Program-made: the position numbers and the translations under genes
The notes under the pieces: generated by a model
What the model was told of the DNA's origin: nothing
The model's input: the letters and a program-made list of their open reading frames with translations, nothing else
The model's database searches: none
NCBI GenBank assembly: GCA_022425945.1
Contig: JAKMEK010000046.1
Span: 1 to 64,000, forward strand
Direction of reading: 5' to 3'
Source: Flavobacteriaceae bacterium
GTDB lineage: Bacteria > Bacteroidota > Bacteroidia > Flavobacteriales > Flavobacteriaceae
Length of the DNA: 64,000 nt
Part shown: piece by piece, positions 1 through 64,000 of the stretch
How positions within the stretch are numbered: position 1 is the first letter of the stretch
Layout: each line of letters opens with the position of its first letter

Positions 1-13
1 AACAACAACTATC

Positions 14-1354
14 ATGAAAAAAACACTTCTTAATTTAACACTCATTTTGCTTACATCCTTTTTTGCTGTAGCGCAAAATTCAAGTAATCCTTGGTTGGTT
101 TCCGTGGGTATAACATCGATCTCAACGAGTGGAGATATAGTTTATCCTAGTGGATCTAGTTTATCATCAGACGATTTTTCCGGATCAATTGGATTACCAC
201 AAGTATCCTTGTACAGAAAGGTGTTTGCAGGCTTGTCTATTGGAGGTCAGGTTTCTCTCGGAAAACAAACAACCTCTTCAGATGACTGGGACTTTTTCAG
301 TTGGCATACTGCATTAAAGTACGGCTTTAATACTGATAAAAAATTTAGTCCATATTTAAAGGCTGGTGTCTGGGGAGAAACTTCCCTCAATACTGGTTCT
401 GATGCATATTCTGAAAATACAGATTGGTCCAATTTTGGTTCTGTGGGACTTGATTACTCTTTTGGGGATAAATTTGGAGCCTATGCAGAATACTCTGTTG
501 GTAAAATTGCAAGTGGTCCAGAAGCCAATTATGGATTAATGTCTGTTGGAATCTCTTACGCGTTTGGTTCTGGAGATAGAGACAAAGATGGAGTGTCTGA
601 TAAAAAAGACAAATGTCCAGATGTGCCTGGTCTTAAAGAATTCGAAGGATGTCCTGATACAGACGAAGACGGTATTCCAGATAATGAAGATGATTGTCCT
701 GAAGAAGCTGGTCCAGCCGAGAACAAAGGATGTCCTGATACTGATGGAGACGGCGTATTGGATAAAGATGATACTTGTCCAGAAGTAGCTGGTTTGGCAG
801 AATTGAATGGTTGTCCTGATGCTGATGAAGATGGTGTTGCTGATCAAGATGATGAGTGCCCTGAAGTAGCAGGTCCAGAAGATAATAAAGGTTGTCCTTG
901 GCCAGACACAGACGAAGATGGCGTTTTAGACAAAGATGATGAATGTCCTGAAGAGGCTGGAACAGGTGCCAACGGATGTCCAGAAGTGAGTAAAGAAGTA
1001 ATTGAGGCACTGAATGATGCTGGATTAAATATTTTATTTGCTGGTGATAGTTACCGAATTATGGGAGCTAAGACATTGAAGGCTTTTGAATCTGTTAAAG
1101 CGATATTAGACGAAAATACTGAAGGAGTAGTTCTTATTCAAGGATATGCTTCTCAGGATGGTAGCGAAGAGTATAATCTAAATTTATCACGCAAACGTGC
1201 TGAAGCGGTTCGTGATCGTTTGATAGAGTTAGGTGTTGACGCAGCCCGATTAGAAGTTGAAGCTTTTGGTGAAAACATGCCAGTTGGCGATAACTCAACT
1301 AGAGAAGGTCGTGCACAAAGCAGACGAGTAGAATTTAAGAGTAAAAAGCAGTAA
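14..1354 (+). CDS. OmpA-family outer membrane protein: N-terminal beta-barrel, thrombospondin type-3-like calcium repeats, C-terminal OmpA peptidoglycan-binding domain
   Basis: Signal peptide [21 protein letters not shown]; repeated DxDxDGVxDxxDxCPxxxG motifs; C-terminal [31 protein letters not shown]...R(A)QSRRVEF. Confidence 0.93.
580..990 (+). repeat. In-gene tandem TSP3-like repeats (about five units)
   Basis: [13 protein letters not shown] / [15 protein letters not shown] / [15 protein letters not shown] / [15 protein letters not shown] / [15 protein letters not shown]. Confidence 0.85.
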
Positions 1355-1379
1355 AACGCGATTCTCTTTAAGTTATAAA

Positions 1380-1412
1380 AAAGGCTGAGCATTATGCTCA
1401 GCCTTTTTTTTT
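1380..1412. terminator. Intrinsic terminator between convergent ompA-like and rpe
   Basis: AAGGCTGAGC-attat-GCTCAGCCTTTTTTTTT hairpin plus T tract. Confidence 0.85.
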
Positions 1413-1435
1413 GAGTAAGGTTAGGTAGGGTTCTG

Positions 1436-2086
1436 CTAAAGCGCTTTCAAATCAGCAATGGTTTGTGTCGGATTTTCAGCTTTAAAGACAAAACTTCCAG
1501 CAACCAAAACATCTGCACCGGCATCAATCAAAGCTTTTGCATTTTGATCGGTTACGCCACCATCGATTTCAATTAGTGTTGCAGCCCCTTTTACAGTAAT
1601 CAATTCCTTCAATGCTTTTACTTTGCTGTAGGTGTTTTCAATAAAAGATTGTCCACCAAAACCAGGGTTAACGCTCATTAAACAAACAACATCCACATCA
1701 TTGATGATATCGGATAAAAGATGCACTGGTGTGTGCGGATTTAACGCTATTCCTGCTTTCATACCACAAGTTTTTATTTTCTGTAAACTCCTGTGTAAGT
1801 GATTACATGCTTCATAATGAACAGTTAAAACAGCTGCATTCAGTGCAGCAAATTCCTCAATGTAACGGTCAGGATCAACGATCATTAGGTGAACGTCAAG
1901 CGGTTTTTTAGCATGCTCACCAATGGCTTTAAGTACGGGCATACCGTAAGAAATATTTGGCACAAAAACCCCGTCCATAATGTCGATGTGAAACCAGTCA
2001 GCTTGACTGTTATTGAGCATTTCGCTATCGCGCTGTAAGTTGCCGAAATCTGCTGCTAATAAAGAGGGTGCAATTAGTTGTTTCAT
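1436..2086 (-). CDS. rpe: Ribulose-phosphate 3-epimerase
   Basis: IAPSLLAADFGNL, WFHIDIMDGVFVPNISYG, VNPGFGGQSFI, IEIDGGV motifs. Confidence 0.97.
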   Translation of the reverse strand: MKQLIAPSLLAADFGNLQRDSEMLNNSQADWFHIDIMDGVFVPNISYGMPVLKAIGEHAKKPLDVHLMIVDPDRYIEEFAALNAAVLTVHYEACNHLHRSLQKIKTCGMKAGIALNPHTPVHLLSDIINDVDVVCLMSVNPGFGGQSFIENTYSKVKALKELITVKGAATLIEIDGGVTDQNAKALIDAGADVLVAGSFVFKAENPTQTIADLKAL

Positions 2087-2094
2087 AATAGATG

Positions 2095-2124
2095 TCTAAA
2101 AAAAAAGCAACCCGAGGGTTGCTT
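2095..2124 (-). terminator. Terminator downstream of rpoD
   Basis: AAGCAACCC-GA-GGGTTGCTT stem followed on the minus strand by a T run. Confidence 0.75.
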
Positions 2125-2129
2125 ATGGT

Positions 2130-2993
2130 TTATCCCAAATAGGTTTTTAATATTTTACTTCGTGAGGTATGTTTTAACCTTCGGATAGCTTTTTCTTTAA
2201 TTTGGCGAACACGTTCCCTTGTTAAATCAAAGGTTTCTCCAATTTCTTCAAGTGTCATTGCATGTTGATCACCTAGACCAAAATAAAGTCGAACAACGTC
2301 TGCTTCTCTTGGGGTAAGTGTTTCTAATGCACGCTCAATTTCTGTCTTTAGTGATTCGTGTAAAAGGGTTCGGTCTGGGTTAGGAGACTCTCCACTATTC
2401 AATACATCATAGAGGTTAGAATCTTCTCCTTCAACCAATGGAGCATCCATCGATACGTGTCGTCCGGAATTCTTTAAGGACTCTTTCACATCGTTAACCG
2501 TCATGTCGAGTTCTTTTGCAATTTCCTCAGCTGATGGGGCACGTTCGTGTGCTTGCTCAAGAAAAGCATAGGTTTTATTGATTTTATTGATGGATCCAAT
2601 CTTGTTTAGCGGTAAACGCACAATACGGGATTGTTCTGCTAAGGCTTGCAGGATAGACTGACGAATCCACCAAACTGCATAGGAGATGAACTTAAATCCA
2701 CGTGTTTCATCAAAACGTTTTGCAGCTTTAATGAGTCCTAAATTACCTTCGTTGATTAAGTCGGGGAGAGTTAATCCTTGATTTTGGTATTGTTTTGCAA
2801 CAGAAACCACAAAACGTAAATTCGCTTTGGTTAATTTTTCTAAAGCAATTTGGTCACCTGCCTTGATGCGTTGTGCTAATTCAACTTCTTCTTCGGCAGT
2901 AATTAAGTCTACCTTTCCAATTTCCTGTAAATACTTATCTAAAGAAGCAGTTTCTCTGTTGGTTACCTGTTTGGTAATTTTTAGTTGTCTCAT
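2130..2993 (-). CDS. rpoD: RNA polymerase primary sigma factor, short Bacteroidota type without region 1.1
   Basis: [51 protein letters not shown]; region 4 [26 protein letters not shown]. Confidence 0.96.
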
Positions 2994-3055
2994 TTATTGT
3001 TTTGTTGTACTCCTTTATACGTTGAAAAAACATAAATGTTACATTTAACATAAAA

Positions 3056-3086
3056 AAAACCTCTCCTTTTTTAGGGAGAGGTTTTT
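3056..3086 (-). terminator. Terminator hairpin between rpoD and pnp
   Basis: AACCTCTCC...GGGAGAGGTTTTT stem; A tract on the other side, T tract in minus orientation. Confidence 0.65.
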
Positions 3087-3109
3087 ATATGGTTCATGAA
3101 GAATAGAAA

Positions 3110-5311
3110 TTAATCTCTATTTCTTGGTTTTCTGTCGTCTCTACGCTTGTCACGACCACGATTATCATCTCTTGGTGGACGAGCTACATAACCTTCAGGT
3201 TTTTCCAACAGCGCCTTTCTCGAAACTTTTTCTTTGCGTGTTCTAGCGTCTAAGCCAAAGTATTTCACTTGGAATGCATCACCCATGTTAACAACGTCTG
3301 AGACGTTTTCAGTACGTTCCCAAGCTAGCTCACTTACGTGAAGTAATACTTCATTCCCTGGAGCATCGATGTATTCTACTACCGCTCCAAAGTCTAGCAT
3401 TTTAATCACTTTAACTTCATAGCTGTTTCCAACTACTGGCTTGAATGTGATTGAATCAATTTTAGCCTCTACCATTGCAATTCCTTCTGGTGAAGTTCCT
3501 AAAATTTCTACAATTCCTTCTTCAGTCTCAGGGTCTTCGTTAATTACGATGGTACATCCTGTTTCTTTTTGAAGTTCTTGGATTACTTTTCCTCCAGGCC
3601 CAATCAATGCACCGATAAATTCATTCGCAATTACACGCGTAATCATTTTTGGTGAGTGTGGTTTCACATCTTCAGCTGGTGTAGCAATGGTTTCTGTGAT
3701 CTTATCTAGGATGTGTAAACGCCCTGCACGTGCTTGTTGTAGTGCATTGACAAGTATTTCATAGGATAAGCCTTTGATCTTGATGTCCATTTGACAAGCT
3801 GTAATACCTTCTGAAGTTCCGGTTACTTTAAAGTCCATGTCCCCTAGGTGATCTTCATCTCCCAAGATATCAGACAATACAGCATAACGGCTACCATCAG
3901 AAATAAGTCCCATGGCAATTCCAGAAACAGGTCGAGTAATTTGAACCCCTGCATCCATCAAAGCCATAGTTCCTGCACAAACAGTTGCCATAGAAGAGGA
4001 TCCATTAGATTCTAATACTTCAGATACAACTCTTACGGTGTAGGGGTTATCTGAAGGAATCATACCTTTTAGTCCACGTTGGGCTAGGTTACCATGTCCA
4101 ACCTCACGTCGAGAAGTTCCTCTTAATGGGCGTGCTTCTCCAGTACAGAAAGGAGGGAAGTTATAGTGTAAGTAAAAACTTTCTTCACCCTCGTAAGAAG
4201 GCATGTCAATTTTATTTGAATCACGAGAAGTTCCAAGTGTAACAGTAGCTAATGCTTGCGTTTCACCACGGGTAAAAATTGAAGAACCATGGGTGGAAGG
4301 TAAGTAGTCTACTTCACACCATATTGGTCGGATTTCATCTGTTTTACGTCCATCTAAACGAACGCCTTCAGCGAGGGTTAATTCGCGTACCGCTTCTTTT
4401 TCTGCTTTTCTGTAGTAACCACCAACAAGGTGTCCAAATTCGGCCATTTCTTCTTCAGTGAAAGAAGCTTTCACTTCTTCTTTTACCTCAGCAAATGCCA
4501 AACCGCGTTCGGCTTTTGACGTCCCTTTTTTAGCAATGGCATAACACTTGTCATACGCCATGTCATGAATGCGTTTTTCAAGTTCTTCGTTCCCTTCGGC
4601 AGTTTCATACTCACGTACTTCTTTCTTTCCGAAAGCTTCGGCCAAGCGTAATTGTGCTTCGATTTGAACTTTAATGGCCTCGTGTGCAAACTTAATCGCA
4701 TCGGCCATCTCTTCTTCAGAAATCTCATCCATTTCCCCTTCTACCATCATTACAGAATCAGCAGAAGCTCCAATCATCATGTCGATGTCAGAGGCCGCTA
4801 ATTGAGCGCGACTTGGGTTAATGACAAACTCACCATCGATTCGAGCAACACGTGCTTCTGAGATGGCACATTCAAAAGGAAAGTCACTCAGTTGAATAGC
4901 CGCAGAGGCAGCAAGTCCAGCTAATGCATCAGGCATAACTTCTTCGTCATGTGACATTAGTTGAATCATCACCTGTGTTTCAGCGTGATAATCTTTTGGG
5001 AATAGCGGGCGTAATACACGGTCAACTAAACGCATGGTCAATACTTCACCATCACTTGGGCGGGCTTCTCTTTTGAAGAATCCACCTGGGTAACGACCAG
5101 CCGCTGCAAATTTTTCACGGTAATCTACCGTTAGTGGTAAAAAGTCTACGTCAGATTGTTTGTAATTGGATACAACCGTACAAAGTAACATGGCTTTACC
5201 CATTTGTACGACAACTGATCCATGCGCTTGCTTTGCAAGCTTACCTGTTTCAATAGAGATTTCTCTTCCATCGCCGAGGTCAATAACCTCTTTAAAAACT
5301 TTTGGAATCAT
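3110..5311 (-). CDS. pnp: Polyribonucleotide nucleotidyltransferase (PNPase)
   Basis: RNase PH duplication, KH ([18 protein letters not shown]) and S1 ([26 protein letters not shown]) domains; basic tail. Confidence 0.98.
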
Positions 5312-5419
5312 TTTTTTTCATTTTAATTAAAACCTAATTGTTGTTGTGTTGCGTTTGTAGGTCCCAATGAAAAGCGTTGATTCAGCTTTTTTCAATAGTG
5401 CGATAAAATAAAAAGGAGT

Positions 5420-5689
5420 TTATTTACGTAAACCAAGTTTAGCGACGATAGCACGGTAACGTGTAATGTCTTTGGCTTTTAAATAATCCAACAAGCTTCG
5501 GCGCTTTCCTACCAATTTTACCAATGAACGTTCCGTATTGTAGTCTTTACGGTTGCTTTTCAGGTGATCAGATAGGTGGTTGATGCGGTGAGAGAACAAT
5601 GCAATTTGTCCTTCGGCAGAGCCAGTGTTGGTTTTTGAAGAACCGTGTTCAGCAAAAATTTCTTCTTTTTTTTCTTTAGTTAAGTACAT
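5420..5689 (-). CDS. rpsO: 30S ribosomal protein S15
   Basis: GSSKTNTGSAEGQIALFSHRINHLSDHLKSNRKDYNTERSLVKLVGKRRSLLDYL. Confidence 0.98.
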   Translation of the reverse strand: MYLTKEKKEEIFAEHGSSKTNTGSAEGQIALFSHRINHLSDHLKSNRKDYNTERSLVKLVGKRRSLLDYLKAKDITRYRAIVAKLGLRK

Positions 5690-5738
5690 GCTAATATTAT
5701 TTCAATGATTTTTATGTATTCGCTAGTTAAAGCGACTG

Positions 5739-5746
5739 CAAAGATA
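5739..5746 (-). promoter_or_regulatory. Putative Bacteroidota -7 box (TATCTTTG) for rpsO
   Basis: Minus strand TATCTTTG matches TAnnTTTG; -33 element not clear. Confidence 0.55.
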
Positions 5747-5777
5747 CATCAATTTATTTAAGTAAAAAGATGAACCG

Positions 5778-6635
5778 TTACTTTCTTATTGGATGATTTA
5801 GAATCAGGTCTACATAGAGATTGATTCTGTCTTTCAGGTTTTTACGATGTGTAATGAAATCTAGGAATCCTTTTTCGAGTAAAAATTCACTTCTTTGAAA
5901 ACCTTCCGGTAAATCTTTTCCTGTAGTGTCTTTAACTACCCGAGGTCCAGCGAAGGCAATCAAGGCGCCTGGCTCAGCTATATTGATGTCTCCTAGCATA
6001 GCAAACGATGCAGTGGTTCCACCTGTGGTAGGGTCTGTGCACAAGGAAATGTAAGGAAGTTTAGATTCTGCTAACTTTGCCAGTTTGGCGCTGGTTTTAG
6101 CTAGCTGCATCAGTGAAAAAGCACCTTCCATCATTCGGGCACCACCAGATTTTGATATGATGACAATGGGAAGATTATTGTCGATTGCATAATCAATAGA
6201 TCGGGCAATTTTCTCACCCACTACTGATCCCATTGAGCCACCAATAAAACCAAAGTCCATACAGGCAACTACGATTTCTTTTCCTTTGGATTTCCCTACG
6301 GCTGTGCGTACTGCATCCTTTAGTCCAGTTTTTTTGGTCACTTCTTTTAAGCGATCACTGTATTTTTTGGAGTCGGTAAACTTCAAAAAATCTTTTGATT
6401 CTACACCGCTGTTGATTTCTTTGAAATGATTTTCATCAAAAATAATTTCAAAATATTCTTTACTCCCAATGCGCACATGGTACTCATCTTCTGGACTAAC
6501 ATAGAAGTTGTCAGCTAATTCTTGCGTCTCTACAATCTTCCCGGTTGGTGTTTTGTACCAGAGTCCTTTCGGAATATCTTTCTTTTCTTCTGTTCGGGTT
6601 TGAATCCCCTTTTCACTTCTTTTAAACCAACTCAT
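5778..6635 (-). CDS. accD: Acetyl-CoA carboxylase carboxyltransferase subunit beta
   Basis: [61 protein letters not shown]. Confidence 0.96.
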
Positions 6636-6649
6636 ATATTGTTATTTGG

Positions 6650-7720
6650 TTAGGCTAAGGTATTTATATTGTTTAAATCTTCAAATGCTTTTACCAATCT
6701 TTGTTTGAATGTTTGCTCCCCCATGCGTAACCATTTGCGGGGATCGTAGTGTTTTTTGTTGGGTTGATCTGCAGCCTCGGGGTTTCCAATCTGTGTTTTT
6801 AAATAGTCAACCTTATCTACAATGTAGTCACGTATACCTTCAGTAAAGGCAAATTGAAGGTCAGTATCAATGTTCATTTTGATTACACCATAACCAATGG
6901 CCTCGCGAATTTCTTCAACTGTTGAACCAGAACCACCGTGAAACACAAAGTCGACTGTGTTGGCAGGTACATTGTATTTTTCAGAAATAAATTCTTGTGA
7001 ATTTTTGAGAATCTTTGGTGTAAGCTTAACATTTCCGGGCTTGTATACGCCATGAACGTTTCCAAAGGCAGCAGCAACAGTAAATTGATCACTGACTTTC
7101 ATCAGTTCTTCATAAGCGAAAGCAACTTCTTCTGGTTGAGTGTACAATTTAGATACATCAACATCACTGTTGTCCACACCATCTTCTTCACCACCAGTAA
7201 TTCCTAATTCGATTTCGAGGGTCATTTCCATTTTGGCCATGCGCGTTAAATATTCCTTGCACAGGGCAATGTTTTCTTCAATCGGTTCCTCTGATAAGTC
7301 AATCATGTGGGAACTGTATAAAGGCTTCCCCGTTTCTTTATAGAATTTTTCACCCGCATCCAATAAACCGTCAATCCATGGCAGAAGGTTTTTAGCACAA
7401 TGGTCAGTGTTTAAGATAACTGTAGCACCATAAAGTTCAGCTAATTCGTGGATGTGTTTTGCACCCGCAATAGCTCCTGCAATGGCAGCTTGTTGGTTTT
7501 CGTTACTCAATCCTTTACCTGCATTAAATTGGGCTCCACCATTCGAAAACTGAATAATGACTGGGCTATTGAGTTCTGCTGCTGTTTCTAAAACGGCATT
7601 AACTGTATTGTTTCCAATTACGTTTACGGCTGGTAAAGCAAATTGTTTTGCTTTAGCGTATTGAAAAATTTCTTGTACTTGGCGGCCAGTGGCTACACCT
7701 TTTGGGAATGTTGAACTCAT
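6650..7720 (-). CDS. fbaA: Class II fructose-bisphosphate aldolase (start moved from 7783 to ATG at 7720)
   Basis: MSSTFPKGVATGRQVQEIFQYAK..., ILNTDHCAKNLLPWIDG, VFHGGSGSTVEEIREAI, KMNIDTDLQFA. Confidence 0.95.
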   Translation of the reverse strand: MSSTFPKGVATGRQVQEIFQYAKAKQFALPAVNVIGNNTVNAVLETAAELNSPVIIQFSNGGAQFNAGKGLSNENQQAAIAGAIAGAKHIHELAELYGATVILNTDHCAKNLLPWIDGLLDAGEKFYKETGKPLYSSHMIDLSEEPIEENIALCKEYLTRMAKMEMTLEIELGITGGEEDGVDNSDVDVSKLYTQPEEVAFAYEELMKVSDQFTVAAAFGNVHGVYKPGNVKLTPKILKNSQEFISEKYNVPANTVDFVFHGGSGSTVEEIREAIGYGVIKMNIDTDLQFAFTEGIRDYIVDKVDYLKTQIGNPEAADQPNKKHYDPRKWLRMGEQTFKQRLVKAFEDLNNINTLA

Positions 7721-7739
7721 GATTTTGATTTTGTTGACG

Positions 7740-7747
7740 CAAAAGTA
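7740..7747 (-). promoter_or_regulatory. Putative -7 box (TACTTTTG) for fbaA
   Basis: TAnnTTTG match 19 nt upstream of the corrected ATG. Confidence 0.5.
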
Positions 7748-7757
7748 AGAAAAAACG

Positions 7758-10325
7758 TTAAAAAGGGTAATTAATCCCCACATTAAAGACCGCTTTTTTT
7801 AGTGCAACTTGAGATCCCCATCGTTCTGCCTTGAGTAGAGAAGGATCAAATGTTTTAAAAGCTGTATCTAGTCGGAAAACGAAATAATCAAAATCATAGC
7901 GAATGCCAAATCCAGTTCCTATTGCTAGCTGATTCAGATCGTGATAAGAATTTAATGTTTGTCTAATATCTGCTACATTATTATTAACGTTCCAGATGTT
8001 TCCGGCGTCAATAAAAAAGGCTCCTTTGAATGCTCCAATAATGGGGTATCGGTATTCAAGATTGAGCGCAAGCTTGAAGTTTGCTTCATTAAATTCATTA
8101 ATTCCACTACTGGATCCCGGACCTAGTTTGTATGCTTGCCATGCTCTGTTGTCATTGGACCCACCAGCATAATATGATCGCGTAAAAGGGATGCTATTCG
8201 AGTTTCCGTAAGGCAGAGCAATTCCTGTAAATGCACGAAAGGCAAAAATGCGTTCTCTTCCTACTTGCCAATGTTTTATGTAGTTGACCTCAGATTTGAA
8301 GTATTGTGTAGGTGCTAAATTAAAAATAATTCGCTGCCCATATTGGTCTTCTTCTGTATCACTGAGTTTCAAAATTGAATTTAGCAGATTTCCAACGACC
8401 TCAATCTTAAGCCGTAATTGAGAAAAGTCTTCATCAACGATACTTTCTTGATTATTTTTTATGAATGTCAAGGAGGAGCCTACAATAAAGTTATTGGCAG
8501 TTAGACGGTTTTTACGTTCATTAATATTCGAAACCCTTGTGTAATTTTCGTTAGAATCTAAGATAGAGGTCTCTTGATTGATTACGTCACGAATAAATGC
8601 ATTGGCTTCTGTAGGAATACCAAGGTTTCCGTTTTCATCCAAGTAGCCTGAATTATTTGGTAACCTTTTTGCAATTGCATTCAAACGATCATATGAATTT
8701 CTGTAGACGTTAAAATAATTATTAATCGCTTTGTTTTCTACAAATTCAATATCTGCGAGCTTAAAGTTGAATGTATAGGTTGAGGAGGATCGCCAGTTAT
8801 ACTCAATGTTACCTGTAAAACTTCTCCTATCCAATCCAATGTTTTCCTGCAATGAAACACCAAGTGCTATCGATGTTTTTACTTCTTTGTTTGTGAAAAA
8901 GAGATTTTCAAACCATGTGGGAGCAAGTACGCGTGGAACCCGTAGTCGAATATTTCCTCCAACCTCAAACAGATTGAAAAAACTATTTTTCTCCTCCGCA
9001 ACATCACTAGAGGCACCTATCGTTCCTTTGACTCCAACTTCTAAAATCTCACCTCCTCTAAAAATATTTCTACTGATTAAAGATGTTCCAAGCGAAATAC
9101 CCACATCTTGAATATTGGAATGGGATACATCGAAGTCTGTCCCGACAGAAAAACGTTCTTTGGGACTCAAGAAAATCGCAGCATTGAGTAGTGTTGAATC
9201 TTTTTTAGATGGGGTGTAAACAATGGAGGGGTATTTGAAATTTTGTAATTCATTAAAATACCGATAGGTCGCTGTTCTTTCGCTATAGCTATATGGAGCA
9301 TTTTGCTTTATTTTAATTCCGTTTGTCAAAACCTTTGGTTTGTATTTAAGCTTTCCTACAGAAAATATCTGCGTATTGTCCGAATATATAGAATCGGTGA
9401 AAACCGAGACAGATTGTTCAGGATTTTCAACATAAACCGAGATGGCATTAATTTTTTGGATGCGATAGGGTTGCTCTTTAAGGGTGTCTTGAACCCTTTT
9501 TTGTGCATTTTTTATTTCAACCGTTACCGGTATTTTGGTGTCGATTCCTAGACTGTCTTTAAAGGCTTTGAATCGAATTGATCGTTGTTGAAAATTATAA
9601 ATCCCATTGTTTCTAAAAAGATCAATTAATCGGCTTCGTTCAGCATCAAATCGTTCAACTTCAAAGGGGCTCCCTTGCTTTATTAAACTGTTTTCAAGAT
9701 TTGCTCTGTAGAGTGAGTCAATGTCTTTCGATCCTGCTACATGAGTGATGGAGTCTATGGTGAAAACTGCTCCTGTTTCAATGTTGTAGTGTACGCTAGC
9801 TTTTCTGTGTCCTATTGAATCTGTTTTGGCTGTTGAGCGGGCATTGAAATAGCCAAGATTGTTGTAGTACTGTTTAAAACGAGAGTTGGTTAGGTTTATC
9901 TTGATGGAATCAATAGTGGAGGGTGCTTCACCGTTTTTGCGTAACCAGTTGTTAAAGTCGAGTTTGTAATTCCGAATCTGATTGACTTGTTTCTTGGACA
10001 GCCAATTGGAGAGATTTTCTTCTCGTGTAGGTTTTTCATTCAACCATTGGTCAAAGGTTTCGTAAGGATCTTCTTGACTTAGGTTGTAGAGGTGAAGCCG
10101 CAGAGGGATGCCCAACACCTTTTTGTTTGCAGGGGTTAAAGACAGAAGGCTAACGGGGTCTTTTGAAATTGTTTCCCCATTTTTTTCTATACTTTGTTTG
10201 GTAATGAGTTGTTTGTCGTCGGGAAGTTTTTTTACGCTACTACATCCATGCATGATTATGCAGATCAGAAGAAGAATCGCTATTTTTGTGTGTGCCAAAT
10301 TCAAGTTAGTAACGCTTTTGGGCAA
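7758..10325 (-). CDS. tamL: TamL-like outer membrane assembly lipoprotein (BamA/TamA superfamily; POTRA plus Omp85 barrel)
   Basis: Lipobox ILLLICIIMHGCSS; C-terminal GGSNDNRAWQAYKLGPG, NLEYRYPIIGAFKGAFFIDAGNIW; start is non-ATG and uncertain (see findings). Confidence 0.88.
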   Translation of the reverse strand: MPKSVTNLNLAHTKIAILLLICIIMHGCSSVKKLPDDKQLITKQSIEKNGETISKDPVSLLSLTPANKKVLGIPLRLHLYNLSQEDPYETFDQWLNEKPTREENLSNWLSKKQVNQIRNYKLDFNNWLRKNGEAPSTIDSIKINLTNSRFKQYYNNLGYFNARSTAKTDSIGHRKASVHYNIETGAVFTIDSITHVAGSKDIDSLYRANLENSLIKQGSPFEVERFDAERSRLIDLFRNNGIYNFQQRSIRFKAFKDSLGIDTKIPVTVEIKNAQKRVQDTLKEQPYRIQKINAISVYVENPEQSVSVFTDSIYSDNTQIFSVGKLKYKPKVLTNGIKIKQNAPYSYSERTATYRYFNELQNFKYPSIVYTPSKKDSTLLNAAIFLSPKERFSVGTDFDVSHSNIQDVGISLGTSLISRNIFRGGEILEVGVKGTIGASSDVAEEKNSFFNLFEVGGNIRLRVPRVLAPTWFENLFFTNKEVKTSIALGVSLQENIGLDRRSFTGNIEYNWRSSSTYTFNFKLADIEFVENKAINNYFNVYRNSYDRLNAIAKRLPNNSGYLDENGNLGIPTEANAFIRDVINQETSILDSNENYTRVSNINERKNRLTANNFIVGSSLTFIKNNQESIVDEDFSQLRLKIEVVGNLLNSILKLSDTEEDQYGQRIIFNLAPTQYFKSEVNYIKHWQVGRERIFAFRAFTGIALPYGNSNSIPFTRSYYAGGSNDNRAWQAYKLGPGSSSGINEFNEANFKLALNLEYRYPIIGAFKGAFFIDAGNIWNVNNNVADIRQTLNSYHDLNQLAIGTGFGIRYDFDYFVFRLDTAFKTFDPSLLKAERWGSQVALKKAVFNVGINYPF

Positions 10326-10338
10326 AAATACATCATTT

Positions 10339-11046
10339 ATGATTACGAAAAAGGAGCTAAAGTCAATCAGTTCTTTGAGATTGAAGAAAAACCGTAAACA
10401 ACTGAGTCAATTTGTTGCAGAGGGTACAAAAACAGTTGAAGCACTTGTGGAAGCTGGACTGAGGCCACTGGCAATTTATGCTACAGATTTAATTGATTTT
10501 CCAGATGCGATCAACGTTTCACAAAAAGATATGGAGCGCATGAGTTTGTTGAAAAATGCCTCTCCAGTTTTGGCACATTTCCCCATCCCATCGGCACCTA
10601 GCTTACCTGTTGGTGGAAGAATTTTGGTTTTGGATGCCATTGCTGATCCTGGAAACTTAGGAACAATTGTTCGTCTTTGCGACTGGTTTGGTATTGAACA
10701 TATTCTTTGTTCAGAAGAAACGGTCGACTTATATAATCCAAAAGTGGTACAGGCGACGATGGGGTCTTTGGCAAGAGTCCACTGTCATTACATTGACTTA
10801 ATCGATTATATGAGCAAAAGCGATTTGCCGATTTACGGTACTTTTTTAGAAGGGGACTCTATTTACACTTCTTCTTTTCCGGAGGATGCAATGCTTGTTT
10901 TGGGGAGTGAGTCCCATGGTATATCTCCATCCATTGCATCTTTGGTGAGTCATAGGGTAAACATTCCTAGAAAAGCAAACCCCGGTCCTGAAAGCCTCAA
11001 TGTTGCCATAGCTGGAGCCATCACTTTAGGGGAATTTTGTAAATAG
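10339..11046 (+). CDS. TrmH/SpoU-family RNA 2'-O-methyltransferase (start moved from 10108 to ATG at 10339)
   Basis: VLDAIADPGNLGTIVRLCDWFG; VLGSESHGISPSI; IPRKANPGPESLNVAIAGAITLGEF. Confidence 0.93.
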   Translation: MITKKELKSISSLRLKKNRKQLSQFVAEGTKTVEALVEAGLRPLAIYATDLIDFPDAINVSQKDMERMSLLKNASPVLAHFPIPSAPSLPVGGRILVLDAIADPGNLGTIVRLCDWFGIEHILCSEETVDLYNPKVVQATMGSLARVHCHYIDLIDYMSKSDLPIYGTFLEGDSIYTSSFPEDAMLVLGSESHGISPSIASLVSHRVNIPRKANPGPESLNVAIAGAITLGEFCK

Positions 11047-11847
11047 CTATTCAAAGGTGAGGTTAATCGCTATCCCTTGACTAAGCAGGCGAGTGATGTT
11101 TGAAGTCCAAGGGCTTAAACCATTGGTAGGGTTGTCATAAATTAATTCATTTTGAAACGAAAATATCCCCCGAATAGAAGGAGAGAATTTAAAATAGACC
11201 AAGTAAAAATCAATCCCAAAACCAACTTCGTAATTAAAACTTTGGTTTTCCATGCGGAATACATTATTAAAATTATCGTCGTTGTTTTTACTATTGCTGG
11301 ATAGATTGAATGAGGTTGAGACCCCTCCGACTAAATAGGGTTTCCAATTGTTAATGCGTTCTGCGGAAAACTTTATTAATAATGGAATGTGGATGTAGGT
11401 TGACTTCACTTCTCGAATAAAGTCATTGTCAGCTGTTAAACCAGGTGTTTCATTGGGATAGATTAAATCTCTTTGGGTGTAGTATAATCCGGGTTCAATG
11501 CGGAGATTAAAATAGTTGCCCAACCGAAGATCTCCTATTAGACCAACGTTAAATCCAGTGTTTTTGACCAATTCAATGTCGGCTAAGCCTAAGCCCCTTT
11601 TGTTTTGGGGGAAATAGCGTGTCCGAGGTGCGCTGTAATTTTCCTCATATTTTATGTCAAAGCCAAAATTATTGAAACCAAAGTAATACCCGTAATGAAG
11701 TACTTTTTTGTCAAAATTTTGCAGGTGTTTGATTCGCTCACCGATTTTATAATATTGTGCATAGGGTAGCTGTATTCCAAAGAGGAATAGAGCAAGGCAT
11801 AAAAATATTCTTTTTTTAGGGCTTAGTTGCACAATAAATTGAGGCAA
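11047..11847 (-). CDS. porT: PorT-family outer membrane beta-barrel protein, probable type IX secretion component
   Basis: Signal peptide ending QLPYAQ; barrel protein directly downstream of ubiE, an arrangement I recall for Bacteroidota. Confidence 0.8.
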   Translation of the reverse strand: MPQFIVQLSPKKRIFLCLALFLFGIQLPYAQYYKIGERIKHLQNFDKKVLHYGYYFGFNNFGFDIKYEENYSAPRTRYFPQNKRGLGLADIELVKNTGFNVGLIGDLRLGNYFNLRIEPGLYYTQRDLIYPNETPGLTADNDFIREVKSTYIHIPLLIKFSAERINNWKPYLVGGVSTSFNLSSNSKNNDDNFNNVFRMENQSFNYEVGFGIDFYLVYFKFSPSIRGIFSFQNELIYDNPTNGLSPWTSNITRLLSQGIAINLTFE

Positions 11848-12547
11848 CCCCTAAGGTTTGTGGGTTGTCCTTCACCTCTATAAACCCAATTTTCCGTAAA
11901 ATATTGTTGAAGTTCTCGCCATAAGGGAAAGCAGCTGCAGAATCAGATAAATATTGGTAGGCACGTTGGTCTCGACTGAAGATGCGTCCAACCAAAGGAA
12001 CGATGAATCCGCTGTAAAGATAATAGCCTTGTTTAAAGGGGAATTTCGTTGGAACAGAGGTTTCTAAAATGATTAATTTTCCATGTGGACGAAGTACGCG
12101 GAAAAGCTCACTTAAACCTTTTTCTAAGTTTTCAAAATTCCTTACGCCAAAAGCTACGGTTACGACATCAAAATAATTGTCATCATAGTTGAGCTGCTCG
12201 CTATCTCCAATGACCATAGCGATTGTTGTGTCTAGTTTGAGGGCTTTCACTTTGTCTTTTCCAACGGCCAACATTCCGGGTGAAATGTCGAGTCCGATGA
12301 TTTCTTCAGCATTGGTTTTTTTTAGGGCAATGGCTAAGTCTCCGGTGCCTGTGGCAATATCTAAAATTCGTTTTGGTGCTTGTTTTGCGGCAATTTTCAC
12401 CACCTTTCTTCGCCAACTTTGATCTATTCCCAATGAGATGACACGATTCAAGACATCGTATTGATTAGAGATGTCGTCGAACATTTGAGTAACCTGCTGT
12501 TTTTTACTACTAGAAGCGTCTTTGTAAGGAGTAACCGTCTTTTTCAT
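11816..12547 (-). CDS. ubiE: Demethylmenaquinone/ubiquinone methyltransferase
   Basis: MFDDISNQYDVLNRVISLGIDQSWRR, DIATGTGDLAIAL, VAFGVRNFENLEKGLSELFRVLRPHGKLIILE. Confidence 0.96.
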   Translation of the reverse strand: MKKTVTPYKDASSSKKQQVTQMFDDISNQYDVLNRVISLGIDQSWRRKVVKIAAKQAPKRILDIATGTGDLAIALKKTNAEEIIGLDISPGMLAVGKDKVKALKLDTTIAMVIGDSEQLNYDDNYFDVVTVAFGVRNFENLEKGLSELFRVLRPHGKLIILETSVPTKFPFKQGYYLYSGFIVPLVGRIFSRDQRAYQYLSDSAAAFPYGENFNNILRKIGFIEVKDNPQTLGVASIYCATKP

Positions 12548-12552
12548 GAGGA

Positions 12553-12560
12553 CAAAGATA
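12553..12560 (-). promoter_or_regulatory. Putative -7 box (TATCTTTG) for ubiE
   Basis: TAnnTTTG, 5 nt from the ATG. Confidence 0.5.
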
Positions 12561-12616
12561 CTTTGTTTCCAATAATTTATGGTAGATCTATTCGGGAGTT
12601 TCGGTAGAAACTTTAC

Positions 12617-12624
12617 TATATTTG
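12617..12624 (+). promoter_or_regulatory. Putative -7 box (TATATTTG) for trkA
   Basis: TAnnTTTG between 12579 (ORF-track start) and the true ATG at 12648. Confidence 0.5.
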
Positions 12625-12647
12625 TTCATGCTTTCGAATACAAGCCA

Positions 12648-13997
12648 ATGAGAATAATTATCGCCGGAGCAGGGGAAGTAGGCTTTCACTTAGCTAAATT
12701 ACTTTCTTTTGAATCACAAGACATCACTTTAATTGATACGCACAAGGAGCGATTAAATTATGCTGAGAATCATTTGGATATCAAGGCAATAAAAGGAGAT
12801 GCTACTTCTTTGCGTGTAATGAAAGACGCTAAAATTGACTCTTCTGATCTTTTTATTGCCGTAACCGAACAGGAAACCACGAATATTACCATCTGTGCCC
12901 TAGCCAAACAAATGGGCTGTAAGCGAACCATTGCGCGTATCTCTAGTTCAGAGTTCATCAATCATAGCGAGGAGGTAAGTTTCGAAAAATTGGGAGTAGA
13001 TGAATTGATTTCTCCAGAAGAATTGGCTTCCAATGAAATCCAGCAATTGCTCGATCAATCGGCTTTTAGTGATAGTTATGAATTTGAGGATGGTGCCCTA
13101 ACACTCTTGGGAACCACCTTAGAAGAATCCGTTCCATTTGTTGGTAAAACCGTAAAAGAAGCAGCTCAAATATTCCCTGACATCCACTTTATGCCTATTG
13201 CGCTTCAGCGAAAGGGAACCCAGTACACCATTATTCCAAGAGGAGACACTCAGTTTGAGGCAAACGATTTGGTCTACTTTATCACGCTTAAAGAGGGAGT
13301 GGAAGAACTCTATAAGCTTACTGGAAGAAATAAAGAGGTGATCAAAAATGTGATGATTTTAGGGGGAGGTAAAATTGGCTTCAGTACGGCCAAAACGCTT
13401 GCTGAGAAAAAATTTAATGTCATCCTCGTTGAACAAAATAAAAACAAGGCATTCGAATTGGCCGATCAGCTTCCGGATGTAATGGTGATTAACGGTGATG
13501 GAAGAAATGTAGAGCTCTTGGAAGAGGAAGGACTAGAGGCCATGGATGCATTTATTTGTGTTACAGAAAATTCAGAAACCAATATCATGTCCTGCTTGAT
13601 GGCTAAATCCAAGAAAGTCAAAAAAGCCATTGCTTTGGTTGAGAATATGGACTACTTTCAATTGTCACACTCAATTGGAATAGATACCCTCATCAATAAA
13701 AAACTGCTTACAGCTAACACGATATTTCGTTATATACGCCGAGGAGAAGTTGTAGATTTAACGACTTTAAATAGCTTAAATGCTGAAATACTAGAGTTTA
13801 TTGTTAAACCAGAATCCAAGGTAAATGGAATGCAGATCAGAGACATTGATTTCCCTCGCTCAGCCACTATTGGCGGTGTCATCAAGGAAGGAAAAGGTGT
13901 CATAGCCCTTGGAGGATATCAGATAGAAGCAGGAGACCGCGTGGTGGTTTGTTGTCTTCCTAGAGCCTTAGATAAGGTTGAAAGTTTATTTATTTAA
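12648..13997 (+). CDS. trkA: Trk potassium uptake regulator TrkA (two RCK modules)
   Basis: MRIIIAGAGEVGFHLAKLLS..., second Rossmann VMILGGGKIGFSTAKTL. Confidence 0.96.
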   Translation: MRIIIAGAGEVGFHLAKLLSFESQDITLIDTHKERLNYAENHLDIKAIKGDATSLRVMKDAKIDSSDLFIAVTEQETTNITICALAKQMGCKRTIARISSSEFINHSEEVSFEKLGVDELISPEELASNEIQQLLDQSAFSDSYEFEDGALTLLGTTLEESVPFVGKTVKEAAQIFPDIHFMPIALQRKGTQYTIIPRGDTQFEANDLVYFITLKEGVEELYKLTGRNKEVIKNVMILGGGKIGFSTAKTLAEKKFNVILVEQNKNKAFELADQLPDVMVINGDGRNVELLEEEGLEAMDAFICVTENSETNIMSCLMAKSKKVKKAIALVENMDYFQLSHSIGIDTLINKKLLTANTIFRYIRRGEVVDLTTLNSLNAEILEFIVKPESKVNGMQIRDIDFPRSATIGGVIKEGKGVIALGGYQIEAGDRVVVCCLPRALDKVESLFI

Positions 13998-14000
13998 GAG

Positions 14001-15497
14001 ATGCACAAACTCAATAGCGAAATCATTTGTTATTTAATGGGAGTATTGCTTTTGTTCAATGGCGGCTTCATGCTATTGGCTACCCTAGTAAGTATATTAA
14101 CTAAAGACGGTGTAACTGTAGAATTATCTTTGGCTGCATTACTCACGCTCATGGTGGGTATTATCTTGATGCTAATCACCCGTAATCACACTAAACAATT
14201 GAGTAAAAGAGAGGGGTATTTGGTCGTCACCATCGGTTGGATATTGATGACCTTTTCTGGCATGTTGCCCTACCTATTGACAGATGTTTTTACGGATGTT
14301 TCCAGTGCCTTTTTTGAAACCATGTCTGGATATACTACAACAGGGTCCTCTGTATTGGATGATATTGAGGTAGTTCCCAAAGGGGTTTTATTTTGGCGAA
14401 GCATTACACATTGGATTGGGGGAATGGGTATCATTGTTTTGGCCATTGCAATTCTTCCCTTATTGGGGATTGGTGGAATGCAGTTGTTTACTGCTGAGGC
14501 ACCTGGACCAAGTTCCGATAAATTGCACCCACGTATTACAGATACGGCCAAGCGTTTGTGGTTCATCTATGTTGGATTCACCACAATAGAAACCCTCATG
14601 CTTTGGGGGGCTGGGATGAGTTTGTTCGATGCAGTTAATCATGCGATGAGCACGGTATCTACGGGTGGTTTTTCTACTAAAAATGCCAGTGTATCCTTTT
14701 GGAATGATCAACCAATGATTCAATACATCATTCTTGTATTTATGTTTTTGGCTGGGGTGAATTTCGTTTTAACGTATTTTGCTTTCACGGGACAAATAAA
14801 GCGGTTATTTCGCGACGAGGAGTTTCGTTTTTACAGTCGCATGATCTTGGTGTGTTCTGCTTTAGTGTCGATTGTGTTAATGCTTGATGTTGATATGTTG
14901 GAAAGTACTTTTAATCATCCACAGCTGTTTGGAAAAATTGAGAGTTCCATTCGTCATGCCTTATTTCAAGTGATTGCCGTTGTCACAACAACAGGCTTTG
15001 TCACTGCAGATTTTACTGCTTGGACACCATTGTTGACCTTGCTTTTCTTTGGTCTGATGTTTATGGGAGGATCTGCTGGGTCTACTTCTGGAGGTGTAAA
15101 AGGTGTTCGCCATTACCTAATGATTAAAAGTGGTTTGTTGGAATTTAATCGCGCGTTACATCCCAATGCCGTATTACCCATTCGATACAATAAAGGTATT
15201 GTGCAAGAAAATGTACTACATACCATATATGGATTTTTCATTCTCTACATGATATCATTTATCATTGGTGCGCTAGTTTTTTCTTTTTTAGGCTTAGATT
15301 TTGTCACCTCAATCGGTGTAGCCGCATCTAGTCTTGGAAATGTTGGTCCTGCCCTAGGAGATTTTGGTCCAGCATTTTCGTTTTACGAAATGTCTATGGG
15401 GTGCAAGTGGTGGGCTTCTTTTTTGATGCTGCTAGGGAGATTAGAACTATTTACGGTTTTGATTTTATTTACGCCTTTTTTCTGGAAAAAGATTTAG
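14001..15497 (+). CDS. trkH: Trk potassium transporter membrane subunit TrkH
   Basis: TMSGYTTTGSSVL, FWRSITHWIGGMGI, HAMSTVSTGGFST, FMGGSAGSTSGGVKGVRH, SLGNVGPALGDFGP. Confidence 0.96.
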   Translation: MHKLNSEIICYLMGVLLLFNGGFMLLATLVSILTKDGVTVELSLAALLTLMVGIILMLITRNHTKQLSKREGYLVVTIGWILMTFSGMLPYLLTDVFTDVSSAFFETMSGYTTTGSSVLDDIEVVPKGVLFWRSITHWIGGMGIIVLAIAILPLLGIGGMQLFTAEAPGPSSDKLHPRITDTAKRLWFIYVGFTTIETLMLWGAGMSLFDAVNHAMSTVSTGGFSTKNASVSFWNDQPMIQYIILVFMFLAGVNFVLTYFAFTGQIKRLFRDEEFRFYSRMILVCSALVSIVLMLDVDMLESTFNHPQLFGKIESSIRHALFQVIAVVTTTGFVTADFTAWTPLLTLLFFGLMFMGGSAGSTSGGVKGVRHYLMIKSGLLEFNRALHPNAVLPIRYNKGIVQENVLHTIYGFFILYMISFIIGALVFSFLGLDFVTSIGVAASSLGNVGPALGDFGPAFSFYEMSMGCKWWASFLMLLGRLELFTVLILFTPFFWKKI

Positions 15498-16768
15498 TAT
15501 CCGTATTTGTCCTTCCAGCGTTCTTTTAAAAATTGCCGAATCTGATTTTCTTTTGGATTTCCTCCGGGTTCATAAAAACGGGTGTTTTCGATTTGCTCAG
15601 GCAAATAATTTTGTTCCACAAAATTATTGGGATAATTGTGGGCGTATTTATACCCCTTTCCATAGTTCAACTCTTTCATTAGTTGGGTTGGAGCATTGCG
15701 TAAATGTAAGGGAACAGCAAGGTTTCCTGTTTCTTTTACTGTTTGAATGCTTTTATCTATGGCCAAATACGCAGCATTACTTTTTGGGCTAGTGGCCAAG
15801 TAGGTAACGCATTGACTTAAAATAATGCGTGCTTCTGGATAGCCAATTGCTTGTACTGCTTGAAAAGTAGTATTGGCCAAGACAAGTGCATTCGGGTTGG
15901 CATTTCCAATGTCTTCTGATGCAGAAATCAATAACCTTCTTGCAATAAACTTTACATCTTCCCCTCCTTCAATCAAACGTGCCAACCAATAAACCGCAGC
16001 ATTGGGGTCACTTCCACGAATCGATTTTATCAATGCAGAAGCAATGTCATAATGCAAGTCTCCATTTTTATCAAAAAGCACTGTTGTTGTTTGAGCTTGG
16101 TTTAGGACGAGGTCATTGGTGATGACAATCTCCTTTGTGCTAGAAGAAAGTACAACCAGTTCCAATAGGGAGAGGAGTTTGCGTGCATCTCCACCAGAAA
16201 GATTTAATAATGCTTCATCTTCTTTTAGTGTTATGGCATACTTGTTCAGTTCGCTATCAGTTGTAATGGCCCGGTTTAATAAGTCCCTTAAATCCTCTAT
16301 TTCTAGTGGCTGAAGTGTGAAGGTTTGGCAACGTGACAAAAGGGCATTGATAACTTCAAAACTGGGATTCTCTGTGGTGGCACCAATTAAGGTGACATAT
16401 CCTTTTTCAACAGCGCCAAGCAAGGAGTCTTGTTGTGATTTGCTGAATCGATGAATTTCATCGATGAACAACAAAGGCCCTTTTTTGGTAAATAGCCCCC
16501 CAGACTGTTTTGCGCGTTCAATGACTTCTCTTACTTCTTTTACCCCAGAGTGAATGGCCGACAGACTGTAAAAGGGGCGCTCATGTACTTTGGCAATTAG
16601 TGTGGCTAGGGTTGTTTTTCCTGTTCCTGGTGGTCCCCAAAATAGTAGGGAAGGAATGTTTCCACTTTCTATCATTTGGGATAATGCTCCATTAACGCCA
16701 ATCAAATGGTTTTGACCAACATAGTCGTTCAATTGTTTGGGGCGCATTCGTTCCGCAAGTGGAGTCAT
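15494..16768 (-). CDS. rarA: Replication-associated recombination protein A (MgsA/RarA AAA+ ATPase)
   Basis: PLAERMRPKQLNDYVGQNHL, LLFWGPPGTGKTTLA, LLFIDEIHRFSKSQQDSLL, GATTENPSFEV. Confidence 0.96.
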   Translation of the reverse strand: MTPLAERMRPKQLNDYVGQNHLIGVNGALSQMIESGNIPSLLFWGPPGTGKTTLATLIAKVHERPFYSLSAIHSGVKEVREVIERAKQSGGLFTKKGPLLFIDEIHRFSKSQQDSLLGAVEKGYVTLIGATTENPSFEVINALLSRCQTFTLQPLEIEDLRDLLNRAITTDSELNKYAITLKEDEALLNLSGGDARKLLSLLELVVLSSSTKEIVITNDLVLNQAQTTTVLFDKNGDLHYDIASALIKSIRGSDPNAAVYWLARLIEGGEDVKFIARRLLISASEDIGNANPNALVLANTTFQAVQAIGYPEARIILSQCVTYLATSPKSNAAYLAIDKSIQTVKETGNLAVPLHLRNAPTQLMKELNYGKGYKYAHNYPNNFVEQNYLPEQIENTRFYEPGGNPKENQIRQFLKERWKDKYGY

Positions 16769-16943
16769 AAAGGATGATAATGAGTTGAGCTTAGCTTAAT
16801 TGGAGTGGCGTTGGCTAAGTGCAATTTAAATAAGTTTATTTCAATGCAACACTGTTTTTAGATGTTTTAAAGCATTTTTAGAAAAAATTTAACGTTGATT
16901 TAATAATTTTAGTGAATAAATGTTAAGAAATTCATAAAAAAGG

Positions 16944-16951
16944 TATATTTG
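16944..16951 (+). promoter_or_regulatory. Putative -7 box (TATATTTG) for the first susC
   Basis: TAnnTTTG about 30 nt upstream of ATG 16982. Confidence 0.5.
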
Positions 16952-16981
16952 TTTTTTTACAACCACTATATAAAATTTTTT

Positions 16982-19900
16982 ATGAAAAGTATTTTTAAAT
17001 TATTTGCTTTTAGCTTACTGTCTCTGCAGTTTGCTTTAGCTCAAAGCACAGTCACGGGTGTTGTGACTGATCCAGACGGATTGCCCCTTCCGGGAGCAAC
17101 TGTATTTGAGCTAGGAACTAGTAATGGTGTTTCTTCTGATTTTGATGGAAATTATTCTATTGACGTTGCTGAAGGTGCTACACTGGTTTTTAGTTTTATT
17201 GGGTACGAACCACAACAAATCTTGATTGACACACAATCAGTTTTGGATGTACAATTGGCCATGGGGAATGAACTCGATGAGGTAATTGTTACAGGTTTCG
17301 GTGAAATCTCCAACCAATCGTTTGCTGGTTCAGCAAAGGTTGTTAAAGGAGAGGACATAGCAAAGAAATCATTTACCAACGTTTCACAGGCGCTAGCCGG
17401 GGAAGCTGCGGGGGTAGCGGTCTTTAACACATCTGGTCAGCCTGGATCTTCTTCAACGATTCGTATTCGTGGATTTGGTTCGGTAAACGGAAGTAGAGAT
17501 CCTCTTTATATTGTTGATGATGCACCATTTGGAGGTAGCTTGAACGATATTAACCCTAACGACATCAAATCGGTAACTGTTTTAAAGGATGCTTCTGCTA
17601 CAGCGCTTTACGGTGCACGTGGTGCAAATGGAGTAATTGTTATTACAACCAAAAGAGGTCGTGATGTAGGGAATAAACTAGCCATTGAAGTTACTACAGG
17701 TACAAACTACCAAGGTATTCCTCGTTACGAAACCATTAGTTCTCCAGAAGAATTTATTGGGATTACTTGGGAAGGAATTTACCAAAGAGGTTTATTAGAA
17801 AACAGTGGTGATCAAACAGCTGCAGCTGCATATGCAAATGCAAACTTGTTTGAATTTAATGGAAACGCTGATGTGTCAGATATTCCTGCAAACTATAACA
17901 TGTGGAATACTGGAACTACTGCAGACGGTAACGTAGATGTAGCTGCTTTAATTGACCCAGCTACTGGTCAAGTTCGTTCAGGTGTATCACGTCGTTATGA
18001 TCCAGAGGTATGGGAAGATTTCGCTTTCCAAAACTCTATGCGTAACGAAGTTAACTTAACGTTCTCTGACAGAAGCGAAACATCTTCGGTCTACACTTCT
18101 GTAGGTTATGTTGACGATATTGGATACGCTTCTAATACCGACTACAGTCGTTTGAATGCTAAATTAGCTACGACTCACAAATTCAAAGAATACATTAGTG
18201 TAAACACGAGTTTGGCTTATGCACAAAGTGAAAGTAACAATAACGGTACTGGATCTTCTTCATCAAGTCAGTTTTGGTGGATCGACAACCTTCCTTCAAT
18301 CTATCCTTTGTACATAAGAGATGAAGCTGGACAAAAAATTGAAGACCCAAAATACGGCGGATATTTATTTGACTACGGTCTCGAAGGTGGTCGTGGATTT
18401 GGTTTTGCAACAAATGGTGTTGCCGATGCGCAAATCAACGTAAGCCGAAGCAAAAACAACTCTGTTAACTTCAACAACGATACGCGTATTACGCTTATGG
18501 AAGGATTAACATTGGAGAATAACTTTGCTTACCAATACTTCATGAACGACGGTATCGACCAAGATGAGCCATTCTATAGTCCTGCAAAAGGGAACGGTGG
18601 TAACATTGTGCGTTCACGTGGTGAGACGAAAAATTATAACATTCGTACCAACCTTCGCTACAAAAAGCAAATCGACAACTATGACTTTTCTGCTTTCTTA
18701 GCACATGTAGCGTCTCGTTATGACTTCAATTACTTGTATGCTGAAAGTTCAAAATTAGTTATACCAGGAGGTATTGAAATTGACAATGCGGTAATCAACC
18801 AGCCAAGTTCAGGTTACTCTGATGAGGAAACTACAGAAAGTTATATTGCAAATGTTGCTGTTGAAGCATATGACAAATACTTCCTGCAAGCAACTTTTAC
18901 ACGTGATGGATCTTCACGATTTGTAAATGACCCATGGGGTAATTTTTATTCTGTTGGTGCTGCATGGAACCTTTCAAGAGAAAGTTTCATGAGTTCAGTT
19001 GATTTTGTAGATAACTTAAAGGTTAGAGCTAGTTACGGTATCATTGGTAACTCTGGCGGTGTAGGTCTCTACCCTGGGTACAACATTTACTCGATTAACA
19101 ACTTGAATGACAATATATCATTGGCATTTACAACCAAAGGAAACAAAGACCTTACTTGGGAGGTGTCTAACCAACTTAACGGAGGTTTAGATTTCGAATT
19201 AGCTGGATTTATTTCTGGATCACTTGATATGTATAAGAAAACGACTACAGACATGTTCTTTGACCGACGTGTTGGTCCATCTGTAGGGTATGCATTATTA
19301 CAGGTTAACGATGGTGAGTTAGTAAACAAAGGTGTTGAATTTGATCTTAACTTTGACGTTATTCAAAGCAATGACTTTTCTTTGAGCATTGGCTTAAACG
19401 GTGAAAGCTTTACAAATGAGTTGACAGCATTGCCAATTGACCCTTCAACGGGTGAAGAGCAAAAACTTGACATTGATGGGAGCTTTGCTCGTACGGTAGG
19501 TCGTTCTTTGTATGACTGGTATATTCCTGTGTATGCAGGAGTAAATGCCGATACTGGAGCTGCACAATGGGAGCGTAACTTCGATGATATCGATGGTAAT
19601 GGTTCATTTAGTGACGGGGATGAAATTATTCGTTCATTAACACAGTACCAAAATGATAACCCTGATGCGACTATTCTTCAAGACATTACTGAAGTATACT
19701 CTGAAGCAACAGATAAATTCATCAATGAGACTATTATTCCAGATGTAAGAGGATCAATTCGTTTAAACACGAATTACAAGAACTTCTCTTTGTCTGCTTT
19801 ATTTAACTACTCAATCGGAGGAATGGCTTACGATTCAGCTTATGCTGGTTTGATGGACAATGACTACGCTGGAACAAACAACTTCCACGTTGACATTAGA

Positions 19901-20227
19901 AACCGTTGGAAAGCCGCTGGTGACTCATCTAACATTCCTAGACAGGATGCACGTTCGCAGATTCAGCAGTCTTCTACTTCAACACGTTTCTTAACTAAGG
20001 CAGATTACTTTGGTTTAAACAATGTACGTGTAGGATATACCTTCCCAGAATCTATCACTTCTGCTGTTGGAATCGACAAATTAGATATGTTTATCTCTGG
20101 AGATAACCTATTCTTCTTATCAGAAAGAAAAGGATTCAATCCATCTACATCTGTAACTGGAGGCTCTAGTGTATACAGATACAATCCATTATCAACTGTG
20201 ATCTTTGGTATCAACTTAAACTTATAA
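16982..20227 (+). CDS. susC: SusC/RagA-family TonB-linked outer membrane transporter (start moved to 16982)
   Basis: MKSIFKLFAFSLLSLQFALAQ; CarboxypepD_reg-like domain TVTGVVTDPDGLPLPGATV; TonB box DEVIVTGFG; plug ADPLYIVDD.../LKDASATALYGARGANGVIVITTKRG. Confidence 0.96.
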   Translation: MKSIFKLFAFSLLSLQFALAQSTVTGVVTDPDGLPLPGATVFELGTSNGVSSDFDGNYSIDVAEGATLVFSFIGYEPQQILIDTQSVLDVQLAMGNELDEVIVTGFGEISNQSFAGSAKVVKGEDIAKKSFTNVSQALAGEAAGVAVFNTSGQPGSSSTIRIRGFGSVNGSRDPLYIVDDAPFGGSLNDINPNDIKSVTVLKDASATALYGARGANGVIVITTKRGRDVGNKLAIEVTTGTNYQGIPRYETISSPEEFIGITWEGIYQRGLLENSGDQTAAAAYANANLFEFNGNADVSDIPANYNMWNTGTTADGNVDVAALIDPATGQVRSGVSRRYDPEVWEDFAFQNSMRNEVNLTFSDRSETSSVYTSVGYVDDIGYASNTDYSRLNAKLATTHKFKEYISVNTSLAYAQSESNNNGTGSSSSSQFWWIDNLPSIYPLYIRDEAGQKIEDPKYGGYLFDYGLEGGRGFGFATNGVADAQINVSRSKNNSVNFNNDTRITLMEGLTLENNFAYQYFMNDGIDQDEPFYSPAKGNGGNIVRSRGETKNYNIRTNLRYKKQIDNYDFSAFLAHVASRYDFNYLYAESSKLVIPGGIEIDNAVINQPSSGYSDEETTESYIANVAVEAYDKYFLQATFTRDGSSRFVNDPWGNFYSVGAAWNLSRESFMSSVDFVDNLKVRASYGIIGNSGGVGLYPGYNIYSINNLNDNISLAFTTKGNKDLTWEVSNQLNGGLDFELAGFISGSLDMYKKTTTDMFFDRRVGPSVGYALLQVNDGELVNKGVEFDLNFDVIQSNDFSLSIGLNGESFTNELTALPIDPSTGEEQKLDIDGSFARTVGRSLYDWYIPVYAGVNADTGAAQWERNFDDIDGNGSFSDGDEIIRSLTQYQNDNPDATILQDITEVYSEATDKFINETIIPDVRGSIRLNTNYKNFSLSALFNYSIGGMAYDSAYAGLMDNDYAGTNNFHVDIRNRWKAAGDSSNIPRQDARSQIQQSSTSTRFLTKADYFGLNNVRVGYTFPESITSAVGIDKLDMFISGDNLFFLSERKGFNPSTSVTGGSSVYRYNPLSTVIFGINLNL

Positions 20228-20232
20228 TAACT

Positions 20233-21759
20233 ATGAAATTATTTAAAAATTTAGCATTCGCTGCAGTAGCTATTTCGGTGCTTTCTTGTGAGAAAGATTT
20301 CCTAGAGACTTTTCCAACTGCTGAGCTCTCACAAGAGCAGGTTGCAGAAGCTGTAGCAATTAATCCAGGTGCTGCCGAAGGTACGTTACTTGGTATATAC
20401 GAGCAATTTTACCGCATTGGTAGTGGTGGAGTTGGTGGACAAGAAGATTTTGGAATTAAAACCCAAGATATCTTTACAGACATGCTTTCAGGAGACATGG
20501 CGCATACAGGAAAAAGTTATTCTCGTATGGTTAGAATTTCTGAACTTACTGCAACAGTAGATCCAAAAGACAACTACAACTATGTGCCATGGCGCTACCT
20601 TTACCGTGTTGTAAACTTGTCTAATTTGGTAATTGATGGTCTAGGTGGTGATGAGGCTTCTTTAGACACTGATGTAGCTAGACATACAATGGGTCAGGCG
20701 AAAGCTGCCCGTGGTTTTGCATACTACAACTTAGTACATTTGTTTACAGACGACATTTCTCAATTGAGTAAAGCTGTATTGCCAATCTACACAAGCGCAG
20801 ATCAACCTGAGCAACCAAAAAGTACGGTGCAACAGGTTTTTGATCAAGCTCTTGCTGACCTTTTGGCTGCTGAAACATTATTAGGAGACTTTAGTCGTAC
20901 GGCTAAGATTGAATTTAACCAAGACATTGTTCGTGGTTTATTAGCCTATACTTATGGTGCAATGAACAACTGGTCAGAAACAGAAAGATATGCAGAACTT
21001 GTTGTTAACGCTGGATATCCAATCATGACTGCCAATGAAGTTGCTGTAATGGGCGATGGAGACAATGTAGGTGGATTTAACGATGTAAATAGTCACCCTG
21101 GTATTATGTGGGGTATTGATATTACTTCTTCCAATGAATTGTATTCTTTAGGTACATGGTGGGGTCATATGGATTACTATAGCTATGCATACGCTGCTGT
21201 AGGTAACAGAAAAGCAATTGACGTTAGTTTATATGACGAAATGGCTGTTGACGATATCCGTAAAAATCAATTTCCTTTCTACCCTGCTTATGGTGGTAGT
21301 TATTTGATCCCAGTGGGTAAATTCTACTATAAAGGTGCACAAGAAGGTGGATTTAGAGGTTTCTCTGGACCACAGTTGAATGTTGATTCTGATTCTCACT
21401 ATATGCGTGTTGCTGAAATGTATTTATTGCATGCTGAAGCCTCTGCTGAGCTTTCAGATGAAGCGGGTGCTCGAACTAGCTTAAAAGCATTATTGGATCT
21501 TCGTGTTGGCGACACATCTTATGTAGATGCTTTGTCTGGCCAAGCGCTTAAAGATGAGATTTCTGTTCAAACGCGTTTAGAGTTATTTGGAGAAGGTAAA
21601 TCATATTTCTTGATGAAGCGTCAGCGTCAATCAAGAACAAGAGGAGCTAACTGGTTAGATCTTGTTGGTGAAACGTTTTCGCACAGTGACAACAGATTAA
21701 CGTATGAGATCCCTCAGAATGAATTATTGTTTAACACTAACTACAGTGAACAAAACTAA
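20233..21759 (+). CDS. susD: SusD/RagB-family outer membrane lipoprotein
   Basis: Lipobox AVAISVLSCEKDF; AKAARGFAYYNLVHLF; YMRVAEMYLLHAEASAE; C-terminal RLTYEIPQNELLFN. Confidence 0.94.
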   Translation: MKLFKNLAFAAVAISVLSCEKDFLETFPTAELSQEQVAEAVAINPGAAEGTLLGIYEQFYRIGSGGVGGQEDFGIKTQDIFTDMLSGDMAHTGKSYSRMVRISELTATVDPKDNYNYVPWRYLYRVVNLSNLVIDGLGGDEASLDTDVARHTMGQAKAARGFAYYNLVHLFTDDISQLSKAVLPIYTSADQPEQPKSTVQQVFDQALADLLAAETLLGDFSRTAKIEFNQDIVRGLLAYTYGAMNNWSETERYAELVVNAGYPIMTANEVAVMGDGDNVGGFNDVNSHPGIMWGIDITSSNELYSLGTWWGHMDYYSYAYAAVGNRKAIDVSLYDEMAVDDIRKNQFPFYPAYGGSYLIPVGKFYYKGAQEGGFRGFSGPQLNVDSDSHYMRVAEMYLLHAEASAELSDEAGARTSLKALLDLRVGDTSYVDALSGQALKDEISVQTRLELFGEGKSYFLMKRQRQSRTRGANWLDLVGETFSHSDNRLTYEIPQNELLFNTNYSEQN

Positions 21760-21782
21760 TTTCATTCTATTGTAACAATAGA

Positions 21783-21814
21783 AAAGCCCTGCACTTAGTG
21801 CAGGGCTTTTTTTA
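21783..21814 (+). terminator. Intrinsic terminator of the susCD unit
   Basis: AAAGCCCTGCAC-TTA-GTGCAGGGCTTTTTTT perfect stem. Confidence 0.92.
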
Positions 21815-21868
21815 TGCCTTTTTTTGTGTTTTAAGATACACAATGCTTTATTGGTTTTTGTTGACTAT

Positions 21869-22606
21869 TTAACAAAAGTCACGCTGACGAATTACTTCAT
21901 AGAGTACTGTCCCACATGCCACAGATACGTTCAATGATTCAATAGCGCCAACCATGGGTAATTTGGCTGTTTCGTCTAGCACTGCCAGGGTTCCCCGTGC
22001 AATTCCCTTTTCTTCAGACCCCATCACAAGCGCCAGGGGCCCATGTAATTTCTTTGAATATATTGCGTCCTCCGCCTTTTCGGTGATTCCAACGGTTTTG
22101 ATATCATTTGCCTGAAGTTGAAAAATAGCATCTTTTAGATGATCTACTTTGACCAAAGGAACCGTAAAGATTGCTCCCGCTGATGTTTTAATCGTATCAG
22201 ATGTTATTCGTGCACTACCAGTCTGCGGTAAAATAATTCCCTGTACACCTGTTGCAGAAGCTGTACGGATGATGGCACCAAGATTTCTTGTATCAGTAAT
22301 ATGGTCAAGTAAAAGAAAGAGAGGTGTTTTAGAGGCTACTAGCGCCTTTTCTATCATTTCCACTATGGGAACAAAGTCTATGGGAGAAATGGCCGCTATG
22401 GCACCCTGGTGGTTTTTTGCATTGAATCGATCCAGACGTTCTTTTGGTACATAGCTGTGTGCAATGTTCTGTTCACGAAGAAGGTATTCCAATTGTTTAA
22501 AGAGGGGACCACTTTGTCCCTTCAGTAGCCATACTTTTTCAATTGATTGTTGTGCTTCTATGCATTCTATAATGGCGCGTACGCCATAAATTTCTTGTTT
22601 CTCCAT
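21869..22606 (-). CDS. rlmB: 23S rRNA (guanosine-2'-O-)-methyltransferase RlmB (SpoU family)
   Basis: IYGVRAIIECIEA; LLLDHITDTRNLGAIIRTASATG; LVMGSEEKGIARGTL; ESLNVSVACGTVLYE. Confidence 0.93.
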   Translation of the reverse strand: MEKQEIYGVRAIIECIEAQQSIEKVWLLKGQSGPLFKQLEYLLREQNIAHSYVPKERLDRFNAKNHQGAIAAISPIDFVPIVEMIEKALVASKTPLFLLLDHITDTRNLGAIIRTASATGVQGIILPQTGSARITSDTIKTSAGAIFTVPLVKVDHLKDAIFQLQANDIKTVGITEKAEDAIYSKKLHGPLALVMGSEEKGIARGTLAVLDETAKLPMVGAIESLNVSVACGTVLYEVIRQRDFC

Positions 22607-22624
22607 GATTGTTTGTTACAGGGG

Positions 22625-22632
22625 CAAAAGTA
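22625..22632 (-). promoter_or_regulatory. Putative -7 box (TACTTTTG) for rlmB
   Basis: TAnnTTTG match 18 nt upstream of the ATG. Confidence 0.5.
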
Positions 22633-22681
22633 ACAAAAAAACAACGGAGTCTTGTTGCTGTTCCCAGCTTAGTATAAGGCA

Positions 22682-22714
22682 TAAAAAAAACCCGCCATAA
22701 AGGCGGGTTTTAAA
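22682..22714 (-). terminator. Intrinsic terminator of the second susCD unit
   Basis: AAAACCCGCC-ATAAA-GGCGGGTTTT, U run on minus strand. Confidence 0.88.
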
Positions 22715-22732
22715 GAATTTAGATGAACTATT

Positions 22733-24070
22733 TTAGAATAAATCAGTAGCATCAAAGAATTCTGGAAGTGGAGATGGCACATTAGAGTTTGTGTCAACCT
22801 CACTTTGTGGGTAAAGGAAACGTTGTGGGAATCCGTTAGCTGCAGTGCTTCCAGTTGTCTTGTTTGGTACACCAAGCATGTTGTTGGTTCTTCTCAAGTC
22901 ATGGAAAGTAACCAATTCACCAACTAAAGTGATGTATTTTTCTTCCATGATTTGCGTAAGAAGCGTAGCTCCAGTTGCTGTAGTTGCAGGGAATGAAGCA
23001 CCAAATTCAACAGCTAATTCAGCACGAACTGCATTAAGGTGTCCTTGTGCAGCTGTTTGGTCTGAACCATACTTCGCTTCAGCAAGAATCAATTGGTTCT
23101 CGTAGTAAGTAGCGATAGGCATAGAGCTTGTTTGAGAAAAACGTCCACCTACGTCAGTGTTAAGTAACGTACGGTAAGATGCTGAACCAGGTGTTCCTTC
23201 AGGAAGGAAGTAGCTTGCGTAACGTGCAGAATCACCAGGAGTAGTCAAGTTTCTCGCTACTGTTCCGTCTAGCAAGTTAGCTAAGTGAGAATCTGTAGCA
23301 ACTAGGTAATCTTGTCTTTCATCTACCACAAACTGGTAAAACAAGTTTCTGTTTTCCTGAGAAGTTCCGTGTTGAGTAACAAGGTCATTTGCTCGTGAAG
23401 AGATTCCTTGGTTAGCATGAGAAATAGCAGCTCCTGTGTTTCCAACAGACAAGCTATAACGTGCAGCAAGTGTGTGACCTGCTTCAGCCCAAGTTCCACC
23501 CGATAAACGAGATCCACCGTATCCAGCAGCAATTGTTGCTGAACCTACATCTTGAATACCTGACTCAATAATTGCAATACCACCATTCACAACGCTTGCT
23601 TGACTATCGTAAGCAGGCTCTGCAAATTCATTTGGATTTACTGACTCGCTGAAAGGAACTGCACCATAGAGCAATGCCATGTCTGCGTATAAACTTCCTT
23701 GAACAATCTTCGCAACTCCTCTTACAAGAGCAGAAGCATTCTCATCATTGATGATGATCTGTGCAGCGTTGATTCCAGAAATGTAAGTATCACCCCACAT
23801 GTCATTGTAGTTAGCACGGTTAGGAGAGTAGGTGTTTAAGGTCAAGTATTGACGGTCACCACCACTCATTTGGTTGCTAAATACAGCACCATAACGAGCA
23901 TTGTTACTTCCCATGTGTTGCATGATTGCCAATTGAACTTGACCAATGATAAGGTCAGAAGATGCAACGACAAATGCATTTGGACTTTCATTTAAGTCTT
24001 CTGTATAGCTTTCACAACTAGAAACGGCTAGTGCTGCGAAAACAGGTAATAATAATTTATATATTTTCAT
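22733..24070 (-). CDS. SusD/RagB-like lipoprotein (SusD-like_2 type)
   Basis: Lipobox LAVSSCESYTEDLNESPNAF; NYNDMWGDTYISGINAAQIII; C-terminal FPQRFLYPQSEVDTNSN. Confidence 0.9.
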   Translation of the reverse strand: MKIYKLLLPVFAALAVSSCESYTEDLNESPNAFVVASSDLIIGQVQLAIMQHMGSNNARYGAVFSNQMSGGDRQYLTLNTYSPNRANYNDMWGDTYISGINAAQIIINDENASALVRGVAKIVQGSLYADMALLYGAVPFSESVNPNEFAEPAYDSQASVVNGGIAIIESGIQDVGSATIAAGYGGSRLSGGTWAEAGHTLAARYSLSVGNTGAAISHANQGISSRANDLVTQHGTSQENRNLFYQFVVDERQDYLVATDSHLANLLDGTVARNLTTPGDSARYASYFLPEGTPGSASYRTLLNTDVGGRFSQTSSMPIATYYENQLILAEAKYGSDQTAAQGHLNAVRAELAVEFGASFPATTATGATLLTQIMEEKYITLVGELVTFHDLRRTNNMLGVPNKTTGSTAANGFPQRFLYPQSEVDTNSNVPSPLPEFFDATDLF

Positions 24071-24080
24071 AGTTTATTTT

Positions 24081-27000
24081 TTAAAATCCAATTCTTAGTG
24101 TAGTCAAAATTGAGCGTGTTCCAGGATTACTGAAATACTCTAAACCTCTACCTCTTGAAGCACCAGTTAGGTTGTTTTCAGGATCAAATCCTTCAATACC
24201 TGTCCAAGTAAACAAGTTTCTTCCAGATAAAGAAAGAGATAAAGTACTTAAGTTAAGGTTTTCGATAACTGACTGGTCGAACTTGTAGTTCAATGTAACT
24301 TCTCTTAGTTTAACCCAAGATCCATCCATGATGAAGTTTTCACTTACATCACCAAATCCACCACCATTAGATGTGTTCCATCTGTGGTCAATGGCAACTG
24401 GACCAGCACCAAAGTCAGCAATTTTCCCACGGAAAGAAGCTCCATTTGGAATAGATTCTCCTGCACTGTTTACAATAGCACCACCCGTATTGTTTACTGA
24501 AGTAGCTGCTGTGTCAGCATGGATACCGAAGTAAGTCATTACCCCATAAGTACCATTCCAAAGGTCATTTCCTTGAGATGTTTCGAACAATGTGCTAAAC
24601 GATAAGTTTTTGTAGTCAATGTTGAAACCAAGTCCTGCACGGTAGTCAGGGTTAGGATCACCTACACCAATCTTCTTCTCAGAAGCTGCATTTGGGAATC
24701 CATTTGCATTGGTTACAAAGTTACCTGCTGCATCTCTTTCATAAACACCACCTCTAAGCACTCCGTAAGGATGTCCTTCAGCAATACCAGAAGAAGTAGA
24801 TGTAAATCCGTTAAGGATGAAGTAAGAACTTCCACCTAGGTCATCTACATTGTTTTTGTTAGATGTAAAACTACCACTAATCGATGCGTTCAAGTCAGCA
24901 CCTCTAATTAGATCATAGCTGAAGTCAACCTCTAAACCTTTGTTTGAGATTTTAGCTGCATTCTGTAAAGAAGAAGAGAAACCAGAAGAAGGAACCGTAG
25001 GTAAAGCTAAGATTACATCTTCAGTAGCGTTGCTGTAGTAGGTAGCTCCAAGAGATAATCTACTGTCAAACATACGCGTATCGAAACCAATTTCGAATTC
25101 TCTTTTTCTTTCTTCTTTTAAGTCTGGGTTACCACGTGTAGAAGACTGTGTAAATGGATTCCCGTATAAAGAACCATCTAAACCATCACCCCATGAAGAA
25201 CCAATTCCTCCAGGACCATATACTGTAGAAGTTGCATAAGGACTAGCCTCAATACCTACTTCCCCATAAGATAATCTGAATTTACCGAAGTTTAAGAAGT
25301 CAGCATTTACTAGGTCTGTAAATTTATATCCCACAGATGCACTTGGGTAGAAAATTGTTCCAGCTCCTGGCAATGTAGAAACTGTTTCCCCACGTCCTGT
25401 AAATTCTAACAATAAGTTTTTGTAAACTTCAAGGTTAATGATTCCGTATACACCATTCTTTCTTGTCAAGCTAGTGAATCCAGAAGGAGTAGAGTTTAAA
25501 CCAGTTGTGTTACCAGGGTTCAAGAAAATTTGATCTGGGTTAGTGAAACTAGCTTCAAAAGCACTTAATCTTCTGTAAGAATTTTCAAATGCTTGGTAAC
25601 CTACTACGTAGTTAAGTGCAATGTTAGAGTTGATTGCGCTGTCACCAGAAACAAACACGTTAATCTGTGTATTTTTTTCAGTGATGCGGTCTTCTTCCCA
25701 CTGACCATTGTTTCCGTCACCGGCAGAACCTGCAGGCATGTAGTCAGTTCTGTTGTCTTGGTAAAAGTCAGTACTGTAACGAGCAACAAGTGTCATGTTA
25801 TCATTAATGTCATAGTTTACTTCAGGAGCAAAGATGAAACGATCAACTGTGTTGATGTTTTGCTGCTGATTCAACGTCCATAATGGATTGTTGTATACTG
25901 GAGCAGTATAGTTAAATGATCCAGAAGCATTGTCAAAAGTTCTGTACGATCCCATTGGGCGACGGTAACTTCTGTGAGAATTTGGTGTAACAGAAGTAAC
26001 ACCACTACGAATGCTGTAGTTGGTACCTTGCCAGTCTCTGATATCAAAGTCAGGAGATGTTCTTAGGTAACCTAAGTAAAGACCATTTAAGTTAGATCCT
26101 GTTTGTACACGATTAGAGTCAATAGTAGTGTACGAAGAAGAAATCTTGAATAATAACTTGTCAGTTGCCTGAGTTGTATTGTTCAATTTTAAAGTAGTTC
26201 TAACGTAGTCAGAGTTTCCTTTCATGATACCATCTTGGTCAAAGTTTGACATAGAAAGGTATGTTCTGTTGTTATCTCCAGTGTAAGAAAAGTTTACAGA
26301 GTTTTCATAAGTGTATCCGTTTCCGAATACTGCATCTCTGTTAGACTGGTTGTAGATCGTCTTGTTGTTTTTGCTTGTGATGCTTCCGATTTGTCTCCCG
26401 TCAGGAGTTTCGAAGTATCCACCAGACATGTCATAAGTGTCAGCTCCACCAGAACGTAAAGCGATTTCATCACCATACGATACAGAAGTAGACTGGTTGT
26501 ATGCACCACCTCCAACTGGAGTAGTCCAAATACCTTGTCCAAACGTAGATTGCTTTTCCCACTCTGCATTGATTTGATCAACAGAAAGTGAAGACTTTAC
26601 ATTTACACTCCATCCTTTAGTTTCAGAAGAACCTCTTTTCGTTTCAATAACCAATACCCCATTCGCAGCACCAGTACCGTAAATTGCAGCAGCAGAAGCT
26701 CCTTTAATTACTGTTACAGAAGCGATGTCATCTGGGTTGATGTCATTTAAACGCGATTGTTGTACAACTCCAGAAGTTGAACCTCCAATGTTTGCGTTAG
26801 AGATAATTGCACCGTCTAATACAATTAAAGGAGAGTTGTCTCCATTAATCGTGTTTTGACCACGAATTTGAATGTATGCTCCAGAACCTGGGTCACCTGA
26901 GTTACGCGTAATGTTTACCCCTGATGATTTTCCAGAAAGTCCTTGAAGAACTCCAGATTCACCAGAACGTTGTAATTGCTCAACTTCAACCTTGGTTGTA

Positions 27001-27353
27001 GAAGACAAATCATCATCTTTCTTCTTTTCCAAACCTAAAGCAGTAAGAACTACCTCGTCAAGTTGGTTATCAGATTCCAAAGAAACGTTAACTGAATCAG
27101 CAGATCCAACCGTTTGCTCTGACGTCTTGTAACCGATAAAGCTGATTTCGAGTACAGCTCCTTCAGCAACCTGAATAGAGAAGTTTCCGTCAAAATCAGT
27201 GCTAACACCATTGCTGGTGCCTTGTTCTACAACAGATGCACCAGGAAGTGGAATACCACTGTCATCTGTTACTACACCTGTTACTGTTTTTTGAGCCAAA
27301 GCCGTAAATGCAATAAGCATCATAGCTGAGGTCATTAGAAATAGTTTTTTCAT
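24081..27353 (-). CDS. SusC/RagA-family TonB-linked outer membrane transporter
   Basis: KTVTGVVTDDSGIPLPGASVVEQGTSNGVSTDFDGNF; DEVVLTALGLEKKKDD; VIKGASAAAIYGTGAANGVLVIETKRG. Confidence 0.96.
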   Translation of the reverse strand: MKKLFLMTSAMMLIAFTALAQKTVTGVVTDDSGIPLPGASVVEQGTSNGVSTDFDGNFSIQVAEGAVLEISFIGYKTSEQTVGSADSVNVSLESDNQLDEVVLTALGLEKKKDDDLSSTTKVEVEQLQRSGESGVLQGLSGKSSGVNITRNSGDPGSGAYIQIRGQNTINGDNSPLIVLDGAIISNANIGGSTSGVVQQSRLNDINPDDIASVTVIKGASAAAIYGTGAANGVLVIETKRGSSETKGWSVNVKSSLSVDQINAEWEKQSTFGQGIWTTPVGGGAYNQSTSVSYGDEIALRSGGADTYDMSGGYFETPDGRQIGSITSKNNKTIYNQSNRDAVFGNGYTYENSVNFSYTGDNNRTYLSMSNFDQDGIMKGNSDYVRTTLKLNNTTQATDKLLFKISSSYTTIDSNRVQTGSNLNGLYLGYLRTSPDFDIRDWQGTNYSIRSGVTSVTPNSHRSYRRPMGSYRTFDNASGSFNYTAPVYNNPLWTLNQQQNINTVDRFIFAPEVNYDINDNMTLVARYSTDFYQDNRTDYMPAGSAGDGNNGQWEEDRITEKNTQINVFVSGDSAINSNIALNYVVGYQAFENSYRRLSAFEASFTNPDQIFLNPGNTTGLNSTPSGFTSLTRKNGVYGIINLEVYKNLLLEFTGRGETVSTLPGAGTIFYPSASVGYKFTDLVNADFLNFGKFRLSYGEVGIEASPYATSTVYGPGGIGSSWGDGLDGSLYGNPFTQSSTRGNPDLKEERKREFEIGFDTRMFDSRLSLGATYYSNATEDVILALPTVPSSGFSSSLQNAAKISNKGLEVDFSYDLIRGADLNASISGSFTSNKNNVDDLGGSSYFILNGFTSTSSGIAEGHPYGVLRGGVYERDAAGNFVTNANGFPNAASEKKIGVGDPNPDYRAGLGFNIDYKNLSFSTLFETSQGNDLWNGTYGVMTYFGIHADTAATSVNNTGGAIVNSAGESIPNGASFRGKIADFGAGPVAIDHRWNTSNGGGFGDVSENFIMDGSWVKLREVTLNYKFDQSVIENLNLSTLSLSLSGRNLFTWTGIEGFDPENNLTGASRGRGLEYFSNPGTRSILTTLRIGF

Positions 27354-27506
27354 ATGTATATATATAGTTAATAATGCCCCGAATTTAACGCTTTTCTGCC
27401 ATATGTTAAAGAAATATTAAAATTTTTATAACAACAGCATGGGAAAAAGGCTAAAAAGTAAGAGAATGCTTGGTCTATTTTCCCGCAAACACTCTGTTTT
27501 ATTGGG

Positions 27507-28211
27507 TTATTCTTCCAATTTTTGGAACAATTCGATCAGTGCATCTGCAGTTCTAATTCGTCTAAATTGTTTCTTTAATTGATCCAATTTTGCTTGGTGA
27601 TTGGGGGAGAGGTAGGCACGAATACTCTTGGTTTTTAAATCAAATTCTTGTGGAATATCTCCCTCTTTTTTTAGGTAATAGGTGGTTGCTTCAATAAAAC
27701 GTGGAGGAATGTCTTTGTCTAGAGAGGAAGTTGCCTTACGTCCTTCTGTAAGCACCTTTTGTTCTCGTGTGTACAGAAGGTATTTTTTTCCAGGGTGAAC
27801 TAACACAAGATAGCCTTCTTCTTTTTTGCCTGTCTTCGACCTGAATTGATTGTATTGGTAGGCTTTCCCATCGAAAGTAGCACGAATATTTTTTTCTTTG
27901 AGCAGGGCTTCATCTGCAGTTTTTTGGCTTGGATTTTCCGCAATTTCAATTTCATCATTATAGCCGTTGTAGCGCAGCCATAATCGCGCTGTCGCTTCTT
28001 CTCCTTCACGTTCTATTTTGGCTTCACTAAATTGATCATTGAAATAAGGACTGCCCTTTATGGTAGAAATATCGAGTTTGGACTGATTCGCTTTTTGGGT
28101 CATTATTTTAACCGTTTCAAAGCTGATGGAGTTGTTTAAATTGAGATTGGTTTGGCCAGCGAGCGAAACACTAAATAGTAAGAACAGGAGTAAACGTGTA
28201 GATGATTGCAT
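27507..28211 (-). CDS. Conserved hypothetical secreted protein (start moved from 28328 to ATG at 28211)
   Basis: Signal peptide MQSSTRLLLFLLFSVSLAGQ at the corrected start; no recognised domain. Confidence 0.7.
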   Translation of the reverse strand: MQSSTRLLLFLLFSVSLAGQTNLNLNNSISFETVKIMTQKANQSKLDISTIKGSPYFNDQFSEAKIEREGEEATARLWLRYNGYNDEIEIAENPSQKTADEALLKEKNIRATFDGKAYQYNQFRSKTGKKEEGYLVLVHPGKKYLLYTREQKVLTEGRKATSSLDKDIPPRFIEATTYYLKKEGDIPQEFDLKTKSIRAYLSPNHQAKLDQLKKQFRRIRTADALIELFQKLEE

Positions 28212-28214
28212 GAT

Positions 28215-28222
28215 CAAAGTTA
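28215..28222 (-). promoter_or_regulatory. Putative -7 box (TAACTTTG) for the secreted hypothetical protein
   Basis: TAnnTTTG 3 nt from the ATG. Confidence 0.45.
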
Positions 28223-28285
28223 CGAAAAAGAGTGTTAGCTGTGCATAATTTGTTCTTTTAGCAAGGGCACTCAGCCCGCTTATTT

Positions 28286-28293
28286 TATCTTTG
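28286..28293 (+). promoter_or_regulatory. Putative -7 box (TATCTTTG) for pabB
   Basis: TAnnTTTG 4 nt from the ATG. Confidence 0.45.
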
Positions 28294-28297
28294 CGCC

Positions 28298-29287
28298 ATG
28301 ATTGATCTAGAAACGATGTCTTCATCAATGTTTATTGATAAAGTAAACCAATTCGCTTCCAACAAAGAACCTTTTTTCTTTCTCATCGACTTTGAAAAGA
28401 AAAAGCCCTTATTGTACTCTCCTGAAGAGGCGTTAGCGTGCGGAATATTGTTTAATGTAAACGGATCAGCTAATCATCCGCAAGACAATCCTGTAGATTT
28501 CAATAGTAAGGTCAATATTGATCCCGTTGCATTTAACCAATACCGGTCGGCTTTTGAAACCGTTCAGCAGCACCTCAATAAGGGGGATAGCTATTTGGTG
28601 AATTTGACTTTCCCCTCCAAAATTACCCTTGATACAAGTTTAGAGAATCTTTTTCACAGGGCGAAAGCACCCTATCGTTTGTGGGTAAAAGACAGGCTCT
28701 TGAGCTATTCGCCAGAATGTTTTATTAAGATCATCAACGGCCAGCTCTTTTCTTATCCAATGAAAGGAACCATCGACGCCAGTCATCCACAAGCTAGAGA
28801 AACCTTGTTGGGGAACCCCAAAGAGTTGTGGGAGCATAGCACCATCGTTGATTTGATTCGAAATGATCTTTCTCAGTTTGCGCGTGAGGTTAAAGTAAAT
28901 AAGTTTAGGTATGTTGATCGTATACGTCACCGCGAAAAAGCATTGCTGCAGGTTAGTTCAGAAATAGAAGGTCGATTACCCTTGCATTGGCAAAAAAAAT
29001 TGGGAGAAATCATTTGGGATTTATTGCCTGCGGGGTCTATTTCGGGAGCCCCAAAGCCCAAAACAATTGACATCATTCAATCGGTAGAAGCAGGCGAACG
29101 TGGCTATTATACTGGGGTGTATGGTTACTTTGACGGTGAAAACCTTGACTCTGCTGTGGCCATTCGTTACATTGAACAACGTAAAAACGATTTTTACTAT
29201 TGGAGTGGGGGAGGAATCACCGCCTACAGCTCCCTTGAAGAAGAATACCAAGAATTAAAGGACAAGATTTATGTACCCACTGGTTGA
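28298..29287 (+). CDS. pabB: Aminodeoxychorismate synthase component I / chorismate-binding protein
   Basis: YSPECFIKIINGQLFSYPMKGTIDAS, EHSTIVDLIRNDLS, PAGSISGAPKPKTIDIIQSVEAGERGYYTGVYGYFDG. Confidence 0.92.
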   Translation: MIDLETMSSSMFIDKVNQFASNKEPFFFLIDFEKKKPLLYSPEEALACGILFNVNGSANHPQDNPVDFNSKVNIDPVAFNQYRSAFETVQQHLNKGDSYLVNLTFPSKITLDTSLENLFHRAKAPYRLWVKDRLLSYSPECFIKIINGQLFSYPMKGTIDASHPQARETLLGNPKELWEHSTIVDLIRNDLSQFAREVKVNKFRYVDRIRHREKALLQVSSEIEGRLPLHWQKKLGEIIWDLLPAGSISGAPKPKTIDIIQSVEAGERGYYTGVYGYFDGENLDSAVAIRYIEQRKNDFYYWSGGGITAYSSLEEEYQELKDKIYVPTG

Positions 29288-29861
29288 ATCCATCAAAGCC
29301 GAAAACGGAGCGTTTTTCCTGCTCGACTATCATCAAGATCGTTTGGAGCGCACTTTTCATGCCGTCTATAAAAGTTCCTGTCCTTGGCAATTAGTAACTA
29401 TCCTCCCGCAAGCTCCTTCTCAAGGCTTGTTCAAAGTACGTTTTTTGTATAATGCTACTGACTTTTCCATCGAGCTGTTGCCCTATGTAGCCAAACAAAT
29501 TAGGACCTTGAAGTTGATCGAAATAGGCGACTATACTTACCCGCACAAATGGACCGATCGGTCTATAATTAATGCAGCCTTTGCCCAAAGAGGAAATTGT
29601 GACGATGTTTTGATGACCAAAAATGGCTTGCTGACCGATGCTTCGTACGCCAACATTGTTTTATTTAACGGCAGCAAATGGGTTACCCCAGAAAAGCCTC
29701 TGTTTGAAGGAGTGCAACGCAGTTATCTCTTGGACCATAAGAAAATCAAAACAGCTACCATTGCGACAACAGCTCTTTCTAACTACCAAAGCTTTCAATT
29801 GATCAATGCGATGAATTCCTTTGATGTAAAGAGCAAAACATCCTTAAATTTAGTGGTGTAA
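29271..29861 (+). CDS. pabC: Aminotransferase class IV, probable aminodeoxychorismate lyase
   Basis: Overlaps pabB by 17 nt; DVLMTKNGLLTDASYANIVLFNGSKWVTPEKPLFEGVQRSYLL. Confidence 0.85.
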   Translation: MYPLVESIKAENGAFFLLDYHQDRLERTFHAVYKSSCPWQLVTILPQAPSQGLFKVRFLYNATDFSIELLPYVAKQIRTLKLIEIGDYTYPHKWTDRSIINAAFAQRGNCDDVLMTKNGLLTDASYANIVLFNGSKWVTPEKPLFEGVQRSYLLDHKKIKTATIATTALSNYQSFQLINAMNSFDVKSKTSLNLVV

Positions 29862-29864
29862 AAA

Positions 29865-29890
29865 AACCCCACCAGTTGGTGGGGTTTTAA
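29865..29890. terminator. Terminator after pabC
   Basis: AACCCCACCA-GT-TGGTGGGGTTTT perfect stem. Confidence 0.88.
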
Positions 29891-29907
29891 ATTGAAAAAC
29901 CATACCA

Positions 29908-30066
29908 CTAATAGCTTCTTCCCAACAATTCTGTTGTGCTGAAAAACTCCGGTAGGGGCAGTCCAGTTTCGTAGTTAACGGTATCTGTAATTGTTTTTTG
30001 TTGTGCCCAGACCAGTTGAAGGGTGAGCAATCCCAGCAGGGACTACAAGAAATAACTTTTCTTGAT
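29908..30066 (-). pseudogene. Decayed SusC-like N-terminus joined in frame to a SusD-like C-terminus
   Basis: Minus-strand reading frame: IKKSYFL*SLLGLLTLQLVWAQQKTITDTVNYETGLPLPEFFSTTELLGRSY*; start codon position is ATC, a TAG lies in the signal peptide. Confidence 0.6.
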
Positions 30067-30137
30067 GGTTAAGTTAATTTTAAGACTAGTTGGCACTAAA
30101 CTCTTAATTATTTGTTAATAGCAAGTTGAGGCGGAAA

Positions 30138-30158
30138 GTGAATTTGAGGAAAATTCAC
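30138..30158. repeat. Perfect inverted repeat GTGAATTT-gagga-AAATTCAC
   Basis: 8-bp stem, 5-nt loop in the non-coding region upstream of rpsL. Confidence 0.75.
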
Positions 30159-30170
30159 AAAAAAGAGAGT

Positions 30171-30195
30171 AAAATGTGTTGAAAAAACACATTTT
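30171..30195. repeat. Perfect inverted repeat AAAATGTGTT-gaaaa-AACACATTTT
   Basis: 10-bp stem, 5-nt loop. Confidence 0.75.
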
Positions 30196-30318
30196 TACTA
30201 ACTATATTAATCTGGCCAAAATGAAGGAGTTTTTTGATGGAAATTGAAAAGCATCGAAGCCTTAGCGCCTTGGGAGATAAAAAAAAGTGAATTCATCAGA
30301 TTTTTTGTAGAAAATCGA

Positions 30319-30349
30319 TTGGAAAAGAAGAATAAAGTTGTTACATTTG
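30319..30349 (+). promoter_or_regulatory. Bacteroidota-type promoter for the ribosomal super-operon (TTG-N20-TACATTTG)
   Basis: TTG 30319-30321, 20-nt spacer, TACATTTG 30342-30349; matches the TTG-N17-23-TAnnTTTG consensus. Confidence 0.7.
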
Positions 30350-30382
30350 CAGCCCTTAAAAATGGGAATTTAAACAATTTGT

Positions 30383-30757
30383 ATGCCAACTATTGCACAA
30401 TTAGTACGAAAAGGAAGAGTCACACTCGCCAAGAAGAGTAAATCGGCTGCTTTGGATTCGTGTCCACAACGACGAGGTGTATGTACGCGAGTATATACCA
30501 CTACGCCTAAAAAACCGAACTCCGCGATGCGTAAAGTAGCGCGTGTTCGATTGACCAATGGTAAAGAGGTCAACGCGTATATCCCCGGAGAAGGACACAA
30601 CCTCCAAGAACACTCGATAGTATTGGTACGTGGCGGAAGAGTTAAAGATTTACCAGGAGTTCGTTACCACATCGTAAGGGGAGCCCTAGACACCGCAGGT
30701 GTAGAAGGCCGCTTACAACGTCGATCGAAGTACGGCGCAAAACGACCAAAAAAGTAA
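30383..30757 (+). CDS. rpsL: 30S ribosomal protein S12
   Basis: [12 protein letters not shown]...[60 protein letters not shown]. Confidence 0.99.
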
Positions 30758-30779
30758 ATCCTCTCGCAAAAATTAAACA

Positions 30780-31256
30780 ATGAGAAAAAGACAAGCAAAA
30801 AAGCGTCCATTACTCCCAGATCCAAAGTTTAACGACCAGCTCGTTACCCGCTTTGTGAACATGTTGATGTGGGACGGAAAAAAATCAGTTGCCTTTCAAA
30901 TTTTCTACGACGCTATGGCGATTGTAGAGGAACGCAACCAAGACGAAGAAAAAACACCTGTCGAAATTTGGAAAGATGCCCTTTCGAATGTTATGCCCCA
31001 TGTTGAGGTGCGTAGCCGTCGTGTAGGAGGAGCTACCTTCCAGATTCCGATGCAAATTCGTCCAGACAGAAAAGTATCACTCGCCATGAAATGGATGATC
31101 AGTTTTGCGCGCAAGCGTAACGAGAAGTCCATGGCCCTTCGATTAGCCAATGAAGTATTAGCAGCGGCAAAAGAAGAAGGAGCAGCAGTGAAGAAACGTG
31201 TTGATACGCACAAGATGGCTGAAGCCAACAAAGCATTCTCACACTTTAGATTTTAA
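30780..31256 (+). CDS. rpsG: 30S ribosomal protein S7
   Basis: [30 protein letters not shown]. Confidence 0.99.
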
Positions 31257-31277
31257 TAACAGTCTACTGACATTATC

Positions 31278-33404
31278 ATGGCAAGAAATTTAAAACTAAC
31301 TAGAAACATTGGAATTGCTGCGCACATTGACGCAGGTAAGACCACCACCACCGAGCGTATTTTATTTTACACAGGGGTGAGCCACAAAATTGGTGAGGTG
31401 CACGATGGTGCAGCAACCATGGACTGGATGGAGCAAGAGCAAGAGCGCGGAATTACAATTACTTCTGCAGCGACTACCTGTACATGGCAATTCCCCACTG
31501 AACAAGGAGAGCCATTACCAGATAGTAAAGGATATCACTTTAACATTATCGACACCCCCGGCCACGTAGATTTTACTGTGGAGGTTAACCGATCACTTCG
31601 TGTACTCGATGGATTGGTTTTCTTGTTTTCTGCTGTTGATGGCGTAGAGCCACAATCAGAAACCAACTGGCGTTTGGCTGATAATTATAAAGTGCCACGT
31701 ATTGGATTCGTGAACAAGATGGACCGTCAAGGGTCGAACTTCTTGGGCGTTTGCCAGCAAGTGCGTGATATGTTGAAATCTAACGCAGTGCCAATTGTAT
31801 TGAACATTGGTGATGAAGAAGATTTCAAAGGAATTGTTGACCTTGTAAAGAACCGTGCAATTGTATGGCACGATGCTAAATTTGGTTCAACCTTCGATGT
31901 AATCGATATTCCAGAAGACCTTAAAGAAGAAGCAGAAGAATTGCGCGGTCAATTGATCGAGGCAGTTGCTGAGTACGACGAAGGTTTATTGGAGAAGTAT
32001 TTCGAAGATCCAGACTCAATTTCAGAAGAAGAAGTACACAACGCATTGCGTGCTGCAACACAGGACATGAGTATCATTCCTATGATCTGTGGATCTTCTT
32101 TCAAAAATAAAGGAGTTCAATTTTTATTGGATGCCGTTTGTCGTTACTTGCCTTCACCAGAAGACAAAGAAGCGATTGTTGGAACTGATCCAGATTCTGG
32201 GGAAGAGATTTCTCGTAAGCCATCTGCACAGGATCCATTCTCTGCATTAGCCTTTAAAATTGCTACTGATCCATTCGTAGGTCGTTTGGCCTTTTTCCGT
32301 GCATACTCTGGACGTCTAGACGCCGGTTCTTATGTATTGAACAATCGTTCAGGGAAAAAAGAACGTATCTCTCGAATTTACCAGATGCACTCAAACACGC
32401 AGAACTCTATCGATTATATCGAAGCAGGAGATATTGGAGCAGCAGTTGGATTTAAAGACATCAAAACTGGAGATACACTTTCAGCAGAAAAGTCTCCAAT
32501 TATTTTGGAAAGCATGGACTTCCCTGATCCCGTAATTGGTATCGCGGTTGAGCCTAAAACCAAAGCAGATGTTGATAAATTAGGAATGGCTTTGGCTAAA
32601 TTGGCTGAAGAAGATCCAACCTTCCAAGTTAAAACCGATGAGGCTTCTGGCCAAACGGTTATTTCTGGAATGGGAGAATTACACTTAGACATTATTGTTG
32701 ACCGTTTACGTCGTGAGTTTAAAGTTGAAGTAAACCAAGGACAACCTCAAGTAGAATACAAAGAGGCCTTGACTACTTTAGCAGATCACCGTGAGGTATA
32801 CAAGAAACAATCTGGTGGACGTGGTAAATTTGCCGATATCGTCTTTACCATTGAGCCTGCTGAAGAAGGAAAGACTGGTCTTGAATTCATCAACAAAATT
32901 AAAGGAGGTAACGTACCGAAAGAATACGTTCCTGCGATCGAGAAAGGTTTCAAAGACTCTATGAAAAACGGTCCATTGGCTGGTTTCGAAGTAGATGCAA
33001 TGAAGATTACCTTGAAAGATGGTTCTTTCCACCCCGTGGATTCAGATTCACTATCGTTCGAACTTGCCGCTAAGATGGGCTTTAAAGCTTCAGCCAAAGC
33101 GGCACGTGCAGTAATCATGGAACCAATCATGAAATTGGAAGTATTGACCCCAGAAGAAAACATGGGAGACATTGTTGGAGACTTGAATCGCCGCCGTGGT
33201 CAAGTGAACAACATGGACGACCGTGCTGGAGCCAAAGTAGTTAAGGCAGAAGTGCCATTATCAGAAATGTTTGGATATGTAACCTCGTTACGTACACTTT
33301 CTTCTGGTCGTGCTACATCTACCATGGAATTTTCACACTATGCAGAAACACCTTCTAACATTTCAGAAAGTGTTATTGCAGAAGTAAGAGGTCAAAAAGC
33401 TTAA
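31278..33404 (+). CDS. fusA: Elongation factor G
   Basis: [44 protein letters not shown]. Confidence 0.99.
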
Positions 33405-33414
33405 ATCATTTACG

Positions 33415-33720
33415 ATGAGTCAAAAAATTAGAATAAAATTAAAATCATACGATTACAACTTGGTAGACAAGTCTGCTGATAAAATCGTTAAAACAGTAAA
33501 AACTACCGGTGCTGTAGTAACAGGTCCAATTCCATTACCAACGCACAAGAAAATTTTCACTGTATTACGTTCTCCCCACGTTAACAAGAAGTCACGTGAG
33601 CAATTTCAATTGTGTTCATACAAGCGCTTGTTAGATATCTACAGTTCATCTTCAAAAACGATTGATGCGTTAATGAAGCTTGAATTACCAAGTGGAGTAG
33701 AAGTAGAGATCAAGGTGTAA
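33415..33720 (+). CDS. rpsJ: 30S ribosomal protein S10
   Basis: [31 protein letters not shown]. Confidence 0.99.
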
Positions 33721-33763
33721 GTTGATTTTACAAAAAAGAATTATAAACAATTAATTATATAAA

Positions 33764-34381
33764 ATGTCTGGGTTAATAGGAAAAAAAGTCGGTATGACCA
33801 GCCTCTTTGACGAGCAAGGAAAAAACATCCCTTGTACCGTTATCGAAGTTGGACCATGCGTGGTAACCCAAGTCAGAACCTCAGCGGTTGATGGCTATGA
33901 TGCTCTTCAATTAGGTTTCGATGACAAGGCAGAGAAACGCACAGATAAAGCGGCCAATGGTCACTTTAAAAAGGCGAACACCTCTCCTAAGAAGAAAGTC
34001 GTTGAATTCCAAAATTTTGATCAAGAGTATCAGTTGGGAGACACAATTACAGTAGACCTCTTTACAGAGGGAGAATTTGTTGACATCTCTGGAACTTCCA
34101 AAGGGAAAGGTTTCCAAGGGGTTGTTAAACGTCACGGTTTTGCCGGAGTTGGTCAAGCCACTCACGGTCAGCACAACCGTCTACGTGCACCAGGATCTAT
34201 TGGTGCAGCTTCTTACCCTGCTCGTGTATTCAAAGGAATGCGCATGGCCGGAAGAATGGGAGGCGATACAGTTAAAGTACAAAACTTAAGAGTGTTAAAA
34301 GTTGTTGCGGATAAAAATCTTTTGGTTGTCAAAGGATGTGTACCCGGACACACTAACGCTTATGTAATCGTTCAGAAATAA
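33764..34381 (+). CDS. rplC: 50S ribosomal protein L3
   Basis: [32 protein letters not shown]. Confidence 0.99.
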
Positions 34382-35013
34382 TGAAAGTAGCAGTAGTTGA
34401 CATTCAGGGAAAAGATACGGGAAGGAAAGTTGAACTTTCCGCAGACGTATTCGGTATTGAGCCAAACAATCACGCTATCTATTTGGACGTTAAGTCGCAC
34501 TTGGCCAACAAGCGCCAAGGAACGCACAAAGCCAAAGAACGCGGTGAGATTAAAGGTAGTACACGTAAGATAAAGAAACAAAAAGGGACAGGTACAGCTC
34601 GTGCAGGTTCAATTAAGAATCCACTTTTTAGAGGTGGAGGACGTGTTTTTGGACCACGTGTACGTGATTACAGCCAAAAAGTAAATAAGAAAGTAAAGCG
34701 ATTAGCACGTAAATCTGCCTTGACATTAAAAGCGCAGGAGAAGTCAATCATCGTTTTAGAAGACTTTAGTTTAGACACACCAAAAACTTCAGCATACACA
34801 GCGATCTTGAAGTCTTTAGGCATTGATAGCAAAAAGTCTTTAGTCGTCTTGGCTGAGCCAAATAATAACGTATATTTGTCGTCGCGCAATTTAAGTAAGT
34901 CAGAAGCAATAACTTCTTCAGAATTAAGTACTTACAAAATTGTCAATGCAAATAGTCTTGTGATAAGCGAGTCGTCAGTAGGCGATATAGTAACTATTTT
35001 GAATAAAGCATAG
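34381..35013 (+). CDS. rplD: 50S ribosomal protein L4
   Basis: QGTHKAKERGEIKGSTRKIKKQKGTGTARAGSIKNPLFRGGGRVFGP. Confidence 0.98.
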   Translation: MKVAVVDIQGKDTGRKVELSADVFGIEPNNHAIYLDVKSHLANKRQGTHKAKERGEIKGSTRKIKKQKGTGTARAGSIKNPLFRGGGRVFGPRVRDYSQKVNKKVKRLARKSALTLKAQEKSIIVLEDFSLDTPKTSAYTAILKSLGIDSKKSLVVLAEPNNNVYLSSRNLSKSEAITSSELSTYKIVNANSLVISESSVGDIVTILNKA

Positions 35014-35017
35014 TGTT

Positions 35018-35308
35018 ATGAATATTTTGATAAAACCAATCATTACGGAAAAAGCCACTGCAGATAGCGAGATGAATAATCGTTATACTTTTTTGGTAAA
35101 CACTACAGCAAACAAAGTAGAGATCAAGAAAGCTGTTGAATCAGCTTACGGGGTTTCTGTAAATAAAGTTAGAACACAAAACTATGGTCCAGAACGTAAA
35201 ACACGTTACACAAAAACTGGATTACAGCGTGGTCAAACAAACCGCATCAAAAAGGCCATCGTAGATGTAGCCGAAGGCGATGCAATCGATTTTTATAATA
35301 ATTTATAA
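35018..35308 (+). CDS. rplW: 50S ribosomal protein L23
   Basis: IIKPIITEKAT; VEIKKAVESAYGVSV; operon position. Confidence 0.98.
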   Translation: MNILIKPIITEKATADSEMNNRYTFLVNTTANKVEIKKAVESAYGVSVNKVRTQNYGPERKTRYTKTGLQRGQTNRIKKAIVDVAEGDAIDFYNNL

Positions 35309-35317
35309 TAGCGTCAC

Positions 35318-36142
35318 ATGTCAGTTAGAAAACTAAAACCGATATCTCCAGCGCAGCGATTTAGAGTAGTAAATGGATTTGACGCCCTTACTACTGACAA
35401 GCCGGAAAAAAGCCTTTTGGCTCCGAAAAAGCGAAGAGGAGGAAGAAACAATACCGGGAAAATGACCATTCGCCATGTAGGTGGTGGGCACAAAAAACGG
35501 TACCGTATTGTAGACTTCAAACGTAATAAGTTTGATGTCGCAGCGGAAATCAAATCAATTGAATACGATCCAAACAGAACTGCATTCATTGCCTTGGTAG
35601 AATATACCGATGGAGAAAAGCGCTACATTATCGCGCAAAATGGATTGCAAGTTGGACAAACTGTAGTTTCTGGAGCTGATGTAGCTCCTGAAGTTGGGAA
35701 TACACTTCCACTATCGGCTATTCCACTTGGAACGATCATTTCATGTATTGAACTACACCCTGGTCGTGGTGCCAACATTGCACGTAGTGCAGGAGCTTTT
35801 GCTCAGTTGATGGCACGTGATGGGAAGTATGCCACAGTGAAAATGCCTTCTGGTGAAACGCGTATGATTCTTGTTACATGTTTAGCAACAATCGGAGCGA
35901 TATCCAATTCAGATCACCAACTATTGGTTTCTGGAAAAGCGGGTCGCTCACGTTGGTTAGGTCGTCGTCCTAGAACTAGACCAGTAGCGATGAACCCTGT
36001 CGATCACCCAATGGGTGGTGGAGAAGGTCGTGCTTCTGGAGGTCACCCACGTAACCGTAACGGTGTACCTGCGAAAGGATTTAGAACACGTTCTAAGACC
36101 AAAGCGAGTAATAAATTCATTATAGAACGTAGAAAAAAATAA
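35318..36142 (+). CDS. rplB: 50S ribosomal protein L2
   Basis: [58 protein letters not shown]. Confidence 0.99.
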
Positions 36143-36148
36143 ACAACT

Positions 36149-36427
36149 ATGGCACGTTCATTAAAAAAAGGACCTTTTGTACATCACAGCCTTGCTAAAA
36201 AGGTAGATGCAAACCTCGAGTCCGGAAAGAAAACAGTTATCAAAACTTGGTCACGCGCCTCGTTAATTACCCCTGACTTTGTTGGGCAAACGTTTGGAGT
36301 ACACAATGGGAGACAATTTATTCCCGTTTATGTTACTGAAAACATGGTAGGACACAAATTAGGCGAATTTTCACCAACACGATCGTACCGCGGTCACGGT
36401 GGTGCAAAAAATAAAGGCAAAAAATAA
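36149..36427 (+). CDS. rpsS: 30S ribosomal protein S19
   Basis: [41 protein letters not shown]. Confidence 0.99.
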
Positions 36428-36432
36428 CAGAC

Positions 36433-36837
36433 ATGGGAAATCGTAAAAGACAAACCGCACAGGCAAACAAAGAAGCGAAAAAGTCGCTTGCTTTTGCAAA
36501 GTTGAACAATTGTCCTACTTCTCCACGTAAAATGCGTTTAGTCGCAGATTTAGTGCGTGGTGAAGGTGTTAACAAAGCGTTAGCTATCTTAAAGTTTAAC
36601 TCTAAGGAAGCTTCAAGACGTTTAGAGACATTGTTGTTATCGGCTTTGGCCAATTGGGAAGCAAAAAATGAAGATGCTGACATCGAAAGTGCAGCATTAT
36701 ATGTTAAAGAAATCCGTGTTGACGGAGGAAGTATGTTGAAACGTTTACGCCCAGCTCCGCAGGGTCGTGCACACCGCATTCGCAAACGTTCAAATCATGT
36801 TACTCTCGTTTTAGGATCTAACAATACAGAAAGTTAA
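36433..36837 (+). CDS. rplV: 50S ribosomal protein L22
   Basis: [39 protein letters not shown]. Confidence 0.98.
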
Positions 36838-36838
36838 T

Positions 36839-37558
36839 ATGGGACAGAAAACGAATCCAATCGGAAATCGCTTAGGCATCATTAGAGGATGGGACTCCAA
36901 CTGGTACGGAGGAAACGACTATGGTGATAAACTTGCCGAAGACGACAAGATTAGAAAATACATTCACGCACGTTTAGCAAAAGCAAGCGTATCGAATGTA
37001 ATTATCGAGCGTACCCTTAAACTCATCACCATCACTATCACGACTGCACGTCCAGGTATCATTATCGGGAAAGCTGGTCAAGAAGTGGACAAGTTGAAAG
37101 AAGAGTTAAAGAAGATTACTGCTAAAGAAGTACAGATTAACATTTTTGAAATTAAGCGCCCAGAATTAGACGCACAACTGGTAGGAGCATCTATCGCACG
37201 TCAAATCGAAGGTCGTATTTCTTACCGTAGAGCCATCAAAATGGCGATCGCTGCTGCCATTCGAATGAATGCTGAAGGAATTAAAATTCAAATCTCTGGA
37301 CGTCTAAACGGTGCTGAAATGGCGCGTGCAGAATCGTACAAAGAAGGACGTATTCCATTATCAACATTCCGCGCTGACATCGACTACGCTTTGGTTGAAG
37401 CCCACACTACCTACGGTCGTTTGGGAATCAAAGTTTGGATCATGAAAGGTGAAGTATATGGTAAACGTGAGTTGTCTCCTTTGGTAGGTATGACCAAAAA
37501 GACCAACAACGGAGGAAAGAATAACAATCAGCGTCCACAACGACGTAGAAATAAATAG
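36839..37558 (+). CDS. rpsC: 30S ribosomal protein S3
   Basis: [40 protein letters not shown]. Confidence 0.99.
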
Positions 37559-37568
37559 GTAGGAAATC

Positions 37569-37988
37569 ATGTTACAACCTAAAAGAACTAAATTCCGTAA
37601 AGCGCAGAAAGGCCGAATGAAAGGTAACTCTCAGCGTGGACACCAACTTTCTAATGGAATGTTTGGAATCAAATCTCTGGATTCAAAATTCATCACTTCT
37701 CGTCAAATCGAAGCTGCGCGTATTGCTGCAACTCGTTATATGAAGAGAGAAGGTCAATTATGGATTAAAATATTTCCAGACAAGCCTATCACGAAAAAGC
37801 CGCTTGAGGTACGTATGGGTAAAGGAAAAGGAGCACCAGAATATTTTGTTGCTGTTGTTAAGCCAGGACGTATCCTTTTTGAAATATCTGGAGTACCTGC
37901 AGATGTAGCGAAAGAGGCCTTGCGTTTAGCGGCTCAAAAACTACCCGTAAAAACGAAATTCATTACTGCGAGAGATTTTCAAGCATAA
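37569..37988 (+). CDS. rplP: 50S ribosomal protein L16
   Basis: [43 protein letters not shown]. Confidence 0.99.
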
Positions 37989-38000
37989 TTGATAATAACT

Positions 38001-38195
38001 ATGAAACAATCAGAAATTAACAATCTTTCGATAGCAGATCTTCAGGATAAATTGAATGAGCACACAAAACAACTCAACGAGTTGAACATGGCTCACGCAA
38101 TTACACCACTAGAAAATCCCTTGCAAATTAGAAGTGCACGCAAAACTGTTGCACGTTTGCATACCGCAATCACGCAAAGACAACAAGAAGCTTAG
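38001..38195 (+). CDS. rpmC: 50S ribosomal protein L29
   Basis: MKQSEINNLSIADLQDKLNEHTKQLNELNMAHAITPLENPLQIRSARKTVARLHT. Confidence 0.96.
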   Translation: MKQSEINNLSIADLQDKLNEHTKQLNELNMAHAITPLENPLQIRSARKTVARLHTAITQRQQEA

Positions 38196-38198
38196 TAT

Positions 38199-38456
38199 AT
38201 GGAAAGTAGAAATCTAAGAAAAGAACGAATTGGCGTTGTTACCAGTAACAAAATGGAAAAATCCATTGTTGTATCAGAGGTAAAACGCGTGAAGCACCCT
38301 ATGTACGGGAAATTCGTTTTGAAGACCAAAAAATATGTTGCCCATGATGATACCAATGACTGTAATATTGGTGATACGGTAAAAATCATGGAAACCCGTC
38401 CTTTGAGTAAGTCAAAGTGCTGGAGACTAGTAGAAATTATTGAAAGAGCTAAATAA
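38199..38456 (+). CDS. rpsQ: 30S ribosomal protein S17
   Basis: [45 protein letters not shown]. Confidence 0.98.
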
Positions 38457-38458
38457 TC

Positions 38459-38827
38459 ATGTTACAACAAGAATCAAGATTAAAAGTAGCCGATAATACC
38501 GGTGCCAAAGAAGTCTTAACCATCCGTGTTTTGGGTGGAACCAAAAGACGCTATGCTTCTTTAGGGGACAAAATTGTCGTTACGGTAAAAGACGCTTCCC
38601 CATCTGGAACAATCAAAAAAGGAGAAGTATCTACCGCTGTAGTCGTTAGAACAACAAAAGAAGTACGTCGTCCAGACGGATCTTATATCCGTTTCGATGA
38701 CAACGCTTGTGTGTTGCTTAACCCAACTGGTGAAATGCGTGGAACACGTGTTTTTGGCCCTGTAGCACGTGAATTGAGAGATAAGCAATTCATGAAAATT
38801 GTATCATTAGCACCAGAGGTGCTTTAA
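38459..38827 (+). CDS. rplN: 50S ribosomal protein L14
   Basis: [27 protein letters not shown]. Confidence 0.99.
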
Positions 38828-38836
38828 GCCATTGTG

Positions 38837-39148
38837 ATGGGAAAATTAAAAATTAAAAAAGGAGATAAGGTTCGCGTAATTGCTGGAGCACACAAAGGTG
38901 CAGAAGGTACGGTAACGCTTGTTCTTCGCGAAGACAACAAAGCCTTTGTCGAAGGAGTAAACCTTGTTAAAAAGCACGCTAAACCTAGCGCGCAAAATCC
39001 GCAAGGAGGTATCCAAGAAAAAGAAGCGCCAATCCAAATTTCTAACCTTTCTTTACTAACCGCAGACGGTCAAACGACACGTGTAGGTTACCGTATGGAA
39101 GGAGATCAGAAAGTAAGATTCGCCAAAAAATCTAATGAAGTAATTTAG
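38837..39148 (+). CDS. rplX: 50S ribosomal protein L24
   Basis: [28 protein letters not shown]. Confidence 0.97.
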
Positions 39149-39702
39149 TGATGAGTTATACACCTAGACTAAAACAAGAATTCAACGACAGAATCGTTAG
39201 CGCACTCACAGAAGAGTTCAGCTATTCTAACGTGATGCAAGTTCCTACCCTTGAGAAAATTGTTCTCAGCCGTGGAGTTGGTGCTGCCGTTGCAGACAAA
39301 AAATTAATTGACCACGCTGTTGACGAGTTAACAGCCATTACTGGTCAAAAAGCGATTGCAACCAACTCTAAGAAAGACGTTGCAGCGTTTAAACTAAGAA
39401 AAGGGATGCCCATTGGTGCCAAAGTTACCCTACGTGGAGAGCGCATGTATGAGTTCCTTGATCGTTTAGTTACTGTAGCCCTACCACGTGTTCGTGATTT
39501 CCAAGGAGTTAAAGCCAATGGTTTTGACGGTCGTGGAAACTACACACTCGGTATCACAGAACAGATTATCTTCCCAGAAATTGACATCGATAAAGTGAAT
39601 AAAATCGCTGGTATGGACATCACTTTTGTGACTTCTGCTCCAACGGATAAAGAAGCTAAATCGTTATTAACAGAACTAGGATTACCTTTTAAAAAGAACT
39701 AA
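39148..39702 (+). CDS. rplE: 50S ribosomal protein L5
   Basis: [40 protein letters not shown]. Confidence 0.99.
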
Positions 39703-39703
39703 G

Positions 39704-39973
39704 ATGGCTAAAGAATCAATGAAAGCACGCGAAGTAAAACGTGCAAAAACAGTCGCTAAGTATGCTGAAAAACGCAAAGCCTTGAAAGAAGCAGGCGATT
39801 ATGAAGCATTACAAAAGCTTCCAAAAAACGCTTCGCCTATTCGTATGCACAACCGTTGTAAACTAACTGGTCGTCCAAAAGGATATATGCGTCAATTCGG
39901 TCTATCTAGGGTAACCTTTAGAGAAATGGCCAACAAAGGGTTAATTCCCGGTGTAACAAAAGCAAGTTGGTAA
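39704..39973 (+). CDS. rpsN: 30S ribosomal protein S14 (89 aa, zinc-independent form)
   Basis: [28 protein letters not shown]...[39 protein letters not shown]. Confidence 0.98.
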
Positions 39974-39989
39974 TCTAAAAAATAGAATT

Positions 39990-40391
39990 ATGTACACAGA
40001 TCCATTAGCAGATTATCTTACAAGAATCAGAAATGCAAACGCCGCTGGTCACCGCGTTGTTAGTATTCCTGCTTCCAATGTAAAAAAAGAAATTACAAAA
40101 ATATTATTCGATCAAGGGTTTATCCTTAGTTATAAGTTTGAAGAAACAGATAACAAGCAAGGAAGCATCAAGATCGCTTTAAAATATGACGCCGCTTCTA
40201 AAGCGCCTGTAATCAACAAAATCCAACGTATTTCTACGCCTGGTTTACGTAAGTATGCCGGTTCAACTGAATTACCACGTATTTTGAATGGTTTAGGTGT
40301 TTCTATCGTGTCTACTTCAAAAGGAGTAATGACGGGTAAACAAGCCAAGAAAGAAAACGTAGGTGGTGAATTATTGTGTTACGTTTATTAA
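39990..40391 (+). CDS. rpsH: 30S ribosomal protein S8
   Basis: DPLADYLTRIRNANAAGH; GVMTGKQAKKENVGGELLCYVY. Confidence 0.99.
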   Translation: MYTDPLADYLTRIRNANAAGHRVVSIPASNVKKEITKILFDQGFILSYKFEETDNKQGSIKIALKYDAASKAPVINKIQRISTPGLRKYAGSTELPRILNGLGVSIVSTSKGVMTGKQAKKENVGGELLCYVY

Positions 40392-40410
40392 ATAATAAAA
40401 CAAAAAAGAA

Positions 40411-40953
40411 ATGTCTAGAGTTGGTAATAATCCTGTAGCGATAGCTGATGGCGTCTCGGTTGAGATCTTAGCTGACAAGCTTGTCGTAAAAGGAAAACTA
40501 GGTGAACTAGAACAACCATACGATGGGGTATCTTTCGAACAAAACGAAGGTATCATCTCCGTTAAAAGAAATTCAGAATCAAAAGACCACAAGTCCAAGC
40601 ATGGTTTATACCGTGCCTTATTGGCTAACATGATCGAAGGTGTAAGCAAAGGCTTTACCAAAGAATTAGAGTTAGTTGGAGTTGGATACCGTGCGTCGAA
40701 TCAAGGCCAGAAGTTAGATTTAGCTTTAGGTTTTTCACACAACATCTTATTGGACATTGCGCCAGAAGTTAAAGTGGAAACGATTTCTGAAAAAGGAAAA
40801 AACCCAATCATCAAACTTAGTTCTCACGACAAGCAATTGGTTGGTTTTGTAGCGGCAAAGATTCGTTCTTTCCGTAGACCTGAACCTTACAAAGGAAAAG
40901 GTGTTAAATTCGTTGGGGAAATAATCAGAAGAAAAGCAGGTAAATCTGCATAA
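40411..40953 (+). CDS. rplF: 50S ribosomal protein L6
   Basis: MSRVGNNPVAIADGV; ELELVGVGYRA; RPEPYKGKGVKF. Confidence 0.99.
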   Translation: MSRVGNNPVAIADGVSVEILADKLVVKGKLGELEQPYDGVSFEQNEGIISVKRNSESKDHKSKHGLYRALLANMIEGVSKGFTKELELVGVGYRASNQGQKLDLALGFSHNILLDIAPEVKVETISEKGKNPIIKLSSHDKQLVGFVAAKIRSFRRPEPYKGKGVKFVGEIIRRKAGKSA

Positions 40954-40963
40954 GTAGTTTAAT

Positions 40964-41314
40964 ATGGGACTAAGTAAAGAAGAAAGAAGACTAAGAATTC
41001 GTCGTCGTATTCGCAAAACCGTATCGGGGACTGCAGATGCACCACGCTTATCCGTCTTTAGAAGCAACAAAGAAATTTACGCACAAGTAATTGATGATAC
41101 TACGGGGAAAACCCTCGTTGCTGCTTCATCAAGAGACAAGGGTGTTGAAAATGATAACAAACAATCAACTGCGACTGCTGTTGGTAAAAACATTGCAGAG
41201 AAGGCTATCGCAGCTGGAGTAACTGTAGTACGTTTTGACCGTGGCGGATATTTATATCACGGGAGAGTAAAGTCTCTTGCTGATGGTGCGCGTGAAGGTG
41301 GATTAAAATTTTAA
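40964..41314 (+). CDS. rplR: 50S ribosomal protein L18
   Basis: [58 protein letters not shown]. Confidence 0.98.
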
Positions 41315-41323
41315 TAAGCGAAT

Positions 41324-41848
41324 ATGTATCAAGATTATAAAAACGTTGAATTGGTAAAACCTGGAGGTCTAGAATTAAAAGACCGTTTAGTAGGTGTACA
41401 GCGTGTAACCAAAGTAACCAAAGGTGGACGTGCATTTGGATTTTCAGCCATCGTAGTTGTTGGAGATGAAAACGGTGTTGTTGGCCAAGGTCTAGGAAAA
41501 TCTAAGGAAGTTGCTGAAGCGATTTCTAAAGCTGTAGAAGATGCCAAGAAAAATCTCGTTCGTATTCCTATTACCAGCGGAACTGTTCCTCACGAACAAA
41601 AAGGTAAATACGGTGGTGCACGTGTATTCTTAAAGCCAGCATCTGCCGGTACAGGGGTAATTGCAGGTGGTGCCGTACGTGCAGTATTGGAAGCCGTTGG
41701 AGTACACAATGTACTTTCTAAGTCACAAGGTTCTTCTAACCCGCACAACGTAGTAAAAGCAACCTTTGACGCATTACTTCAATTGAGAAGCGCAGCTACT
41801 GTTGCTCGTCAACGTGGAGTGTCTTTGGATAAAGTATTTAACGGATAA
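41324..41848 (+). CDS. rpsE: 30S ribosomal protein S5
   Basis: [37 protein letters not shown]. Confidence 0.99.
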
Positions 41849-41859
41849 TTCAGTTAGCC

Positions 41860-42039
41860 ATGCAAAAAGTTAAAGTAAAACAAGTAAAAAGTAGCATCAA
41901 GCGCATTAAAAAGCAAAAGCTTACCCTTGAAGCACTTGGATTAAGAGGTATTGGAAAAGAAGTTATTCATGACGCTACACCAAACATCCTCGGAATGATA
42001 AATAAAGTTTCTCACTTAGTTTCTGTTACAGAAGCATAA
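41860..42039 (+). CDS. rpmD: 50S ribosomal protein L30 (59 aa; absent from the supplied ORF track)
   Basis: MQKVKVKQVKSSIKRIKKQKLTLEALGLRGIGKEVIHDATPNILGMINKVSHLVSVTEA; between rpsE and rplO. Confidence 0.95.
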   Translation: MQKVKVKQVKSSIKRIKKQKLTLEALGLRGIGKEVIHDATPNILGMINKVSHLVSVTEA

Positions 42040-42048
42040 ATCGTAGAT

Positions 42049-42501
42049 ATGAACTTAAGTAATATACAACCCGCAGAGGGATCCACTCACAAAAATTCAA
42101 AACGTCTTGGCCGCGGTCAGGGTTCTGGAAAAGGGGGTACTGCTGCACGTGGTCACAAAGGAGCCAAATCGCGCTCAGGTTATTCTAAAAAATTAGGATT
42201 TGAAGGAGGTCAAATGCCTTTGCAACGTCGTGTGCCTAAATTTGGATTCACAAACATCAACCGTAAAGAGTACCAAGGAATTAACTTGGATACCCTTCAA
42301 GGTTTGGTCGATGAAAAAAGAATTACAGACACACTAGCCTTTGATGCTATTGTTGAATTACGTCTTGCACGTAAAAATGAATTGGTTAAAATTCTTGGAC
42401 GTGGCGAATTGAAAGCTGCAATCAAAGTTAGTGCTCACAAATTTACTGCTACTGCAAAAGCCGCTATCGAAGCTGCCGGAGGAGAAGCGATTGAATTATA
42501 A
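42049..42501 (+). CDS. rplO: 50S ribosomal protein L15
   Basis: RLGRGQGSGKGGTAARGHKGAKSRSGYSKKLGFEGGQMPLQRRVPKFGF. Confidence 0.98.
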   Translation: MNLSNIQPAEGSTHKNSKRLGRGQGSGKGGTAARGHKGAKSRSGYSKKLGFEGGQMPLQRRVPKFGFTNINRKEYQGINLDTLQGLVDEKRITDTLAFDAIVELRLARKNELVKILGRGELKAAIKVSAHKFTATAKAAIEAAGGEAIEL

Positions 42502-42506
42502 TCAGC

Positions 42507-43859
42507 ATGAAGAATTTTTTAGAAACCTTAGTTAACATTTATAAAATAGAAGAACTGCGTAACCGTATTGGTTTAACGTTGATAATTCTACTTATTTATC
42601 GCTTTGGTGCTCAAATTACTTTACCCGGTATCGATGCTGTTCAGCTTGCTGAACTTGGAAATCGTACTGGTGGAGGAGGACTTCTAGGTGTTTTAAATAT
42701 GTTTACCGGTGGTGCCTTTGCTAATGCTTCTGTATTTGCACTAGGTATTATGCCTTACATTTCAGCTTCTATTGTGGTTCAGTTGATGGGAATTGCGATT
42801 CCATATCTTCAGAAATTGCAAAAAGAGGGTGAAAGTGGACGTAAAACACTAAATCAGATAACACGTTGGTTAACCATTGGTATTTGTATCGTTCAAGCAC
42901 CCGCCTACCTTTATGGTTTAGGCGCCCTTGGCGTACCAGATTCTGCTTTCGTATTTGGAAAAGGACTTGGCTTTATGGTTCCATCTGTACTTATTTTGGT
43001 TACAGGTACCATTTTTGCTATGTGGTTGGGAGAAAAAATTACGGATAAAGGTATCGGTAACGGAATCTCTCTTTTGATCATGGTAGGTATCATTGCGACA
43101 TTGCCCCTTTCTTTTGCACAAGAAGTTGTGTCTAGAGTATCGGAGAACAATGGTGGTTTGATTCTTATCTTAATTGAACTAATCCTCTGGATTATCATTA
43201 TTGTGTTGTCCATCTTGTTGGTAATGGCGGTTCGCCAAATCCCAGTTCAATATGCACGACGTACACAAGGAAGCACCAACGAAACCAATGTATTTGGCTC
43301 ACGTCAATACATTCCTTTAAAGCTTAACGCCTCTGGTGTAATGCCAATCATCTTTGCGCAAGCCATCATGTTTGCCCCTGCTTATGTAGGAAGACTAATT
43401 GGTGATAGCGATGTAGGACAGTGGTTGCAAGTTAATTTCTCAGACATTTTTGGCCTTTGGTACAACATTGTCTTTGCATTATTAATTATCATCTTCACCT
43501 ATTTCTATACTGCAATTACAGTTCCAACCAATAAAATGTCAGATGATCTAAAGCGTAGCGGTGGATTTGTTCCAGGTGTTCGACCAGGAAACGAAACTAG
43601 CGACTTTTTAGATACTGTGATGTCACACATTACCTTTCCAGGTTCTCTTTTCTTAGCTGCACTTGCTGTGTTTCCAGCCATTGTAGTGAAGTTAATTGGT
43701 ATGCAACAAGGATGGGCATTGTTCTACGGAGGTACTTCTCTGTTGATTATGGTTGGTGTGGCAATTGACACTATACAACAGGTAAATTCTTACTTATTGA
43801 ATCGTCACTATGACGGCTTAATGAAAGCAGGAACGAACCGTAAATCAGCAGCAGTTTAA
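42507..43859 (+). CDS. secY: Preprotein translocase subunit SecY
   Basis: [47 protein letters not shown]-type C-terminal motif. Confidence 0.98.
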
Positions 43860-43860
43860 G

Positions 43861-44076
43861 ATGGCAAAACAAGCAGCTATAGAGCAAGAAGGTTCAATCA
43901 TTGAGGCATTGTCCAATGCAATGTTTCGTGTAGAGTTAGAAAATGGTCATGTTGTGACCGCACATATTTCCGGTAAAATGAGATTACACTACATCAAGTT
44001 ATTACCCGGTGATAAAGTTAAATTAGAAATGAGTCCTTACGATTTAACCAAGGCAAGGATCACTTATAGATTTTAA
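43861..44076 (+). CDS. infA: Translation initiation factor IF-1
   Basis: [66 protein letters not shown]. Confidence 0.98.
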
Positions 44077-44086
44077 AATAGAAACG

Positions 44087-44203
44087 ATGAAAGTAAGAGC
44101 ATCATTAAAGAAAAGAAGCGCAGACTGCAAGATAGTTCGCAGAAAAGGACGCCTTTATGTTATTAACAAAAAGAATCCTAGATTTAAACAAAGACAAGGA
44201 TAA
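44087..44203 (+). CDS. rpmJ: 50S ribosomal protein L36 (38 aa; absent from the supplied ORF track)
   Basis: [38 protein letters not shown]; between infA and rpsM. Confidence 0.96.
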
Positions 44204-44205
44204 TT

Positions 44206-44580
44206 ATGGCAAGAATATCAGGAGTAGACATTCCAAAACAAAAGCGTGGCGTAATCGCATTGACTTATATCTTCGGTATTGGTCGTAGTCGTGCCCAAAA
44301 CATTTTAGCAGAAGCTAAGGTTGACGAAAGCAAAAAAGTATCTGATTGGACAGACAGCGAAATCGCTGCTATTCGTGAAGCAGTTGCTACTTTCAAAATT
44401 GAAGGTGAATTGCGTTCAGAAGTTCAATTGAACATCAAACGATTGATGGACATAGGTTGTTACCGTGGAATTCGTCACCGTTCTGGTTTACCTTTAAGAG
44501 GTCAACGAACGAAAAACAATTCACGTACACGTAAAGGAAAACGTAAAACGGTTGCAAACAAGAAAAAGGCAACGAAATAA
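44206..44580 (+). CDS. rpsM: 30S ribosomal protein S13
   Basis: [34 protein letters not shown]. Confidence 0.99.
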
Positions 44581-44589
44581 TTCTAGATT

Positions 44590-44973
44590 ATGGCTAAAAC
44601 TACTAGCAAAAAAAGAAAAGTTATTGTTGAATCAACTGGAGAAGCGCATATCAATGCTTCTTTCAACAACATCATTATTTCGCTTACAAACGTAAAAGGA
44701 GAAGTTATCTCTTGGTCATCTGCCGGTAAAATGGGCTTTAGAGGATCAAAAAAGAATACTCCTTACGCTGCCCAAACTGCTGCAGAAGACTGTGCAAAAG
44801 TTGCACAAGAAGCGGGTTTGCGTCAAGTGAAAGTATTTGTTAAAGGACCTGGAAACGGACGTGAGTCTGCGATCAGAACACTTCACAATAACGGAATTGA
44901 AGTAACAGAAATTATCGATGTTACTCCATTACCACACAACGGATGTCGTCCTCCTAAAAGACGAAGAGTATAA
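44590..44973 (+). CDS. rpsK: 30S ribosomal protein S11
   Basis: [43 protein letters not shown]. Confidence 0.99.
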
Positions 44974-44990
44974 TTAATTTTAACCTGTCG

Positions 44991-45036
44991 AAGGAAATCA
45001 GTTATCGAAGGAATAGACCTTAATTCATAACTCCTT
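44991..45036 (+). promoter_or_regulatory. Candidate structured leader upstream of rpsD
   Basis: AAGG-(bulge)-AGTTAT-cg-AAGG-AATAGA-CCTT-aattc-ATAACT-CCTT nested complementarity. Confidence 0.4.
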
Positions 45037-45056
45037 TAACATTAACCAAAACAACA

Positions 45057-45662
45057 ATGGCAAGATATACCGGTCCAAAAACAAAAATATCACGAAAGTT
45101 TGGAGAACCCATCTTTGGTGCAGATAAGTCTTTTGAAAAAAGAAACTATCCTCCAGGACAACACGGAAACAACAGAAGACGTGGTAAAAAGTCCGAGTAC
45201 GCTATCCAATTAATGGAGAAGCAAAAAGCTAAATATACCTATGGTATTTTAGAAAAGCAATTTAGAATCATCTTCGCTCGTGCATCGCAGAGTAAGGGTG
45301 TTACTGGTGAAGTTTTACTAGAATTATGTGAATCACGTTTAGACAATGTTGTCTACCGTTTAGGAATTGCTCCTACACGTTCAGCAGCACGTCAATTGGT
45401 ATCTCACCGACACATTACCCTAAATGGTAACTTGGTTAACATTCCTTCTTGTCATGTAAAGCCAGGAGATGTTATTGGTGTACGTGAAAAATCAAAGTCT
45501 TTATCAGCCATTGCGCATTCATTAGACCGTAACTCTGCAGTTTACGAGTGGTTAACATGGAATGCTTCTACCCTTGAGGGTACATTTGTCTCTACGCCTC
45601 AGCGTTTGCAAATTCCTGAGAACATCAAAGAGCAATTAATCGTAGAATTATACTCTAAATAA
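45057..45662 (+). CDS. rpsD: 30S ribosomal protein S4
   Basis: [52 protein letters not shown]. Confidence 0.99.
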
Positions 45663-45680
45663 TTAACTGAAGTTTACCTT

Positions 45681-46673
45681 ATGGCTATATTAAATTTTCA
45701 AAAACCCGATAAAGTTATCATGATCGATTCTTCGGAATTCGAAGGCAAATTCGAATTTCGTCCTTTGGAACCTGGTTATGGACTTACGGTTGGTAACGCA
45801 TTGAGAAGAGTATTGCTTTCTTCCTTAGAAGGATTTGCAATTACTTCAGTAAAGATCGAAAATATTGATCATGAATTTTCTACCATTCCTGGAATTGTAG
45901 AAGATGTAACTGAGATTATCTTGAACCTTAAACAAGTTCGTTTCAAGCGTCAAATTGAAGACATTGAAAACGAAAAAGTTACCATCACTATTGGTGGACA
46001 GGATCAACTTAAAGCATCTGACTTTCAGAAATTCATTTCTGGTTTTCAAGTGCTTAATACCGACCTAGTAATTTGTAACCTCGAAAAGAGCGTTCAACTT
46101 AACATGGAATTGACCATTGAAAAAGGTCGTGGTTATGTTCCTGCTGAAGAGAACAAGAAAATGGACGCCCAATTGGGAACCATTGCGATTGACTCTATTT
46201 ATACACCAGTGAAAAATGTTAAATTTAGCATTGAAAACTACCGTGTAGAGCAAAAGACGGATTACGAAAAACTTGTTTTCGAAATCATTACTGATGGTTC
46301 TATTCATCCCAAGGATGCATTAACTGAAGCGGCGAAAACACTCATTCACCATTTCTTGTTGTTCTCTGATGAGCGCATTACACTTGAGGCAGATGAGATT
46401 GCACAAACCGAAACTTATGACGAAGAGTCCCTTCACATGCGTCAGCTGTTGAAAACAAAACTCATTGACATGGATCTTTCTGTTCGCGCATTGAATTGTT
46501 TGAAAGCTGCCGAAGTTGAAACCTTAGGTGATTTAGTTTCTTACAACAAAAATGATTTGATGAAGTTTAGAAACTTCGGTAAAAAATCATTGACCGAACT
46601 AGAAGAATTGGTTGTATTGAAAGGACTTTCCTTCGGTATGAACCTCGCGAAATATAAATTAGATAAAGACTAA
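45681..46673 (+). CDS. rpoA: DNA-directed RNA polymerase subunit alpha
   Basis: [31 protein letters not shown]-terminal [38 protein letters not shown]. Confidence 0.99.
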
Positions 46674-46696
46674 CCGACATTTTTATACACTAGAAA

Positions 46697-47200
46697 ATGA
46701 GACACGGAAAAAAAGTAATGCACCTTGGTCGTAAGACGGCTCATCGTAAATCGATGCTTGCCAATATGGCCTGTTCATTAATCGAACATAAAAGAATCAA
46801 TACCACTGTAACTAAAGCGAAAGCTTTAAAACAATTTGTGGAGCCATTGATCACAAAATCAAAAGACGATACAACACATAACAGACGTACAGCATTTCGT
46901 TACTTACGTAACAAAGAAGCCGTTGCATCTTTATTTAGAGATGTAGCTGTTAAAGTTGGTGACCGTCCTGGAGGATACACTCGTATCATCAAATTAGGGA
47001 ATCGTCTTGGAGATAATGCAGATATGGCCATGATCGAATTGGTAGACTTCAACGATGTTTACACAAACAAAGAAGAAGAAACCAAGAAGACTACCCGTAG
47101 GAGTAGAGCCAAGAAATCGGCCGATGCACCTGCAGTTGAAGCAACCGAAGAGGCACCAGCAGTGGATGCTCCTGAAAAAGATGATTCAACCCAAGAATAA
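46697..47200 (+). CDS. rplQ: 50S ribosomal protein L17 with low-complexity C-terminal extension
   Basis: [37 protein letters not shown]; acidic/Ala/Pro tail. Confidence 0.98.
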
Positions 47201-47227
47201 GGATGTTAATAATTACAACATATTACA

Positions 47228-47260
47228 AAGGATAAGCTTTTCTAGTTTATCCTTTTTTTA
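47228..47260 (+). terminator. Terminator of the ribosomal super-operon
   Basis: AAGGATAA-gcttttctag-TTATCCTTTTTTT. Confidence 0.8.
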
Positions 47261-47286
47261 TGTTTCTTTGTGAAAATTTTAGATAG

Positions 47287-48387
47287 ATGAAGTACAAAAA
47301 CAGATCAGAAGCGCTAGTTTTACTAGCAGACGGCACTATTTTTTATGGAAAATCCATTGGTATTGAAGGTACAGCCTTTGGAGAAATATGTTTTAATACC
47401 GGAATGACAGGTTATCAAGAGATCTTTACAGATCCGTCCTATTTTGGTCAATTAATGGTTACCACCAATGCGCACATTGGGAATTATGGTACCCAAGAAG
47501 ATGAGAACCAATCTTCCTCCATTAAAATTGCTGCTTTGATTTGTAAAAATTTCAGTTACGAGCACACCCGTCCTAGTGGAACGGCTAATTTGTATGACTT
47601 TTTTGAGAAGCAAAATAAAGTAGCCATCTCTGATGTTGACACCCGTGCTTTAGTAATTTATATTCGTGAGCATGGAGCCCAAAACGCATTGATCACAACA
47701 GAAGTAGATAAAATTGAAGAGCTTAAAGCACAGTTAAACGACTATCCTTCTATGGTGGGACGTGAATTGGCTTCAGAAGTTTCAACCAAAGAACCTTATT
47801 TTTACGGTGATGAAAATGCTCCCCTAAAAGTAGCTGCATTAGATCTTGGAATTAAGAAAAGTATCCTGGACAATATCTCAGCGCAAGGAGTGTACATCAA
47901 AGTCTTTCCATATGATACTGACTTTGCAAGCCTTGAAGCTTGGAATCCTGATGGCTATTTCTTGTCCAATGGACCTGGAGATCCAGAGCCATTGTACCAA
48001 GCACAAGGAGTCGCCAAAGAAATTATTTCACGTAACCTACCTTTATTTGGTATATGCTTAGGTCATCAAGTAATTGCTCTGGCCAATGGCGTATCTACCT
48101 TTAAAATGTTTAATGGGCACAGAGGGATCAATCACCCTGTTTTGAATCATGCTACAGGAAAAGGTGAGATCACTTCCCAAAACCACGGATTTGCTGTAAA
48201 TCGGGAGGAAGCCGAGGCACATGCCGATCTAGAAATTACCCACACGCATTTAAACGACCAAACTGTTGCTGGACTTAAAATGAAATCCAAGAAGTGTTTT
48301 TCTGTACAATATCATCCAGAAGCAGCACCAGGTCCAAATGATGCCAAGTACCTATTTACCCAATTTAAAGACTTAATTGAAAATTAG
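47287..48387 (+). CDS. carA: Carbamoyl-phosphate synthase small subunit
   Basis: GTAFGEICFNTGMTGYQEIFTDPSYFGQ; FGICLGHQVIALANG; QYHPEAAPGPNDAKYLF. Confidence 0.98.
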   Translation: MKYKNRSEALVLLADGTIFYGKSIGIEGTAFGEICFNTGMTGYQEIFTDPSYFGQLMVTTNAHIGNYGTQEDENQSSSIKIAALICKNFSYEHTRPSGTANLYDFFEKQNKVAISDVDTRALVIYIREHGAQNALITTEVDKIEELKAQLNDYPSMVGRELASEVSTKEPYFYGDENAPLKVAALDLGIKKSILDNISAQGVYIKVFPYDTDFASLEAWNPDGYFLSNGPGDPEPLYQAQGVAKEIISRNLPLFGICLGHQVIALANGVSTFKMFNGHRGINHPVLNHATGKGEITSQNHGFAVNREEAEAHADLEITHTHLNDQTVAGLKMKSKKCFSVQYHPEAAPGPNDAKYLFTQFKDLIEN

Positions 48388-48397
48388 TAACCAATAA

Positions 48398-49699
<1,302 letters not shown>

Positions 49700-49716
49700 T
49701 TATAACAATCTATTGT

Positions 49717-49744
49717 AAAAAAGGGGGATTTTCCCCCTTTTTTC
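49717..49744 (+). terminator. Terminator after eno
   Basis: AAAAAAGGGGGA-TTT-TCCCCCTTTTTT. Confidence 0.9.
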
Positions 49745-49797
49745 ATTTCCAAAATCCTGCTTTTTTGAGTAAATTAGCAATCTTAAAGAATTGAACT

Positions 49798-51081
49798 ATG
49801 GACAAGACGGTACAACTAACTTATAACGACAAAACCTATGAATTTCCCCTTGTAGAAGGAACGGAAAAAGAGGTGGGAATAGATATTAAAGCGTTGCGTG
49901 CTCAAACGGGTTTAGTTACCCTAGATCCTGGTTTTAAAAATTCTGGCTCTTGTAAAAGTGAAATCACTTTCCTAGATGGAGAAAAGGGTGAGTTAAAGTA
50001 CCGTGGCTACGCAATTGATGACCTAGCTGATGGTGCGAGCTTTCTTGAAGTAGCTTATTTGTTGATTTTCGGAAAACTTCCGACAGCTGACCAACTGAAC
50101 AAATTTCAGAGTGATATTCATCAAGAGTCACTTGTTGATGAGGATTTAAAAGCGATTTTAAAGAGTTTTCCGCGCAAAGCACACCCAATGGGAGCTCTTG
50201 CTTCATTGACTTCTGCATTAACCGCTTTTAACCCAGAATCAGTAGATGTTGATTCTGAAGAAGATATGTACCATGCCATTGTAACCATCATGGCTAAGTT
50301 TCCGGTCTTGTGTGCTTGGACACACAGAAAAGTAAAGGGTTTGCCATTGAATTATAGCAGTAGTGATTTGACTTATATCGACAATATTGCACAGATGATG
50401 TTCCGTATGCCCAATGACACTTATGCACCAAACTCGATTGTGAATAGTGCATTAAATAAATTACTCATTTTACATGCCGATCACGAGCAAAATTGCTCAA
50501 CTTCTACGGTTCGTATTGTAGGATCATCGCATGCTGGCTTATTTGCTTCAATTTCTGCGGGTATTTCTGCCCTTTGGGGGCCGTTACACGGTGGAGCAAA
50601 CCAAGCAGTAATCGAAATGCTTGAGGCCATTAAAGCCGACGGAGGAGATACGAAAAAATACATGGCTAAGGCCAAGGATAAAAATGATCCTTTCCGTCTA
50701 ATGGGCTTTGGACACCGAGTGTATAAAAACTTTGATCCACGCGCACGTATCATCAAAGTTGCTGCCGATGAAGTATTGAACGAAATGGGAATTGAAGACC
50801 CGATCCTTGATATTGCCAAAGGCTTGGAACAAGAAGCCTTGAACGATCCGTATTTTGTGGATCGCAAGCTATATCCAAATGTTGATTTCTATTCTGGTAT
50901 CATCTACAGAGCTATGGGAATTCCTACAGAAATGTTTACCGTAATGTTTGCCCTAGGACGTTTGCCCGGTTGGATTGCACAATGGCGTGAAATGCGCATG
51001 AATAACGAACCCATTGGTCGTCCAAGACAAATCTACACAGGAGAAGTTGATTTGCCTTTTACGCCGCTTGAAAAGCGCTAG
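49798..51081 (+). CDS. gltA: Citrate synthase
   Basis: LDGEKGELKYRGYAIDDLA; LHADHEQNCSTSTVRIVGSSHAGLFASISAGISALWGPLHGGANQAV; MGFGHRVYKNFDPRA. Confidence 0.98.
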   Translation: MDKTVQLTYNDKTYEFPLVEGTEKEVGIDIKALRAQTGLVTLDPGFKNSGSCKSEITFLDGEKGELKYRGYAIDDLADGASFLEVAYLLIFGKLPTADQLNKFQSDIHQESLVDEDLKAILKSFPRKAHPMGALASLTSALTAFNPESVDVDSEEDMYHAIVTIMAKFPVLCAWTHRKVKGLPLNYSSSDLTYIDNIAQMMFRMPNDTYAPNSIVNSALNKLLILHADHEQNCSTSTVRIVGSSHAGLFASISAGISALWGPLHGGANQAVIEMLEAIKADGGDTKKYMAKAKDKNDPFRLMGFGHRVYKNFDPRARIIKVAADEVLNEMGIEDPILDIAKGLEQEALNDPYFVDRKLYPNVDFYSGIIYRAMGIPTEMFTVMFALGRLPGWIAQWREMRMNNEPIGRPRQIYTGEVDLPFTPLEKR

Positions 51082-52505
51082 GTAGTAGCCTTTGCTAAAT
51101 TTCGGACCATACCTTTAAAAATAAAGTAGTGAAAGGGGACTAGACTGTACCAATACATTCTTCCCCACAATCCCCGTGGTCGAAAAGTAGCTGTCTGATA
51201 AATGGTGGTGCCCACTATTTTAAACTCTAGCCAAGCTTCGCCAGGGAGTTTCATTTCTGCAAATAGCAAAAGTCTTTTTTCCTTTTTATCTGCGAGCAGT
51301 ACGCGCCAGAAATCTAACGAATCACCGGTGTAGATTTTGTCAGGATGCGTGCGTCCGCGGCGCAGGCCCACACCCCCCGATAGCTTATCCAAATAACCCC
51401 GTAGTTTCCATAAAAAGTTGGCGTAGTACCAGCCTTGGTTTCCGCCAATCTTCCAAAGGGCTTTGAAGGTTTGTTCTGGATCAATATTTTCAAGCTTTTG
51501 GGCATCTTTTAGTATTCCGTATTTGGGTACTTGTATATAGCCTTTTAGGTCTTTGTTGAGTCGTCCGCTGACCATGCTGTCTTTCCAGCTACTGATTACC
51601 GAGTTTTGTTCAATGCGTTTAAAGGCCATTTGTATGGCTTCATCATAGCTGTAAGGCTTGATGCTGAGGGTGTCTTGCAAACGTTGATCTGCAGCAACCA
51701 CTTCCATTTTCATGCTGTCTACTAAACTAACCGCTAGACTATAGGTGGTCGAAGTAACAAAATTTAGCCAATAGGAGGAAAGTCTTGGAGTCATGACTGG
51801 GACAATGACAATCCAGTTGCGAAAACCTCTGTTCTTTGCATAGCGGTGCAGCATTTCTTTGTAGGTCAAAACGCTCGATCCGCCTATGTCAAAACTATCA
51901 TTCATGCACTTAGGGTGTAATAGGACCCCCGTTAGATATTCTATTACATTTCGAATGGCGATGGGCTGCGATTTTGTATTGACCCATTTTGGGGTAATCA
52001 TAAAAGGGAGCTTTTCACAGAGATCGCGAATAATTTCAAAGGAAGCACTTCCTGAACCTACAATAATCCCGGCACGTAAAACTGTTGTGGGTATGGTTGA
52101 TTTTTTTAGGATATCCTCAACATTTTTTCGTGATGATAAGTGTTTTGAAAGTGCTTTGTCATTGACAATACCACTTAAATAAATGATTTGTTGTGCAGCT
52201 GTTTTTTCGAGCAGGGCACAAAAGTTATGTGCACACTTTGCCTCCATGCTTAAGAAGTCTCCGTCATCTGAAGACATGGAGTGAATTAAGTAATAGGCTA
52301 CATCAATATCTAATGGGAGAGCATCTCCATTCTCAGGCGATAAAAAATCAAGCCGTAGGATGGTAATTTTTTCTGCTAAAGCGCTGGAAATGGATAATCT
52401 TTTGGGGTCACGTACAGCACAATAAACGTCATGCCCAGCAGCTACCAATTGAGGAAGCAAGCGCATGCCAATGTAACCATTTGCCCCGGTGAGTAATATT
52501 TTCAT
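51078..52505 (-). CDS. NAD(P)-binding SDR-like protein with C-terminal DUF2867-type domain
   Basis: MKILLTGANGYIGMRLLPQLVAAGHDVYCAVRDP; LRAGIIVGSGSASFEII; FWRVLLADKKEKRLLLFAEMKLPGEAWLEF. Confidence 0.88.
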   Translation of the reverse strand: MKILLTGANGYIGMRLLPQLVAAGHDVYCAVRDPKRLSISSALAEKITILRLDFLSPENGDALPLDIDVAYYLIHSMSSDDGDFLSMEAKCAHNFCALLEKTAAQQIIYLSGIVNDKALSKHLSSRKNVEDILKKSTIPTTVLRAGIIVGSGSASFEIIRDLCEKLPFMITPKWVNTKSQPIAIRNVIEYLTGVLLHPKCMNDSFDIGGSSVLTYKEMLHRYAKNRGFRNWIVIVPVMTPRLSSYWLNFVTSTTYSLAVSLVDSMKMEVVAADQRLQDTLSIKPYSYDEAIQMAFKRIEQNSVISSWKDSMVSGRLNKDLKGYIQVPKYGILKDAQKLENIDPEQTFKALWKIGGNQGWYYANFLWKLRGYLDKLSGGVGLRRGRTHPDKIYTGDSLDFWRVLLADKKEKRLLLFAEMKLPGEAWLEFKIVGTTIYQTATFRPRGLWGRMYWYSLVPFHYFIFKGMVRNLAKATT

Positions 52506-52517
52506 CGCATTGTTATT

Positions 52518-52943
52518 TTATAATTCATCTACAGATGGAGGGGCGTTCTTTATTTTTTGTTCATTGATTTTTTTAAAAAATGAATGAATGCTTTTGGTAT
52601 TGGCCAATACTTTGATGGTATAATGGTCTTTGTAAATCGAATATTCCTCTGCCTTTCCCTTGTAGAGTTTTAGTTTGTAATAGGGAATGACAAGACCATA
52701 GGTTTCCAATAAACTTCTGAAATGAACAATTATTCCCTTAGGACGAAGTTCAACATTACACTGATTAATGTTTTGATCGAGGACCAAAAGGTTATGGATG
52801 TCGATGGAGGTTTGCGTGATGATGAGTTTTCCTGAACCGATACCGCCCATTTTCCATCGTTCGCGTAGGGTAAAAGGTTTTCCCAATAATTCGTCTATTT
52901 GTGTACGAATTTTAGGCTCGTTGTACGAAATGTTCAACAGCAT
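52518..52943 (-). CDS. Conserved hypothetical protein
   Basis: Intact 141-aa ORF, 12 nt upstream of and co-directional with the SDR gene; no recognised domain. Confidence 0.65.
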   Translation of the reverse strand: MLLNISYNEPKIRTQIDELLGKPFTLRERWKMGGIGSGKLIITQTSIDIHNLLVLDQNINQCNVELRPKGIIVHFRSLLETYGLVIPYYKLKLYKGKAEEYSIYKDHYTIKVLANTKSIHSFFKKINEQKIKNAPPSVDEL

Positions 52944-52999
52944 TTTTATTTTAAAGATAATGCATCTTCTTCAACAAGTGATATTTTGCTCATTATAAT

Positions 53000-53007
53000 T
53001 ATCTTTG
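53000..53007 (+). promoter_or_regulatory. Putative -7 box (TATCTTTG) for argS
   Basis: TAnnTTTG 13 nt upstream of the ATG. Confidence 0.5.
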
Positions 53008-53020
53008 GCGAAATTCCTTT

Positions 53021-54802
53021 ATGAAAGCACTTTCTGACCAACTATCGCCAGTACTGACCTCTTTTTTAGCCGCTTCGCATGGAGTCGATGTCACCGACTT
53101 TGAATTTCAGCAAACACGCAAGGAATTTGATGGAGACATCACCTTAGTTGTTTTTTCCTTATTGCGTTCTATTAAGGCTAACCCTGTAGCTTTAGGGGGG
53201 GAGATTGGCGCTCATTTAGTTGATCAAGTAGCATGGGTAACTGATTTTAATGTGGTCAAAGGATTCTTAAATGTATCGATTGCAGATGATTTCTACGTAG
53301 GACAGTTAAACACTATTGCTGCCTCAACAAACTATGGTCACTTAGCTGCGGATCCAGCCAAAGGAGTAGCCTTGGTGGAATATTCTTCTCCCAACACAAA
53401 TAAGCCACTGCATTTGGGGCATATTCGTAATAACCTCTTGGGGTATTCGGTTGCTAATATCATAGCGGCGAGTGGTCAAGAAGTTGTCAAGACGCAAATC
53501 ATCAACGACCGTGGAATACATATCTGTAAATCCATGGTGGCTTGGCAAAAATTTGGTGAAGGGACAACCCCTGCTTCAGAAGGAATCAAAGGGGATAAAT
53601 TTGTGGGGAACTACTATGTTCGCTTTGACCAAGAATACAAGAAAGAAATTGCGGTATTGGTTGCTAAGGGCAAGACTGAAGACGAAGCCAAGGCCAATGC
53701 GCCACTTTTTTTAGCTGCTCAAGCCATGTTGCGCGATTGGGAGGCTGGCGTCCCAGCTATAGTAGATTTATGGAAAACCATGAACGATTGGGTGTATTCA
53801 GGTTTTGATGTAACCTATGCCAATCTTGGCGTTAGCTTTGATTCTTTATACTATGAAAGTGAAACCTATCTTTTGGGTAAAACCCTGATTGAGGAGGGGC
53901 TTCAAAAAAATATTTTTTTTACCAAAAAGGACGGTTCAGTTTGGATTGATTTAACCGATGATGGCCTTGACGAAAAGCTCTTATTGCGTTCGGACGGCAC
54001 GGCTGTATACATGACCCAAGACTTAGGAACTGCTCTTCAACGTTTCAAGGACAATCCAAGTATGCAAGGAATGGTGTATACGGTTGGAAATGAACAAGAC
54101 TATCACTTTAAAGTGTTGTTCTTGGTGCTTCAAAAATTAGGTTTTTCCTGGGCCCATTCGCTCCACCATTTAAGTTATGGAATGGTTGACCTGCCACAAG
54201 GTAAAATGAAAAGTCGTGAAGGTACTGTGGTCGATGCTGATGATCTTATGGTAGAAATGAGTCAAACGGCTGCATCCATTGCAGAAGAACTCGGGAAATT
54301 AGAGGGCATGTCGGCAGAAGATAAAAAAGCCCTTTATCATACCATTGGTTTGGGCGCACTAAAATATTTTATTCTAAAAGTCGATCCAAAAAAGCGGATT
54401 TTATTTGATCCAGAGAGTTCGGTTGATTTCGCAGGTAACACGGGTCCTTTTATACAGTATACCTACGCGCGAATTCAATCCATTTTGCGTAAGGCTGAAC
54501 ATATAGAGTTGTCTGCAATTGTGCTTGATACCATAGAAGAAAAAGAAAAAGAGATCATCAAGCATCTGATGGACTATCCTGCTCTTATTCAGCAGGCTGC
54601 TGCTCAGCATAGTCCTGCTTTGGTGGCCAATTATAGTTATGACTTGGTGAAATTGTTCAATTCCTTTTATCAGAACATTAGTATACTGGGTGAGGAAGAC
54701 ACTAGCCGAAAAAACTTTAGAGTAGTATTGGCGCATCAAGTAGCCAAAATACTCAAACAAAGTACTGGTTTGTTAGGGATAGCAGTTCCTGAGCAAATGT
54801 AA
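53021..54802 (+). CDS. argS: Arginyl-tRNA synthetase
   Basis: VEYSSPNTNKPLHLGHIRNNLLG; GMVDLPQGKMKSREGTVVDADDL. Confidence 0.98.
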   Translation: MKALSDQLSPVLTSFLAASHGVDVTDFEFQQTRKEFDGDITLVVFSLLRSIKANPVALGGEIGAHLVDQVAWVTDFNVVKGFLNVSIADDFYVGQLNTIAASTNYGHLAADPAKGVALVEYSSPNTNKPLHLGHIRNNLLGYSVANIIAASGQEVVKTQIINDRGIHICKSMVAWQKFGEGTTPASEGIKGDKFVGNYYVRFDQEYKKEIAVLVAKGKTEDEAKANAPLFLAAQAMLRDWEAGVPAIVDLWKTMNDWVYSGFDVTYANLGVSFDSLYYESETYLLGKTLIEEGLQKNIFFTKKDGSVWIDLTDDGLDEKLLLRSDGTAVYMTQDLGTALQRFKDNPSMQGMVYTVGNEQDYHFKVLFLVLQKLGFSWAHSLHHLSYGMVDLPQGKMKSREGTVVDADDLMVEMSQTAASIAEELGKLEGMSAEDKKALYHTIGLGALKYFILKVDPKKRILFDPESSVDFAGNTGPFIQYTYARIQSILRKAEHIELSAIVLDTIEEKEKEIIKHLMDYPALIQQAAAQHSPALVANYSYDLVKLFNSFYQNISILGEEDTSRKNFRVVLAHQVAKILKQSTGLLGIAVPEQM

Positions 54803-54810
54803 GACATAAA

Positions 54811-54841
54811 AAAAACCGCTCAGAGAACGGTTTTTTTTTTC
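54811..54841. terminator. Bidirectional terminator between argS and proteorhodopsin
   Basis: AAAAACCG-ctcagagaa-CGGTTTTTTTTTT. Confidence 0.75.
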
Positions 54842-54877
54842 TTTTTCACAAGCTTTTTTCCCAAGCCTGTAGTAGTT

Positions 54878-55615
54878 TTATTTAGACGATACAGCTAAGT
54901 TGTAAACGACTAAACCAAATCCAATTTTGTTGATGGCATCACCAATGTTATAAATAACATCTAATTGTAATGGAATTCCGAAGATTACGCCTTCGCCTCC
55001 GTACCATCCAGCAGTACCAGCCATGTACCCAATAGGATAGATTGCCCAACCGATCACAACAAACTTAACAAGTGTATTGTGAGCAGCTTCTACGGCTCCT
55101 CCTGAAGCAACAGCTAATTTCTTTGCTTCTCCTGCTGCAATATCATATACGATTGCAAAGTAAGCAAGACCAGAAATTAATCCCCAGATAGCAGGTTGTG
55201 CTCCTGAAGTGTATACTGCTTCTCCTAAATATCCAGTAACCAACATGATAACTGAAAGGCCAATCATGCGCCACATCAATTTTCTTGTTGCACCGGCGGC
55301 TCTAAGAATTAAGTAGAATTCAACACACATTAATGGTACTGTTAAAATCCAGTCCACATAGCGGAAGAATGTTGGTGAAGTTGCATTAGTTGCCCAATAG
55401 TCACGCATGTACCAATAGTGTACAGCAGCGATAAAGGTAATCAAACCAGAGATGAGGATTGATGTTCTCCACTTGTTGTCAAATGAACTCAACGATAGGA
55501 AGAAAAACGCCGATGCTGCCATCATTGCCATACAACCTACGAAGAAAGTGAACCCTACATAATCATCTGCTGCCATTGCAGGAACAGAAGATAATAAGCT
55601 TAAAAATTTTTCCAT
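54878..55615 (-). CDS. Proteorhodopsin-type microbial rhodopsin (predicted light-driven proton pump)
   Basis: Helix C FRYVDWILTVPLMCVEFYLIL (DTE triad D88/T92/E99); helix G DAINKIGFG with Schiff-base K230. Confidence 0.97.
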   Translation of the reverse strand: MEKFLSLLSSVPAMAADDYVGFTFFVGCMAMMAASAFFFLSLSSFDNKWRTSILISGLITFIAAVHYWYMRDYWATNATSPTFFRYVDWILTVPLMCVEFYLILRAAGATRKLMWRMIGLSVIMLVTGYLGEAVYTSGAQPAIWGLISGLAYFAIVYDIAAGEAKKLAVASGGAVEAAHNTLVKFVVIGWAIYPIGYMAGTAGWYGGEGVIFGIPLQLDVIYNIGDAINKIGFGLVVYNLAVSSK

Positions 55616-55684
55616 AATAGATATAATTATTTGTTTTTGTTTAGGTAAATTTAAAAAAAATTAAACTTACTCACTATATATATG

Positions 55685-55698
55685 TGTAAAATTTTACA
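55685..55698. repeat. Perfect 14-bp palindrome TGTAAAATTTTACA in the PR/blh intergenic region
   Basis: Self-complementary over 14 nt, read directly. Confidence 0.8.
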
Positions 55699-55716
55699 AT
55701 CAAAACTGAAGACTTA

Positions 55717-56631
55717 GTGATTTACGTCCTAAAAAAATATCAATTTCATATTTACTCGACATTTGTGTTCATCCTTTTGTCTTATTTGTTAAACCAAGCT
55801 ACACAAGCAATCGTGGCCGGTTTTATGATTTTCACCATTGGTTTAATTCACGGTGCGAATGACCTACAACTGATTCAAAAAAAAACCCAAAAAAAATCAA
55901 AAAAAACTTTTATTGAGTCACTCGTATTATACATTTTGGTTGTTTTGACTGGTGTTTTTTTGTTTTATATTCTTCCTGCCTATGGGTTAGTCTTCTTCGT
56001 TATTTTTAGTGCCTTTCATTTTGGGGAGCAACATTTGGAAAGTAAAGTGGAGGTTGCTAAATCATCTTTTTTCAAAGGGGCTCTATATATAAGTTATGGG
56101 TGTGCGCTCTTTGGATTGCTTTTTACCTTACAGTGGGAAAGTGTACATGCAGTGATTGCTCAAATATCTGGGCAATATATATCAAGGCAAAGTACAGAAC
56201 TGTTGTTCTTTATTGGACTCATTACTTTCCTTTTTTTGGGGCTGCTTTCTCGCGACTTACGAAAGTTGTTGTTTTTTGAAACTCTCGTACTCCTTTTATT
56301 GGGTTTTCTTTTTGTGAGAAGCACCCTGATTCTAGGTTTTGGCTTTTACTTTGTTGTTTGGCACAGTATACCATCGGTAAAAGATCAATTGAACTTTCTG
56401 TACCCCTCTGATCGAAATGGTGCATGGAAATACCTCCTAGCCTCATTGCCCTATTGGATCATCTCTGTTCTAGGCCTTGTAGGGGTCTATCTTTTTTTTG
56501 ACATTAAGTCCGCAGCCTTTTTACCATTGTTTTTCTCGTTCTTGGCCGCCATCACCTTCCCTCACACTGTGGTTATGGGTTGGTTGAAATTAAGTGAACA
56601 AAAAACCAATGGGTCCGCACAAGAATTCTAA
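55717..56631 (+). CDS. blh: Brp/Blh-family beta-carotene 15,15'-dioxygenase (GTG start)
   Basis: FTIGLIHGANDLQLI, FSAFHFGEQHLES, FVVWHSIPSVKDQ, TFPHTVVM; divergent neighbour of proteorhodopsin. Confidence 0.92.
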   Translation: MIYVLKKYQFHIYSTFVFILLSYLLNQATQAIVAGFMIFTIGLIHGANDLQLIQKKTQKKSKKTFIESLVLYILVVLTGVFLFYILPAYGLVFFVIFSAFHFGEQHLESKVEVAKSSFFKGALYISYGCALFGLLFTLQWESVHAVIAQISGQYISRQSTELLFFIGLITFLFLGLLSRDLRKLLFFETLVLLLLGFLFVRSTLILGFGFYFVVWHSIPSVKDQLNFLYPSDRNGAWKYLLASLPYWIISVLGLVGVYLFFDIKSAAFLPLFFSFLAAITFPHTVVMGWLKLSEQKTNGSAQEF

Positions 56632-56649
56632 AATTCCCGCAAAATAAAG

Positions 56650-56657
56650 TACCTTTG
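56650..56657 (+). promoter_or_regulatory. Putative -7 box (TACCTTTG) for ffh
   Basis: TAnnTTTG 18 nt upstream of the ATG. Confidence 0.5.
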
Positions 56658-56675
56658 TTTTTTCAATAACGCGAT

Positions 56676-58004
56676 ATGTTTGATAGTTTAAGTTCCAAAT
56701 TAGATAAGGCCTTTCAAGTCCTTAAAGGTCACGGTAAGATTACCGAAATTAACGTAGCCGAAACCCTTAAAGAAGTCCGTCGTGCATTACTGGATGCGGA
56801 TGTAAACTTTAAAATCGCCAAAGATTTTACGACCAGAGTAAAAGAAAAAGCCTTAGGTCAGGATGTACTTACCACGCTTAACCCAAGTCAATTGATGGTT
56901 AAGATCGTTAAGGACGAATTGACCGAGTTGATGGGCGCAGAAGCTGTAGGCTTAAATTTGTCTTCCAAACCGTCTATTATATTAATGTCGGGTTTACAGG
57001 GGTCCGGAAAAACCACTTTGACGGGAAAATTAGCCCTTCACTTAAAAACCAAGAAGAGTAAGTCACCTTTACTGGTTGCCTGTGATGTATATCGTCCTGC
57101 TGCAATTGATCAATTGGGGATCGTGGCAGAACAAGTTGGTGTCCCCATTTATGAAGATAGGGAGGAGAAAGATCCTGTGAAAATAGCCCTAGCGGGAATA
57201 GCTGCAGCAAAAGCACAAAACTGTGATACGGTGATTGTGGATACTGCCGGACGTTTAGCGGTCGATGAGGTGCTCATGAAAGAGATCTCCGAAATTCATA
57301 AAGCCATTACGCCTAACGAAACCCTTTTTGTGGTAGATGCCATGACAGGGCAAGATGCGGTTAATACAGCAAAAGCTTTTCACGATGTCTTGAATTTTGA
57401 CGGAGTAGTGTTGACCAAACTCGACGGGGATACCCGTGGGGGGGCAGCGCTTTCCATTAAGACAGTGGTCAATAAGCCCATAAAGTTTATTGGTACAGGT
57501 GAAAAGATGGAAGCCCTAGATGTTTTCTATCCAGAACGAATGGCCGACCGTATTCTTGGAATGGGGGATGTAGTTTCTTTGGTTGAACGTGCACAACAGC
57601 AGTTTGATGAAGAAGAAGCACGTAAGATCAACAAGAAAATTGCCAAGAATCAGTTTGGCTTCGATGATTTCTTGTCGCAAATCCAACAGGTAAAGAAAAT
57701 GGGTAACATGAAAGACCTCATGGGGATGATCCCTGGAATGGGTAAGGCTATGAAAGGGGTGGACATTGATGACGATGCCTTTAAGCACATAGAAGCCATC
57801 ATAGGTTCCATGACGCCCAAAGAGCGCAGTCAGCCCGATTTGATTAATGTTAGCCGTAAAAAGCGCATTGCCAAAGGTGCTGGTCGAGACATTAACGAGG
57901 TCAATCAAATGATCAAGCAGTTTCACCAGATGAGTAAAATGATGAAAATGATGCAGGGCGGAAAAGGCCGCCAAATGATGCAGATGATGCAAAATATGCG
58001 CTAA
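56676..58004 (+). CDS. ffh: Signal recognition particle protein Ffh
   Basis: LMSGLQGSGKTTLTGKLA; VDTAGRLAVDE; TKLDGDTRGGAALSI; Met-rich M domain. Confidence 0.98.
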   Translation: MFDSLSSKLDKAFQVLKGHGKITEINVAETLKEVRRALLDADVNFKIAKDFTTRVKEKALGQDVLTTLNPSQLMVKIVKDELTELMGAEAVGLNLSSKPSIILMSGLQGSGKTTLTGKLALHLKTKKSKSPLLVACDVYRPAAIDQLGIVAEQVGVPIYEDREEKDPVKIALAGIAAAKAQNCDTVIVDTAGRLAVDEVLMKEISEIHKAITPNETLFVVDAMTGQDAVNTAKAFHDVLNFDGVVLTKLDGDTRGGAALSIKTVVNKPIKFIGTGEKMEALDVFYPERMADRILGMGDVVSLVERAQQQFDEEEARKINKKIAKNQFGFDDFLSQIQQVKKMGNMKDLMGMIPGMGKAMKGVDIDDDAFKHIEAIIGSMTPKERSQPDLINVSRKKRIAKGAGRDINEVNQMIKQFHQMSKMMKMMQGGKGRQMMQMMQNMR

Positions 58005-58016
58005 AAAAGATAGAAT

Positions 58017-58895
58017 ATGATACGCTTAGACGGGAAAGAAACCTCCAACACAATTAAAGAAGAAATCAAAGTTCAGGTAACCGAAATGAAAGCCAAGGGG
58101 GAGCGCGTTCCTCACTTAGCTGCTGTTTTAGTGGGGACCGATGGAGCCAGTCTCACCTATGTGGGGAGCAAAGTGCGTTCATGCGAATACGTTGGTTTTG
58201 ACTCCACCTTGATTCAATTGGAAGAGACCATAACCGAAGAAGCTTTGTTGGCGCAAATTGATACCTTAAATAAAGACGAGCGTTTGGATGGCTATATTGT
58301 ACAATTACCCCTCCCCAAGCACATTGATGAAGAGAAAATTCTTCTCGCCATTGACCCGAAAAAAGATGTAGATGGTTTTCATCCAGCAAATTTTGGCCGT
58401 ATGGCCCTCGACTTAGATGCTTTTATTCCTGCCACTCCTTTTGGGATTATGCAATTGTTGGAACGCTACAAAGTTCCCACCTCAGGGAAACATTGTGTTG
58501 TTGTTGGACGTAGTCATATTGTTGGTCGCCCTATTAGTATTTTAATGAGTCAAAAAGGACCCGCTGGAGACGCGACGGTTACTGTTGCCCACAGTAGAAC
58601 ACAAAACCTAGCCGAACTCACGCGACAGGCAGACATTGTGGTTATGGCACTTGGAATACCCGAGTATTTGACCGCTGACATGGTCAAAGAAGGTGCTGCC
58701 ATCATAGATGTTGGGATTACCCGTGTTGCCGATGAGTCACATCCTAAAGGCTATGTAATCAAAGGAGATGTTGCCTTTGATGAGGTAGCGGCCAAGGCAA
58801 GTTATATTACTCCAGTTCCTGGAGGTGTCGGACCCATGACCATCGCCATGCTCTTAAAAAACACCCTTTTGGCTAGACAGTGGAATCAAGCTTAG
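58017..58895 (+). CDS. folD: Bifunctional methylenetetrahydrofolate dehydrogenase/cyclohydrolase
   Basis: DGYIVQLPLPKHI; PATPFGIMQLLERY; VVVGRSHIVGRPISILM; TPVPGGVGPMTIAMLLKNTL. Confidence 0.97.
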   Translation: MIRLDGKETSNTIKEEIKVQVTEMKAKGERVPHLAAVLVGTDGASLTYVGSKVRSCEYVGFDSTLIQLEETITEEALLAQIDTLNKDERLDGYIVQLPLPKHIDEEKILLAIDPKKDVDGFHPANFGRMALDLDAFIPATPFGIMQLLERYKVPTSGKHCVVVGRSHIVGRPISILMSQKGPAGDATVTVAHSRTQNLAELTRQADIVVMALGIPEYLTADMVKEGAAIIDVGITRVADESHPKGYVIKGDVAFDEVAAKASYITPVPGGVGPMTIAMLLKNTLLARQWNQA

Positions 58896-59772
58896 GGTGC
58901 TCCATAGCGTTGTAAATCTTTAAAATCAATAGCGCAAAGCTTACTCCTGTAAGGATTAGAATCATGCTTAAAAAGCCCTCTGCTGAGAACGAGAGTCTGA
59001 TGAGAATGGTTGCGATGATAAAGCCGGTATTTCGAATAAGTTTTGAATACTGCTCGGTGTAACGAAACGAAATCAGTAGAATAACTACATCGGCTAAAAT
59101 CAAGAGGGTGAAAAACTGATTAAAAAATAAGCTATCGAGGTTGCGAACGGATTGCTGGTTGATCATGTCCATGATCCATTTACCAAAGGTTGACAAGGAC
59201 ATTATGCCGAGCACAAAAAAGAGGCAGACACTCACAATTTTTTTGGAGGAAATAAAGCGCAATAAACTGGGGTCCTCCGTTGGTCGTTCGGGAAGACGCA
59301 TTTTGTTTTTATTGAATAAAAAGATGAGTAGGAACAACAATAAAAACCCAAAGAGATCAACGATTAATTCTAGGTTTTGATTGCTTAACATCCATTCACC
59401 TGCCAAGTTCATTTGTGGGATGTCTTTGAATATTTTTCGAATCACAATCAAGGATATAATTTCAAATTGTTTGGAGACACAGGAGGTGAAAGAGCGCGGA
59501 AGATAAAACAACAGTAGATAAACTTCGTAGATCAAAATCAACGAAAAAGGCGTGTAAATAGCAGAAATTGGATCGGAAAGTAAATCTTGGTTTAGCGCAT
59601 CGAATAGCACAATTCCTTGTGATTTTAAGCCAATCAATCCTAAGTGAATTAGAAAACCAATTCCGGCCAGAAGTAGAATGGTATTTTCGAAGCCTTTGCG
59701 GATTTTGGGGGCAAACACTGCAGAAAAAAGGCTATTGAAACGCGAGCGAAATGAATTCATTTTAAGTGGCAA
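58873..59772 (-). CDS. Multi-pass membrane protein of unknown function
   Basis: Several hydrophobic segments (e.g. LLLAGIGFLIHLGLIGL, LFGFLLLFLLIFLF, FLSMILILTGVSFALLIL); overlaps VOC gene by 11 nt. Confidence 0.7.
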   Translation of the reverse strand: MPLKMNSFRSRFNSLFSAVFAPKIRKGFENTILLLAGIGFLIHLGLIGLKSQGIVLFDALNQDLLSDPISAIYTPFSLILIYEVYLLLFYLPRSFTSCVSKQFEIISLIVIRKIFKDIPQMNLAGEWMLSNQNLELIVDLFGFLLLFLLIFLFNKNKMRLPERPTEDPSLLRFISSKKIVSVCLFFVLGIMSLSTFGKWIMDMINQQSVRNLDSLFFNQFFTLLILADVVILLISFRYTEQYSKLIRNTGFIIATILIRLSFSAEGFLSMILILTGVSFALLILKIYNAMEHPKLDSTV

Positions 59773-60184
59773 ATAATTGATCGATATGTTTAAAGCTTTT
59801 GAATTCTAACGCATTACCCGAGGGGTCAAAAAAGAACATCGTTAGTTGTTCTCCGGGTAGGCCTTCAAAACGAAGGTAGGGGGCAATTTGAAATTCAATG
59901 TTAATATCCATCAATTTTTGGCTAAAAGAGTGAAAGGTATCCCACTCCAAAACAACCCCAAAGTGGGGGATAGGTACTGCTTTTCCATCCACTTCATTGA
60001 AGTGGTTTAGCCCTTTGTGACTTTTGTCTTCGTGCAAGACCAATTGGTGCCCAAAAAAATTATAATCTGCCCATTGGTCGCTGGAACGTCCAGGAATACC
60101 TCCCAGAATGTCTTCATAGAAACGCTTAGCGGCATTTAGATCGTTTACGGGAATTGCTAAATGGAAAGGGGTGAGTTCAGCCAT
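59762..60184 (-). CDS. VOC-family (glyoxalase/bleomycin-resistance) protein (start moved to 60184)
   Basis: MAELTPFHLAIPVNDLNAAKRFYEDILGG; FFDPSGNALEFKSF. Confidence 0.9.
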   Translation of the reverse strand: MAELTPFHLAIPVNDLNAAKRFYEDILGGIPGRSSDQWADYNFFGHQLVLHEDKSHKGLNHFNEVDGKAVPIPHFGVVLEWDTFHSFSQKLMDINIEFQIAPYLRFEGLPGEQLTMFFFDPSGNALEFKSFKHIDQLFAT

Positions 60185-60228
60185 ACGTAAAGGTAAACAA
60201 TTTTTAATGGAGGGCATTTAGAAAGCCT

Positions 60229-60236
60229 TATCTTTG
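60229..60236 (+). promoter_or_regulatory. Putative -7 box (TATCTTTG) for queE
   Basis: TAnnTTTG 7 nt upstream of the ATG. Confidence 0.5.
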
Positions 60237-60243
60237 CGGTTCT

Positions 60244-60873
60244 ATGGATAAGATGACCGCTCAAGATGTAGCCGCAGGAACCGCTTTACCTTTAATGGAA
60301 GCGTTTTATACCCTTCAAGGAGAAGGATTTCACAAAGGTAGTGCAGCCTATTTTATTCGCATTGGCGGATGTGATGTGGGTTGCCATTGGTGTGATGTGA
60401 AAGAAAGTTGGGATGCTGAGAAGCACCCGCCAACTGCCTTAACCAAGATAGTTGAAGATGCCCACCGCTATTCTAAAACCATTGTGGTTACCGGGGGTGA
60501 GCCTTTGATGTGGGACATGGATCCTTTAACCGCTGCCTTAAAAGCGAAGGGAATGAATACTCACATAGAAACTTCTGGAGCTTATGCTTTGACTGGGCAT
60601 TGGGATTGGTTTTGTCTTTCGCCTAAAAAGAATAAACTCCCCACTGCGGAAGCTGCAGCGCGCGCCGATGAACTCAAAGTAATTATTTACAACAAGGATG
60701 ATTTTCGCTTTGCGGAAGAACAGGCCAAAACAGTAAGTCCGAACTGTGTTTTATACCTTCAGCCAGAGTGGAGTAAACGTGATCAAATGATGCCTTTGAT
60801 GGTAGATTATGTGTTGGAAAATCCGCAATGGAAAGTTTCGTTACAGACGCATAAATACCTTAAGATTCCATAG
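60244..60873 (+). CDS. queE: 7-carboxy-7-deazaguanine synthase (radical SAM)
   Basis: FYTLQGEGFHKGSAAYFIRIGGCDVGCHWCDVKESWD; VTGGEPLMWD. Confidence 0.94.
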   Translation: MDKMTAQDVAAGTALPLMEAFYTLQGEGFHKGSAAYFIRIGGCDVGCHWCDVKESWDAEKHPPTALTKIVEDAHRYSKTIVVTGGEPLMWDMDPLTAALKAKGMNTHIETSGAYALTGHWDWFCLSPKKNKLPTAEAAARADELKVIIYNKDDFRFAEEQAKTVSPNCVLYLQPEWSKRDQMMPLMVDYVLENPQWKVSLQTHKYLKIP

Positions 60874-61600
60874 GAGTAAGGCGCGCAAGATAATCTTCGT
60901 TTTCTCCGTCCATTATTTTTTCACACTTTAATCCGGCTAAATCAGCCAGTTGGTTTAGGTTCTCGTAATCCAAGTACAGCCAAGGGAATTCCTCTGTGGC
61001 TCCACCAAAACCAATTCCGTAATCGACTTCTCCGAAATAACCTTCGTCATTTAGCCAACTTTCTTGATCCTCATCCTCAAACAAATAAATTAAGTTAGAA
61101 GAGTCCAAAAGAATTTGTCCTTTGGGGTTCATCAAACTTTTCAGATGAACCAATAGAGGGTAAACGCCTTTGAGTGTTTTGGCTACGCCAAGTCCATTCA
61201 TCAGCAATAATAAAGTATCAAATTTTTCGGTTGAATAATCCATGATGGAGGCACAAACAGTTTTGTGAACTCCTCTTGATTTAGCCACCGAGATTGCTCC
61301 ATTCGAAACATCTAGTCCGGTGACAGCTAGATTGCGTTTATTTTGAATGTATAAAGCATGGCTTCCGCTACCACAGCCGATGTCCAGTACTTTTCCTCGA
61401 CTCAATTCAATGGCCTTTTGTTCTAGTTTTGGCATGCCCGCATAGTCTCTAAAAAAATAGGAGAGGGGCACAGGATCTTCCTCTGTTAGGTTGGTCCAAG
61501 TAATGAGTTCTTGTGATCCAGGATTGTGATGATAATCTGCCAGAGCTTTTCCAAAAAGGTCGTTCAAAATAGCGTAGTTTTGTTTAAAATTCATTTGCAT
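60860..61600 (-). CDS. Class I SAM-dependent methyltransferase
   Basis: GKVLDIGCGSGSHALYIQ; LLLMNGLGVA. Confidence 0.88.
   Translation of the reverse strand: MQMNFKQNYAILNDLFGKALADYHHNPGSQELITWTNLTEEDPVPLSYFFRDYAGMPKLEQKAIELSRGKVLDIGCGSGSHALYIQNKRNLAVTGLDVSNGAISVAKSRGVHKTVCASIMDYSTEKFDTLLLLMNGLGVAKTLKGVYPLLVHLKSLMNPKGQILLDSSNLIYLFEDEDQESWLNDEGYFGEVDYGIGFGGATEEFPWLYLDYENLNQLADLAGLKCEKIMDGENEDYLARLTPMES
61575..61582 (+). promoter_or_regulatory. Putative -7 box (TAGTTTTG) for the YkgJ-family gene
   Basis: TAnnTTTG located inside the opposite-strand methyltransferase CDS. Confidence 0.4.
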
Positions 61601-62090
61601 GCGCGATCAATTGGAGCAACTGCCGCAACAGGTCAAAGATACGGCAAGCCAGACCAAAAAGTTTTTTCAAAAGCTAAAAAAGCGTCCACCAAAGAAATTG
61701 GACGAGCTCACCTTAGCTATTCATGAAGAGGTTTTTGCAGAAACCAATTGCATGGACTGTGCTAATTGTTGCAAAACAACCGGTCCCTTGTTTGAGCGAA
61801 AAGACATTGGTCGAATCGCAAAGTATTTGCGCATGAAACCCGCACAGTTTGAAGCAAATTATTTGCGGATTGACGAAGATAATGATTGGGTTTTGCAAAG
61901 TGTACCTTGTCCCTTTTTGGCCGAAGACAATGCCTGTTCTATATACGATGTACGTCCAAAGGCTTGCCGGGAATTCCCTCATACCGATCGACCAAAAATT
62001 CATCAAATCGCGGAACATACACTCAAGAATGTTGCCATTTGCCCTGCAGCTTTTACCATAGTCGAAAAGATGAAAGAACGGCTGCCCTAG
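61599..62090 (+). CDS. YkgJ-family cysteine cluster protein
   Basis: CMDCANCCKTTGPLF...CPFLAEDNACSIYDVRPKACREFP. Confidence 0.92.
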   Translation: MRDQLEQLPQQVKDTASQTKKFFQKLKKRPPKKLDELTLAIHEEVFAETNCMDCANCCKTTGPLFERKDIGRIAKYLRMKPAQFEANYLRIDEDNDWVLQSVPCPFLAEDNACSIYDVRPKACREFPHTDRPKIHQIAEHTLKNVAICPAAFTIVEKMKERLP

Positions 62091-63262
62091 TTGGGGTAGA
62101 GTAGGTATTTTTTTCGCACTTCTTTGAATTCGGCTAGTTGCGGTTCCCAGCTCGCTCTTATTGCTTTTTCTGTCCAGCCATTTTGAATTTGGTTCTCGAG
62201 TGATTTTGTTCCAGAAAGTTTAACAAATCTTGCGCTGAAGAAATTTTCTTTATCAGGAAAATCTGCGTAAGCTTTCATTAGCCATTTCAATTCCAGTCGA
62301 TTTAGCTTTGGATGGTTGGACAGGTCTTCTCCCCAGCATTTTTCTCCCTCTAGTTTTGGTTTTTTTGCTCCAAAATTTGGTTGTGGAATAAACGAATAGT
62401 CTCCTTTGAATGATGGGTGCCCATAGCCTTGAAATTGTTTTTCTGTCCCCCGTCCAATACTCACAGGAGTTTGCTCAAACAGACAAAGACTTGGGTAAAG
62501 GTTTATGGCCTGTGCATTCGGTAAATTTGGAGAGGGGCGAAGCGGAAGCTCGTAATTGGATTGGTGCGAATAAGCTTTATTCTTAATGACAGTTAATTCG
62601 GTTTGAATGCCGTTGATTAGCCATTTTTCGCCATTGATCATCTTGGCAAATTCTCCGAGGGTTAATCCGTGGACAATGGGGATGTTGTGTTTCCCCAGAT
62701 AGCCTTTGTATGCGTCTTCCATGACTGGGCCGTCTACATAATGGCCATTGGGATTTGGACGATCTAAAATAATCATTGGTGTAGTGTTTTCTGCGCAGGC
62801 TTCCATTACCAAATGAAGTGTAGAAAGGTAGGTGTAAAAGCGGGCACCTACGTCTTGCAAATCAAACAATATTGCATCAATGTTTTTGAGGTGTTCAGGA
62901 CGCGGTTTTCTGTTTTTTCCATGCAATGAAATGATTGGGATCTGGGTAAGAGAATCGATTTCATCACGGATGAGCGCGCCATTGTCTTCTCGACTGCGGA
63001 AACCGTGTTCTGGCGCGAAAATTGTTATAATTTCAATACCATGCGAGCGTAAGGTGTCAATTAGGTGTACAGCTTTTTCTTCAGTGTAAACTTGACTGGC
63101 TGCATGAGCAACTACGCCAATCTTTTTCCCTTTTAGCATTGGGAGGTAGGTGTTGAGGTCCTGTGCCCCGGGATGAACCTGAGCCGCCAAAGGTATTATT
63201 GTGTAAAGGCTTATTATAAACCCTAATAAAAATGTATTTTTGAGGAAACGGAAAGGAAGCAT
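62087..63262 (-). CDS. DUF1343 protein, probable NamZ-type exo-beta-N-acetylmuramidase
   Basis: Signal peptide ...IIPLAAQ; GKKIGVVAHAASQV; FAPEHGFRS; DLQDVGARFYTYLSTLH; DRPNPNG; RPSPNLPN; SIGRGTEKQFQGYGHP. Confidence 0.92.
   Translation of the reverse strand: MLPFRFLKNTFLLGFIISLYTIIPLAAQVHPGAQDLNTYLPMLKGKKIGVVAHAASQVYTEEKAVHLIDTLRSHGIEIITIFAPEHGFRSREDNGALIRDEIDSLTQIPIISLHGKNRKPRPEHLKNIDAILFDLQDVGARFYTYLSTLHLVMEACAENTTPMIILDRPNPNGHYVDGPVMEDAYKGYLGKHNIPIVHGLTLGEFAKMINGEKWLINGIQTELTVIKNKAYSHQSNYELPLRPSPNLPNAQAINLYPSLCLFEQTPVSIGRGTEKQFQGYGHPSFKGDYSFIPQPNFGAKKPKLEGEKCWGEDLSNHPKLNRLELKWLMKAYADFPDKENFFSARFVKLSGTKSLENQIQNGWTEKAIRASWEPQLAEFKEVRKKYLLYPN
63235..63242 (+). promoter_or_regulatory. Putative -7 box (TATTTTTG) for the terminal ABC permease gene
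   Basis: TAnnTTTG inside the 5' end of the DUF1343 CDS. Confidence 0.4.
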
Positions 63263-63265
63263 CTT

Positions 63266-64000
63266 TTGAATTTCGAATTTTTTTTAGCGCGCAGAATGCG
63301 TTCCACGACTACTGACGAAAGTACGGTTTCAGGACGAATTATAAAAATTGCTGTACTGGCTATTGCGATGGGTGTAGTGATGATTCTTATCGCCATAGGG
63401 ACAAGCTTAGGAATGCAGCGCGAAATAAAAGCTAAAACCATCGCTTTGAGCGGTGATTTACGCATCGCTCCTTTTGAAAACAACAATTCCTCTCTTTCGG
63501 TTACACCCGTAGATAAAGAAGAAATTACTACAAAAATCAATGCTAGTTCGCAGGAGATTTCCCATGCCTATCCGTTTATCACCAAAGGTGTGTTGCTTAA
63601 AACCAGAAGTGAATTTGAGGGTGCAGTATTAAAAGGTGTCACCGAAGGATTTCCCTGGAAAGAGATGTCTCCTTATTTGACCAAAGGTGTTTTTCCGTCC
63701 TATGCAGGGGAAATTTCAAAAGAGCTTGTGCTTTCTGCAACCATTGCACGAAAACTTAATTTAGCCATTGGAGATAGGGTTTCGGCTTATTTTCAAAGTG
63801 AAACAGAAGGGCGTTTGCCAAAGATTCGTTATTTTATTTTATCCGCAACTTTTCAAACTGGTTTTCCCGACTTTGATGATAATTATGCTTTTGTAGACAT
63901 GCGGCATTTGCAAAAATTGAATGGTTGGAAAGAAAATCAAATTGGGGGCTATGAGGTTTTCTTACACGACAACACTCACTTATCTGCCTATGCAAAAAAG
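63266..64000 (+). CDS. FtsX/LolC-like ABC transporter permease, truncated by the window end (likely TTG start; absent from ORF track)
   Basis: (L)NFEFFLARRMRSTTTDESTVSGRIIKIAVLAIAMGVVMILIAIGTSLGMQREIKAKTIALSGDLRI... open to window end. Confidence 0.85.
   Translation, partial: MNFEFFLARRMRSTTTDESTVSGRIIKIAVLAIAMGVVMILIAIGTSLGMQREIKAKTIALSGDLRIAPFENNNSSLSVTPVDKEEITTKINASSQEISHAYPFITKGVLLKTRSEFEGAVLKGVTEGFPWKEMSPYLTKGVFPSYAGEISKELVLSATIARKLNLAIGDRVSAYFQSETEGRLPKIRYFILSATFQTGFPDFDDNYAFVDMRHLQKLNGWKENQIGGYEVFLHDNTHLSAYAKK

Follow-up and report, generated by a model that had tools for sequence, protein, structure and literature searches.

A flavobacterial green proteorhodopsin whose glycine opening probably holds a hydroxylated carotenoid of its own cell

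Introduction

Can the light-driven proton pump of a marine flavobacterium draw on a carotenoid of its own cell? The question is raised by a rhodopsin gene in a stretch of 64,000 nucleotides from a Flavobacteriaceae genome (contig JAKMEK010000046.1), which is referred to as the window in the following. The initial annotation had placed a Gly of helix E at the position where xanthorhodopsin has a fenestration, and proposed that the pump may be able to use a xanthophyll antenna. Our reading, to which we assign a probability of roughly 0.85, is that of a green-absorbing marine flavobacterial proton pump, in which the opening at Gly145 would hold the cell's own 3-hydroxylated carotenoid as a yellow helper pigment. 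Carotenoid binding by the window protein in vivo is what we infer, while the binding as such, the requirement for the Gly and the energy transfer are taken by analogy from published homologues. The reading of a xanthophyll antenna is well supported and is not new, as carotenoid binding has already been published for this group of proteins, with experimental evidence from two close relatives.

Identity of the rhodopsin

The gene is located at 54878..55615 on the minus strand and encodes a protein of 245 residues, which matches PF01036 of Pfam with an E-value of 4.9e-38. Used as phmmer query against PDB, the protein is most similar to 9jov and 9jou (E about 1e-105), and green proteorhodopsin follows with 5e-52. 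The alignment assigns the DTE proton-pump motif to D88/T92/E99, the retinal-binding Lys to Lys230 and the His of helix B to His66, and all of these residues are invariant among the relatives. The spectral-tuning position is occupied by Met96, and Met at this position of proteorhodopsins leads to green absorption. Translation, domain match, phmmer result and motif residues, together with the seven helices, therefore describe a predicted outward proton-pumping, green-absorbing proteorhodopsin of the Bacteroidota clade that includes NM-R1 and KR1.

The AlphaFold2 model (mean pLDDT 87.2) matches proteorhodopsin structures, and its best fold match is 9jou, the zeaxanthin-bound NM-R1, which is the closest solved structure by sequence as well as by fold. 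NM-R1 (9jou, and 9jov with a near-identical sequence) shares 75.9% identity with the window protein over 228 residues. The SAR86 green proteorhodopsin (GPR; 8cqc, 7b03) belongs to the proteorhodopsin branch and carries the DTE motif like the window protein, however with 43.8% identity only. Kin4B8 and the Salinibacter xanthorhodopsin (XR) have the fenestration Gly, the Tyr of helix F and the DTE motif in common with it, but they are members of the xanthorhodopsin branch with other helix-F residues. Membership in the xanthorhodopsin family was considered and rejected, since the identity to XR, Gloeobacter rhodopsin (GR) and Kin4B8 is below 30%. From the identity to NM-R1 and from Gly145, with KR1 compared at its helix-F residues, the window protein is assigned to the NM-R1/KR1 type of the proteorhodopsin branch. 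In genome_contigs the protein has a match of 100% identity in a Flavobacteriaceae MAG, and the next one, from another Flavobacteriaceae MAG, is 91% identical.

The rhodopsin gene converges with argS (53021-54802). Between the two, at 54812-54840, there is an inverted repeat bordered by runs of A and of T, which looks like a bidirectional terminator common to both genes.

The glycine of helix E

The codon in question (55181..55183, minus strand, read from 55183 to 55181) is GGA and encodes Gly145. We aligned the window protein by MAFFT with the PDB-derived sequences of GPR, NM-R1, GR, Kin4B8, XR and thermophilic rhodopsin. Gly145 comes to lie opposite the helix-E Phe of SAR86 GPR (8cqc), exactly as the initial annotation had aligned it by eye, and opposite a Gly in XR (3ddl, G156), GR (6nwd), Kin4B8 (7ytb, G153), thermophilic rhodopsin (5azd) and NM-R1 (9jov/9jou). 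The fenestration position of the window protein is thus occupied by a small residue and not by a bulky one. Also the WG context, which had been likened to that of xanthorhodopsin and Gloeobacter rhodopsin, was recovered: a Trp precedes the Gly in the window protein and in all aligned structures except GPR, which has an Ala in its place. Gly145 is separated from the AGE motif by 15 residues, and the same spacing is found between Phe and AGE in GPR and between Gly and FGK, the equivalent of AGE, in NM-R1. Therefore the register of helix E that was set by eye is safe. The spacing from GEA to AGE, described earlier as three residues longer than in SAR86 GPR, indeed amounts to 27 residues compared to 24 in GPR and 25 in NM-R1; the extra residues belong to the D-E loop, which is variable among relatives.

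How special is this Gly? It is invariant in all 47 proteorhodopsins of the same family, which were drawn from 201 genomes sampled at family level, and likewise in every one of the 81 additional loci that genome_contigs and IMG/VR provided. This invariance argues that the Gly in register with the Phe of GPR is no product of chance, and also that it is the rule and no special trait of the window gene. A phylum-wide sample gave the same picture, with Gly at the fenestration position in 27 of 29 rhodopsins, NDQ-type proteins included; the two exceptions, which have Phe or Tyr, are divergent and lack the DTE motif. A survey from 2026 reports the diagnostic Gly for all of its Bacteroidota proteorhodopsins (PMC13043013). 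Judged by the sequences compared, proteorhodopsins of Bacteroidota normally carry Gly here, and SAR86 GPR is the outlier. The Gly had looked unusual at first because SAR86 GPR was taken for comparison.

The pocket of helix F

Tyr197 (codon 55025..55027, minus strand) aligns with Tyr204 of Kin4B8, whose equivalent is conserved across the known carotenoid-binding rhodopsins (PMC12308411). The neighbouring Thr201 and Ala202 (55010..55015, minus strand) correspond by alignment to Ser208 and Tyr209 of Kin4B8, which are near the hydroxylated ring of the carotenoid, and to Thr and Asp in KR1 (PMC12308411). SAR86 GPR differs here as well and has a Tyr at the position of Thr201. For KR1, a flavobacterial proteorhodopsin like the window protein, the pocket set of TM6 is given as Tyr, Met, Thr and Asp (PMC12308411). 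The set of the window protein, Tyr197, Met198, Thr201 and Ala202, agrees with these published residues in three of four positions. The exchange of the KR1 Asp for Ala202 would cost one possible hydrogen bond. However, this site is variable among the relatives (P, E, A, D and others in the sets of 47 and 81 sequences) and is occupied by Pro in the zeaxanthin-bound NM-R1, so that the absence of the Asp is no strong objection.

NM-R1 resembles the window protein in the DTE motif, in the W-G pair of the fenestration and in Tyr, Met and Thr of helix F. Apart from the Pro it differs by a Trp in place of Ala160, by a D-E loop that is two residues shorter and by a shorter F-G loop. Ala160 (55136-55138) is an exception also within the family, where 44 of 47 relatives have Trp. 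The three extra residues of the F-G loop (residues 208-210, 54986-54994) are present in only 10 of the 81 further relatives. It is conceivable, though very improbable, that Ala202 and the longer F-G loop mark a small subgroup with a carotenoid preference other than that of KR1, for instance one that favours the monocyclic myxol or tolerates 4-keto carotenoids.

Retinal and carotenoid genes

The divergent neighbour of the rhodopsin gene is blh (55717..56631, plus strand), which encodes a beta-carotene 15,15'-dioxygenase of retinal synthesis. It was assigned by TIGR03753 (172 bits, cut-off 95.25) and also matches PF15461. The divergent arrangement is kept in 69 of the 70 relatives for which blh was detected nearby.

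Elsewhere in the same genome, crtB is followed by a gene for a CrtZ-like hydroxylase, crtY adjoins a polyprenyl diphosphate synthase gene, and crtI is found near a crtA-like gene, crtD and cruF. These assignments are by homology only, in a genome that is 85.67% complete, and suggest that the host can make the carotenoid. The CrtZ-like protein is about 40% identical (tblastn) to sterol-desaturase-family/beta-carotene hydroxylases of the Pantoea type and exhibits the His-box pattern; it matched no Pfam or NCBIfam model. A search for the hydroxylase with PF04116 missed this gene and detected two other members of the sterol-desaturase family, and the search for a ketolase with PF00487 gave two desaturase-family matches. 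A supposed in-frame stop in the crtD match was dismissed, as the reading frame is open and the TGA is the stop codon of crtD itself.

As blh adjoins the pump gene and the genome carries zeaxanthin/myxol pathway genes, a native ligand is plausible. Zeaxanthin and myxol each bear a ring with a 3-hydroxyl group, which suits openings of this type (PMC11855829 for myxol). Since its pathway genes point to both carotenoids, the genome lends itself to the question of which one these pumps use. That the native ligand is myxol, with its one ring and psi end, and not zeaxanthin is a serious possibility whose chances fall slightly short of even. The crtA-like gene, crtD and cruF beside crtI represent the myxol-making enzyme set of Nonlabens spongiae, for which the products myxol and zeaxanthin are reported (PMC11855829). 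Nonlabens species with such a gene set, however, contain both carotenoids in varying proportions (PMC11855829), and the ligand in the solved NM-R1 complex 9jou is zeaxanthin.

Ahead of crtB a regulator with MerR and B12-binding domains is encoded (contig C8 of the genome, 2358-3281, minus strand). It is CarH-like, with a score below the equivalog cut-off, keeps the W-x9-EH pattern and contains a HELS stretch similar to the His motif that binds cobalamin. Carotenoid synthesis may thus be light-controlled through B12.

A helper pigment at the opening

Experimental evidence comes from homologues. KR1 of Dokdonia eikasta is reported to bind zeaxanthin, lutein and astaxanthin, and its binding of 3-hydroxylated xanthophylls is much like that of Kin4B8, which binds zeaxanthin and lutein and loses zeaxanthin binding when the Gly is replaced by a bulkier residue (PMC12308411). 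By analogy to these proteins and to 9jou, and in line with the helix-F residues and the zeaxanthin/myxol genes, the proposed xanthophyll antenna gains support. The pump would obtain its retinal from beta-carotene by means of the divergent blh. Where SAR86 GPR has a bulky residue, Gly145 would leave the protein open at its side, adjacent to the ring of retinal. Zeaxanthin and/or myxol, as 3-hydroxylated carotenoids made by the same cell, would extend along helices E and F, and the hydroxylated ring would be placed within the opening, held by Tyr197 and Thr201. From there it could pass blue-green excitation on to retinal and/or accelerate the photocycle.

The carotenoid might instead mainly speed up the photocycle or stabilise the protein, with energy transfer to retinal being of minor importance. 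We regard this as unlikely, though Kin4B8 demonstrates that a bound carotenoid can be a poor energy donor (PMC12308411; PMC13093654), because KR1, which is the same kind of protein, is reported to receive energy from astaxanthin as well as from 3-hydroxylated xanthophylls (PMC12308411). That the Gly is simply inherited, with no carotenoid bound to the pump in this organism, is quite improbable: its invariance across the clade and its presence in NDQ-type rhodopsins mean that the Gly alone is no proof of antenna use, but the genome has the carotenoid pathway genes, and the protein keeps three of the four helix-F pocket residues of KR1. Under our reading of a carotenoid-holding pump, the window protein is an ordinary example of a recently recognized rule, according to which proteorhodopsins of Bacteroidota retain an opening that can take up a hydroxylated carotenoid.

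A related rhodopsin on a putative viral contig

Among the IMG/VR sequences we found an intact Bacteroidota-type proteorhodopsin of 237 residues on contig IMGVR_UViG_3300046323_000337 (L177:6857-7570, the same as L147:3010-3723). It is 66% identical to the window protein and about 80% identical to flavobacterial relatives, and W-G and DTE are kept. Genes for an RNA ligase, a homing endonuclease, a thymidylate synthase and a guanylate kinase are located in its neighbourhood, and blh was not seen among the listed open reading frames of the contig. The half of the contig that was read contains no capsid or terminase gene and the viral origin is putative; the rhodopsin had no match in 50,697 phage records. 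If the contig is indeed viral, it would be an unusual case of a proton pump carried by a phage.
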